Source: Stictocephala bisonia (Eukaryota; Arthropoda; Insecta; Hemiptera; Membracidae). From it: a stretch of DNA of 64,000 nt. Position 1 is the first letter of the stretch. Each line of letters opens with the position of its first letter. The notes below the pieces were generated by a model. That model was not told where the DNA came from and did not search any database. It worked only from the letters and a program-made list of their open reading frames with translations. Both the position numbers and the translations under genes were made by a program. Positions 1 to 64,000 of the stretch are shown here, in pieces. The stretch spans positions 1 to 64,000 of the forward strand of contig JAQJVL010002727.1 of assembly GCA_035578905.1 (NCBI GenBank), given 5' to 3'.

Positions 1-75
1 CAAAGTGAAATAGCTGTTTTTATTCATAATTATATCACTATATTTACATAACCAAAACATGTACATTTATTTATA

Positions 76-603
76 ACTAGGGGACACCCCTGCACGCTTC
101 GCGTGCCAACCCCGACGCTCGATACACCTCGGCCTTCGGCCTCGGCATGTAACTATTCAATACAAAAATCGGTATATTAACTATATAACGTAAAATTACA
201 GTATTACATTTCGGTACAGTATCTCACTCACACTAATTACTTTGCCACCTATTTCAAGAGTGTTCATTTCATTTATTTTTGTTTAACAGCTGAAGATTAA
301 ACTCATAGTAAAATATTAAATAGTATAATGTCAAACATTCAAAATAGACATATTTATTTATTTACAAAACAGCTGTTATTAATTTACTAAAATCAACCCA
401 ATGTTATCCTTATGGACCAATCTTTTAAGGGTGCTTTATACCCCTTAGGAGTACTTTATCAAGATGAAAATACTTTAGTTGTCCTATTTAAGTTCTAAAG
501 AAACAGTGTACAAAATTTCAGCTCTCTACCTACATGGGAAGTTGGAGAATTAGTGATGAGTGAGTCAATCAGTGAGGGCTTTGCCTTTTATATAATTATA
601 TAG
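76..603 (+). repeat. Interspersed repeat, family 1, near-complete copy
   Basis: It begins at ACTAGGGGACACCCC, followed by a GC-rich head with short inverted words (GCACGC/GCGTGC, GGCC/GGCC), then an AT-rich body. A reverse-complement copy at 42465-43062 matches it along the body, including a CAGCTGTTATTAA stretch, AAAATCAACCCAATGTTA and the tail with GAGAATTAGTGATGAGTGAGT. Partial copies of the head occur at 31885, 34112 and 53283. No coding capacity is visible. The family is probably a non-autonomous transposon; I could not place it in a superfamily. Confidence 0.6.
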
Positions 604-2965
604 ATAACAAGGTATATGCAACAGATGTTTAGCCAATCATCAATGTTTTCAACAAATCTATATTTGAAAACATTGCTGGGCGAGAAGTGAGCAGGGGGCT
701 TCACATGTCACAGCTATCATCATCGGACTATTTTGGTGCTGTTTATACTAGCTATCATCACCTACAATGTTAACTCTATGATGGAACTTTCAATTTAATT
801 TTGTGAAATGTAGTTTACAGAATTCGAATTTAAAAACTCCATGTCAACATTTCAAACAATAATCAGCAAAGTCTGTAAGGTTCTGGTTTACATAAACAAT
901 ATTACACACGATTCCAGGGTCTGGCATTTAACTCTTCGCACAAGATACTACATTGGTCATGAGAGTAGTGGAGGTAGGGGTTCTAGAAAACGAGTCAAAT
1001 AAAAAATCAAAACATTTTTATGGAGAGCATACTTAGCATACATTTTCAGAACACTTACCTTTGTTTTCAAACAATACAAAGACAATATTTAAAAAATAAT
1101 AGAACTCTGACTTATTTATTGGAGAGGATTAAATTGAAAAATCTAAAACTACGGATTTTCTAGGCGTGAAACTGGATGATGGGCTTGGTTGAGGTGAGCA
1201 CAGTCAGGGGCTAGAGGGATCCCTTGCTTAGGGTCTTTTTATCTTTCGTAGGATGAGGACATATGGCTGCACCTCTCTTTCCAAGGACTGTTTGAACAGC
1301 ATCTCTCATATTCAATAGTGGGCATCTTATATGTTGGCTTGTTTAATAGTGTTTAGTTATGATGGGTGGCTGTATACTAGGCAGAGCACCTCGGTCTGTT
1401 AGTAATTTGAATCCTTTTCAATCACACCTATGACTATATTCTTTCACTCCTGACAATAACACTTCTTTTCAAGTTCCAAGCTGTTAATGCAACTTAAAGC
1501 AATGAATAGAAATCTCAATGAAGTACTGACCCCATGTTAAAAATTCAGTCTGGCGTAGAGGACGAAAGTCCTAGTTCGATCAGTAGTAAGTAAATTATTA
1601 TTGATTGTACTGCCCTTGAGCTTCTTTCCGTAATCAAATGTTTTGTAGGAGAGAGAACTTAAATCAGGTTTTTCAATAACCTGAAAATCAGACCAATACT
1701 ACATGGTTCAGATTCCACATTAAGCTTCATGTTCCTTCGTTGCATTGGCTATTAATGAATGGTCCTTTCTGAACGTAAGTCAAGCTCAGTTAGTAACAAG
1801 ACTACACAGGTCATCCACACTCATATAATCATTCATAGTCGCCTTAAACTATGCACAAAATTGTGTTGGCATCTCATAGAGACTCATTCATTAGTATCGT
1901 GAACAAACCTGTGAGAGCAGTAAGCAACAGTCCCATGATATTTTTTTTTTTTTACATCAAGTTACCCAGATTGATTTAAATGGTAAAAGTGAGTTTTTTT
2001 CAGGACATTTGTTGGCTAGATTAAGTGTGCTTTAAAACGAAATTTTCATTATTGATTTTAGGGCAGAAAATGTGAGATTTGGACCAAAATAATGTCCTTA
2101 TGGAATAAAGAGATGTCCTTTTTTATAAAAATTGGAGAAAATGAGTATTATATAAAACTGAGTAAAATTACATTTCACTACTATGAGAGATGGCCTAATA
2201 ATTTGTCATAAATTTTGTTATTAAATAGTTTTTATCATTTTTCCTGAATAATAAACAAAAACTAAACAGTACAGAAAATGTCTCATAATAACGTGTACTA
2301 TACAAATTTAAATATGCTTGATACTGTTCTGGCTACAGTAATGGTTTTTGTTCCTTTCCATTGATTCATTGTAATGAAATAATTGTGTTGAGAATTTTAT
2401 TACTTAATAAGTTGTTTCAAACATATATCTTGTCATTGAACAATCTAATATTTTGAACCTCTATTTCTATCTTAGGAACTATGTCAACTGATTTTCAATT
2501 TTCTATTACCACAAAAAATAATAAATTTATACATGATTAGGGAATAAATGAAACACTTCAAATAAAACAAACATTTTATTTTTTATATAAATAAATATTT
2601 TCAAAAGACCCATAACTTTGTAATATTCTAAAACTGAAATATAAATAAAGAATAAGTTAATAAATGTTTATTGAAAATTAAGTACTTAATTTTATATGTC
2701 ATGGCACTGCACTGAATACAAAAATAGCATAATATATTTGATCAATCGGTTGCACTCGATAAAATCAATTAAAGAATATTTTATTTGTTATATATTGAAT
2801 TACTATAATTCGTGTATTTACCTGCACTATATATATATAAAATCGTAAATTTAGGATTACAATAAATAATTTAATTTGTTGCAGAAGCTTTCATATTGAC
2901 TAAACAATTTTTTATTCAAACAAAGTTAAACTGAAACGTGGTATGGATATAATTTTTGTTTTTCA
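604..2965. other. Intergenic, no gene seen
   Basis: AT-rich sequence with no open frame that looks coding, no RNA gene and no clear repeat structure beyond short A/T runs. It lies beyond the 3' end of the minus-strand LRR gene. Confidence 0.5.
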
Positions 2966-3581
2966 TTAACCCTTAATAGGTCGCGCGGTGTACAAACCTC
3001 CGCAAGAATTATATTTATTCCTGTAAATTTGTTGCGGTAACTCCTCTGATCCCCTCCACCCGGCATATCCTCCCCCACCTTCCCCTCCACCCCCACAACA
3101 AAGAAGAGCCAGTTTAGTCAAGGCCACTGCCGTGGGCGTATCGATCTGTGAGTGGTGCGGTCTATTGTACTCCACGCGACCTGTACCAATAGATATGGGT
3201 TTATTATTTAAATATGTAATAAACAACTCTATTTTTAAAACTTTCAGTATACATTTGTAAATATATAAACAGTATTGTTTTAGTGGGTTTTTTTCTTATT
3301 AAATTGATATTGATACTTTTCATTCATCTACGAATTGCAGTAAACTAAATTTAAACACTTATTGTATGCTTATGGTTATAGTTTCTTTAATAAATGCATT
3401 ATTAAAAACTGAGATATTTTGTTTAAATCACTTCCTATATCATTATTTCTATTAATTAAATGAAATATTTATAAATGATTAACATTTATTAGGTTTAACA
3501 GGTTAAAATGAGCATTGCGGTCTTTTGTACACCACGCGACCCATTACGGTACAATGAGAGGCGCGACTTACTAAGGGTTAA
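2966..3581. mobile_element. piggyBac-like MITE with TTAA duplications
   Basis: A 608-bp element (2970-3577) sits between TTAA at 2966-2969 and TTAA at 3578-3581. The left terminus reads CCCTTAATAGGTCGCG; the reverse complement of the right terminus reads CCCTTAGTAAGTCGCG. Subterminal copies of GTCGCG..GTACAA..GACCGC occur near both ends and again near 3155-3185. TTAA targets with CCY termini are the signature of the piggyBac superfamily. There is no transposase, so it is non-autonomous. The 86-codon frame inside it is not a gene. Confidence 0.8.
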
Positions 3582-6456
3582 AGTTTAAAAAACGTATTAT
3601 GACTTTTAGGTCATGTGATATATAAATTAACTCCCTACATAATATAAATGCCACCAATAATAGTTTGGTAGTTAAATTATTAAATATTTGTTCAATTAAA
3701 GCTCAAAGAAAAACTAATGACTAAATGCACTTTTAAATACAATCGTTCCAAGCACTATCACAAGGGATCAAATTAAGTTGATTTTGTGGAAAATACTACT
3801 TAAAAATTAAAATGTTCATATTACAATTGAGTCAAAATTGCACAAAAACCCTCCATCTAGCTCTTCCACAGAAATAATTAAAGATGAAAAACAATGTTCA
3901 GTAGTTACAATTTATTTAAAATTGTGTTTGGTTAAATTATGACTTGTCATCATTCACCATAAAGAACAGTAACATAAGCTCAAAATAAATTTAAATTAGT
4001 TTGTATTGTTTAAATTAGCTTATATTATTTATTAATCTTAAAAACTAAAATTGAGTGAAAAACTGCATACCAATTGTAGTCTTCCCATCAAAACTCACGA
4101 AACTTATCCTTTGACTACTCCTTTAGCAAAGTGAATTAATAAGTTTCATGCTCTGACCGAGTCTCTCATAGCCACGCTCATTATAATTTGAAAAAAGAGC
4201 TTATTTTCATAATCTTACTCCAAGTATTAAGCCTAATATTTATAAAATTCTCAAAATGTTAATGTAATTAATGTTAATGTCAAAATGTACCTGGTACATC
4301 ATGCACTCTGCGCTCGAGAGTGCATTTTGAGGTACTGAGTACGTCGTAGGATTTTTGTTAATTGTAATCAAACATTGTAAGAATCAATATTGTACATTAT
4401 ATCATTGTAAAGCTACGATTCTGAAGTATCAAATACATATAACTATGTTTGCTTAATACAAACAGCTGACCGTATTAAGAATACAAACAATAATACCGCA
4501 ATACAAACAAATGTAAAACCGCACAGGATCAAGCAGACAGACTGTCCGCTGTTTACATTTGCTCATAATGTCATAATGTTGTTGTTTACGTCTCATTCGT
4601 TTGATTTTTGAGAGATTAGCTTATTTGTTATAAAAATCATTTTGGACAGTTTTAACTATAGTACAATGTAAATGTTGAACTGTAATGGACTGTACAGTTA
4701 TAAGTTCTTATTTCCAACTTGTTATTTTTAAGATTTAGAAGATTTATTTGAAACTGTCAAAATTTAGTGTAATTTTATCTTAAAACTTAAGTTTAAGTGC
4801 TATTAAACTTTTAAAAAAGCTAATACAAAACATAAAAAATCATATGCGTTGAGGTATCAACATAAAAAGAAATAAACATGTTGAAGTGTTAAAAAGAAGC
4901 ACTTAAAATATCAATGATAATACTTCCACTGAGAAATTTATCTTATACTTAAAAAAAGGTGATCTCATGAGGTTTTAAGACACTAATCAATAAGCGCTTC
5001 ACGTACAGCAAACATGAAATTAGTGCATAACATTTGTTGAAAAGTTTATTGAATATAAATGTATTTTTAATTTAAAAACTAAACATTTCACTCAATTCTC
5101 TATCTCTCTCTGCCTGTTTTCAAAAAAATAATTATGGCTGAAGAATTCTCCACCAAAAAATCTTCCAATATTAGTTCTAACATAAAATAAGTACACAGCA
5201 GCACATAGTATTATACTGATACTGAACAAAATGAGTAAGTTACGAAGTAGTAGGTACATAAATCCATTTGCACAGCCGCTCGTAGAATCAACAGTGCCAC
5301 GATCACAAATAAATGTTATCACATAGAATTATGTTTCCAAAGCTTTATTTGGAACAGGCCAAAGGCAAGAGGCAATGTTAGTAATATATACAATCTTTAC
5401 AGAAGGAATAATGAACAATATGAACTTACAACCTAATACATTATTTACACGCAAAAAATGAAAGGTTAACTTAAGACTTGTTGACAACTATATTAAAAAC
5501 TACCAACAAGTGTTTAATTTTCTATACTCAAATTGTTACTTATATAGCAATCAGAAATATATTTAAAACTTTACAGCATTTATTTATAGTCAGTCTTAAA
5601 ATTGCTTAAGTACAAAGAATACAATTCCAAGGAATTTTAGATAAGTACCCCATCATAATGAATATAAAACAAGAATACAGAGATAAAAATTGGTATGAAT
5701 GGCATGAATCTAAAAGTTTTAGTTAAAAAAAACGTATACAGAACAATAATTAACTAACCCTAAAAAAACATTTGCTATTCATAACCATAAATATATATTT
5801 TACTGTACATCAATAAAAACATACAAGTTAATATAATCAGGTTCACAACTTAGGGTTAGATAACTGTCAAGTCTTACCCATTTTCCCTTTAATATGTAAA
5901 TGCACTCTCTAATACATATAGAACATTAGCAAACAAATAGAAGTAAGAATCCAATTCTAGCTTGATTAATACACAACTGAATCATAATTTTTAACGTACA
6001 GTACTTGTTTCTGTCAAGACATCCATGCTTAATCATACAATATGGATTTGGAATATGTTACAACTTCAGCTTTAAGGGATTAGAGTATAAATATATGTAA
6101 TGTTGAGAGGAAATGTGTAAGCTTTCATTAATACCAAAACCCAACACAAAAATACAAAGTAAGGAAAGGAACGACTAAAACAAGAACAACAAAAGTGGAT
6201 TTTAATTTGTTTTTCTTACAAGTAGAAAATATTTTCTACATTATATATTCCAATGAAACTCTACTGGCAACTTAAAAAAAAAAAAATAAGGGCTCATAAA
6301 TAAATTTTTGATATATGTTTGTTATGAACATCAAATAGTTTGCTGATTTTTCCGTGATTAACAATTCATGAGCTTAAGCTTTGAAGCTATATAAAACATT
6401 GCCAACAATATTTGTTCGAATCTATCACTAATTAATTGTTCCTATGTGAGATGGAG
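3582..6456. other. Downstream and probable 3' UTR region of the LRR gene
   Basis: AT-rich sequence. The part adjacent to 6457 is expected to be the 3' UTR of the minus-strand LRR gene. Several minus-strand AATAAA hexamers exist (for example near 5580 and 5345), but none can be chosen as the cleavage signal by eye. A 76-codon minus-strand frame at 5322-5092 contains a hydrophobic stretch but has no convincing splice acceptor and is not called as coding. No other gene is seen. Confidence 0.4.
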
Positions 6457-6713
6457 TCAGACAATGAGAGTATCGACAGATTTGGCGTTTTTGTTCTTGG
6501 CTGGCCGGCGATGATCTTCAACTGAATTTTGTTTTCTCCGACCTTTGCGCCACCAGCAGAATATGACCAGGCAAGCCAGCAGCAGTGATCCCCCTACAGC
6601 ACCCATTACAAAGTAGCTGACAGACGTGGGAGGTGGTTTCACATTGAGACAGGTTTTGAACACTTCCACTTCCTTCGACAGGTTCATGTTGCAGCCCACC
6701 AAGTCTGGGTCGA
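6457..6713 (-). CDS. LRR membrane protein, last coding exon (TM and tail)
   Basis: The acceptor is the AG at 6715-6714, preceded by a pyrimidine-rich stretch. The exon starts with TC, which completes the codon begun by the final G of exon 16689-16497 (GTC, Val). Two cysteines (GCN and KTC) belong to the membrane-proximal C-terminal cap. A proline-rich linker (KPPPTS) leads to a helix of about 21 hydrophobic residues starting at YFVMGAVGG. WWRKGRRK follows as a stop-transfer signal, giving an extracellular N-terminus. The frame ends at a stop at 6459-6457. An in-frame TTG upstream of the acceptor is not the start. Confidence 0.75.
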
Positions 6714-7096
6714 CTGCTATGATATGGAACAGGTAAAAAATGAACAACCCATAATAGAACGTTCGCTGGAAAATAAAATATTAATCTAATGCTTTTCTTA
6801 AGATTTAATAATGTTTTTAAGGCCCAAAGTTATTTCCCTAGAAAATATGGTCAGCCATTATCAATGGTTTTGTTAATAACAATAGTGAAATAAATCCTAG
6901 AGTTATAAATGTGAAAGTCAAACAGTGTGAGATTGTAATAACGAGGGCTCCACATCCAATGAAAGAGTACAAAAATCCAGTTTTCTCTTTCTTGAAAAAG
7001 AAAAATACATAAACCACTTGTGGGTAAATCATAATATGTTACTACTTTTAATAAATACTAGTAGTTTTTTAATTAGCATAATACGTGTTGGTATAT

Positions 7097-7328
7097 ATAC
7101 AATACAAGTAAACGTCACACGGCACAAATTTATTACAATATAAGCACAAAATGCACAAATATTCATTCTTTTGTGAATCCCTCTGGTCTGAGGAAGGTGA
7201 GCGTGGTTCACCGAAATCGATCACCATAATATTTGTTCATTTTGTACTTTTATTGTGATATATTTGTGCATTTTGTGCTTATATTGTAATAAATTTGTGT
7301 TGTGTGACGTTTACTTGTATTGTATAAA
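7097..7328. repeat. Small inverted repeat with hammerhead-like core in the loop
   Basis: Arms of about 65-70 bp (7097-7163 and 7257-7328) are near-perfect reverse complements, including CACAAATTTATTACAATATAAGC and its complement in part. The approximately 93-bp loop holds CTGAGGA (7188-7194), a GGTGA/TCACC stem (7196-7200 and 7208-7212) and GAAA (7213-7216), which is the order of a hammerhead ribozyme core. One extra A separates the core from the stem, and stems I and III are not identifiable. Similar motifs occur in Penelope-like retroelements and related repeats. Confidence 0.5.
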
Positions 7329-8045
7329 TACTGGCACAGTACCCGTCCTTCGTACGGGGTTTACGTTGATTTATATTGTGATCATTGCATTCAGTAATAC
7401 AAAACAAGTACTGGTATCTGTATAATGCAAAAGTGTGTTGTGGTGACGGTACCCCAAGGAAAGAAGACGGTAGGTGGTATCACGCGCATCACTTATGATG
7501 TCATATGGGCGGAATGGCAAAACAAACACAAAATACTGTTCTAATTCCCGTAATTTACAATTCCAGCTGATAAGTGGTGATTAACGCCTACTATTTAGCT
7601 GAATGCTTCCATACAATTGTTAGATTTAGTTACCAGTATTTTTATCGAATAATGAAACCAAGTGGTATCGCCCATGTGACGTCACAGTTTACTGCGCAGC
7701 CTCGTTGAGGTACCTACCGTCTTTTCTAGTTACTGTGGTTGTGGTTAGGTTTGATCCGGTGTTTACTTTAAAACTATGTAAGTTTTTTATTTATTCCAAC
7801 AACGGATTAATAAACTATTATAAAGAATTAATTGTCCACTTGGTATTGCCATAGAGGTTGCATTGTTGTTTCTTAGAACCCCTGGGGTGGTTTCCTGACG
7901 GAATTTCAAAATAAAGGTAGGCCTATGTGTTAACCAGAGACCCTAAGAATATCCATACAAAATTTCAGATAAATGGGTTCAGTAGTTTTTGCGTGATTGA
8001 GTAACACACCCAGACACCGTTAGATTTTTATATAATAGTAAGATA
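7325..8045 (+). repeat. Interspersed repeat with CCCGT..ACGGG head
   Basis: The head carries a hairpin CCCGT-ccttcgt-ACGGG (7342-7358). The tail reads AAATTTCAGATAAATGGGTTC then AGTAGTTTTTGCGTGATTGAG and ends in a TATAATAGTAAGATA run. Both ends are of a type widespread in insect repeats. No protein-coding capacity is seen. The exact class (SINE, RTE derivative or Helitron-like) is undecided. It directly abuts the inverted repeat at 7097-7328. Confidence 0.5.
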
Positions 8046-8179
8046 AGACACATTACATTTTCACATTTTTCTATACTCTGTACCTGAGTATAGAAGCCAA
8101 AGGACATTTTCCACAGCAATAATTTCTCTGTAATTCAATACAATGATAGATTGATATCTGGTCCCTTTAATATGTTCAG

Positions 8180-8300
8180 TGTTATTGACTTACTTGCCTA
8201 CCCATATACGTACAATGGTATTGACCCACCTACCCACATAAACGTTGAGTGGTATTGACCCATCTACCCACCCATACATGTACAGTGGTATTCAGACATG
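8180..8300 (+). repeat. Short degenerate TATTGACCCACC repeat
   Basis: About three imperfect units of TATTGACCCACCTACCCA followed by an ATACGTACARTGG word, period about 40 bp. The same word family recurs at 50855-51125 and 55155-55345, and in looser form in the AC-rich arrays of the palindrome. Confidence 0.6.
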
Positions 8301-11300
8301 GCAAAGGTACAAAGAAAGGAACATCAAAATGTTTCTTGCCTGTTTTTATCTTAAATATTTTCCTGAGGTCCAATCTCGCACTGTGTTCCTCTAGTGCCAG
8401 TCTGTTTTATCAGCTCAGGTACCTGAGTATTTATGCTGTAGTATGTCAGTGGTGTTTGTCATTTATAATTAAAGGGCTATAAATGAAAAATTTCACTTGA
8501 GAATAAAAAGGTAGAAAATATAGTATAAACATCCCTATTTTACACTTTTTTTAATTGATGAGCATAATAAAAAGATGATAAAGCATAAAAAAGTAAATCA
8601 TTTTACAGTTCATAACTTAAGGACATTTTTCAACTCGATCAAATATCTTTTCTATAAAATTAAAATATAAATCTGCTAGAAAATTTTTAAAAACCAAATA
8701 AAATGTATAAATTTGAAGTATTAGGAACGTAAGGCTTTCATCTTGACTACACAGTAAAATTTTTCAGAACGACAATTATTCAAAGTTTTCAATGTAGATA
8801 GTTCATAAGCTATAAGTTCAAGGCTTTAAATAGCTTGTACAAAAAATGAATGCAAAAGCTTTAACAGACCTTTCCGTATCCAGCCACAGAACATAAAAAA
8901 AGTTAAAGGTTTTATTTTACCAAACAAAGTTAGGGCTAAAAAGACCTCTTTAACACTTGACCTGGGGACCTATGGATTTAAGATGACTTCCAAACCACAA
9001 CCAGTAACCAGGCAGGTAGGCTGCATGCAAGGACGTGTTCACTCAGCTGGTCAACCATCCAAGGATCAGTCATGTCCAATGTTGCGCTAACGTCAGAACC
9101 CTCTGGTCAAGACCACTGGCTAATATACATAACATTTGTTACGTTCTCACGTGACGATGATAAAAACACCAACATACGCCTCTTTCAATTCAGTTTTGGT
9201 CCGATTCTGTTGGGTCTATGAGGTGTACACGATTAACTTTGGAGCTCTCACATCAATACTTAGCCTTTGTTGTGATCAGACTCGTTTCCAGTCTCAAACA
9301 CGATCTGCGAGCTTTTGAAACACTTTGCATAGGAGACATAGCAAACTTTACATACAAAAAATGTTTCATTTAAAATTACCTTTATTTCGATTTGTAACGT
9401 AGTATAGGTTGCTGTTTGAAAATTTTGAATTATCAGGTTTTTGATTTTGCTATAGTTTACAGATTTTTTTCAAATTTGGCCAATGGGAAGAAAAGTGCTC
9501 TTACTTTATGTTTGTAGAAATGGGTGTATAATTTGATTAAAATGTTGTTTCTCTACAGTGTAAGAAGGAGCTACGATAAAATAAAGTGTATACAGTTTTA
9601 ACAATGTTTTGGTACATCCCTTGGATATATCAATTATTATTATTAATTAAAATGGTTAACCGTTATTAAAAATTACATCAAAATATTCAAGATAAGGGAT
9701 TTCTAAAATGATAACATGACGTATGTTTAAGTAAAAAGCTGTCACCTCTCCCTCTAAAAGTGTTATTTTGGAGCATGTTACACAGTTAAGAGGGGGCCGG
9801 ATAGAAGCCGGCCGCCGCGCTCTGACTCCAGCCCGTTTAACATGGGAGAAATGTTTAGTTTCTTAATTACCGCCTAACCGACGGTTATTTGAGAAAAATG
9901 AAGAAGTAGCCCGAATCTACGAGTCATTTACTATTATTAGAGGTAAATAATTTAAACAATAATAATTTATATTTGTTACAAATTGACTTTTAATAGAACG
10001 TTTTCCCCATTTAAACCTACGTATAATTGACTAATTTGAAATGACTAGTTAAAACGTTATTTACTGTGATAAAAATATAATTTTTGCATCCTTAGAATCC
10101 TTATTATTGTTAGTACGGGGAGACTTCGATTTTAAAAAAATAATAATTTGTTAGTCGTTATTTTTGGCAATTCTAAAAAATGTTTGCATATAGACGTTAC
10201 TCATCGGGTAGTAGAAGTTCAGAGATGTCCTCACAGAGCGCTGCACCTTCGTTTGTAGTCTGCACTCTGCAGTCCTGTCTATTCCACGCAAGGAGTCAGA
10301 CTGTCATTGATATATTTTAAAACATAATGCTTGATTTCTATCTTATGTGAATACATTTTTACGTGAACATAATAATTAATTGTGTTTAAATCTAGTACTA
10401 TAACACATATAGTAAAGATTTAGTTCTCAATAGTAAAAATATTTCCTCATGTGCATTTTTTAAATTCAGTAATATAAATGTAATAATTATACATTTGAAA
10501 CATATAGTTTTTTAATGTTGAAAGTAGCAAGATCATTATTATTATATATTATTACAATATTAGTTTAAAAAAAACATTAAAGTACAAATAAAACAGTGCT
10601 AGAAGTTATTTACTTAATTTTCTACCTGTAATGAACGAGGCTGGCGGATTACTATATAACAATTCTTTGTGCTAATATATGTTACAATTGTATCTGACAA
10701 ACTTATTCTCAAATTATTAACATTTGAAATTAATAACTAGGCTGAAATGTATGTGGTGCTAGGGAAGTTAAAATTAATAATACTGATACATGTAAAGGAG
10801 TATGAGAATTTTTATCTGGAGGTGTATATGTACCATTGTATAACATAAACTGTGTGAACCCTGTCATCGCAGCAACATATGGCGACAGACTTTCACAGAT
10901 TTACAACCCATTCCGGATGTACAAAACAAAGCCAAGAGGGTAGCGCGGCGGCATACTAAAGATTCCAGTCACAAGTGTTACTAGTCTTGACCAACTCATC
11001 GTGAGCGAGGTTCGATTATGTATTGAAACAGTTTAGACTACGAAACCTGTAGTTACTGTCCCTGCAACCAATAAAGATTTGTTCTGAGTCTCTTATTGAC
11101 CCTTTTCTTATAAAACATGTTTATAATCAAGATATCGCGATTTTAATTATATAAATCGCCAAAGAAGATGGTTTACTCTAGATTTTTGATTTTTTAATGA
11201 GTTACTGAGTGATATAGTGATCACAGAAAATAAAAGTCAAACCATGTACAGTGTGCTCAAACACCGCGCTCTGAAAAACAGGAAAACAGGTAACAAAATA

Positions 11301-11371
11301 CGGAAATCTCCAGATTGATGAATTATAGCAGACGAGCCATAAGACGTAAATAAGACATTACTTGATAACAC
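8301..11371. other. Intergenic/intronic, no gene seen
   Basis: Lies within the long LRR intron 16496-6714. It is mostly AT-rich. A small GC-rich patch near 9790-9830 has a GGCCGG..CCGGCC inverted word. Around 10860-11000 there is less AT-rich sequence that may be an old transposon scrap. No supported coding region, RNA gene or tandem array. Confidence 0.4.
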
Positions 11372-11706
11372 ATGAAGACCTTACTACGCAAACACATGAA
11401 GATCTTACTAGGCAAACCCACGAAGACCTTACTAGGCAAATCCATTAAGACCTTACTAGGCAAACCCATTAAGACCTTACTAGGCAAACACATGAAGATC
11501 TTACTAGGCAAACACATGAAGACCTTACTAGGCAAACACATGAAGACCTTACTACGCAAACACATGAAGACCTTACTAGGCAAACACATGAAGACCTTAC
11601 TAGGCAAACACATGAAGACCTTACTACGCAAACACATGAAGACCTTACTAGGTAATCACATGAAGACCCTACTAGGCAAACATATGAAGACCTTACCAGG
11701 CAAACA
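11372..11706. repeat. 24-bp tandem array, about 14 units
   Basis: The unit is AAGACCTTACTAGGCAAACA plus CATG, with a few substitutions (AGG to ACG, CACATG to CCATTA). Because 24 is a multiple of three, the array stays open on both strands (octapeptide periodicity on each). That explains the two overlapping frames here; neither is considered a gene. It lies inside the LRR intron. Confidence 0.85.
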
Positions 11707-11810
11707 CATGAATGCTTTTACTAGGCTCCTTGTATCTTGGTACATTATAATAGGCTAGCATATACATTTATTTATTTTAAAATTGTATTAGGTTAAGATT
11801 TTATCCACAT

Positions 11811-12199
11811 TCTAAATCCATAATTGTTTTATTGCTTCCAACGGCCAAAGGCCAATTTTACATAAACACAATTGAATTATAAGTAATGTCTAATTAACAT
11901 GCAATAAATATAATACAAAAAATAACAACAATAAGGCGACTTAATTTACGATCAGCTCATTAATCAGTAATGCATCAATGAGAAAATCAACAAGCACATA
12001 AGTAAATACTTTACACAATAGTGGTAATAATACAATAAATAGAAACAGGAATAGGAAACAAGCAGAAATAATTTAATTAATAAGCGCTTAGGAAAATGGT
12101 GACTAATAATTAATAACTGGATGATCTCACTCAGAGCAGACAATTAGAAAACAAGGGAAAAAAACAAAGTAGTATATAGTACTGAGATATGACAAGTAA
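11811..12199 (-). repeat. Probable 3' UTR and end of a non-LTR retrotransposon
   Basis: Read on the minus strand it ends with GGCCTTTGGCCGTTGGAAGC followed at once by AATAAA (near 11845-11835). This is the kind of 3' terminus common in insect Jockey/CR1-like retroelements. It lies directly downstream of the ORF1 remnant with no ORF2 between. The retroelement end is inferred from position and motif. Confidence 0.45.
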
Positions 12200-12969
12200 C
12201 TAAAATATGCACATAATATCACTGGACTGGAGGAAATCAGTTTTTTTAGTCTTTACGATGGTTGGAGTACCATTAATGTAATTTATAGTAAGCTCCTTTT
12301 CACCCCTGGCCTTACGCTCATCCAGCTGCTTGCGTAACTCATCAAGATATATGCGTTCATGTATGGTTCGGTCACGAGATACTGTAACATTAGCCAAATC
12401 ATTTCCCGCAATAGAATCAATATTGAACTTTTTTAGTAGATTATTGGCAGTCTCTGCATTAGGAAATATGATCTTGAGTGGTCTATGTTTTGAAGCGGAT
12501 GGTTTACCAAGCCTGTAGTACACAAAATCAGGGGCTGACAGATCAATATCCTCAAATATGCGAGTGATTAGGGCCTTATCAAGGGACTTTTTCACAGCAC
12601 TGTTACTATCACAACTTTCAGGAATGTTATGAAGTAGGACGTTCATGAAGCAGAGCGATCAGAAATTTCAGAACAGACTGATTCGAAGGTAAGATTAGAA
12701 GTATTCTTTTCAAGAGCATTTACAGTTTGATTGAGAGAAACTATATCATTCTCAGCTTTTGCTAGATGGGGAATAAGTTCAGAGACAGTTTGGGATAGTT
12801 TAGTAATGTCCTGACGCAAAGCAGATATGTCTTTGGTTACTGTAAGAACATCTTCTTTTGTGGCTAGTGAATCCAATCTTTGAAGTATAAGGTTGAGTGT
12901 GGTTGAATGGGGATCAGTCAGTTGTGTCGAACAGTCGAATTTCACATGTCCAACGCTTGACAACGCCAT
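12200..12969 (-). pseudogene. Non-LTR retrotransposon ORF1 remnant, frameshifted
   Basis: Two minus-strand frames meet in an ATGA overlap at 12646-12643. The first (12969-12643, 108 codons) is a heptad-like coiled coil rich in I/L/V and D/K/T. The second (12646-12200, 148 codons) starts VLLHNIPES, an RRM-like first strand. It continues with YYRLGKPS, RPLKIIF and SRDRTIHER and ends with a basic helical segment and YINGTPTIV. This order (coiled coil, RRM, C-terminal domain) is that of the ORF1 RNA-binding chaperone of insect L1/Jockey-like elements. The frame change in the middle of a normally continuous protein suggests a one-base lesion. No endonuclease or reverse transcriptase follows. A real host gene is unlikely. 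Confidence 0.75.
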
Positions 12970-13797
12970 CAGCTATCTTTTTATATTCTGTGGCTGATAA
13001 TTTAACACAATCTAAATTTATTGTATAGTATTATTATTTACTTAGTTTTTAGGACAATTGGCAATGCATTTGTATTTTGTATTGTAGATATAAGCTGTTT
13101 ATTTTTTGTGTATTTAGTTAGGTGTTCAATATTTATTTATATTCTCCTTGTATGTACAGTTTACATTTGCTAGAGCCCGAGTATGTTGATTATATAATGC
13201 TTTTATTTTTATTGTATTTAGTTAGGTGTTCCATGTCTGAAAACAGGAAATCGTAACTGTACAAGTTAGAAAAATAAGTTATGTCAGTTTTATCTGTACT
13301 GTTGTCTACTATAACGGTATAACTATTTCATTGGGTTATTTATATTACTATTTTAAACTTAGTTTTGTAATACGTCATGAAAGAAGTTGTATTAAGTTTC
13401 TTATAATTGTTAATACATAAGAATTTGTTTAGTCATTAGTATTGTAATAGTAAATATTCGTGTAAAGCTATACCTTTAAGTGTATTTGTAGTGCGATAGT
13501 AGCTAAGGAATGGTTGATATTGTTTAATGTAATAAAGAAGTAATTTTAAACTCGTTCCGTTCATTTATAAAGTACATGTTTAGTAGTACAGTCAGGTTTC
13601 ATAACCAAAGTATGGTGTTATTTGGAGTCATTTCCCTATAGTTTTGTAAGAAGGTTTTATCCGCTGTCAAAGTATTTCAATATGAAAATAATTAATTATT
13701 AACGATGAAACATTCAAGTAGCAACTTATAGTCATTGCGTGAGGTCATTAAGAACATTCAGGGTTGGGAAGTTCTACAACACCGACAGAAATACAAC

Positions 13798-13831
<34 letters not shown>

Positions 13832-16446
13832 GGCTTGTGACTCAGGTTATATTAACAGCTAGGACTCAGGCTTGTGACTCTTGAGTAACCTTGACTCAAA
13901 AGATAAACAAACTACGTATCAACCCAACAGGACAGCAACCTTTTCATCTTCCAAGTAGAGTTAGTTCGATATTCCAACGGTAGTGGGAGTTCATTCGTTA
14001 GATATAGACAACAAATTAATTACAAATAAGTACATACGATAATATTACTGTATTATAGAATGATACAAACGAAATATGACACATTGGGGTTTTAATCATT
14101 GCGTATAAAGCATAGCCTAAACACATGCGCGATGTAGGCTACACTTGCCGCTTGTCTGTACTTGTGAAACGGTGAAATAACGTGAGAGCTGTGTTGTTTT
14201 CTATCGAGTATTCATTTGGAAGTTGGCAATGTAACGCATCTATCGTTTATACTCGTCCAAAAAAGAAAAAATATACTAGCTGAATATAATGTGAGATAAA
14301 AGTACTTATAAATTAAAAACATAATAAAATACCATTATATGAGTTTTTGAAAATAGTCAGGTGCACAAATAAAATAATAAAAAGTGTCATGAAACACGGT
14401 AATCTTGTTTTCTCGTGAAAAGTAAACAAAATAAGCGTTTACTGATAAGACATGGGAAAGAATATAATCATCACTTCGAAGTCAGGGTGCAAATCAGTAT
14501 TATTTATTTTTGTACGTCATTTACAAAAATACTTATATAATTTTATAGATTTAATAACGTAATAGCAACTATAGTGCATATTGATTAAATTATTAAAAAA
14601 TATTATATGCTGATTCAATATTTACTCTTTTATTTTTAAAATTATCGAAATATACACTTTTGTACATCATTAAGAGTTATTTTATTATTTTAAAATGTTA
14701 ACTTAATTTTTTATGGAAATTTGACTAAGTGTGAAGATTTAGTTTCAGGTAGTACTAAATGAATGTATGCTATTGCTATACGTGGGTTAATAATTAATTA
14801 CAATATCCTTTTTACTTAAACTTTGTAGAAGTTAGATTGATTACAGTTTGATGTTTGTATTTTTGTAAAGACAATATTGTTAATATTATTTGTGTTATAA
14901 TATTAAATTATTAAAATACTAAAAACGTGTGTAATATTTTAAAAACCTGAGTCCACTAAAAATATAAAAGGTAAGGCTTGTTAAGATTTAATTGCACTAA
15001 TTTGTGTCATTCATACAATGACTAATAAGCAATAAGGACTCTATTATAATTTTTCAGTTGTAATTGAAAAATGGTTTGATGATATTGAGCTACATAATCA
15101 ATTTTTTGTCACGCCATTTTTGTCATCATACTATTATATTTGAATTATCAGATACTCTAATTAATTTCCTTTATTTCATATATTGTGTACCTACTTGAAA
15201 TTTTTCATTAAATTTTTTTATTTTATTTTCTGTTAATTTTACATTTAGTCATTCACTTTTATAAATTGGTTTCATTCATTTGTGTCAGTTACTTGTAAAT
15301 ACTTGTATTTTAAATATCACAAATTCTAATTTTGTGATATTTAATTCTAACAAACAAGTTTTCATACTAGTTTCATTAAGTGCTGTGTTTATTAAATTCA
15401 ACATAACAGTAATAAAGGTATTAGGTAAGTAGTATAAACTCTGTTTTATTAGTTTCAATAACAAGAAACTAGATGCAACTCTACCTAATTTATTTGTAGT
15501 ACTGGAAGGAATGAGGACAAGCGGACCGCGTAAGGCCCCAGACAACCCTGTCAGCTGGCGGTGTCAGTCACTCTACTCTACTCGTCCCTTCCCTTCTGTT
15601 GTTCTATAAAAGATTAGAAAGAAAGTTAAGAGATGGTGCAAGGAGCGAACGGCCGAGCAATAAATGCCTTGACGGCTGAGCCAAGAAGCGCCCCTAGTGC
15701 CTAAAACGCCAACTACCAACACAGACAACGTACTGCACTAAACACCGCTCCTTGTGGCCGTTCGCCAAACTAAAATGCGATTTTCAATCTGAATCCGGAG
15801 CCCTCTTAAAATAATTTTCCTGATTTGTTGGAATTGTAAATGTTGAGTTACATTTGCTAGAAATATTCTGTTTCAATTGGGACTAAGGTTAATGTGATAC
15901 ACTCTATACAACTAGTTATGGTCAAGCTGAAGCTGAAATTTATATTTTAAACTTCTTTTTATTTGCATGCTAGAAATATTTTTACAAAGATTTGTATTAT
16001 TTAGTGTACATGCTCAAAAAAGGCTTATTATAGATAAAAGTACAATATAATCTCCATACAGAAATGAAGAGCTCTACGTTTTTTTTTTTTTTTTTTTTTT
16101 TTTAACGTGCTTCTAAAACATCTTATTTGAGTAAGAAGAACAAAACTTTATTTTGCAGAACAAAATAGAATTTTAATTGTCTATCAAGCTAAATACCCAA
16201 GTAAAAAAATAAATACAAACCATACTAAATGAATGAATATTTTTTTCAAGATGATGTATTGAATTTGATGGATTACCAACATATATCATATATTTAGCAA
16301 ACAAAAAAAATCTAGCCTTAAACTAATCCAAACTAATTTAGTAACTTTGCAATTAACTTAAAAAGTTTATAAAATAACATAACTTTTATTCCCATGATAC
16401 AGTACGATAATATTACAATAAATGATATAATTTGTATTATTTACTC
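12970..16446. other. Intronic, no gene seen; poly-A tract at 13802-13829
   Basis: AT-rich sequence within the LRR intron. A plus-strand run of about 28 A at 13802-13829 could be an old retroposon tail. At 15640-15780 two inverted words (CAAGGAG/CTCCTTG and CGAACGGCC/GGCCGTTCG) occur in swapped order, a local rearranged repeat. A 25-T tract lies at 16079-16103. The minus-strand 86-codon frame at 15545-15285 has no recognisable features. Confidence 0.4.
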
Positions 16447-16496
16447 TAAACTAGATGGTAGGTGTCAATTAACGATACTTTATCTTGATGCCTTAC

Positions 16497-16689
16497 CAAG
16501 AGGTGTACAGTTAAACCCAGGCAGATGCACGTAGTGCTGGGACGCCCAGGTGAGCAGCCGATGGCATTGACACTCCGATCCCGGCCTTTGGTACAGAGTC
16601 GTTGGTAGATACAGGCGCTCCAGTCGACACAGAGGGGCAAGATCAGCTGGTGTCACACTTTCCAGAGGATTTAGGGTCAAATTTAGTTC
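16497..16689 (-). CDS. LRR membrane protein, third recovered exon
   Basis: The acceptor AG at 16691-16690 gives GAA as the first codon, so the product reads LPSLK then ELNLTLNPLESV across the junction, an LRR continued without a break. The exon encodes the last LRR and the start of a C-terminal cap (PLCRLERLYL, then ECQCHRLLTW and FNCTP). The donor is G|GTAAGG at 16497/16496, phase 1. Reading through the donor gives GKASR and a stop at 16482-16480, which would end the protein before the membrane helix. Confidence 0.8.
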
Positions 16690-17559
16690 CTGAAATGTAT
16701 GAAAAGATAAATTTAGGTTATGATTAAACTAATTTTACACGTCTAACCTCTGAAACATAAATAATAACCACTGACATTCAAATTACATATGCTCCAGTGA
16801 AAAATTTTTTTCGTAATCAAGCGACACGGATTGACTAACAGAAACCTATTATCGTCTGTCCATTGTACCCCAACCACTCATTGCAATTGACTCCCTCTTC
16901 CCTACTTGGCTACGAGGCAGGGATTTATCAGTTAAAAATTACTACACTTGAAAACTTGTATGTAAGGCTAGGCCACAGGGGATACAATCTGTCGCTGGCA
17001 GTAAGCAGTAAAATGTAGTTAATTTTAATTTGCATTGTTTTATATGGAGGAGGCTACATGGAATGGTAAACTATCATTCCATACATATCAATGCAACATT
17101 TCACAGCTTACTGCTAGTGACAGATTGTTGCCACAGCCTTATGCGTGAGGACTTTGTACCTGAGTTAAAGATAGTGCAGGTTTAAATCTTGGCCTTAGCT
17201 AGTAGTTTTTATCAGTAATATTCACCTTGCGCTGTACCGGTTCTCCTCGTACTCTGTCTGGTACATTCCCCACAACAGTCTTTGGTGAATGGGTAGAGTA
17301 AGGTTAAAAAAAGAAGATCTCTCTTATGGAAAAAAAATTCATACAAAAAAAACCACGAAATTTAAAAAAAACTTCATTTTTAAGAGCGGCAAGGAGAAAA
17401 ATTCTTTAAAATAAAAAAGGTTTGAATTTACCGGTACTTGGATGTTTGGTTATCCTAGAGAAGAGTACACTTTATTGGTAATCAAAAATGTGTATTATGT
17501 TGGATAGATAACGGTTTTAGCTTTACTAGCCAGTTCGCTTAGTTAACAGGCCTGTGCAC

Positions 17560-17665
17560 GAACTTTATTCAACGAGAGAAGTACCGATTGTTAAAGCAGT
17601 GCACATTCCTTACATCCTTGCTCACTGCAGTCCAAAGCCTTAACCGCTGAGCCACCACATCTGCT
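17560..17665 (-). repeat. tRNA-like SINE head fragment
   Basis: Minus-strand TGGTGGCTCAGCGGTTAAGG matches a pol III A box with the flanking GGTTAAGGC of tRNA-derived SINEs. The B box is decayed. It lies just left of the family X repeat. Confidence 0.4.
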
Positions 17666-17679
17666 TCTTTATTAAAAAT

Positions 17680-18240
17680 TAAATAAATGGTTCCAAAGAA
17701 CTGTCACAAACTTTCTTCCATATTAAACACTAAAAAATCAAAACTTTGAAAATTACCAGTTTGATTCCCAAATCTGTACTTTTGCTATAAGTCAGGCTCT
17801 AGTCAACTTTTTAATAAATATTTACTATTTACTAAATACATGCGGTTTTTACTAAAATATTTTAAATTGTAATTCACATATTTTCTGAAAATTTAATCAA
17901 AATCATTAGAGCCGTTTTTGAGAAAATTCTATTTTTGTATAGTATGTTTTGGCCATAAAAATTAAAAAAAACTAAAATTTCAAAAAAGTGAAAAATTTGT
18001 CTTGAGATATTGACTAAATACACCTACATACAAAATTTCATAAAAATCTATCCATCCGTTTGGTCTCTAGTGAACTGCACATACACACAAACATACGGAC
18101 ATAAACTTTTTTTTCGAAAAAAAAAACACTTTTTTAGGTTCAGGGAACCCTAAAATGGATTTTTAGACCAACTTGTAAAAGAATTTGTTTGGACGATCGC
18201 AATACTTTCTCTATGCTAAAGCATTTGGGAGAAATTAAAA
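17680..18240 (+). repeat. Interspersed repeat family X, copy A
   Basis: Starts near ATAAATGGTTCCAAAGAA and ends with a GGTTCAGGGAACCCTAAAAT word, AGACCAACTTGTAA and CAATACTTTCTCTATGCTAA. It matches 33298-33851 and 61872-62606 in the same order and on the same strand. The 3' part resembles common insect RTE/SINE-like tails; the class is uncertain. Confidence 0.65.
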
Positions 18241-18273
18241 AAGTAGAGTAGAGTATAACTTTCTTGAAATAAG

Positions 18274-18279
18274 AACCAA
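18274..18279. repeat. Target-site duplication, left (AACCAA)
   Basis: AACCAA immediately precedes the left terminus AGTAGTGAAAAG of the palindromic element and is repeated exactly at 30346-30351. The preceding and following bases differ, so the duplication is 6 bp. Confidence 0.7.
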
Positions 18280-18363
18280 AGTAGTGAAAAGATGAGGATA
18301 ATGCCGTCAAAAAACAGGATTTCTGCGTCAAATTGACCTTTGGACCCACTTTTCTGGCCTCTG

Positions 18364-18418
18364 ATTGGTCGAGAGCGGTCACGTGACTTTTCCAAGATGG
18401 CGGCGCCCATTTCCCGCC
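18364..18418. promoter_or_regulatory. Promoter-like motif cluster in left arm
   Basis: Within 55 bp are ATTGG (inverted CCAAT, 18364-18368), the palindrome GTCACGTGAC (18378-18387, USF/bHLH-type E-box), AAGATGGCGGC (18394-18404, YY1/Pho-like) and TTTCCCGCC (18410-18418, E2F-like). A second GCCCGCCAAA follows near 18450. It lies about 85 bp inside the element's terminus and is mirrored at 30207-30261. The motif matches are exact; function is inferred. Confidence 0.45.
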
Positions 18419-18634
18419 AAATTTTCTAACCTCACTTTTCCTAACCTCAAATTGCCCGCCAAATTCCCAAATTTCCCACGCTTTTCCCGGAATTCCCCAA
18501 AATTCCCGATTTTCCCCCAAATTCCCGATTTTCCCGAAATTACCTTACTTTTTCCCCAATTTTCCCGATTTTCCTCCAAATTCCCAAATTTCCCTCCAAA
18601 TTCCCACATCATACTATATGAAATTCACTGTTAA

Positions 18635-19445
18635 CCTTGTTATAATATATAAAATGCACTTTTTTGTCCAATATGGCGTCTTTTTCCATGTTATACTATA
18701 TAAAATGCACTTTTTTTGTCCAATATGGCGTCTTTCTCTTGTTATACTATATAAAATGAACTTTTTTGTCCAATATGACGTCTTTTTCCATGTTATACTA
18801 TATAAAATGCACTTTTTTGTCCAATATGGCGTCTTTCTCTTGTTATACTATATAAAATGAACTTTTTTGTTCAATATGACGTCTTTTTCCATGTTATACT
18901 ATATAAAATGCACTTTTTTGTCCAATATGGCGTCTTTCTCTTGTTATACTATATAAAATGAACTTTTTTTGTCCAATATGGCATCTTTTTCCATGTTATA
19001 CTATATAAAATGAACTTTTTTTGTCCAATATGGCATCTTTTTCCATGTTATACTATATAAAATGCACTTTTTTGTTCAATATGACGTCTTTTTCCATGTT
19101 ATACTATATAAAATGCACTTTTGTCCAATATGGCATCTTTTTCCATGTTATACTATATAAAATGCACTTTTTTTGTCCAATATGGCATCTTTTTCCATGT
19201 TATACTATATAAAATGCACTTTTTTTGTCCAATATGGCATCTTTTTCCATGTTATACTATATAAAATGCACTTTTTTTGTCCAATATGGCATCTTTTTCC
19301 ATGTTATACTATATAAAATGCACTTTTTTGTCCAATATGGCGTCTTTTTCCATGTTATACTATATAAACTTCACTTTTTTGTCCAATATGATGCCTTTTT
19401 CCATGTTATACTATATAAAATTCACTTTTTTGTCCAATATGACGT
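18635..19445. repeat. 51-bp tandem array, left arm, 16 units
   Basis: Each unit contains TTATACTATATAAAATGCAC, a T run, GTCCAATATGGCGTC and TTTTTCCATG. Variants alternate TTTTTCCATG with TTTCTCTTG, and GCAC with GAAC. Every unit carries TATATAAAA, a consensus-like TATA box. The unit length explains the overlapping open frames. The mirrored right-arm array has only 11 units. Confidence 0.9.
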
Positions 19446-20960
19446 CTTTCCCTCCTCAAAATTCCCTCCCAAAATTCCTCATCCAATATGGCGACCTTTC
19501 CCTTCGGGTACTTCCGGCGACCGTCGGCTACCTTCGTACACTCTTAGCCTATGATGCACACGTCGTCTGCTGGTCGGGCGCGCATGCGCATGGACTTGCT
19601 ACTCTGTGGATTATTTCATATATACACTATAACAAATTAATATTTCATACACTATAATAAAATTAATATTTCATATACTCTATGTGCTCGACCCGATCGT
19701 AGCGCACCTGGTGGCAAAACTTAGCGCATCCTTTCGGAACATGGCGCCTTCGGAAGGGAAGTCCCCGGTGGTAATTCCCCTTCTCAAATTCGGTCTTTAT
19801 ACTATATAAAATACACTCTTAACCTTTCTCATACTATATAAAATGCTAAAGATGGCGGTCATTTACATATGTACTATATAAAATGCTTTCGTGTACTTCC
19901 GGCGACCGTCGGCTACCTTCGTACACGTCGTCTGCTGGTCTGGCGCACACCCAAATGCCACGCTCTGATTGGTTACCTCCCTACTTTACAAGTAATCTTT
20001 CTCACACATACTGTTAGACTACTTATTTAATTTTTCTCAACTTTTTAATAAATACACAGTTAACATACGCTCTTACCTTCGGACACTCATCCATGGCTTC
20101 CTACACTGTTACATATACTTATCTATCGAATCACAGATCATCCTCAAGCCCCTACTTAACACTCTAGGCAACCCGCAATACACGTTTTAATTAAAAATCA
20201 AGGGACAGCTATTATTTATATTAATTATTTACTTCTTTTTTTATTTTTATTTAATTGTTACATACGAGGCCAACTGGTGTACGGTGACCGGGCTTTATCG
20301 CTGTTATCACATCACCTGACCTCAAAGGTCAACCCGTGGCTGTTATCAATCCCACAAGCATTGTTTTACATCCCGTATGAACGATGTACGAGTCTTTGTT
20401 ACTAACTAGATGAATGAGTGTAGTCTTTGTTACTAACTAAGGCTGCTGGACCCTTTGATATATCATCTATTAACAACACAGTAGTCAGGGAAACTATGAC
20501 ATGGAACCCAAACCCCTTAAAATTTAGTTAAAATGTCCATAAATAGGGTTATTTGTGTACAAAATATGTTATAATTCCCTAAATGCAATAAAATGCAGTG
20601 TCATAACAACGATATTTGTCCTAAACATTAAAAATTCCTTTAAAATACTCTTATAGAAACCTTTAAAAACTTAGTTTGAGCTCAAAACAACGTACAAAAC
20701 TGATGTAACACTTGTAAATTAATTGTTTAACCTACATAGCTATTTAGTTGACTCCAAACAGTTGGCAAAGTGTAAGTAGCCAATAGGAATAAATTCTCTA
20801 TAATGTTCACATTTTAAGCTTGATTTTAACAAAACCTGATGCTATTGATTCTTTGCACATTAAACAAATAAACGAATAGTTAGTTGAAATGTGTCTATTG
20901 TAGAAACTTTGGTATTAACAGTAAGAAAGTTTGGCTGTAATATACTCGATCAGAAAATGT
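19446..20960. other. Unique part of left arm with an old family S repeat
   Basis: This part holds CG-richer sequence (19490-19760 and 19880-19960, with the CTTCCGGCGACCGTCGGCTA word twice). Three further ACTATATAAAATGC words at 19798-19880 are dispersed relatives of the 51-bp unit. At 20380-20520 is a diverged copy of the family S repeat (GTGTAGTC..GTTACTAACTA). No gene is seen. Mirrored at 27920-29430. Confidence 0.6.
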
Positions 20961-23890
20961 ATATACACCACTCCCAAAGACCGAAACACATGGAGAACCT
21001 AGAACACACAACATTCTTGATAGATCACCTTCCTATTCATCACATAAGACCCTTGATTATCCATCACCTATCCCTAAGACATCTGACTGACCAACTACCC
21101 ACCCAATATTCTAGACTAAACACACTCTACATACAAGACCTTTGAATGACCATCTACCTACCCTACACACACACAGTACTCTCGATAGACCACTCACCTC
21201 CCCATCACATAAGACATCTGACTAACCATCTACCCACCTAATATACTAGACTAACCACACTCTACACATAGTCCTCTTGACAGACCACGCACCCCTCTCG
21301 ACACATAATACATTTGACCACCTACCCACCTAATATACTAGACTAACCACACTCTACATACAAGACTTTTGATTGACCATCTACCCACTCAACACACACA
21401 GACCCTCGATAGACCACCCACCTCCCCAACACATAAGACATCTGACTAACCATCTACCCACCTAATATACTAGACTAACCACACCTTACATACAAGACCT
21501 TTGATTGACCACCTACCTACCCAACACACACAGTACCCTCGATAGGCCACACACCTTCCCAACACATAACACATCCGACTGACCATCTACCCACCTAATA
21601 TACTAGACTAACCACACCTTAAATACAAGACCTTTGATTGACCACCTACCTACCCAACACACACAGTACCCTCGATAGGCCACCCACCTTCCCAACACAT
21701 AAGACATCTGACTGACCACCTACCTACTTAATATACTAGACTAACCACACTCTACATACAAGACTTTTGATTGACCACTCACCTACTAAACACACAGACG
21801 TTTGATTAAACACCCACATACTCAACACAGAGTCATGTTGATAGACCAACCCACCTTCCCCAAACATAAAACCTTTGATAGACCAACCACACACTCTACA
21901 GACATAACTTAAAATACCATCACACTACCAAAAAGGCAGTCTCTTTATAGACCCCCATCTACTCAATACATGAGACACTTGGTTAACCACTCGCCTACCC
22001 AACACATAGTCCTCTTGATAGACCACTCACCCCTCCCGACACATAATACATTTGACAGACCACTTACTTAACATACAAGACTGACCATACACTCTACATC
22101 GAAGACGTTTGATTATCCACTCACCTACTCAATACATACAAAACACTTGTTTGATCACAACAATTTAACAAACACAACTGACGATTGACATTCCACATTA
22201 CCAAAGCATATGAAGGACCACCTACCAAACATACGTACCACACAACATAAAATCATGACAACAGTCCACCCACCTACTCAACACACAACACCTCTGATAG
22301 ATAATCCACCTAAACATTACATAAAACCTTACATTGACACCCAACATTCATGGATAACCTACCTACCAAACATACGAATTGACCACATTACCAAAGCATA
22401 TGAAGGACCACCTACCAAACATACGTACCACACACCATAAAATCATGACTTAACAGTCCACCCACCTACTCAACACACAACACCTCTGATAGATAATCCA
22501 CCTAAACATTACATAAAACCTTTGATTGACACCCAAAATTGACCACATTACCAAAGCATATGATGGACCACCTACCAAACATACATACCACACACCATAA
22601 AATCATGACTTAACAGTCCAGCCACCTACTCAACACACAACACCTCTGATAGATAATCCACCTAAACATTACATAAAACCTTTGATTGACACCCAAAATT
22701 GACCACATTACCAAAGCATATGAAGGACCACCTACCAAACATACGTACCACACACCATAAAATCATGACTTAACAGTCCACCCACCTACTCAACACACAA
22801 CACCTCTGATAGATAATCCACCTAAACATTACATAAAACCTTACATTGACACCCAACATTCATGGATAACCTACCTACCAAACATACGAATTGACCACAT
22901 TACCAAAGCATATGAAGGACCACCTACCAAACATACGTACCACACACCATAAAATCATGACTTAACAGTCCACCCACCTACTCAACACACAACACCTCTG
23001 ATAGACAATCCACCTAAACATTACATAAAACCTTTGATTGACACCCAAAATTGACCACATTACCAAAGCATGTGAAGGACCACCTACCAAACATACGTAC
23101 CACACACCATAAAATCATGACTTAACAGTCCACCCACCTACTCAACACACAACACCTCTGATAGATAATCCACCTAAACATTACATAAAACCTTTGATTG
23201 ACACCCAAAATTGACCACATTACCAAAGCATGTGAAGGACCACCTACCAAACATACGTACCACACACCATAAAATCATGACTTAACAGTCCACCCACCTA
23301 CTCAACACACAACACCTCTGATAGACAATCCACCTAAACATTACATAAAACCTTTGATTGACACCCAAAATTGTCCACATTACCAAAGCATGTGAAGGAC
23401 CACCTACCAAACACACGTACCACACACCATAAAATCATGACTTAACAGTCCACCCACCTACTCAACACACAACACCTCTGATAGATAATCCACCTAAACA
23501 TTACATAAAACCTTACATTGACACCCAACATTCATGGATGACCTACCTACCAAACATACGAATAGACCACATTACCAAAGCATATGAAGGACCAATCACA
23601 AACATACGTACCACACACCATAAAATCATGACTTAACAGTCCACCCACCTACTCAACACACAACACCTCTGATAGATAATCCACCTAACCATTACATAAA
23701 ACCTTACATTGACACCCAACATTCATGGATGACCTACCTACCAAACATACGAATAGACCACATTCCCAAAGTATATGAAGGACCACCTACCATACATACG
23801 TACCACACACCATAAAATCATGACTTAACAGTCCACCCGCCTACCTCTGCACACACAATTCCTTAGGACACACCCTAAACATACCACTCA
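20960..23890. repeat. AC-rich complex tandem array, left arm
   Basis: The outer part (to about 22140) is built from degenerate units of TTGATTGACCACCTACCTAC type with ACACAC and CTCGATAG words. The inner part (22190-23830) is a clean array with alternating periods of about 160 and 190 bp. The longer unit carries an extra CATGGATAACCTACCTACC segment. CCAAAGCAT occurs at 22201, 22391, 22551, 22711 and 22902. There are no genes; the open frames are by-products. Mirrored at about 24990-27920. Confidence 0.85.
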
Positions 23891-24124
23891 TCCTACAGAC
23901 AAAACTCCTAGAGAACTACCCATCCACCATAAAAACAGTATTGCTTCATTTAATCATGTTTTAAAATAACATTATTACACTGTAAGATAGGTTTAATACA
24001 GCTAAAGACCTAAAGTGTTACCTAAAATTCTGTTTTATATGAGAGCCGTTGGTGGAAAACATCCAAACTAAACATAGAAAATAGGAATCAGCTAGTAGTT
24101 TCATAGAAATTCTACTATACAACT

Positions 24125-24370
24125 AAAAAAATATTCGAAAAAATTAGGTTTAAAAACAATGAACACAGAAAAAATTAGGTTTAAAAACAATGAACACAGA
24201 AAAAATTAGGTTTAAAAACAATGAGAACAGAAAAAATTAGATTAAAAAAATGAACACAGAAAAAATTAGGTTAAAAAAAATGAACACAGAAAAAGTTAGG
24301 TTAAAAAAATGAACACAGAAAAAGTTAGGTTAAAAAAAATAAACATAGAAAAAGTTAGGTTAGCAAACAT
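24125..24370. repeat. A-rich 30-bp array at the inner end of the left arm
   Basis: Seven to eight units of GAACACAGAAAAAATTAGGTT with a variable A run, shortening toward the loop. Mirrored at 24500-24740. Confidence 0.8.
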
Positions 24371-24379
24371 CAGAAAAGT

Positions 24380-24493
24380 TCAGTTAAAATGAACAAAACT
24401 CATAAAATGGAACATTTTTTGACTTTTGTTAATTTTAACAACTTTTCGGAAAAGTAAGGATAGCAATCAACCTTTCGGTTGTTTGCTAGACTT
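24380..24493. other. Loop of the giant palindrome
   Basis: About 114 bp lie between the arms. It contains its own imperfect dyad: AAAAGTAAGGATAGCAATCAAC (24450-24471 region) pairs, with three mismatches, with GTTGTTTGCTAGACTTACTT (24478-24497). The true centre is therefore a short hairpin rather than unrelated spacer. Confidence 0.6.
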
Positions 24494-27400
24494 ACTTTTC
24501 TGATGTTTGCTAACCTAACTTTTTCTATGTTTATTTTTTTTAACCTAACTTTTTCTGTGTTCATTTTTTTAACCTTACTTTTTCTGTGTTCATTTTTTTT
24601 AACCTAATTTTTTCTGTGTTCATTTTTTTAATCTAATTTTTTCTGTTCTCATTGTTTTTAAACCTAATTTTTTCTGTGTTCATTGTTTTTAAACCTAATT
24701 TTTTCTGTGTTCATTGTTTTTAAACCTAATTTTTTCGAATATTTTTTTAGTTGTATAGTAGAATTTCTATGAAACTACTAGCTGATTCCTATTTTCTATG
24801 TTTAGTTTGGATGTTTTCCACCAACGGCTCTCATATAAAACAGAATTTTAGGTAACACTTTAGGTCTTTAGCTATATTAAACCTATCTTACAGTGTAATA
24901 ATGTTATTTTAAAACATGATTAAATGAATCAATACTGTTTTTATGGTGGATGGGTAGTTCTCTAGGAGTTTTGTCTGTAGGATGAGTGGTATGTTTAGGG
25001 TGTGTCCTAAGGAATTGTGTGTGCAGAGGTAGGTGGGTGGACTGTTAAGTCATGATTTTATGGTGTGTGGTACGTATGTATGGTAGGTGGTCCTTCATAT
25101 ACTTTGGGAATGTGGTCTATTCGTATGTTTGGTAGGTAGGTCATCCATGAATGTTGGGTGTCAATGTAAGGTTTTATGTAATGGTTAGGTGGATTATCTA
25201 TCAGAGGTGTTGTGTGTTGAGTAGGTGGGTGGACTGTTAAGTCATGATTTTATGGTGTGTGGTACGTATGTTTGTGATTGGTCCTTCATATGCTTTGGTA
25301 ATGTGGTCTATTCGTATGTTTGGTAGGTAGGTCATCCATGAATGTTGGGTGTCAATGTAAGGTTTTATGTAATGTTTAGGTGGATTATCTATCAGAGGTG
25401 TTGTGTGTTGAGTAGGTGGGTGGACTGTTAAGTCATGATTTTATGGTGTGTGGTACGTGTGTTTGGTAGGTGGTCCTTCACATGCTTTGGTAATGTGGAC
25501 AATTTTGGGTGTCAATCAAAGGTTTTATGTAATGTTTAGGTGGATTGTCTATCAGAGGTGTTGTGTGTTGAGTAGGTGGGTGGACTGTTAAGTCATGATT
25601 TTATGGTGTGTGGTACGTATGTTTGGTAGGTGGTCCTTCACATGCTTTGGTAATGTGGTCAATTTTGGGTGTCAATCAAAGGTTTTATGTAATGTTTAGG
25701 TGGATTATCTATCAGAGGTGTTGTGTGTTGAGTAGGTGGGTGGACTGTTAAGTCATGATTTTATGGTGTGTGGTACGTATGTTTGGTAGGTGGTCCTTCA
25801 CATGCTTTGGTAATGTGGTCAATTTTGGGTGTCAATCAAAGGTTTTATGTAATGTTTAGGTGGATTGTCTATCAGAGGTGTTGTGTGTTGAGTAGGTGGG
25901 TGGACTGTTAAGTCATGATTTTATGGTGTGTGGTACGTATGTTTGGTAGGTGGTCCTTCATATGCTTTGGTAATGTGGTCAATTCGTATGTTTGGTAGGT
26001 AGGTTATCCATGAATGTTGGGTGTCAATGTAAGGTTTTATGTAATGTTTAGGTGGATTATCTATCAGAGGTGTTGTGTGTTGAGTAGGTGGGTGGACTGT
26101 TAAGTCATGATTTTATGGTGTGTGGTACGTATGTTTGGTAGGTGGTCCTTCATATGCTTTGGTAATGTGGTCAATTTTGGGTGTCAATCAAAGGTTTTAT
26201 GTAATGTTTAGGTGGATTATCTATCAGAGGTGTTGTGTGTTGAGTAGGTGGCTGGACTGTTAAGTCATGATTTTATGGTGTGTGGTATGTATGTTTGGTA
26301 GGTGGTCCGTCATATGCTTTGGTAATGTGGTCAATTTTGGGTGTCAATCAAAGGTTTTATGTAATGTTTAGGTGGATTATCTATCAGAGGTGTTGTGTGT
26401 TGAGTAGGTGGGTGGACTGTTAAGTCATGATTTTATGGTGTGTGGTACGTATGTTTGGTAGGTGGTCCTTCATATGCTTTGGTAATGTGGTCAATTCGTA
26501 TGTTTGGTAGGTAGGTTATCCATGAATGTTGGGTGTCAATGTAAGGTTTTATGTAATGTTTAGGTGGATTATCTATCAGAGGTGTTGTGTGTTGAGTAGG
26601 TGGGTGGACTGTTAAGTCATGATTTTATGGTGTGTGGTACGTATGTTTGGTAGGTGGTCCTTCATATGCTTTGGTAATGTGGAGTGTCAATCGACAGTTG
26701 TGTTTGTTAAATTGTTGTGATCAAACAAGTGTTTTGTGTGTATTGAGTAGGTGAGTGGATAATCAAACGTCTTCGATGTAGAGTGTATGGTCAGTCTTGT
26801 ATGTTAAGTAAGTGGTCTGTCAAATGTATTATGTGTCGGGAGGGGTGAGTGGTCTATCAAGAGGACTATGTGTTGGGTAGGCGAGTGGTTAACCAAGTGT
26901 CTCACGTATTGAGTAGATGGGGGTCTATAAAGAGACTGCCTTTTTGGTAGTGTGATGGTATTTTAAGTTATGTCTGTAGAGTGTGTGGTTGGTCTATCAA
27001 AGGTTTTATGTTTGGGGAAGGTGGGTTGGTCTATCAACATGACTCTGTGTTGAGTATGTGGGTGTTTAATCAAACGTCTGTGTGTTTAGTAGGTGAGTGG
27101 TCAATCAAAAGTCTTGTATGTAGAGTGTGGTTAGTCTAGTATATTAAGTAGGTAGGTGGTCAGTCAGATGTCTTATGTGTTGGGAAGGTGGGTGGCCTAT
27201 CGAGGGTACTGTGTGTGTTGGGTAGGTAGGTGGTCAATCAAAGGTCTTGTATTTAAGGTGTGGTTAGTCTAGTATATTAGGTGGGTAGATGGTCAGTCGG
27301 ATGTGTTATGTGTTGGGAAGGTGTGTGGCCTATCGAGGGTACTGTGTGTGTTGGGTAGGTAGGTGGTCAATCAAAGGTCTTGTATGTAAGGTGTGGTTAG

Positions 27401-30345
27401 TCTAGTATATTAGGTGGGTAGATGGTTAGTCAGATGTCTTATGTGTTGGGGAGGTGGGTGGTCTATCGAGGGTCTGTGTGTGTTGAGTGGGTAGATGGTC
27501 AATCAAAAGTCTTGTATGTAGAGTGTGGTTAGTCTAGTATATTAGGTGGGTAGGTGGTCAAATGTATTATGTGTCGAGAGGGGTGCGTGGTCTGTCAAGA
27601 GGACTATGTGTAGAGTGTGGTTAGTCTAGTATATTAGGTGGGTAGATGGTTAGTCAGATGTCTTATGTGATGGGGAGGTGAGTGGTCTATCGAGAGTACT
27701 GTGTGTGTGTGTAGGGTAGGTAGATGGTCATTCAAAGGTCTTGTATGTAGAGTGTGTTTAGTCTAGAATATTGGGTGGGTAGTTGGTCAGTCAGATGTCT
27801 TAGGGATAGGTGATGGATAATCAAGGGTCTTATGTGATGAATAGGAAGGTGATCTATCAAGAATGTTGTGTGTTCTAGGTTCTCCATGTGTTTCGGTCTT
27901 TGGGAGTGGTGTATATACATTTTCTGATCGAGTATATTACAGCCAAACTTTCTTACTGTTAATACCAAAGTTTCTACAATAGACACATTTCAACTAACTA
28001 TTCGTTTATTTGTTTAATGTGCAAAGAATCAATAGCATCAGGTTTTGTTAAAATCAAGCTTAAAATGTGAACATTATAGAGAATTTATTCCTATTGGCTA
28101 CTTACACTTTGCCAACTGTTTGGAGTCAACTAAATAGCTATGTAGGTTAAACAATTAATTTACAAGTGTTACATCAGTTTTGTACGTTGTTTTGAGCTCA
28201 AACTAAGTTTTTAAAGGTTTCTATAAGAGTATTTTAAAGGAATTTTTAATGTTTAGGACAAATATCGTTGTTATGACACTGCATTTTATTGCATTTAGGG
28301 AATTATAACATATTTTGTACACAAATAACCCTATTTATGGACATTTTAACTAAATTTTAAGGGGTTTGGGTTCCATGTCATAGTTTCCCTGACTACTGTG
28401 TTGTTAATAGATGATATATCAAAGGGTCCAGCAGCCTTAGTTAGTAACAAAGACTACACTCATTCATCTAGTTAGTAACAAAGACTCGTACATCGTTCAT
28501 ACGGGATGTAAAACAATGCTTGTGGGATTGATAACAGCCACGGGTTGACCTTTGAGGTCAGGTGATGTGATAACAGCGATAAAGCCCGGTCACCGTACAC
28601 CAGTTGGCCTCGTATGTAACAATTAAATAAAAATAAAAAAAGAAGTAAATAATTAATATAAATAATAGCTGTCCCTTGATTTTTAATTAAAACGTGTATT
28701 GCGGGTTGCCTAGAGTGTTAAGTAGGGGCTTGAGGATGATCTGTGATTCGATAGATAAGTATATGTAACAGTGTAGGAAGCCATGGATGAGTGTCCGAAG
28801 GTAAGAGCGTATGTTAACTGTGTATTTATTAAAAAGTTGAGAAAAATTAAATAAGTAGTCTAACAGTATGTGTGAGAAAGATTACTTGTAAAGTAGGGAG
28901 GTAACCAATCAGAGCGTGGCATTTGGGTGTGCGCCAGACCAGCAGACGACGTGTACGAAGGTAGCCGACGGTCGCCGGAAGTACACGAAAGCATTTTATA
29001 TAGTACATATGTAAATGACCGCCATCTTTAGCATTTTATATAGTATGAGAAAGGTTAAGAGTGTATTTTATATAGTATAAAGACCGAATTTGAGAAGGGG
29101 AATTACCACCGGGGACTTCCCTTCCGAAGGCGCCATGTTCCGAAAGGATGCGCTAAGTTTTGCCACCAGGTGCGCTACGATCGGGTCGAGCACATAGAGT
29201 ATATGAAATATTAATTTTATTATAGTGTATGAAATATTAATTTGTTATAGTGTATATATGAAATAATCCACAGAGTAGCAAGTCCATGCGCATGCGCGCC
29301 CGACCAGCAGACGACGTGTGCATCATAGGCTAAGAGTGTACGAAGGTAGCCGACGGTCGCCGGAAGTACCCGAAGGGAAAGGTCGCCATATTGGATGAGG
29401 AATTTTGGGAGGGAATTTTGAGGAGGGAAAGACGTCATATTGGACAAAAAAGTGAATTTTATATAGTATAACATGGAAAAAGGCATCATATTGGACAAAA
29501 AAGTGAAGTTTATATAGTATAACATGGAAAAAGACGCCATATTGGACAAAAAAGTGCATTTTATATAGTATAACATGGAAAAAGATGCCATATTGGACAA
29601 AAAAAGTGCATTTTATATAGTATAACATGGAAAAAGATGCCATATTGGACAAAAAAAGTGCATTTTATATAGTATAACATGGAAAAAGATGCCATATTGG
29701 ACAAAAAAAGTGCATTTTATATAGTATAACATGGAAAAAGATGCCATATTGGACAAAAAAGTGCATTTTATATAGTATAACATGGAAAAAGACGTCATAT
29801 TGAACAAAAAAGTGCATTTTATATAGTATAACATGGAAAAAGATGCCATATTGGACAAAAAAAGTTCATTTTATATAGTATAACATGGAAAAAGATGCCA
29901 TATTGGACAAAAAAAGTTCATTTTATATAGTATAACAAGAGAAAGACGCCATATTGGACAAAAAAGTGCATTTTATATATTATAACAAGGTTAACAGTGA
30001 ATTACATATAGTATGATGTGGGAATTTGGAGGGAAATTTGGGAATTTGGAGGAAAATCGGGAAAATTGGGGAAAAAGTAAGGTAATTTCGGGAAAATCGG
30101 GAATTTGGGGGAAAATCGGGAATTTTGGGGAATTCCGGGAAAAGCGTGGGAAATTTGGGAATTTGGCGGGCAATTTGAGGTTAGGAAAAGTGAGGTTAGA
30201 AAATTTGGCGGGAAATGGGCGCCGCCATCTTGGAAAAGTCACGTGACCGCTCTCGACCAATCAGAGGCCAGAAAAGTGGGTCCAAAGGTCAATTTGACGC
30301 AGAAATCCTGTTTTTTGACGGCATTATCCTCATCTTTTCACTACT
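24494..30345. repeat. Right arm of the giant palindrome
   Basis: Reverse complement of 18280-24379. In order it contains the A-rich array (24500-24740), the AC-rich array (24990-27920), the unique part (27920-29430), the 51-bp array with 11 units (29430-29990) and the promoter-like cluster (30207-30261). It ends at CACTACT, 30345. Confidence 0.85.
30207..30261. promoter_or_regulatory. Promoter-like motif cluster in right arm
   Basis: Mirror of 18364-18418: GGCGGGAAA (30207-30215), GCCGCCATCTT (30221-30231), GTCACGTGAC (30238-30247) and CCAAT (30257-30261). It lies about 165 bp from the donor of LRR exon 30765-30424. Confidence 0.45.
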
Positions 30346-30351
30346 AACCAA
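30346..30351. repeat. Target-site duplication, right (AACCAA)
   Basis: An exact copy of 18274-18279, directly after the right terminus CACTACT. The inferred empty site joins AATAAG, AACCAA and CCATCC. Confidence 0.7.
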
Positions 30352-30423
30352 CCATCCATTTCATGTGATTCACATTTTAATAATACTTCAAAATTCAATA
30401 TGAGATTAATAGAGATAACTGAC

Positions 30424-30765
30424 CTTGAGGCTAGGTAGAACGCCGAGGGTAGGGACTTTGGTGAGGTCGCATTTGGCAAGAGAGAGTACAGCAAGATTGT
30501 AGGCAGCACTCAGCGTGAGGTTATCTCCTAAATCATCGTTCTGTGCTAGGTAGAGTGTACGTAAGGGTAACGGCAGGTCTGCAGGCAGGTTGCGTACTGA
30601 GTTACGGCTAAGATCCAACACCTCAAGACGAGTCAGCTCACTGAATGTACCAGCTTCTATTTTGGTGATGAAATTGTCCGTTAAGTACAGCAGTTTCAGA
30701 TCAGGATAATCTCGAAAGCTCGAGTTTGTCAAAACTCGAATTCGATTTTTGGCTGCATAAAGGAC
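30424..30765 (-). CDS. LRR membrane protein, second recovered exon (LRR core)
   Basis: The acceptor is TTTCAG|GTCCTT (AG at 30767-30766) after a T-rich tract; the donor is AAG|GTCAGT at 30424/30423. Both junctions are phase 0, giving 114 codons. The repeats follow LxxLxLxxN spacing: VLYAAKNRI, LKLLYLTDNFI, LEVLDLSRNSV, LRTLYLAQND and LAVLSLAKCDL, ending LPSLK. Sequons NSS and NLT are present. An in-frame ATG upstream of the acceptor is intronic and not the start. The donor is only about 70 bp from the right end of the palindromic insertion. Confidence 0.85.
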
Positions 30766-31355
30766 CTGAAACAAATTTAAAAAAAAAGTTGTATTTCCTT
30801 TATAACATTTTTTTAAATGAAGTAAAAAATGCCATTGGTGTAAAAATACTAAAAAAAGAGGCTAAAACAACTATCTTTCATCCATACAAACTCCTCTTAA
30901 ATATGATATATTTTTAGTAGCACAAACATTTAATTTATAAAGAGTTTAATATTTTTAGATTGTTTAATGCTATTTATAAGATATAAACATAAAATTTATT
31001 GGCTCTAAATTCTCAGGAAGGACCTATTGCCCCTAAATTCACCCTTTTTAAATCATTTTAAAAATTTACAAAATAAAGATATTTTTTATTATTATTATCT
31101 TCTCTTATCGGATCATCACAGAATACCATGTAGTCTGTTATTAACTGAGACCAACTTATTCTTGAATAAGACTATTTATTGAAGTGACTAGTCTATTTTA
31201 CGATATTATATTTTGTATATTTCTTTTAGTATGATTTTGTATCAAATCATTCAAAACCACGTTAACATTACAATCGTTATTTTCCCTTTAACTTTGATCA
31301 ATATATTGTTTTATATAGGTCTTAATTGTGAGAATAAGACTATTTCTTGAAGCGA

Positions 31356-31870
31356 CTACTGTTGGTACAGAATTTATACGCACCTCTTTTTTTTTTTAAC
31401 TAAGAGGCCTACGAAAAATCTAATGACACCACTATTTTCCTTGTTTAATTGTACATTATGAAATATGCGTTTTAAAATGTTATTAATAATTTTTATCCTA
31501 GTTGGAACAAAAAAGTACTGAATTTCAACTAGTTCTCAATCTACATAAAATTTATACTGTTATTACTAAAAAACCTATTGATGTATCGTGTGTATATTTT
31601 AATACCCTGTTGATAGGAATTATAAATTATATAATTCCTATAAGCTTTCTATAAGTTATATAAATTTTAGAATTTTAAATTTTCGAGCAAAAAAGTTATT
31701 ATTAATTTCCTGAAACACTTTTTTCTTGGCTTCTAGATGTTGTAAAATTAATTACTTGGTCTTGTTTTAATCTTTATGACATGTATACATTACATGTACT
31801 TCCATATCTGTAAGTAAATTCAGTGATTTTATATTGATTTAAATTTTCAATAATTTTACTTACTGCATAA
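31356..31870 (+). repeat. Fold-back MITE family Y, single arm
   Basis: Begins CTACTGTTGGTACAGAATTT, a variant of the family Y terminus CTACTGCCGGCGCAGAAATT. It continues with AAGAGGCCTACGAAAAATCT, AATGACACCA, then CTAGTTGGAACAAAAAAGTA and AAGTTATTATTAATTTCCTG. It matches 38671-39140 and both arms at 44325-45290. Confidence 0.6.
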
Positions 31871-31884
31871 GTAAATAAACAATA

Positions 31885-31965
31885 TACGAAAACACTCCTG
31901 CAAGCCTTGGATGCCCACCCCGTCACTCGCTGTGCTCGTGTCACCTCAGCCTTCAGCCTCGGTCT
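31885..31965 (+). repeat. Family 1 head fragment
   Basis: ACACTCCTGCAAGC followed by CACCCCGTCACTCGCTGTGC and TCAGCCTTCAGCCTCGG parallels the head at 76-150. It is truncated. Confidence 0.5.
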
Positions 31966-32015
31966 GTGATTTGTGATTACATTAACAGAAGCACCAATTA
32001 ACGTTGAGATTGTAC

Positions 32016-32164
32016 CTCAATATCGGTGTTGAGATTGTTGGGTATCTCTTCCAAGTCTTGATCAAAACAGTTTGCATTGAGCATGCGGAACTCCCGGGTG
32101 TACACACACTTGCCAGCTCCTTGGACACCTACCATCGACCACACACTCAACCATACCAGGCCAT
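32016..32164 (-). CDS. LRR membrane protein, first recovered exon (signal peptide end, N-cap)
   Basis: The acceptor TTACAG|AT is at 32166-32165 and the donor GAG|GTACAA at 32016/32015. The exon starts with two bases that complete a codon from an upstream exon, then encodes GLVWLSVWSMVGVQGAGKC. This is a hydrophobic run ending in small residues, typical of a signal peptide with cleavage near GAG/K. Next comes a short cap (CVYTREFRMLNANC) and LEEIPNNLNTDIE, which leads into the first LRR. Only two cap cysteines are seen, fewer than in a full LRRNT. The exon with the start codon was not identified. Confidence 0.75.
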
Positions 32165-32479
32165 CTGTAACACAAGAAATTTTATTTACCCTTTACTTCC
32201 ACAAACAAATTTAATTTAAAATAAGTGTTCAGATGTTTATAATCAGACACAAAAACTAGAAAAATATTTAAAAATCAGAAATGAGAAAACAGACAAAACT
32301 TTTTTACAAGACTTATTGTCAGATGCAGAATTTTGAAACTACTTACTTTAAGCTCAAGCCTCTAAAAGAATTCAATCAAGAAGCAATGTCCATTACCCCT
32401 TATTCCCAAGCTCTAGATAGGCTTTCATATTGTTGGGAGTATGGCAATTAATAATGTTTCTCCTTGCGCAAAAATTTGT

Positions 32480-32700
32480 TTCTGGTTCTCTCTCTCTCTC
32501 TCGGAATCATGCGATAATTTGCAGCCATTGCTAGAACCTTCCTGAAATGGTGCCCAGAGGGATCTAGATTCCCATTTCGGAAACATCTAGACCTACAGAA
32601 TGTTTTATATAAAGTCACTCATCAGCCGACAAGTCTGTCAGTTTCAGCGGGGGTGTGCCTTTGGTGATCAGCCTGCGGTGGAGCGACAGTGTTTAATAGT
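32480..32700 (+). promoter_or_regulatory. TATA plus initiator core promoter, possibly in a solo LTR
   Basis: TATATAAAG at 32606-32614 is followed by TCAGTT at 32638-32643, placing the TATA box about 30 bp upstream of the initiator A (32640). This is the optimal arthropod spacing. Upstream are AGAACCTTCCTGAAATGGTG and a (CT)n run. The sequence style resembles insect Gypsy-type LTRs. No plus-strand gene follows, so a solo or truncated LTR is the more likely explanation. Confidence 0.35.
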
Positions 32701-33297
32701 GACACTTTACAAACAGTGACAGATTTTGTGCGAACATTAACTCAAATCTGATAAGTAACGTTAATTATTGTAAATAATTGTGGTTTAATGAATGTCGAGT
32801 GTTAGATAGTGTTTGTCTGGTAAAAATATCTGTAAATATGTCATAGTGTGCAGTTAAGTTAATTAGTGAGTGTTAGTACAGTTAGTAGCCACAAAGAATT
32901 GCCTTATTACTTTGGACCCCGTTGACCTTAACAATGCCTACTCTAGTTTGCAGTATCCTTATGAGATACAAAATTGAAATTACTGTAGGTGTAAAAAAGG
33001 TTTGAACACTTGAATAACGATATAACTCAAACTCCGAAAGAAAATTGCGGGAGATGTGTCAAAGAATCACTTTTTTAAATGTTGCTTTTCTACTCAATAC
33101 ACTTGACTACAAGCAGATGTAGATGTAGAGACGTTTTTAATGTTGTAATCTGTGTTAGACATCTGGCTGGACATGTGGCGGGGAACACTCAATCCTTTCA
33201 TGGCCAATCCTTTCATGGCAATCAATGGGGACAACTAGCCAAGTGCTATCACAGTTTGGGCAGAGACCCTTCAAAAGCTAATATGCTTAAATAACAT

Positions 33298-33851
33298 AAA
33301 AATAAATGGTTCCAAAGAATTGATATAAACTTTCCCCCATATTAAACACAAAAATCAAAACTTTGAAAATTACCAGTTTGATTCCCAAATCAGTTTGATT
33401 CCCATAACTCAAAAACTAGCCACGTTAGAGACATGTGATTTCTAATAAAATATTTTTAATTGTAATTCACATACTTTCTGAAAATTTAATCAAAATCGTT
33501 ACCGGTACAGCCGTTTTTGAGAAAATTCCATTTTTGTATGTTTTTGCCCATAAAAATAAAAAAAAAATAAAATTTCTAAAAAGTGAAAAAACAGTTGGGA
33601 TATATTGGCTGAATACAACTATATACCAAATTTCATAAAAATTGATCCATCTGTTTGGTCTCCAACCAAGTGTGCGCGCGCACACACATACGGACAGACA
33701 TAAAAAATCGTTTAAAAAAACTTTTTTGGGTTCAGGGGACCCTAAAATGGATTTTTAGACCAACTTGTAACTAAAATTGTAAAAATAATTATTTTATTTT
33801 TGTTTAGACGATCACAATACTTTCTCTATGCTAACGCATATGGAGAAAGTA
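33298..33851 (+). repeat. Interspersed repeat family X, copy B
   Basis: Best preserved of the three copies. It runs from ATAAATGGTTCCAAAGAATT through GATTCCCAAATCAG, an ACACACATACGGACAGACAT word, GGGTTCAGGGGACCCTAAAA and AGACCAACTTGTAAC, to ACGCATATGGAGAAAGTAAA. The short overlapping frames are not genes. Confidence 0.7.
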
Positions 33852-34111
33852 AAATCACGACATACAAATATATTAACTACAAGGGATTTGTAGATTTATA
33901 CTAGATTTAGCTTTTTCAATTGGCTACATCAAACATTTTTATTTAGCCTTTTGGCATCACAAATAACAACATGTATAATAAACTTACAATAAAAGCAAAT
34001 TAAACAACAAACTGGCAAAGTTGTAAATTCATAGTCATACCAAACATTGTAAACTTGCCTTCATTATCTAATGATTGACGCACCATAGAAAAAACCAATA
34101 AAAATAAATTA

Positions 34112-34860
34112 AACTAGAGGACACCATGCATGCATCGCGTGCCAACAACAACGCTCGCTGGGCTCGATATACATTGATTACACAATTTTTTTGTAGACTA
34201 TATTATGCCAAATTCAACGATACGCCAATTTAAAAGATCGGACAATATTTACACTGCTATGCGCAAACAATAACAGTGTAAATTTAACGCATAGCACAGC
34301 ACACAATGACATTGTAAATTGACTTCTCGCCATAGAAAGCAATAACACTGAAAAATGGATTTAGGCCAAATAAAATAATAACATTTCTTAATTGTTATTA
34401 TTTCATCAAACAAAGTAAATTGTTGCCCCAGTAAACTGACCAAGTCGTAAGTTAGCTATGGGTTACATTAAATATTGTAAATTAACCATAGTTACTGTAA
34501 ACAATAACAGTTCAAATTTGACTCAATACAATATCTCAGCAAACAAAAATTTACAAATTAGACTTCTGTCACAGGAAACAAGAACAATCAATTTGACCTG
34601 TTGTTAAAGCAACATTGTAATTGGCGTCTTGACGGTGTAAAACAAAATTGATAATTTATTTTTTGTCACAACAAACAATAACATTATATATTTACCTATT
34701 TTGTTTCGTGAATTTGGTGAATTTGTTTTACGAACACTTAGCAACAGTAAACTTGTTTGTATGAGTATTGAATTGCGATTTGCATCAAGTGTTATACTAA
34801 AAATCACTGTTATTAAAATAACAATTATAACCATTATACCAGTACATAAAAATATGATAA
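34112..34860 (+). repeat. Family 1 related copy, diverged
   Basis: The head AACTAGAGGACACCATGCAT and GCATCGCGTGCCAAC with CGCTCGCTGGGCTCGATA matches 76-150. The following AT-rich body (AACAATAACA, GTAAATT words repeated several times) cannot be aligned by eye and its end is uncertain. Confidence 0.4.
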
Positions 34861-34984
34861 CTTAACACAGTATACAGTCATACAGGGTGATTGACACTTA
34901 ATGTTTAAAATTTTACTGAGTTATTGTGCATTGTATTTGGAGTAAAACAGTAGTTTTAAACATTTTTTAATCAAATTTCTCTTT

Positions 34985-35225
34985 AAATAAAGGTTGTCAG
35001 TTCGATCCCAATCAGAGTCAATACATTTTGAGAAGGATCAGCTGATAACAACCGGCTGTTCATTTGTCATTGGGCTATTAATTAATGACACTTTCTAAGG
35101 AATAGTCGGCCTTAGTTTGTAACAATGACTACATTCGCTCATCTACACTCATCACACTCAATCGAAATCCATATTCGCCCATATCTTGACGATCGGCGTC
35201 TTATGAATAAATAAATAAATAAATA
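34985..35225 (-). repeat. Family S repeat nested in the fold-back element
   Basis: The minus strand reads a (TTTA)n tract, CATAAGACGCCGATCGTCAA, GATATGGGCGAATATG and onward, matching 54318-54600 and 59130-59590. The (AATA)n tail lies at 35202-35232. Confidence 0.65.
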
Positions 35226-35844
35226 AATAAATTGCGATTTTTAAAGGTTTTTTACAAAATTAGTGACTTGTGACTAATAAAGAAAGTCAGTTTTTCCTGC
35301 AATAAACGAAATAAAATACACTGAAAAGTTTGGTATTTTCTTAAAAAACGTTAAAACTATCATTAGAATAAACTGTTTCTCGTCACGTTGATTGCCTTTT
35401 ACTTTATTTTAAGGTGTACGAAAGTCCAAAATTTGTAAGTTTTACAATTTCACTTCAAACTTTAAGAAGACTTTTCGTTACCAAAATGAGAATGTGAAAG
35501 GTGTCAAACTATCTTAAAAACTTCCCTAATAAATCATCTTTTATTTGGTACATTGGTCCTAAAGAACGTCTTTTGTTGGCTGACATATCTTTACGGTTTC
35601 ATAACTGAAAGCACCGGTTTAAATAAATTATCTTGCCGTGCTTTCAGTAACAAAAATGTAAAGCTTTGTCTTAAAGCTTGTAAAGCCAACGAAAGACGTT
35701 TTTCAAGTCCAATGTACCAATGTACCAAATGAAACAGGATTTATTAGGGGAGTTTTTAAGATAGTTTGACACCTTTCACATTCGCTTTTTAGTAAAGAAA
35801 AGTCCTCTTAAAGTTAGAAGTGAATTTGTAAAGCTTACAAATTT

Positions 35845-38035
35845 TGGACTTTCATGCACCACAATAAAAGGCAACCAATATTAACGAGAAACAGTTTATT
35901 ATAATGTAGTTTTAACGTTTTTTAAGAAAATACCAACATTTTGGACTTTCATGCACCACAGTAAAAGGCAATCAATATTAACGAGAAACAGTTTATTATA
36001 ATGTAGTTTTAACGTTTTTTAAGAAAATACCAACATTTTGGACTTTCATGCACCACAGTAAAAGGCAATCAATATTAACGAGAAACAGTTTATTATAATG
36101 TAGTTTTAACGTTTTTTAAGAAAATACCAACATTTTGGACTTTCATGCACCACAGTAAAAGGCAATCAATATTAACGAGAAACAGTTTATTATAATGTAG
36201 TTTTAACGTTTTTTAAGAAAATACCAACATTTTGGACTTTCACGCACCACAGTAAAAGGCAATCAATATTAACGAGAAACAGTTTATTACAATGTAGTTT
36301 TAACGTTTTTTAAGAAAATACCAACATTTTGGACATTCATGCACCACAGTAAAAGGCAATCAATTTTAACGAGAAACAGTTTATTATAATGTAGTTTTAA
36401 TGTTTTTTAAGAAAATACCAACATTTTGGACTTTCATGCACCACAGTAAAAGGCAATCAATATTAACGAGAAACAGTTTATTATAATGTAGTTTTAACGT
36501 TTTTTAAGAAAATACCAACATTTTGGACTTTCACGCACCACAGTAAAAGGCAATCAATATTAACGAGAAACAGTTTATTATAATGTAGTTTTAATGTTTT
36601 TTAAGAAAATACCAACATTTTGGACTTTCACGCACCACAGTAAAAGGCAATCAATATTAACGAGAAACAGTTTATTATAATGTAGTTTTAACGTTTTTTA
36701 AAAAAATACCAACATTTTGGACTTTCACGCACCACAGTAAAAGGCAATCAATATTAACGAGAAACAGTTTATTATAATGTAGTTTTAACGTTTTTTAAGA
36801 AAATACCAACATTTTGGACTTTCACGCACCACAGTAAAAGGCAATCAATATTAACGAGAAACAGTTTATTATAATGTAGTTTTAACGTTTTTTAAGAAAA
36901 TACCAACATTATGGACTTTCACGCACCACAGTAAAAGGCAATCAATATTAACGAGAAACAGTTTATTATAATGTAGTTTTAACGTTTTTTAAAAAAATAC
37001 CAACATTTTGGACTTTCACGCACCACAGTAAAAGGCAATCAATATTAACGAGAAACAGTTTATTATAATGTAGTTTTAACGTTTTTTAAGAAAATACCAA
37101 CATTTTGGACTTTCACGCACCACAGTAAAAGGCAATCAATATTAACGAGAAACAGTTTATTATAATGTAGTTTTAACGTTTTTTAAAAAAATACCAACAT
37201 TTTGGACTTTCACGCACCACAGTAAAAGGCAATCAATATTAACGAGAAACAGTTTATTATAATGTAGTTTTAACGTTTTTTAAGAAAATACCAACATTTT
37301 GGACATTCATGCACCACAGTAAAAGGCAATCAATTTTAACGAGAAACAGTTTATTATAATGTAGTTTTAATGTTTTTTAAGAAAATACCAACATTTTGGA
37401 CTTTCACGCACCACAGTAAAAGGCAATCAATATTAACGAGAAACAGTTTATTATAATGTAGTTTTAATGTTTTTTAAGAAAATACCAACATTTTGGACTT
37501 TCACGCACCACAGTAAAAGGCAATCAATATTAACGAGAAACAGTTTATTATAATGTAGTTTTAACGTTTTTTAAAAAAAATACCAACATTTTGGACTTTC
37601 ACGCACCACAGTAAAAGGCAATCAATATTAACGAGAAACAGTTTATTATAATGTAGTTTTAATGTTTTTTAAGAAAATACCAACATTTTGGACTTTCATG
37701 CACCACAGTAAAAGGCAATCAATTTTAACGAGAAACAGTTTATTATAATGTAGTTTTAATGTTTTTTAAGAAAATACCAACATTTTGGACTTTCACGCAC
37801 CACAGTAAAAGGCAATCAATATTAACGAGAAACAGTTTATTATAATGTAGTTTTAACGTTTTTTAAGAAAATACCAACATTTTGGACTTTCACGCACCAC
37901 AGTAAAAGGCAATCAATATTAACGAGAAACAGTTTATTATAATGTAGTTTTAACGTTTTTTAAGAAAATACCAACATTTTGGACTTTCACGCACCACAGT
38001 AAAAGGCAATCAATATTAACGAGAAACGGTTTATT
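35845..38035. repeat. 97-bp tandem array, about 22 units
   Basis: The unit includes TTTGGACTTTCACGCACCAC, AGTAAAAGGCAATCAATATT, AACGAGAAACAGTTTATTAT and TTTTTTAAGAAAATACCAAC. The period is exactly 97 bp at several checked positions (36721 to 36818). A rare variant (GGACATTCATG with CAATTTTAACG) occurs at 36331 and 37301, exactly 10 units apart. Confidence 0.95.
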
Positions 38036-38670
38036 ATAATGGAAATTTAACGCTCTTTAAGAATATACCACACTTTGATTATTAAAGGAAAAACTAACTA
38101 GTCACAAGTCACTAATTTTGTAAAAAACCCATTTGAAAATCGCTACTAAAGAGATATTTGAATAAACAATTTTAAAACCACTGTTTTGCTCCAAATGTTA
38201 TCTACAATAACCCAGAAAATTTTAAAGCGCCAATCACCCTGTATGACTGAACTATCATGGTGTTTGTTATTTTAATTTATATTTTACAAAGGAGTAATTT
38301 TAATGGCACGCAAGTGTCTGTGTTAGTTATTACACGGGCCTATAATGGACGTGTCGTTTTCCTTTTAGACACAAGAACCCAAACAGAAATAGAGTGGTTT
38401 ATACAAACCCTCTTCCAGCCTCATGAATGGACGAAACATTTATCGATCTCAGGTAAACAAAACAGCACAACACTCACGGCGGACCGATCTGAAATAGCAC
38501 CACTGTACACAACGTTTCCACAAAAAACAACGAGTAAAAAGCAAACGGAACGAAGAATGTGACGGAACGGATGACTGATGAGCAGTAAAACATAGAATGA
38601 ATGTAAGTCAGCAGCCCGATGTAGAAACAACCACTGCTATCAATTACTGAACCGCTGAACCAAAGAACTA

Positions 38671-39274
38671 ACTACTGCCGGCGCAGAAATTATGTGCACC
38701 CGAGTTTTAAAGTTGTTTTTTATGGTACTAAGAGGCATACGAAAAATCTAATGACACCATTTTTCGATTGTACGTTATGACATGACCATTTATACAAATT
38801 TGACCATGAGGTTTCATAATTTTTACCCTAGTTTGAACAAAAAAAGTACAGAAATTTAACTAGTTTTCACTTTTCATCAACTTTACATTTTTATTTCTCA
38901 AAAGCCCGTTAATGTATCGCATTTATATTTTAATGCGTAGTTGACAGGAATGTTTTCTATAAATTTAAGTTTTTTGACTTTTCAAGAAAAAGTTCTATCA
39001 TCTTGAAACCTTTTCTTGTCTTCTAGAAGTCGTAAATTTAATTACTTTGGTCACGATCCAATTCATATGAAATGCATGAATAGTTGCAATAAATTAATTG
39101 TTATCAGCGTGTAAATAAAGTTGTTTTAAATTGATTTAAATCAATTTAAAACCTATAATAACGTACAATTATAATAGTAAAGCAATGGCGTGGTGGAGTG
39201 TTCGTAGGAGTTTTAGTTTGTCCGTAAACAACCTTCAAACTCGGGTAACACCTAATTTCTGCGCCGACAGTAGT
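38671..39274. mobile_element. Fold-back MITE family Y, complete copy
   Basis: About 45-bp TIRs: left ACTACTGCCGGCGCAGAAAT with ACCCGAGTTTTAAAG; right, reverse complemented, ACTACTGTCGGCGCAGAAAT with ACCCGAGTTTGAAGG. The interior has GAGGCATACGAAAAATCTAA and a TTGATTTAAATCAA palindrome. Length 604 bp, non-coding. No clear target duplication was found. Confidence 0.7.
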
Positions 39275-40310
39275 CGTGACGTTCTGTAACATAACAATAA
39301 GGTCTATGATAAGTAAATATGTCATCTTTGGTGTTTTGACTCCTGTCACTTCGAAGAGGTTTGAGGGTCCCCAATAAAGATCTTTTCACAAAAGGGTCTA
39401 GTTGTAATCCTTTTAAACTCATAAGCCCCGATTCTAAGCCGGCCCATTTTTTGTGCTCTCCGGTATCTTCCAAGTTAAATACCAACCCTGTTTAATTGAC
39501 GATATCTGACATATGATGAGGAATTTGTAGCTCCAACAGGTTTTATTGTTGTTGTAATAAATGTGTAAATATAAAAATCGTTTGTCGAGCACTCAACAGA
39601 ACTTTTACGTAATAATTCGAAGATGATTCTGTTAAATACGTTGACGGTTGTTTACCATTTGCTTTAGAAGTATTCGCAGCAATCTGAAGATTGGGAAGTC
39701 GCCCACGTTCTTCCTACGACGAGGATCTCAGGCGAGCCTAATCACAGAGAAAGAAATAGATATCTCTTTTTATTCTGTGGCCTAATGTGTATTCTGGTAT
39801 GTTCTTCAATGTAATCGAAGACAATGAATCATGACTAAGGAATTGCTTTAATTTAGAAACAACAGTTTTGGTTTTTGTTATTAATGTATATGGTCTGGAA
39901 GTTTATTGTAAAAGTTTGTATCTATATAAAATTGTGTATTACTAAACCGTTGGAGGCGATGTTGTCTATGTGTTACGATTGCGCAAGTTACGAGTAAGTT
40001 GGTTTGATGATATTGTGTGGGTGTTGAGTTCTGGCCAAGGATAATGGTTTCCAGGATATACTGTGATATGACGGAGAGGGTGGAGCTTTGTATAGTATAG
40101 TTTCTTGTGTTAGACTGAACGCACTAAGGATTCTACTGATGATTTTTTCTCATGCAAAACAATAGAAGATTTTGTCTCATACAAAACAAGAGTAAAAGTT
40201 CTTTTTAAGACCCTAAAGTAGTAATTTCACAACTTCTTTGTATTGTATCTTCAGTTTGCCTGCACTAAAGTTGAATATAAATCGCAAAATTCCTCAAGTG
40301 ACCAGCGAGT
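39275..40310. other. Intergenic, no gene seen
   Basis: Mixed-composition sequence with short frames only. No recognisable domain, RNA or repeat structure. Confidence 0.4.
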
Positions 40311-41155
40311 GCATTGTGTTCCAAAGTGAATCATTACAGTCTGAAATGTACACCTGAGATCGAATGGCACGACCAAGGTCATGATCGATATGACGTTGTA
40401 TCGATCGTGCATTGTGTTTCAATGTGAACCATTTCAAATGTACACCTGATATCGAATGGCACGACCATAAAGTTTATGTTGGATCGTGCATTGTGTTTTA
40501 AAGTGAACCGTGTGAAATGTACAACTGAGATCGAATGGCATGGCACGACCATAACTTCAGGGTCGATATGACGTTGAATTGATCGTGCACTGTGTTTCAA
40601 AGTGAACCACGTGAAATGTACACCTGAGATCGAATGGCACGACCACAAGGTCATGATCGATATGACGTTGTATCGATCGTGCACTGTGTTTCAAAGTGAA
40701 CCACGTGAAATGTACACCTGAGATCGAATGGCACGACCACAAGGTCATGATCGATATGACGTTGTATCGATCGTGCACTGTGTTTCAAAGTGAACCACGT
40801 GAAATGTACAACTGAGATCGAATGACACGACCATAAGTTCAGGGTCGATATGAGGTTGTATCGATCGTGTATTATGTTTGTACCATCGATCGACAGTGAA
40901 CCATGTGAAATGTACACCTGAGATCGAATGGCACGGCCACAAGGTCATGATCGATATGACGTTGTATTGTGTTTCAAAGTGAACCCTTTGAAATGTACAT
41001 CTGAGATCGAATAGAACGACCATAAGTTCATGATCGATATAACGATGTATTGTGTTTGAAAGTGTGAAATGAACACCTGAGATCGAATAGCTCGACCATA
41101 AAGTCAGGACCGACATGAAGTATCGATCGTGCTTTGTGTTTCAAAGTGAATATTA
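40311..41155. repeat. 94-bp tandem array, about 9 units
   Basis: The unit contains GTGTTTCAAAGTGAACCACG, TGAAATGTACACCTGAGATC, GAATGGCACGACCA, CATGATCGATATGACG and TATCGATCGTGC. Outer units are degenerate and central ones nearly identical. CACGTG occurs at 40608, 40702 and 40796, exactly 94 bp apart. The overlapping minus-strand frames (four registers) are products of the array. Confidence 0.9.
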
Positions 41156-41476
41156 TTGAATATCAGTATGGAAAGGGAAACCGGTTGTCCGACCGATGTC
41201 TGTCGGTCCAGTGCTGCTTCGTTGTGACGGTGAACTAGCTGCATTCAAGAGTAACCTCCTCACAGATTCTTACAACACGCCGTGGAACCAATAACGAACG
41301 ACATGACTGCCGACTGACGGTTTTGTAAAATTTTATTCTGCCGAACTTTTGGTGTCAGGCGTTTTGAATCTAACAAAGCTTACTTAAAACTGTTTAAAAA
41401 ATACAACAGTTTAAAAATATTTGATAGGGAGCAGACCATGCATAAGCATAACTGTAGTTGTCTACTGAATGGTAAC

Positions 41477-42034
41477 CAGTGGCGTAACTTGTGGGTGGGG
41501 GTGTGGGGGATAGAACGACAAAAATAAAAACAATATTCGTCTTGCAACAAAAAACCATATTATTGAAATACAGCACTGATAATGAAATATCTTAGTTGAC
41601 AGACCTATTTAAATTAATTATTTTGCTGTCTAATCAATAACAAATTATCATTCAACGGGTCACTTTAACATCAAAAAAGTGACGAGATTATTTCACCGTA
41701 ACGAATTACGTACAACTCTCATAGATTGTGCAAGACACACGCCTGCAGTTCACCGGGAAATCAATATTTCACCCAGTTATTGACGATAAGGGGAAAAACA
41801 TGAGTTTGTCCTTCGATCTAACTTAATCAATACTCTATTACCTATTTCGTTTTTGCAACATGTTTTTCTAAAATACACCCATGTTGCTATGATGTATCGC
41901 AATAAATCAAAGTTTCCTGTGGGTTTACTGTTGTCCAATGCTGTTGTTGTACTTTATCGCATTGGTACTGCAAGCACTCGAGTCACTCCCCTCCCCCATC
42001 CTTCCCACTAAGGCAAGGCCTAATTACGCCACTG
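41477..42034. mobile_element. hAT-like MITE
   Basis: The termini CAGTGGCGTAACTTGTGGG (41477) and, reverse complemented, CAGTGGCGTAATTAGG (ending 42034) are the classic hAT TIR. The 8-bp flanks are atggtaac and atagcgaa; they fit the hAT preference for T at position 2 and A at position 7 but match at only four positions, consistent with an old insertion. It is 558 bp with no transposase. Confidence 0.65.
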
Positions 42035-42086
42035 ATAGCGAAAATATTCAATTTAAAAACAAATTCCCTATTCAACAAGGTTAAGT

Positions 42087-42425
42087 CTAACTAAAGTACT
42101 GGTATGAATGAATCACTATAAACTGTTGTTGAGAGTAAGGGAGGGGCGGTGGAATGAGACAGCCTCTGATAGCCTTATCTCTTTGTACAAGATCTAATGG
42201 GCTTGTTTCAAGCAATTTCAGCTTAATGTGTCCTCCATGTGCAATAAGGCGCTGATAAGAGAACAACACTACAAGTCACAGAGACGGTCACGCCTGTAAT
42301 GTTCGGTCTGAATTCGTCGATTATGACGTGATTTTTCGAAGTGATTTAATTTTTTCAGAGTGCCTCTGGAATCCACAATCCCTGCTGCCAACAGTGGTCT
42401 CCACATAGCACTCATACACAATACC
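42087..42425 (-). other. Unrecognised open segment, possible exon or transposon scrap
   Basis: Two adjacent minus-strand frames. One opens after TTTTAG near 42425 and runs through MSAMWRPLLAAGIVDSRGTL to a stop at 42271-42269; the other covers 42269-42087 (LFSYQRLIAHGGHIKLKLL). Composition is less AT-rich than the neighbours and residues look mixed, not repetitive. Neither was recognised. It may be a degraded transposase or one exon; weak evidence. Confidence 0.2.
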
Positions 42426-42464
42426 TAAAATATTAATAAATTCATTTAAAGAAACATTTTCTTA

Positions 42465-43062
42465 CATTTAATCTCTATATTTAAAAGAGAAAGCCTTCAC
42501 TCACTCATCACTAATTCTCCCACTTCCCCTAATCCTAAGGAGCTGAAATTTAGTAAAAATGTTTGCTGCAGATCAAATAGTAAAACAAAAGTATTCACAT
42601 CTTGATAAAATACTCCTAAGGTGTAGAAACCACCCCTGAAAGAGTTAACATTGGGTTGATTTTAGTACGTTAATAACAGCGGTTTTGTAAATAAATAAAG
42701 ATGTTTATTTTATATGTTTTTATTTTTGACATTATCCTCCTGATGCATTAAGAGTTTACACTTTTTCTGTGTATTTTTATCTATATAATTACGTGTAAAA
42801 ATGTAAAACAGCTGTTATAATGTAAAAAAAATATGTTTATAATATTGAGAAAGTTATGCATACTTCTTAATCTAACTAAAACATTAGGTTTTTAAATTTA
42901 ATTTAAAATAGGTTGGAAGCCGAATGCAACGAGTGACCTACTGGATGTTAAATTACTTATTATGACTGTACTATATGCAGTTTAACTACTATTATTTGTT
43001 GTCAAAAGTCACATGGCGGGTTGTCATGAGCATAGCGAGTGACGGGGTGTCCCCTAGTACAG
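42465..43062 (-). repeat. Interspersed repeat, family 1, near-complete copy
   Basis: Reverse orientation relative to 76-603. The head is at 43062-43010 (ACTAGGGGACACCCCGTCAC on the minus strand) and the tail near 42490 with the GAATTAGTGATGAGTGAGTG word. Confidence 0.65.
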
Positions 43063-43789
43063 TATAAACGACTTTATCTGTTTTACAGGCTGATCGTATA
43101 CATATAATCTATGAATTTTGTTTTCCGAACAAAAAGGCATTTGTTTTACAAAATGATATATTGTGGAACGTATTGTACTCATAAAAACATGTAAACTGCT
43201 CAACAAACAAAACACAGCCTACCGCTTATTGTGTGCTATTTACGCTTAGTTTACTAACATGTCATTTTGCATATTAAATCGATTTAATAATCATAAATCG
43301 ATTATTAAATCGATAAACGATGACTTAAACAACATCTACGTTTACAACTTTTACAAAAAGGCTCCGAACAGAGTTCTTGTAATTCTAACGATTTCGAACA
43401 TACTAGAAGACCCGTGCTGATCTGCAACATTTTTTAGTTTTTTTTTTTTCATGGGAAGCGCCAGTCGCACTTTGGAAAAACATAAATTAAGTTGCGTTTG
43501 AGTGCAACATGAGTAAGATCAGACTTTATTGAAATTCAATTACTGATGCCTTATCTATGCACTAATACCTTTCATTTTTCTTTTAATTGTAACAAATCAG
43601 TCGAACAGAAATAAAAAAAAGTACAAGGTTTATGCTGTTTTCTTCGCTTTATTTATTTTTACTTTCATATAGCATACATGAATCTGATAGTCTTTGAGCG
43701 TATTGTTTGCTCAATTTTTGATGGCTTCTTCAACAAGACAGTAATATACACATCAAACCAAGAATCTGTAGTACTGTAATATCGTTTGT

Positions 43790-44220
43790 ACAAACCACTC
43801 GTGGATTGGGACACTCCTAGCCCAGTGGTTAGCACTCCTGACTCGATGCAGAGTCATGGGTTGACTTCATTTATAGGTTGACTAAATTTAACTTGATGGG
43901 TTTGGACCGTTGTTCCATAACATCGTTAACGATCAGTTAAAAACGCCACTCATAAAAAATTTGTTGGTTCAATCAAAATGCCTTTCTGTCTCACACAATG
44001 TGCAAGGATCTAACGAGCATTTTTGTACTACGATCTTCTACCTGACCAACCTGATTGGCCGATAAGGATGACTGCCGCCAGTGGATGGTACAGACGAAAT
44101 TAGCGTGGCCACTATGGATGGCCAAAGGAGTGGAGAGGACAACGAGCGGCAGTCAGTTTAGGACCCGAGCAGACATGGCTGGCTGCCAATTATAATGGCT
44201 TAGGGATTGTTAAGGACATT
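43790..44220 (+). repeat. tRNA-derived SINE-like element
   Basis: A box TAGCCCAGTGG at 43818-43828 and B-box-like GGTTGACTTC at 43859-43868, at normal pol III spacing. The 3' portion has GTGGATGGTACAGACGAAAT, GGAGTGGAGAGGACAACGAG and GGCTGGCTGCCAATTATAAT. These look like the 3' end of a non-LTR element, as expected for a SINE that borrows its partner's tail. Confidence 0.55.
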
Positions 44221-44324
44221 TAACATGTCATTTTTAAAAGTGTTTACATAAAATAAATGCACATTATTATCAACCGAGTGTCTGACGTTTTAACCGTACA
44301 TCCGGGGTTTTACACCAACATTGA

Positions 44325-45290
44325 CTTGTTTACTAAGAAACTAGGAGGCCTATGAAAAATCAATTCACACCATTGTTTTACTAGTTTAATTTTACGTCAT
44401 GACAAATGCATTTAAAAATTGGATTATAAGTGTTAATAGTTTTTATCCTAGTTGGGACAAAAAGTTTACTCAAATTTATCTAGTTTTCACAAAGCATCAA
44501 CATTACACTTTTATTACTAGATAATATGTGGCATTTATTTTTTAATACGTCACTAACAGGAATATTTTCTAAACGCTTTATAAATTTCAGATTTTTAACT
44601 TCTCAAAAAAAAGGATTCTTATCAATTTCCTGAAACAACGTTTTCTTGGCACGTAAAATTAATTACTAAGTTGTGTTGTTAATCCTTACTAGATTAAAAA
44701 TTACGACACATTACTTTTATGTCCGTCAGTAAGTGCAGTGATTATAAATTCATTTTAAAACACATCAAAGTGATGTAAATAAATTGAATATCTCTGCATT
44801 TACTTACGCCAATCAATACACACATCCACAGATCTTTATTCATTGCTTACGCACATAAAAGTAATGTATCGTAACCAAGCTTTAGTAAGGATTACAACGT
44901 GACCAAGTAATTAATTTTACGACATCTAAAAGCCAAGAAAACGTTGTTTCAGGAAATTGATAACTTTTTTCTTCAACAGTCAAAATTCTGAAATGTAGAT
45001 ATAAAACTTATAGAAAATATTCCTGTTACATATATTAAATTATAAACACTAACGGGTTTTTGAGTAATAAAATTATAAAGTCGATGCACAGTTAAATATA
45101 ATTTAAAACTTTTAAATATGGAACTTTTTCTGTTCCAACTATGGCAACAAGTGTTTAAAAATGTAAAAATACATGTTTCATGACGTACAATTAAATGAGG
45201 AAAACAATGGTGTGATTAGATTTTTCACAGCCCAGTTCCTTAGTAAACATCCTGCAAACTTGGGTGTACGTAATTTCTACGCCGACAGGA
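44325..45290. mobile_element. Fold-back MITE family Y, palindromic copy
   Basis: Left half 44325-44770 and right half 44820-45255 are inverted copies of each other (GTTTACTAAGAAACTAGGAG versus its complement at about 45245). They carry the family Y words GGCCTATGAAAAATC, ACACCATTGTTTT and TTTCCTGAAACAACGTTTTC. The right end retains GTAATTTCTACGCCGACAG; the left terminus is lost or diverged. Confidence 0.65.
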
Positions 45291-45440
45291 AGTAGGAAGT
45301 GTTATTTTTCCCACACAAGTAAAACCATTCGCCCATCTGAGTGGTTTCTGCATACAAGCTCATAAAATCGTTCCGTAAACAACGTTTGCTTCGCTGCGTA
45401 AATATTTCCTTGAGAAGGCCATCTGTGAATGAGGCGTCTG

Positions 45441-48400
45441 GATTGTATAATTGTTAATTGGGCATGTCATGAGGTTTGTTACATCATAACAAACACTAAA
45501 TACAGCGCACGTTCAGTGGTGAGGATTTGTATTGTTAATTGGGCATGTCATGAGGTTTGTTACATCATAACAAACACTAAATACAGCACACGTTCAGTGG
45601 TGAGGATTTGTATTGTTAATTGGGCATGTCATGAAGTTTGTTACATCATAACAAACACTAAATACAGCACACGTTCAGTGGTGAGGATTTGTATTGTTAA
45701 TTGTGCATGTCATGAGGTTTGTTACATCATAACAAACACTAAATACAGGACACGTTTAGTGGTGAGTATTTGTATTGTTAATTGGGCATGTCATGAGGTT
45801 TGTTACATCATAACAAACACTAAATACAGGACACGTTCAGTGGTGAGGATTTGTATTGTTAATTGTGCATGTCATGAGGTTTGTTACATCATAACAAACA
45901 CTAAATACAGGACACGTTCAGTGGTGAGTATTTGTATTGTTAATTGGGCATGTCATGAGGTTTGTTACATCATAACAAACACTAAATACAGGACACGTTC
46001 AGTGGTGAGTATTTGTATTGTTAATTGTGCATGTCATGAGGTTTGTTACATCATAACAAACACTAAATACAGGACACGTTCAGTGGTGAGTATTTGTATT
46101 GTTAATTGGGCATGTCATGAGGTTTGTTACATCATAACAAACACTAAATACAGGACACGTTCAGTGGTGAGGATTTGTATTGTTAATTGGGCATGTCATG
46201 AGGTTTGTTACATCATAACAAACACTAAATACAGCACACGTTCAGTGGTGAGGATTTGTATTGTTAATTGGGCATGTCATGAGGTTTGTTACATCATAAC
46301 AAACACTAAATACAGCACACGTTCAGTGGTGAGGATTTGTATTGTTAATTGTGCATGTCATGAGGTTTGTTACATCATAACAAACACTAAATACAGCACA
46401 CGTTCAGTGGTGAGGATTTGTATTGTTAATTGGGCATGTCATGAGGTTTGTTACATCATAACAAACACTAAATACAGCACACGTTCAGTGGTGAGGATTT
46501 GTATTGTTAATTGGGCATGTCATGAGGTTTGTTACATCATAACAAACACTAAATACAGGACACGTTCAGTGGTGAGGATTTGTATTGTTAATTGTGCATG
46601 TCATGAGGTTTGTTACATCATAACAAACACTAAATACAGGACAAGTTCAGTGGTGAGTATTTGTATTGTTAATTGGGCATGTCATGAGGTTTGTTACATC
46701 ATAACAAACACTAAATACAGGACACGTTCAGTGGTGAGTACTTGTATTGTTAATTGGGCATGTCATGAGGTTTGTTACATCATAACAAACACTAAATACA
46801 GCACACGTTCAGTGGTGAGGATTTGTATTGTTAATTGGGCATGTCATGAGGTTTGTTACATCATAACAAACACTAAATACAGCACACGTTCAGTGGTGAG
46901 GATTTGTATTGTTAATTGGGCATGTCATGAGGTTTGTTACATCATAACAAACACTAAATACAGCACACGTTCAGTGGTGAGGATCTGTATTGTTAATTGG
47001 ACATGTCATGAGGTTTGTTACATCATAACAAACACTAAATACAGCACACGTTCAGTGGTGAGGATTTGTATTGTTAATTGGGCATGTCATGAGGTTTGTT
47101 ACATCATAACAAACACTAAATACAGCACACGTTCAGTGGTGAGGATTTGTATTGTTAATTGGGCATGTCATGAGGTTTGTTACATCATAACAAACACTAA
47201 ATACAGCACACGTTCAGTGGTGAGGATCTGTATTGTTAATTGTGCATGTCATGAGGTTTGTTACATCATAACAAACACTAAATACAGGACACGTTCAGTG
47301 GTGAGTATTTGTATTGTGAATTGGGCATGTCATGAGGTTTGTTACATCATAACAAACACTAAATACAGGACACGTTCAGTGGTGAGTATTTGTATTGTTA
47401 ATTGGGCATGTCATGAGGTTTGTTACATCATAACAAACACTAAATACAGGACACGTTCAGTGGTGAGTATTTGTATTGTTAATTGGGGATGTCATGAGGT
47501 TTGTTACATCATAACAAACACTAAATACAGGACACGTTCAGTGGTGAGTATTTGTATTGTTAATTGGGCATGTCATGAGGTTTGTTACATCATAACAAAC
47601 ACTAAATACAGGACACGTTCAGTGGTGAGTATTTGTATTGTTAATTGGGCATGTCATGAGGTTTGTTACATCATAACAAACACTAAATACAGCACACGTT
47701 CAGTGGTGAGGATTTGTATTGTTAATTGGGCATGTCATGAGGTTTGTTACATCATAACAAACACTAAATACAGGACACGTTCAGTGGTGAGTATTTGTAT
47801 TGTTAATTGGGCATGTCATGAGGTTTGTTACATCATAACAAACACTAAATACAGGACACGTTCAGTGGTGAGTATTTGTATTGTTAATTGGGCGTGTCAT
47901 GAGGTTTGTTACATCATAACAAACATTAAATACAGGACAAGTTCAGTGGTGAGTATTTGTATTGTTAATTGGGCGTGTCATGAAGTTTGTTACATCATAA
48001 CAAACATTAAATACAGGACAAGTTCAGTGGTGAGTATTTGTATTGTTAATTGGGCGTGTCATGAAGTTTGTTACATCATAACAAACATTAAATACAGGAC
48101 AAGTTCAGTGGTGAGTATTTGTATTGTTAATTGGGCGTGTCATGAGGTTTGTTACATCATAACAAACATTAAATACAGGACAAGTTCAGTGGTGAGTATT
48201 TGTATTGTTAATTGGGCGTGTCATGAAGTTTGTTACATCATAACAAACATTAAATACAGGACAAGTTCAGTGGTGAGTATTTGTATTGTTAATTGGGCGT
48301 GTCATGAAGTTTGTTACATCATAACAAACATTAAATACAGGACAAGTTCAGTGGTGAGTATTTGTATTGTTAATTGGGCGTGTCATGAGGTTTGTTACAT

Positions 48401-49095
48401 CATAACAAACATTAAATACAGGACAAGTTCAGTGGTGAGTATTTGTATTGTTAATTGGGCGTGTCATGAGGTTTGTTACATCATAACAAACATTAAATAC
48501 AGGACAAGTTCAGTGGTGAGTATTTGTATTGTTAATTGGGCGTGTCATGAAGTTTGTTACATCATAACAAACATTAAATACAGGACAAGTTCAGTGGTGA
48601 GTATTTGTATTGTTAATTGGGCGTGTCATGAAGTTTGTTACATCATAACAAACATTAAATACAGGACAAGTTCAGTGGTGAGTATTTGTATTGTTAATTG
48701 GGCGTGTCATGAGGTTTGTTACATCATAACAAACATTAAATACAGGACAAGTTCAGTGGTGAGTATTTGTATTGTTAATTGGGCGTGTCATGAAGTTTGT
48801 TACATCATAACAAACATTAAATACAGGACAAGTTCAGTGGTGAGTATTTGTATTGTTAATTGGGCGTGTCATGAGGTTTGTTTCATCATAACAAACATTA
48901 AATACAGGACAAGTTCAGTGGTGAGTATTTGTATTGTTAATTGGGCGTGTCATGAAGTTTGTTACATCATAACAAACATTAAATACAGGACAAGTTCAGT
49001 GGTGAGTATTTGTATTGTTAATTGGGCGTGTCATGAGGTTTGTTTCATCATAACAAACATTAAATACAGCACACGTTCAGTGGTGAGGATTTTTA
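45441..49095 (+). repeat. 81-bp satellite array, about 45 units
   Basis: The unit begins ATTGTTAATTGGGCATGTCA and ends CGTTCAGTGGTGAGGATTTG plus T. Each unit carries GTTTGTTA and TAACAAAC separated by 5 bases, a perfect 8-bp dyad. Three variants occur: GCACACG/GAGG, GGACACG/GAGT, and GGACAAG/GAGT with AACATTAAA and GGCGTG. The third forms a block of about 15 units at 47885-49060. Since 81 is a multiple of three, one plus-strand frame (45429-49148, 1239 codons, 27-residue period) has no stop. No promoter or splice context is evident, so I treat it as a satellite. Confidence 0.95.
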
Positions 49096-49149
49096 TTCTT
49101 GTATTCTTTGAAAATGTACTTCGGTCTACATATTACAAGCACTTGTGAA

Positions 49150-50640
49150 CGGACCAACTTGTTACATAAATACATTTACAAGTCCCATTGGGAATCCAAA
49201 CACCTGATAAATAAATACGCGATAACTGTATAAGTAACGAAACCGAGATGTATTAACAGTTGGAAAGTGAATTATAAGTATATAACGATGGTGGATAGAG
49301 CGTCTAACGTCATAAGAAACATCCAACGAAGTCCAGGCAACATGGCGAGAGAGTAGTATTCTGTGGGCATATTTGTTTGTCAGCTGTTTCCATTTTTCCG
49401 TTCCATTTCTTAATCAATGTTCACAAAAAATGTTTAACAATTGATTATAATAATTTTTAAAAATTATCTTGAGGGTATACCTACTGTCAAAATTGTTTTA
49501 ATAATTTTTATTATTTCTGTTAAATAACATAGTTTTTTATTACGATTGTACATAATCAACAACAGGGACCTGAAACGGGGATAAATGAATAAATAGCCGT
49601 ATAACTAAGGAGAATTAGTTATATGGCATTAATTCTTTGAGAGGATGTATTTTCTGACTGGGTTAACCTTTTGACCCCAGGTTTGCATATTTTTATTCTA
49701 CAAACAAAGACCTATAAATTGAGGTATAACTCGAGGTAGGCTTACATTTAACAATTTTAAGACTTCTTTCGTGGGTCGTTCCACATCCCCTGGCCACACG
49801 AAAAACGAGTAAAATATGTCTAAATGTTTGGTATAGCAATATGTATATAACTGCAGAGTTTCATTACATTTTCAATAGTTTTAAAATTAATATATTCCGG
49901 ACTTTTCTCCAACCCCGTATATTATTGCTTTGGGAGAAAAAAATTTGCATTTTCATTTTACTTTGTATATCGACTGTCCGCAGATTTGTTTGTAGTTAAA
50001 AATTATTATTGACAATTAATTACGTTTTTACATTAAATCAGTTGCATAATAAATACAATCAAGTGGACGCGACGTAGTACGTACTGTGGTAATGGCCAAT
50101 TAGAAGCGACAACAAAAAAACAGGATTCAAACAAACTGATAACTGCTTGCAATTTAATGAGTAAGAATCACACTTTTCGATCGACACTTACGTAAGTGTA
50201 TTTGCCCTGGACGCATTTGTTCAGTAAACCTAGAGGAGACGATTTACCTGATTCAAAATTTACTTACTCTATGAGCATTTATTGTTCATATTCTTACCAC
50301 TCTTAAGTTGTTTAAAAACAAACAATAATAATTCTATTGAATATTTGTTGTGATTTTTTATTTTTTTTTATTTTGATAGAACTTTCTATTAAAATAGTTG
50401 AAGAAATAATTAATTCTTTTCTAACTTAAATTCAGACCTAAATTAAATAATTTTGGATTGTTCTCTTGATAAAATTAGAGGACCAAACATTTTATTTTAT
50501 TAATTTTGTATTTCACTCTACTGTATAACCATTTATAGGTTTTTGAAATATTATAATGTTCCTTGATTTATTTACTCAGATTGTATTATTTATTACTGAT
50601 GTAGATCAATTAATTGCTGTGCCTCTACACTGCGGTTGAC
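49150..50640. other. Intergenic, no gene seen
   Basis: AT-rich sequence with no supported ORF or RNA gene. Confidence 0.4.
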
Positions 50641-50654
50641 GCTACACTGTGATA

Positions 50655-51560
50655 CATAAAAATATCGATAAATATGTTTCGATAGATATATTCGTATAGA
50701 TATTTTCTTTCGATAATATCGGCCATATCGATATTTAAGTCCGATATATCATATTACTAAATATTGACACTATTCTCTTTCCTCAAAATCATTACGATTC
50801 GAAAAAAACATTTAAATTGACTCTTATGCGAACCTATAAATTGACAAACAAACAGCCCACCCAAACACTAGTATTGACCCACCCACTTTCTCAGACACAT
50901 AGAGTAGTATTGACCCACCTGCCTTCTCAACACATAGAGTAGTATTGACTCACCCGCCTTCTCATACACATAGAATAGTATTGACTCCCCGCCCACCCAT
51001 ACACTACACCGGTACTGACCCACCCACCCACCCTTACACGTAGCCTACAGTAGTATTGACCCATCTGCCTTCTCATACACATAGAGTAGTATTACCCCCC
51101 ACCCACCCATACACTACAGTGGTACATGCTTTGATATAATAAAGTAACTTTATTTAGTTTTTTTTTACGTGAGGTTAACGCACCAAAATGAAGTTTATTG
51201 TTGACCAGTGGGTAGAACAGGTAAATCAAGTTGTGTGTGAGTTGGCAACGCTGTCTAAGAAGCCTAGCCAGTCACCTTACAAACCACGTGTAATAACACA
51301 GTAATTAACGGTATAATAATTCTTATTTTGATTTTTTCATTCAATTCCACCGACCACAAATGATTTCGTGTAAAAAGTGTATTTAATATTTAAATTCAAT
51401 AGACTATTCTAAACAGTGACAGCAAAAGATGAGTGGTTTTTGTTCATGGCATAAAAGTTAATGTGCAATTTTAAATAGATTAACCATCTAAAATTCGATA
51501 TATCGGGTAATATTTTTTTCGATATTATCATTAGATAGATCGCTGGTTTGCCATCCCCGT
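50655..51560. repeat. TATCGAT-rich flanks around a TATTGACCCACC repeat
   Basis: 50660-50760 and 51490-51545 are both dense in ATATCGATA, TTCGATAG and CGATAATATCGG words, which are self-complementary. Between them, 50855-51125 holds about six degenerate units of AGTAGTATTGACCCACC with ACACATAG or ATACACTAC. The flanks could be the ends of one old element, but they are too self-complementary for orientation to be decided. Confidence 0.4.
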
Positions 51561-53280
51561 GTGAGTCGGTCGATACCTTTGTCGTATCGTGATTCAAGAG
51601 GTGTCTCGAGAGGTTCCAGATAAAACGCTTCTGGCTCTTCACTCACTAATGACAACGATAACAAAACGATCTAAAGCCAATTTGGAGCGGGGAGATTGCT
51701 CTAATTGCGTTATCAGTGTTGACTGTGCCGGTGACCTTGAGGCACGATCCTCTTGTCATGTGACATCACGCCGCGTGCCACGTATGGCTGTGATAACAGG
51801 TGTTTTGTTTCAACTGAAGTTTATGTCGGCGTTTATCGTTAGTGCGCACTCATTTTTATTCTTGGAAACCATAAAAAATGTAAACAGATTAAAACAATTT
51901 TGCTTATTTGTTAATTATCGACGTACCATAACAAGAACTAACCCCCCACCCCACCCCAACCCCCCAAACAAAAAAAGTTGGAAAATATAAATTAATGCTT
52001 TAACTAGGCGGAGTTACGATTGTAAAGACCTCTCTTTTGCTCGACCTTAGAAGTTCGAATGAACGTACGGATGGCAAATTCGACGTTTTGCACGAGAAAA
52101 ATTTAAAGTCAGACTGAGGTTCTGGTCCTATATGCACTTGCAAGTTTGAACGGTGATTAAGGAGTCTCAATGGTCCATAAACTAATGATTGATGTGCGAC
52201 AATTCTCGATCTCAAGTTGTCATCCATCTATTCATCCGGTTATTTTTGCTCAAATAAACTGAGAGGAATTCATGTTACACGCTGTGTAAAGGAAATATTC
52301 CGTAAATACCTATAACCAACGAAATGGCGTGTATTGTCACTGGTTTGATTCAATGGTCCCTTCTAACCTAAACAGAGGTTCGTACCATACACAGCGTTTG
52401 TTATTAAATAGCAAATCCTATTTCAATATATTATTATTATTTTCAAAACAAGGTTCAAATAAAATTAATTTTGTTCATATTTTGTTTGTAAAATGACAAC
52501 AGAGATGTGCTAGTGTTAGTTCGATATATTTCTGAATTTATTGAGGCGTACGGCCGTTGTCTTGCTTCAAATAAATTAAAATATTATACATAAATAGTAC
52601 AAAATTATCAGTTAGACTCCCGTTTACAAATGTTTAAAATAAAAGCCAACTATTGAAGTCAGCCAGATATGTTTTAGGTTAACAGCAATAATGCACAAAC
52701 TTATTTATGGATGAAATACAATTACGAAATAACAATTACAAGAAAATGTTAAAGTCAAATTCAATTGATACTAAACAAATACAGCAACGTCGATGCTTTC
52801 TACTGAAAGACATGTACAAAATGTGAGAGTAAACTACCATAAACACGCCCTTTGTCTGACCGTACATTCACAAGAATAGCCTGATTCGTAAGTTCATTAA
52901 TTTCACAATCGTGAATCGATCAATCGAGCACTCACTTGTGTCGAGTCACTGTGACAAATCGAGTAATCGCGACGTGTTTATACACTTATTACAGCCTTTA
53001 TGCCTGGTAATACCTTTGGTAACTAGTGAATACCGACAAAGGTAATCAGTCAGTCATCGTTGTCGACAGCCAGATAGAGAAGGCCGTGGAAATTGTACAT
53101 TAGTGTTCCGAGACAGGAGCGGTTGAACAAAACCAATTATCTCCTCAAGATCTTTCAGACTTTTTGACATTTCGTTAATTCAAAGTTAACATATTGTCCT
53201 CAACAAATCTTTCTGACAGATTTGTTATCAACCCTTTGACGAGTAAGGTATGTACGATTGAAACGTGATTTTAATAAATA
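51561..53280. other. Intergenic, no supported gene
   Basis: A less AT-rich patch at 51540-51830 holds an open plus-strand frame of 133 codons (51589-51990) with no recognisable domain and a low-complexity proline/asparagine end. Several GATAAC words occur there. The remainder is AT-rich with nothing recognised. Confidence 0.3.
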
Positions 53281-53282
53281 AC

Positions 53283-53345
53283 TGGAAGACACCCCTGCAC
53301 GCTTCGCGTGCCATCCCGGCACTAGCTACGCTCGTGTCACCTAGC
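53283..53345 (+). repeat. Family 1 head fragment
   Basis: AAGACACCCCTGCACGCTTC then GCGTGCCATCCCGGCAC and CTCGTGTCACC, matching positions 80-150. Confidence 0.55.
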
Positions 53346-53589
53346 TCCTAGAATGTTGTTATTTTTTGTTCACATTGCAGGCTTACCATGTTAAAAAATA
53401 ACCTGTAACCATGAAAAGTTGAACCATACTAAGCCATACTATCATACTAAGCTCACGCAATTATATGTTGAATGGTAACAAAAGCTCTGATTGATCGGTA
53501 TCGGGTCATATTTATTTTCTAACTTATTTTTTATCTTTGGTATAAACTTTATGAATATGTTCTCAATTCTTACATTCTTACATTCTTAC

Positions 53590-53860
53590 ATATGAGACGC
53601 CGACACAACGTTGTGCGTATTTTAAGGCGAATATGAATGGTTTTATGAGTGTAGGATGAGTATAGATGAGTGTAGTCTGGTTACTAACTGAGTTCAACTG
53701 TTCCTCAGAAAGGGCAATTTATTAATAGCCCAACAGCCAGGGCAACTAAGGGACCTACAGCTTTACGTGGAATCCGAACCACGTAGTGCTGGTCTGATTT
53801 TCAGCTAATTGACAAGCCTGATGCTCAGTTATCTCCCCCACACAACATCCGCACAATGAT
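53590..53860 (+). repeat. Family S repeat, copy 1
   Basis: GAGACGCCGACACAACGTTG, then GTGTAGTCTGGTTACTAACT, TTCAACTGTTCCTCAGAAAG, GCCCAACAGCCAGGGCAACT and CTTTACGTGGAATCCGAACC. It is colinear with copies at 54318 and 59130. Confidence 0.65.
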
Positions 53861-54239
53861 TACCACCCAATACCTACATATATAGAGCCTAAAAAGAATA
53901 TTTGTATCATGGTCCAAAACCTTATAATTTTTGAGAAAGCGACTAATCAGTCGATGTTATTTGGTTTTTACATTTACAGTATATGGATTTTTTTTATTGA
54001 GGGGTGGTAAGTGAAATATAATTGATTTCTAGGTATTAACTTGGAATTATTCTGACTCGAGCGTTATGATGAAAATATGAACTGAATAATACAGATTTAC
54101 TTCTATTTGGTTTACAATCCCAGTTCAAAACAAAGGCTCATCCATTAAAAAAAATTTTTTTTGTATCTTAACATAGATACGTAATTTAAGGTTTATATGT
54201 GTGAACATTAAATCAATAAAATGTTAATAAATAATGTGT

Positions 54240-54660
54240 GAGATAGCCCAGTTGGTTTAGGGTAACTCTCCAACACACGAGAGGTCACATATCCCAATCA
54301 TTATTCATTATTATTCATTCATAAGACGCCGATCGTCAAGATATGGGCGAATATGAGGGGTGAATGAGTGTGGTGAGTGAATATGAACGAGTGTAGTCAT
54401 TGTTACCAACTAACTCTGTTCCTCAGAAAGAGCTATATATTAATAGCCCAATAGCCAGAGCAACTAAGGGACATACAGCTTTACGTGGAATCCGAACCTC
54501 GTAGTGCTGGTCTGATTTTCAGCAAACTGACAAATCTGAAACTAGGTTCTCTCCCCTACACAACATCCGAACCCTAACTACCATCCAACATGGACACCCC
54601 AGACTTCTCTAGTGGTGCCCACGTCGATGGCAACCATTGAGCGGACGCCGTGTCGGTAAG
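54240..54660 (+). repeat. Family S repeat, copy 2, with tRNA-like head
   Basis: TAGCCCAGTTGG (54244-54255) fits a pol III A box; a weak B box follows at about 54283. The family S body begins at CATAAGACGCCGATCGTCAA and runs to TTGAGCGGACGCCGTGTCGG. It is probably a tRNA-derived SINE with a shared body. Confidence 0.6.
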
Positions 54661-54759
54661 TAGCTGGGTTATTCTGATACACGCGTAACGTACATTTACG
54701 TCTTTAGGAACATAGAAAAAGAATTAACTGTAAACCATGTTTGTTTCGAGGTTCAACTA

Positions 54760-54800
54760 AGCATAGTCAGAGAGAAAAAAGAAACAGAGGTCGCATCCAA
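54760..54800 (+). repeat. AGAAACAGAGGTCGC word, copy 1
   Basis: GAAAAAAGAAACAGAGGTCG at about 54773, repeated at 58595 in the same orientation and at 55505-55475 inverted. Confidence 0.4.
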
Positions 54801-55154
54801 TATTGCTCTGAATGGGTGTCGAGTAGTTAGTTCTCCAGTTCACCGTGCGGATGGCAGAGCAAGCACCGTTGTCAGTCCCTACCTTATCCTACCCAAATCC
54901 TGCAGGATAAACGTAGTATTTTTACTACAAATTTACAAAGATGTACGTCAGTGCCTTGATTTAAAATATTTGTGTGTAAAGTCTAATTTACGCACTCTTA
55001 AAGAAGACAATATAGAATTCATGACAAACAAAACTCTTACATCTAATAGAACAAACGTTATCTTTCAGGAAAAGTTCTGTAGAAGTATAGTAATTGGATC
55101 TATAAAGAACGAGTAAACATGGCGAGAAACATGTACAATCGTTGAAGTTTATTG

Positions 55155-55345
55155 ATGCCGCTAGTTAGATTGCCGACCCACCCGCCCGCCTATACACGTA
55201 CATTGACCTACCCGCCCACCCATACATGTACAGTGGCATTTATGTCAATACATGCCACTCCGTTCTGGTACAGTACAATGTTACTGTACGTGTATGGGCG
55301 GGTGGGTGGGCAATGTTACTGTACGTGTATGGGTGGGTGAGGGGG
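55155..55345. repeat. GACCCACC repeat in inverted arrangement
   Basis: GACCCACCCGCCCGCCTATA and CCGCCCACCCATACATGTAC (55175-55235) face their complements TACGTGTATGGGCGGGTGGG and TACGTGTATGGGTGGG (55287-55345). The family is the one at 8180 and 50855. Confidence 0.65.
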
Positions 55346-55449
55346 GTCTATTTTTACGGTGGAGTTAAAATAACATTCTCATCTGACAGAACAACTGTTG
55401 TGTACTATTGTGTTTAGCCAACATCTTACTGACGGTTGAAACTTATATT

Positions 55450-58400
55450 AACTTAATAAACTGCCACTGAGGCGTTCGCTGCGACCACAAAAAAGTGGCC
55501 TCTGTTTCTTTTTTCTTGTGGCATAGTAAATGTTTTATCCGTAGCCTTAAAAATTAACAAGATTTTTGCATTTCTGGTTACTTACGTGACTGTTCAGGCC
55601 TTCACGGTCGGTATCCGCGGGCTACGAACCTACATTGAACGTGCATTACGCTATCGTAATAACAGGGGACTCACTTTGTCGCTTCCTCCGCTAGACAACA
55701 ACACATCAGCCCAAACTAACTAAACAACCTCTCAGCTGCGAAAAAGCAAGGTTAAAAACGTTTTTGAGCCATCTCGGTCTAGACAACAAAACAATTGAAT
55801 AGTACTTTGGAGGTTTTAAATTTCAAAGAGAAGTACGCTACCTTGAAAAAGCTGTAAACAAAACTTGCACAACAAAGCGCAAACTGCGGAAGTCAGGTTA
55901 ACGGAATCGCAGATAATTAGTTGTTTGTGCACAGAAGAAATTTATGCCACTTTTTTCTTGCAATAACGTTGTACTGAAAATAACCTAAACGTAACAATAT
56001 CTTTAAGAAAAAAGAAAAAATTAAACAAATTCAATCAACTGAAACACAGATATTTTTTATATCGTTCTAAGGGACGCCCAGATAAAACCCAAACACCTTT
56101 AAAATACTGTAATAAAACAAAGATGTCCTATATAAGTCAATAACTTATATTTTGTCTGTATGAATAAAGAGTGTTTTATGTAAATTGTCTAAAATAGCGA
56201 AAATGTAAAGTATTTACACGTTTCATACACCATGGTATTGAGAAAACCAAAATAAGCATAACCTCAACTTGTAACTGTCGGTGGCGTTTCGTTTGTACGC
56301 TTTACACAAGGTGAGACATTTAATAAAACTTTGTATCCGCGTGAGAGAAGATTTTAGGCTTATTTGATATTTGGAATTTGCCCTATAGAGCCCCGCGAAC
56401 TCAGTCTTCTAGGACGAAAACACCAGAAACGGGAGTTTACGGAAATGTTGCAATTGAATATTAACCACAGTTAATGTATTTTGCTTTGTTTATTGTTTTT
56501 GGCGTTAGTTACTTATTGTAAGACATATTCCTTAAAACGTGTGTTTTGTAATTGGCAAGTTTACGTTTTCAACTCGTAGCGATGCAAGGTATTTAACTAT
56601 TACGGGATATGTGTCTGTAGTTTACCCGACCAACTACGTTACAGGGTTACCACAGGGAATTAACTTCCAATTCCCCTGACTTTCCCTTACATTCCCTGAC
56701 AATTTCCCTGCATCGGTATAATTAATATACGGAGTGTGTGCTATGAGAAGCAATTTTTTATTATTTTTCTGCCTCCTCTATTCCCATAGCTGTCGTCCCC
56801 TGGCTCAGATGGACAGAAACGCCACCCTCTGTCTAACAGTGTAGTAATGTGATACTTTGAGTCACAACACTAACTACAGCTGAAAGAAAATTAAATGACC
56901 AATTATTAAAACAGAAATAACTATAAATAAAACGTTCAACGTACTATATTTAACACATATAGGCTAAATATACTATTACCTTGGTAGCAGATCGTGAATT
57001 TTGGATGAAATATTATTATGATCACACCAACTTAACGGGAAAATATGCAAGCTATGCACTTGACAACAATTTCCCCTGAATTTTCGTACTTTTATAGACG
57101 TTTTCCCTGACTTTCTCTAACACAAAACCCATTTCCCTGACTTTCCAGGTCGTGGGAACCCTGCGTACATAGTTAACTTCGTAATGAACATTGTATTTGT
57201 ACGAGAACTTTCACTAATCATAAGAAATTTGCATGAGGAACAAGTTACAGCCGGCAGTTCCATGTTCTTCGTGCCTGCTTGTAGCCTACTTCCACGGAAA
57301 GTCGCCGTGAACCGTCAAATCAGGAGCAGCCAGTCGGAAATGTTAACAGCCGTTCTGGTACAGTGATGGAAGCCTTGGCCGTCATGACGACCCTTCTTCC
57401 GCATTTTTCCGATTTTCCGCCAATATTCCGCTCTCTTCCATATCCTAGGGAACTAGCACGATACAAATGTTCTTTATTTTTCAGCCACGCCATCTATTCG
57501 AAAACAATTTATCTAGAACATGCATAATGTGCTACTGAATGAACGGAATTCAACAATCCGTACTTACTACGTCTTGAAGCTTTACCTGAAATGTATGTAA
57601 GCCTAATTTGTCCTGTGTAACAAAATCAGTCGGAAGTAATGTTGAGTCTCAACAGTCTGCAAAATTAGCCGCGATGATGGATTTATTCCTATAAAAACAA
57701 TGTTAAATGCACTTTAGCACTGTTACTTGACGATTAGTCGGAATATTATGAGTTTTACATAATTTGAAAGAATGTAAAAATTACTTGAGAACTCACATTC
57801 TTAAATTTTGATTGTTCATTCGTATTTTCATAAAAATAATGAATTAATAAATTAAAATTCAATATGTATTTTGAAAATTAAAAAACTGATTCACTTGTAA
57901 CTTTTACACTCTTTTAACCTATCGTAAATATTAAAATTGTTCGTAAAAATTAGAAATTAATACTTTACTCCCGTCATATCCAAACACCGATTCCATTATC
58001 GCCATACTTCAACAAAGTTCACTTATTCATATACATTTTTTTCTCCACGTGAGGATTTGTACGAAATTGTGTCTTTCGGAGAACTGGTTTCAAAGATCCA
58101 GCGAGCCAAACTATATGAAACCAATCGCGAATCGGCCAATTGAAGAATAACAAGTGAATCGATGCGTCACACTTTCAGGTACAAAATAGAGAGCCAGGAA
58201 ATTTCGACATTACAAATTATACAGTGATAGCTAAATTGACTGTCAGAATGGTCATAGCTAGAAACAGAGTCCAACGTGCATAACTGGTAGCTAAAACTAT
58301 TGACTGTAAGAAACAAAGTCAGCTAGCAGGGTTCCCGTGAGGCCGGTTTTCCTATTCGGTGAAATTAGTTCATGTTCTGTCTTCACAGGTAGCGCCAGTG

Positions 58401-58655
58401 GTCTCCCTCTCTCTATCTCTCTTCATCCCTTTCCGTCTCTCTCCAGCACAAGCTGGTGTGACTACTAGTAAGAGCAGAGTTATTCAAACCTGTTAATTCG
58501 CATACGCACGCCTACTTTTTGTCGACACCCAGTGCTTCTTGTATTTATCAAGTCAAGTTGGTTTTAGCACATTTCTGTTAAGCATTATCACAGAAGAAAA
58601 AAAAGAAACAGAGGTCGCTTTCTTATAGCTGCAGCAAACACCTCAGTGGCAGTTT
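55450..58655. other. Region between inverted 70-bp words; no gene seen
   Basis: The left end ACTGCCACTGAGGCGTTCGC, then GTGGCCTCTGTTTCTTTTTT (55460-55515), is mirrored at the right end by AAAGAAACAGAGGTCGC and ACACCTCAGTGGCAGT (58596-58655). This could be a 3.2 kb element with degenerate TIRs or two independent short repeats. The interior holds the CAGGGTT MITE and otherwise only AT-rich sequence and short frames. Confidence 0.3.
56642..57163. mobile_element. CAGGGTT-type (hAT-like) MITE
   Basis: The left end CAGGGTTACCACAGGG and the right end, reverse complemented, CAGGGTTCCCACGACC enclose 522 bp. Subterminal words CCCTGACTTTCCC, ACATTCCCTGAC and CCCTGACTTTCC repeat in both halves. No coding content and no clear 8-bp target duplication. 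Confidence 0.55.
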
Positions 58656-59124
58656 TAAATAATATCAACTATCATATATCTGTAGTAAGTAGGCTAATAA
58701 TTATTACGTTTATCCTTGATGATTTTGGAAGAATAAAGGAAGGGACTGACAAGGTGCTGGCTCTGCCATCCGCATGGCAAACTGGAGAGATAACTAACTC
58801 GACACACATCCAACGCACTATAGGATACGACCTCTGTATCTCTCTTCTCTATGAGTTTACCTACGGAACCTACAGGGCTAGTTTTCACACCAACGACAGA
58901 CCCTCAATACATCAAATTTGGTACACTTTCTCAGTCTATGAATGAGAATATATGGTATCGTAGTTCTGTATATCCTTTATCGAAATCCTTGTGGTAGATG
59001 ATTTAGAAAATCTCTAAAAAAATCCTGTTCCAGGTAAACCTTGTGTAGCGGATAAATAAAAGAAAAGGACTATTTTATTTCTTTGTATAGTCAGAACATT
59101 TATCGAACAATATTTGTATTATTC

Positions 59125-59610
59125 AATATCAATAAGACGCCGATCGTCAAAATATAGGCGAATATGAGGGGCGAATGAGTGTGACGACTGTAGGTGAACG
59201 AGTGCAGCCATTCTTACTAACTATGGTCGACTGTTCCTCAGAAAGTCTTTATTAATACGAGTATTATTTATTTAGTCTTTATTATTTATTATTAGCCCCA
59301 TATCCAGGGCAACTAAGAGACCTACAGCCTTACGTGGAATCCGAACCACGTAGAGTTGGTCTGATTTTCAACTAATTGACAAGCTGACACTCAGTTCTCT
59401 TCTGAACCTTGACTACCATCCAACATGGACATTCCAGATTTCTCTAGAAGTATCTACGTCGATGGCAACTACTGAGCGGACGCCGTGTCGGTATTATGAG
59501 AACCAAGCATAGAACCTATCGCCTACATTAACTACAACACTTAGTACCCGAGTTAGCTGGGTTACAGCACTGCGCCACTAGTGCCGACAGCACACCGTTC
59601 TGGAACCTGT
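59125..59610 (+). repeat. Family S repeat, copy 3
   Basis: ATAAGACGCCGATCGTCAAA through GCGGACGCCGTGTCGG, then a 3' extension GTTAGCTGGGTTACAGCACT with GCGCCACTAGTGCCGACA. It is the longest copy at its 3' end. Confidence 0.65.
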
Positions 59611-59689
59611 TACATACATCAGTTCTTAAATTTCGTTTATTAAGATGATGGTATTTAAAAAAAAATAAACATGAGCAGAGGAGAGAAAG

Positions 59690-59877
59690 AGCGTGTTTAT
59701 CTGCAATGCGGTCACGGCGCCCATAACGCGTGTGGAAGGAACAATAAGGGCGGGCAACGAGCCGTAACGTGAGACAAGCGAGAAGGAAGCCATTGTTGAG
59801 GCGGAAGCTGATCCGGCTGGGGGAGGGGGGCTAGGTGCTGAGTATTCATAGGAGGCACTGACCGAATCCGGTGTCAT
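59690..59877 (-). other. GC-rich open segment, possible exon
   Basis: The minus-strand frame from ATG at about 59877 reads MTPDSVSASYEYSAPSPPPP and AGSASASTMASF. It is clearly more GC- and CpG-rich than the surrounding DNA and uses a protein-like S/A/P-rich vocabulary. No domain, confirmed splice site or neighbouring exon was found. It could be a 5' exon of a gene outside the window or a regulatory GC patch. Confidence 0.25.
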
Positions 59878-59889
59878 ACGCACGCAATT

Positions 59890-61870
59890 ACAGGTGGCAC
59901 AAGACTAGAACGCAGTTATAATCGTGTTCCTCCACGTAATTACTGGTACGGACACTTTATGCCTTTTTTCACGTTTTTCCTCAACATATAGTCATTATAT
60001 GGACTAATTTTAAAAGTTCTTAAAAAAATATAGGAATTGTTAGGTTAGCTTATGTTTTAGACTAGGTTATGTTTGGTTGGGTATTGTTATGGTTGGTTAT
60101 TTTTTTCGTTCGTGAGTAAGGTTAGGTTTTTGTTAGGTTATGTTTTATACGGTAAGGTTAACAATAACCTTTAAATGCAGCCTATTTCACGAAGATTAAA
60201 AAAAACTTGAAAAAAGAATAGTGCTCCTCCATTTTAGTTATTTCTTTTAAAGCTAAGAAGTTCTTTATTAATCAATTAATTGAACTACACGACATCTTAT
60301 TGGTGTTTGATATGAAGTTGTTTGTCTAAGACCGTTCGTGGGAAACTGTCGTTTTCCACAAAGTTGGCGTGTTCTTGTATGTATGTGGTCAAGATATGTG
60401 ATTGTTGTAGGCAACGGAAATACGATAACAACACTGCTTCCGGTAGACTTGTGTTAAGGGAAACTATTATGATTACTATTAAAATGATTGGGACTAATAG
60501 GGGGGAGGGGGTCGAAATGATATTAAAATATATTTATCCCATCATAAGCTTCAACTGAAGTAGGTTAATATGTTGACAATGTTTATTCATTAAATTGCTT
60601 ACATTATTTAACGGTAAAATACAATAATGGGCTATATACAGTGTTTGCTATAAATGTCTGCGCATTATTAGTAAAAATAATAGTAATTAATTTTGCCTTT
60701 ACATAATTTGCATTGACAACAAATAAATATAGTACAACATACCAAATATATAAATATAATATAAACTTTAATCAAACAATGTATATAAGTATGAATACTA
60801 CATGTACTGTATATAAATTTCGATACTTGTATAAAATGATGTTCAAACAAAATGTCTAACTTATAAAACAATCCGATGTCCATGAGTAAGTAAATGCAGT
60901 GCTATTAAATCAATTTAAGCTAAAATAAAATAAAATTGATAAATTTATATTGATTTAAATAAATTAAAAATCGCTTCATTTGTTAAAACACACATATGAA
61001 AGTAATGTATCGTAACTATGCATGTCATAAGGATTGCAACCAGACGAAATATTTTTTTTTAGTGTTGTATAGGTATAAATACATGGCCAAGACATAATAT
61101 TAAAATATTTAAAAAGCTCATTGTATGATTTTTTTTCTATTGTTCGAATAGAAAAAATCTTATTGGGGTTTTTTTTATTAAAAAGGGTTATTTTTTAACA
61201 GCATCCACAAATTGATATTTTATGAAGAAAAAAGGTAAACAAACATGTTAACACAGTTTTTGATTAACTTCCGCTCTTCCTTATGCTTTAGAACAATCAT
61301 TAATTTATAAACTCGGCCAGTCACAAGACTACACGGACCATTCAACAACATTGTCTGCTGTAATTATGTTTCTTAATATAATGACATAGATCGCATTCCT
61401 AATAGCCGATTAAAAATACTAATTTTCAAAATATACAGTACAGTATTAGAAAAAAAAGAGTTCGATGTCATTATAAACAGCAAATATACATCAATCCTAA
61501 TAATTAATTGTTCAAATCAAAAACCAATTTGTCATTTTGAAGCATTGTTATGAATGAAAGAGCTCACAGCTACAATCATGAGATACAGCCATCCGCTCTG
61601 TTATCAGCGGCGTATGATTGATAGCTGATAAAAGCAAAGTACTCAGATAACAATAATTAATTAGGTTGAGTGATTGGTCTGCGTTTTTGTTATAGCACTC
61701 AAGTGTCAACAGTTTCTTAATTACCTCACTTAATTGTATATAAAATGTCATGGAATATCACATTGTTGTTAATTCCGTCGTTCTGTTTGGAACTGACGAC
61801 AGAGTTGTCTGCCCGACCTAAATCAAATAAATCAGCACTTGTGCTGATGAACTGTATATGTCTACAGGTA
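59890..61870. other. Intergenic with degenerate TTAGG-like words
   Basis: 60035-60170 holds scattered GTTAGGTTAG, TAAGGTTAGG and GTTAGGTTATG words, reminiscent of the insect telomere repeat but irregular. Elsewhere AT-rich with no gene. Confidence 0.35.
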
Positions 61871-61871
61871 C

Positions 61872-62606
61872 GATAAATGGTACCAGGTAACTGACACAAA
61901 CTTTCTCCCTTTCGCTTTTTTATGTCAGATTGTTTAAAAAATGAAAATTAAAGGATGTAAAAACACACCTAAATAAAAACAGACGTCCAATTAATTATAT
62001 TTTTAAGAATTGTTAAAACGAAACACTTATTTTATTTAAATAAAAGTATGGAAATGAAATAAGTTCAACAACTTAAGTTGTAGCTGTAGTGGGGTGGCAA
62101 GTAAAATATTTTAATTCTAATTTGCATCTTTACTGAAAATTTAATCAAAATCGTTGAATAAATTGTTTTTTTAATTTTTTTCCCGTAAAAAAATGTTATA
62201 ACTAAAAACTAGTCAAGTAGGAGACATACGGTTCTTGGTAAAATATTTTAAATTGTAATTCACACCTTTCCTGAAAATTTAATCAAAATCGTTAGAGCCG
62301 TTTTTAAAAAAATATCCATTTTTGTATGTTTTTGTCCATAAAAATATAAAAACTAAAATTTTAAAAAGTGGGAAATGATCTAGAGGAAAATTGATGCATC
62401 CGTTTGGTTTCAGCGAACTGCACATACACACAGAAAGACACACATATGGACAGACACCAAAATTAAAAAATATATACAAATAAAATAAAATACTTGTTGG
62501 GTTCAGGGGACCCTAAAATTGATTGTTAGACCAACTTGCAAAAAGATTTTTTATGAACGATCACAATACTTTATGCTGACGCATATTAGAGGAAGTAAAA
62601 AAGCAC
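61872..62606 (+). repeat. Interspersed repeat family X, copy C
   Basis: ATAAATGGTACCAGGTAACT at the start; GGGTTCAGGGGACCCTAAAA, AGACCAACTTGCAA and ACGCATATTAGAGGAAGTAA at the end. It is diverged in the middle but colinear with copies A and B. Confidence 0.6.
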
Positions 62607-64000
62607 CATTTTTGTAATGTTTTAAACCTGACAAGAAGATAACGGGTTTCTAGTATTCATTTCAACACAGTCAATTATTTTTACATTTAATATAGTTGCA
62701 TTTACCTGACGTACATATAAATATATTTTACCATCTTAAAAATCACCTTAAAACTAAATTAAATACATACATAAATATTTTAATAAAGAAAAAAATAGAT
62801 TGTCAATAAAAAAGCGTCAAGAAAGTATAGGGCCTCTAGGCAAATGCCTGTTGAGAGGTTCCTACCATGTATAGTCTACATAAAACATTACAGTAATTTC
62901 AATGCCAACAGGAGACGAATGCGTGATTTTGTAATCAAATTAATAAATCAATAATAATTCTAAATAACCATTAATGTTAGTAAAATATATACTCTAATTA
63001 TTACAGCGGTTTTATTTGAAATAAAACCTGCTATTTATTTATTTTTATACTTATTTATTATATTATTATTTATTAATTTTAAAAAGTCGTGTATTAATTA
63101 TGAAATTAAGAGTAATCTTTCATTCCCAACATACTCTCTACTTGTAATGGCTTGTAGTAGAATGCTCTACTTGTAAAAGAAACAATAACGATTTTTTTAA
63201 TTAAAAAAAAAATAAAGTTAGATACGCATATCCTTAGGCCTAATTTTATGTTGTCAAACTTGAAAATGACTTAAGAAATCAATGTTGCCTTGCTTAAATA
63301 ACCAAATTCTGCGGTTTTTATGAATTTTTGTTCTTATTTAGTTTTAATGCGTTTGGTAACTAAACATTCTTGGTCATTGAAAAAGAACATGAGTTCTATT
63401 TGGAGTTCATACAAATTAATTTTACTATCCGATTTTAACACAGAGAGAAAACGAATGGACGATCAATTCAATAGATTTTATCTAGGTTAGAGCTTTTATT
63501 TATTTATTTTCAAAAGGCGAGCTTTGAATATCCTGTTCCAAGCCGTTCTATCGTCATCTATATACATATATACAATAATATTTTACACACTCATCACGAT
63601 ATCTCCGGAAACACTGGACATATGTTGACGGAATTAGGAGGGAAGTTAACTTTTGTATCATAAAGACCCGCTAAGAATTCGAACTCATAGGTACCTAAGG
63701 GATAGAAACGGCCCCTCAACGTTTCCTTTTTTTCGATCAGAGTAACATTGGCATCAATTTAATTTTATCATTTATTTCAAAGAACTAATACAAAAAAACA
63801 TAAATATGACACAAATACTTAGCTAATTTGGTTTCCATTGCGAAATGTACAAATCACTGCACTACTTTGCATCCACACGAAGTAGACTTATAGTGTTGTC
63901 TAGTCTATAAACCTTTTTATCTGGAGAACGGCGGCAGGCTGAGCTTTTATACTGATGTGATGGTTTAGAGAGAACCAAGTAGGGAAGGAAAACCAAGGAT
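62607..64000. other. Intergenic, no gene seen
   Basis: AT-rich. 63490-63720 is slightly richer and may be a fragment of a retroelement, but nothing was recognised. Confidence 0.35.

Follow-up and report, generated by a model that had tools for sequence, protein, structure and literature searches.

We consider it probable that the palindrome at 18280-30345 of the window (the whole 64,000-nt stretch of Stictocephala bisonia DNA analysed here, from contig C2727) is a polymerase-less member of a palindromic, Maverick/Polinton-derived family that replicates by a protein-primed fold-back cycle and integrates with the help of an integrase supplied in trans. The two reverse-complement arms are paired along their whole length, a length that cannot be due to chance. 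Because the same architecture, each time with a 6-bp duplication of its own, recurs at other sites of the assembly, a one-off assembly artefact is an unlikely origin of the palindrome on this sequence evidence. Fuller members of the family carry a polymerase gene in their arms, and one differently centred member appears to preserve the product of a fold-back that preceded integration. Our search of the literature, which covered titles and the beginnings of abstracts outside Repbase reports and subscription journals, returned no palindromic or polymerase-only Maverick family.

The palindrome in the window

The first-pass annotation had described inverted arms of ~6 kb, a 114-bp loop, the termini AGTAGTG/CACTACT and an AACCAA direct repeat, and the coordinates bear out each of these elements (Table 1). 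Between the two arms we counted ~11-12 substitutions (11 in 5,846 aligned columns; 12 in 5,497 when 11 copies were compared), three 2-nt indels and one 254-nt indel at 18646-18899, within the 51-bp tandem array. The window palindrome contains no ORF of at least 150 aa from a start codon, and the polymerase gene of the fuller members is absent from both arms, with identical junctions. The earlier description of the arms as holding only arrays and promoter-like DNA is accurate for the window copy but not for the family, whose fuller members carry that gene. A 1,239-aa ORF at 45429-49148 was rejected as a gene, as it corresponds to an 81-bp minisatellite and has no homologue at E ≤ 0.001.

Table 1. 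Positions of the palindrome and its component features in the window
Feature	Position	Strand	Remarks
TSD AACCAA, left copy	18274..18279	+	Immediately outside the left terminus; 6-bp pattern also in other copies
Left terminus AGTAGTG	18280..18286	+	Family ends AGTAG; Maverick (AGT)2-type end, according to PMC8097293
Left arm	18280..24379	+	6,100 nt; from arm comparison
51-bp tandem array, left arm	18638..19449	+	15.9 copies; consensus contains ACTATATAAAATG and CCAATATGGCG
133-bp tandem array, left arm	21315..21796	+	
160/192-bp tandem array, left arm	22193..23844	+	
31-bp array adjoining the loop, left arm	24137..24362	+	
Predicted T-shaped three-way junction	24359..24514	+	Stem 24359-24372/24501-24514; hairpin B 24373-24447; hairpin C 24449-24500
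Central loop, asymmetric	24380..24493	+	114 nt; conserved across the family
Right arm	24494..30345	-	5,852 nt; from arm comparison
31-bp array, right-arm copy	24511..24736	-	
160/192-bp array, right-arm copy	25029..26682	-	
133-bp array, right-arm copy	27079..27560	-	
51/52-bp array, right arm	29428..29987	-	10.9 copies, ~5 fewer than in the left arm
Right terminus CACTACT	30339..30345	-	
TSD AACCAA, right copy	30346..30351	+	Immediately outside the right terminus

A palindromic family with a Polinton-type polymerase

The window belongs to an assembly that totals 1.68 Gb in 11,105 contigs. The 20-nt core of the loop matched this assembly 337 times (165 forward and 172 reverse matches; 0 and 0 for the reversed control), and the end pattern AGTAGATAAAAACTG matched 72 and 71 times on the two strands (control, 5 and 5). 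The terminal 361 bp of the window palindrome gave 40 scored matches among 2,590 candidates, several of which were inverted pairs 7-15 kb apart. Ten inverted pairs were fetched (C2593, C77, C487, C1762, C4, C510, C4374, C3676, C7791 and C10038), and C3476, C1947, C4018, C3311 and C4036, represented by their centres or by parts, were added later, for a total of 16 copies including the window copy; C1548, which runs into a contig edge, was left out. Inverted arms are present in 15 of the 16 copies through the part read, the comparison for C4018 being limited to ~660 nt spanning its centre. In C10038 most of one arm is missing, and a Helitron is nested in one arm of C4374.

An exact 6-bp TSD flanks 11 of the 12 copies checked (nine of the ten fetched pairs, the window copy and C4036). 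In C77 the flanks are AACAGG/AATAGG, with five of six bases matching; the TSD of C4036 is GATATC, and the duplication of C2593 is less informative, sitting in a TG repeat. Directly inside the TSDs lie AGTAG...CTACT ends, AGTAG being found in all 12 copies examined. Other genomic copies with the same terminus and a 6-bp TSD, which the first-pass annotation had proposed to look for, exist.

In four copies (C4, C77, C7791 and C2593), each arm is longer by ~5 kb and includes a long ORF. One arm of C77, one of C7791 (the left arm of which is noisy) and one of C2593 keep the full frame of 1,153 aa open; neither arm of C4 does, both having the identical frame break. These four fetched polymerase-bearing members are inverted dimers of ~13.5-15 kb within 6-bp TSDs, and their arms run from the AGTAG end through an array of the 51-bp type, the polymerase gene and a non-coding block with arrays to the shared central loop. 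In Pfam the family protein had only a sub-threshold match, to Endonuclease_7. Its predicted model, with a pLDDT of 88, had the phi29 polymerase as its best fold in the PDB (E 8.6e-18), and its top fold matches in the viral library BFVD were polymerases labelled densovirus and then adintovirus, with bidensovirus and bidnavirus-like labels also among the viral matches. Homologues numbered 692 at E ≤ 0.001 among 5,230 candidates; some of them carry DNA_pol_B_2 (in P0003, according to a domain scan), and the nearest named type-B polymerases among the 120 listed are those of Lycorma delicatula, at 53-54%, with Argopecten also represented among the homologues. In an alignment of 58 sequences, D330, E332 and D715 are invariant and T-D-T-D-S at 973-977 is nearly so; we take these to be the exonuclease and palm motifs. 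A protein-primed type-B polymerase is thus found in the fuller members, by virtue of the 1,153-aa ORF and the phi29 fold, and is absent from the window copy. In the three pairwise comparisons of the three open copies, dN was 0.008-0.034 and dS 0.085-0.31, a ratio of ~0.10 that indicates that the family polymerase has been under purifying selection.

In a polymerase search of the whole genome, 38 of the best 40 among 6,632 candidates have no stop; these 40 matches form 13 convergent pairs, each on one contig, and 14 singles, with no tandem pair, and all 26 genes of the convergent pairs are free of stops. An exact loop core lies between both genes in seven of the eight pairs located on contigs covered by the loop-core matches listed, the exception being C514, with no exact core among those matches. 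In the tree, the family polymerase groups with P0001-P0009 among others, apart from the polymerases of the Maverick-like element C85 (see below) and of two adinto-like IMG/VR contigs. It is 38-39% identical over 1,116-1,118 aligned residues to the polymerases of these contigs, one of which (L051) also encodes an integrase together with an A32-type ATPase, and 46% identical over 421 residues to the polymerase of C85. The 1.3-kb block that follows the polymerase gene was considered as the site of a second gene, for which no support emerged, two of its small ORFs having no Pfam match above the cut-off. By eye, this block is highly conserved in DNA, and it contains a U1-snRNA-like stretch that falls below the Rfam gathering score.

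With two queries each (from C85 and L051), neither a Maverick integrase nor a packaging ATPase gave a match at a cut-off of E ≤ 1e-3 in the 28 sequences searched, which comprised 27 pieces of the family and the window palindrome; in both searches the two queries found each other, which served as a working control. Two capsid queries matched none of the 28 sequences at the same threshold, nor each other, so the capsid search is a weak one. The sole long ORFs seen in the family arms are those of the polymerase and the nested Helitron. Ten other arm ORFs, from C77 and C4, gave nothing above the Pfam cut-off, and no SF3 helicase, parvovirus-like capsid or Rep/NS1 nickase was recognised among the arm ORFs, ten of which were scanned with Pfam. 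C3476, C1947 and C4018, considered as a larger, integrase-bearing version, are palindromes without a recognisable integrase in the parts read. Because two defining features, the integrase and the ATPase, were not found, we class the family as Maverick-derived and not as a Maverick. The Maverick/Polinton link proposed in the first-pass annotation is supported: the ends and the 6-bp TSD match those of published Mavericks, and the fuller relatives of the window copy encode a polymerase of the Polinton/adintovirus type.

Elsewhere, the genome does contain Maverick-type integrases, a search for which scored 129 matches among 4,521 candidates. C85 is a Maverick/adintovirus-like element with AGTAGT ends, the TSD ACCAAG and genes for an integrase (with a weak chromodomain match), an A32-type ATPase, a phospholipase A2, a double-jelly-roll capsid and a BIR protein; its TIRs of ~5 kb contain the integrase gene. 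In the four pieces searched, only residues 710-1129 of the polymerase match, from L054:3652, and C85 was therefore rejected as a complete autonomous Maverick. The right TIR starts at ~L054:3655, where the polymerase is cut off, and thus an inverted copy of the left end of C85 seems to have replaced the remainder of its polymerase gene. C85 has the integrase and AGTAGT ends, but its polymerase is truncated and its ends share little with those of the family beyond AGTAG. We infer that Maverick-type integrases such as that of C85 are the source of integration for the family.

Central loop, arm identity and the origin of the palindrome

Ten of 11 copies yielded the same loop, either at a length of 112-130 nt or eroded; none was recovered from C10038. 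Folding of the loops with the inner stem attached, under DNA parameters, predicted a three-way junction as the minimum-energy structure in nine of the ten, with hairpins B and C of 75 and 52 nt in the window. The loops of C77 and C4 are partly eroded, and that of C4374 is predicted to gain a third small hairpin. Folded without the stem, the window loop gives three hairpins in a row; the energy of the loop alone is -26.7 kcal/mol, compared with -9.0 for shuffled sequences (z -7.8; none of 200 shuffles was as good). The alignment of seven loops has a mean column identity of 95%, and therefore conservation, not covariation, supports the structure. Judged by this conservation and the predicted fold, the loop is a conserved structured element and not a leftover spacer. 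Loop orientation (six and four of the ten folded copies; 165 and 172 genome-wide) was rejected as flip/flop evidence of hairpin transfer, because a palindrome inserting either way gives both orientations.

Within copies, the arms differ by 0.04-0.86% substitutions in the aligned parts in nine of 11 copies (for example, C2593 3/6,674, C77 11/7,451, C487 12/6,309, C1762 12/6,306, C4 27/6,556, C510 34/4,873, C4374 31/3,751 and C3676 49/5,709). The outliers are C10038 (42/671) and C7791 (298/7,117), the mismatches of the latter arising because one arm resembles uncorrected sequence. In segment P, the mean difference is 8.9% between copies and 0.2% within them, and 16 of 20 arms are strictly nearest to their own sister. 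The corresponding values are 1.07% between and 0.42% within copies for segment T (7 of 22 arms strictly nearest to their sister, with many ties among the others) and 3.8% and 0.51% for segment N (12 of 22, again with many ties). Arms nearer to another copy are those of C4 and C10038 and the left arm of C4374 in segment T, and those of C7791 and C10038 and the left arms of the window copy and C3676 in segment N. Assembly polishing may partly inflate the near-identity. Because the polymerase loss of the window copy and the frame break of C4 are each common to both arms, these sequences fit the copying of one arm from the other.

C4036 combines the family ends and an exact TSD with a different centre; its outer arms match at 1,680 of 1,680 bp. 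Its arm ends just past the polymerase gene, at a native GTAAC-N5-GTTAC that is present in all six arms of other copies inspected. The centre consists of a fold-back with a 5-nt loop, ~58 nt back, and a second fold around a 19-nt loop, and the inner 351 nt contain seven mismatches by a simple ungapped count. Because a new fold-back centre is found together with normal ends, identical outer arms and an exact TSD, this palindrome most likely existed before integration. The simplest reading is that, before the element integrated, a growing 3' end turned back and used its own strand as template as far as the terminus; C4036 is apparently a fossil of such snap-back synthesis. The snap-back origin considered in the first-pass annotation gains support from this centre, with its normal ends and TSD, and from the identity of arms within copies. 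The palindrome represents the usual architecture of a large family, the fuller members of which have a polymerase gene in each arm, and not a single aborted Polinton end.

These observations also bear on other explanations of the palindromes. It is rather unlikely that gene conversion after insertion keeps the arms alike, following ordinary insertion by a Maverick integrase and with fold-back copying playing no regular part. Long palindromes undergo gene conversion in other genomes, as those of the Y chromosome do, and some copies differ more between their arms (49 in 5,709 for C3676; 31 in 3,751 for C4374); conversion may add to arm identity, but it does not make the first palindrome and does not explain C4036, the palindrome of which most likely predates integration. 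A foldback-type TIR transposon (FB, Galileo/P or MULE) that had captured a polymerase as cargo is improbable, as the polymerase is of the Polinton/adintovirus type and has been under purifying selection, the arm ORFs, ten of which were scanned with Pfam, revealed no recognisable transposase, and the TSD is 6 bp long, compared with 9 bp in Drosophila FB. The family does share with FB and Galileo the long TIRs with internal tandem arrays and the short middle (for Galileo, PMC3573991). However, PMC3573991 gives Galileo TIRs of 18-1,250 bp, a 7-bp TSD and a P-type transposase, and the ends of the family are of the (AGT)2 type attributed to Mavericks in PMC8097293. An assembly or long-read foldback artefact is very improbable indeed. 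Foldback artefacts are documented in long reads (PMC12870357), and one arm of C7791 resembles uncorrected sequence, but exact TSDs lie at different sites in 11 of 12 copies, the arms differ within copies and the loop sequence is conserved. Chance and artefact were thus discarded as sources of the palindrome in view of the TSDs, the conserved loop and the many sites.

Proposed replication cycle and known systems

In the protein-primed fold-back cycle that we favour, the polymerase would prime at the AGTAG end of an extrachromosomal linear DNA through its N-terminal, putative terminal-protein region; PMC4061559 describes such a region as a proposed terminal protein in relatives. Once synthesis had reached the centre, the 3' end would fold back at the hairpins there (in rare cases, at a different small inverted repeat) and extend along its own arm as far as the terminus; both arms would hence share a single template. 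A Maverick integrase acting in trans would then insert the duplex and generate the 6-bp TSD. Any deletion that arose in one arm, for example that of the polymerase gene, would pass to the other arm in the next round and give rise to copies like that in the window.

We also propose, tentatively and with a little less than even confidence, that the family represents a new form of selfish DNA, a protein-primed and hairpin-ended mobile element. In its working form, it would be a half-length duplex made of a single strand folded on itself; the open end (AGTAG) would bear the terminal protein, and a T-shaped hairpin telomere like that of parvoviruses would close the other end. The integrated palindrome of 12-15 kb would be that molecule opened out. 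Each round would rebuild arm from arm, so that the two polymerase genes would not drift apart, and integration would be parasitic on the Maverick integrase. Such an element would join three strategies that are usually separate, namely, protein-primed linear DNA (as in Polintons and adenoviruses), hairpin-telomere DNA (as in parvoviruses) and foldback transposons. The origin of long or gene-bearing TIRs would become testable, as C85 looks caught part-way, and if the arms are identical at birth, every insertion would have its own clock, as LTR pairs do. Our results further suggest that a giant, near-perfect palindrome found in an assembly can turn out to be a mobile element with hundreds of copies.

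The predicted junction, with two small hairpins on a long stem, has the T-shaped three-way topology of the AAV terminal repeat, and rolling-hairpin replication of parvoviruses and AAV uses fold-back self-priming. In contrast to these viruses, the family has its junction midway along an integrated inverted dimer and not at a genome end, and a nickase gene was not recognised in its arms. Bidnaviruses share with the family a Polinton-related polymerase, and bidensovirus and bidnavirus-like labels occur among the viral fold matches; these viruses encode a helicase of the parvovirus type and are not known to be palindromic. According to PMC4061559, the bidnavirus replicase is a polintovirus-derived polymerase and the bidnavirus inverted repeats form no parvovirus hairpins. 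With Mavericks/Polintons (polintoviruses and adintoviruses) the family shares a protein-primed type-B polymerase, AGT-repeat ends and a 6-bp TSD, whereas no integrase or ATPase match and no recognised capsid gene accompany them in the pieces searched. Vertebrate Mavericks, as described in PMC8097293, have 6-bp TSDs, TIRs that range from 46 to 1,447 bp and ends with an (AG)3 or (AGT)2 motif; in the family, by comparison, the whole element is palindromic, with arms of ~6-7.5 kb and a conserved structured centre.

Terminal repeats of a Maverick-type element

The Maverick/adintovirus-like element on contig C85 of the same genome has terminal inverted repeats (TIRs) of ~5 kb each, with 99.9-100% identity, which greatly exceed the published length range for vertebrate Mavericks, given in PMC8097293 as 46-1,447 bp. 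Both the integrase and a BIR-domain gene lie inside these TIRs, and the polymerase gene is truncated at the right TIR's inner boundary.

Coordinates of the features discussed (L-numbers, fetched sequence pieces)
Feature	Location	Strand	Remark
Maverick/adintovirus-like element	C85:1450900-1468800 (L053-L056)		TIRs, integrase, BIR-domain gene, cut polymerase
U1 snRNA-like stretch	L048:5341-5537	(-)	score below gathering
U1 snRNA-like stretch	L046:5513-5709	(-)	score below gathering
U1 snRNA-like stretch	L038:1758-1954	(+)	score below gathering
51-bp arrays	window 18638-19449 and 29428-29987		TATA-like box and AAnATGGCG motif, repeated
Helitron_like_N ORF, 928 aa	L039:1332-4115	(+)	left arm of C4374
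Leucine-rich-repeat exon	window 30406-30861	(-)	translation recognised by eye

Non-coding sequence and arm differences in the palindromic family

Downstream of the polymerase gene (PolB) and antisense to it, all three family arms scanned carry a U1 snRNA-like stretch, possibly a captured U1 fragment, which scores 36-42 against a gathering score of 69.5 and retains the 5' splice-site-pairing end. Judged by eye from the alignment, the non-coding block after PolB (L048 ~5400-6500) apparently varies less from copy to copy than PolB itself does. The TATA-like box and the AAnATGGCG motif, the latter resembling a YY1/Pho site, recur through the 51-bp arrays of the window element, which may be promoter arrays.

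Because the Helitron_like_N ORF is confined to one arm of the C4374 copy, the Helitron probably entered after that palindrome had formed. In the C7791 copy, the left arm (L035) is noisy with a broken frame and its opposite is open; the left arm looks like uncorrected sequence, which advises caution when arms close to contig ends are compared.

Sequence flanking the window element

Just past the right target-site duplication, AACCAA, lies a leucine-rich-repeat exon, identified by eye in the translated sequence; the element would adjoin the gene to which this exon belongs or sit in one of its introns. The sole window ORF of at least 150 aa (45429-49148; 1,239 aa) is a minisatellite of 45 copies, and its frame stays open because the 81-bp unit is a multiple of 3.
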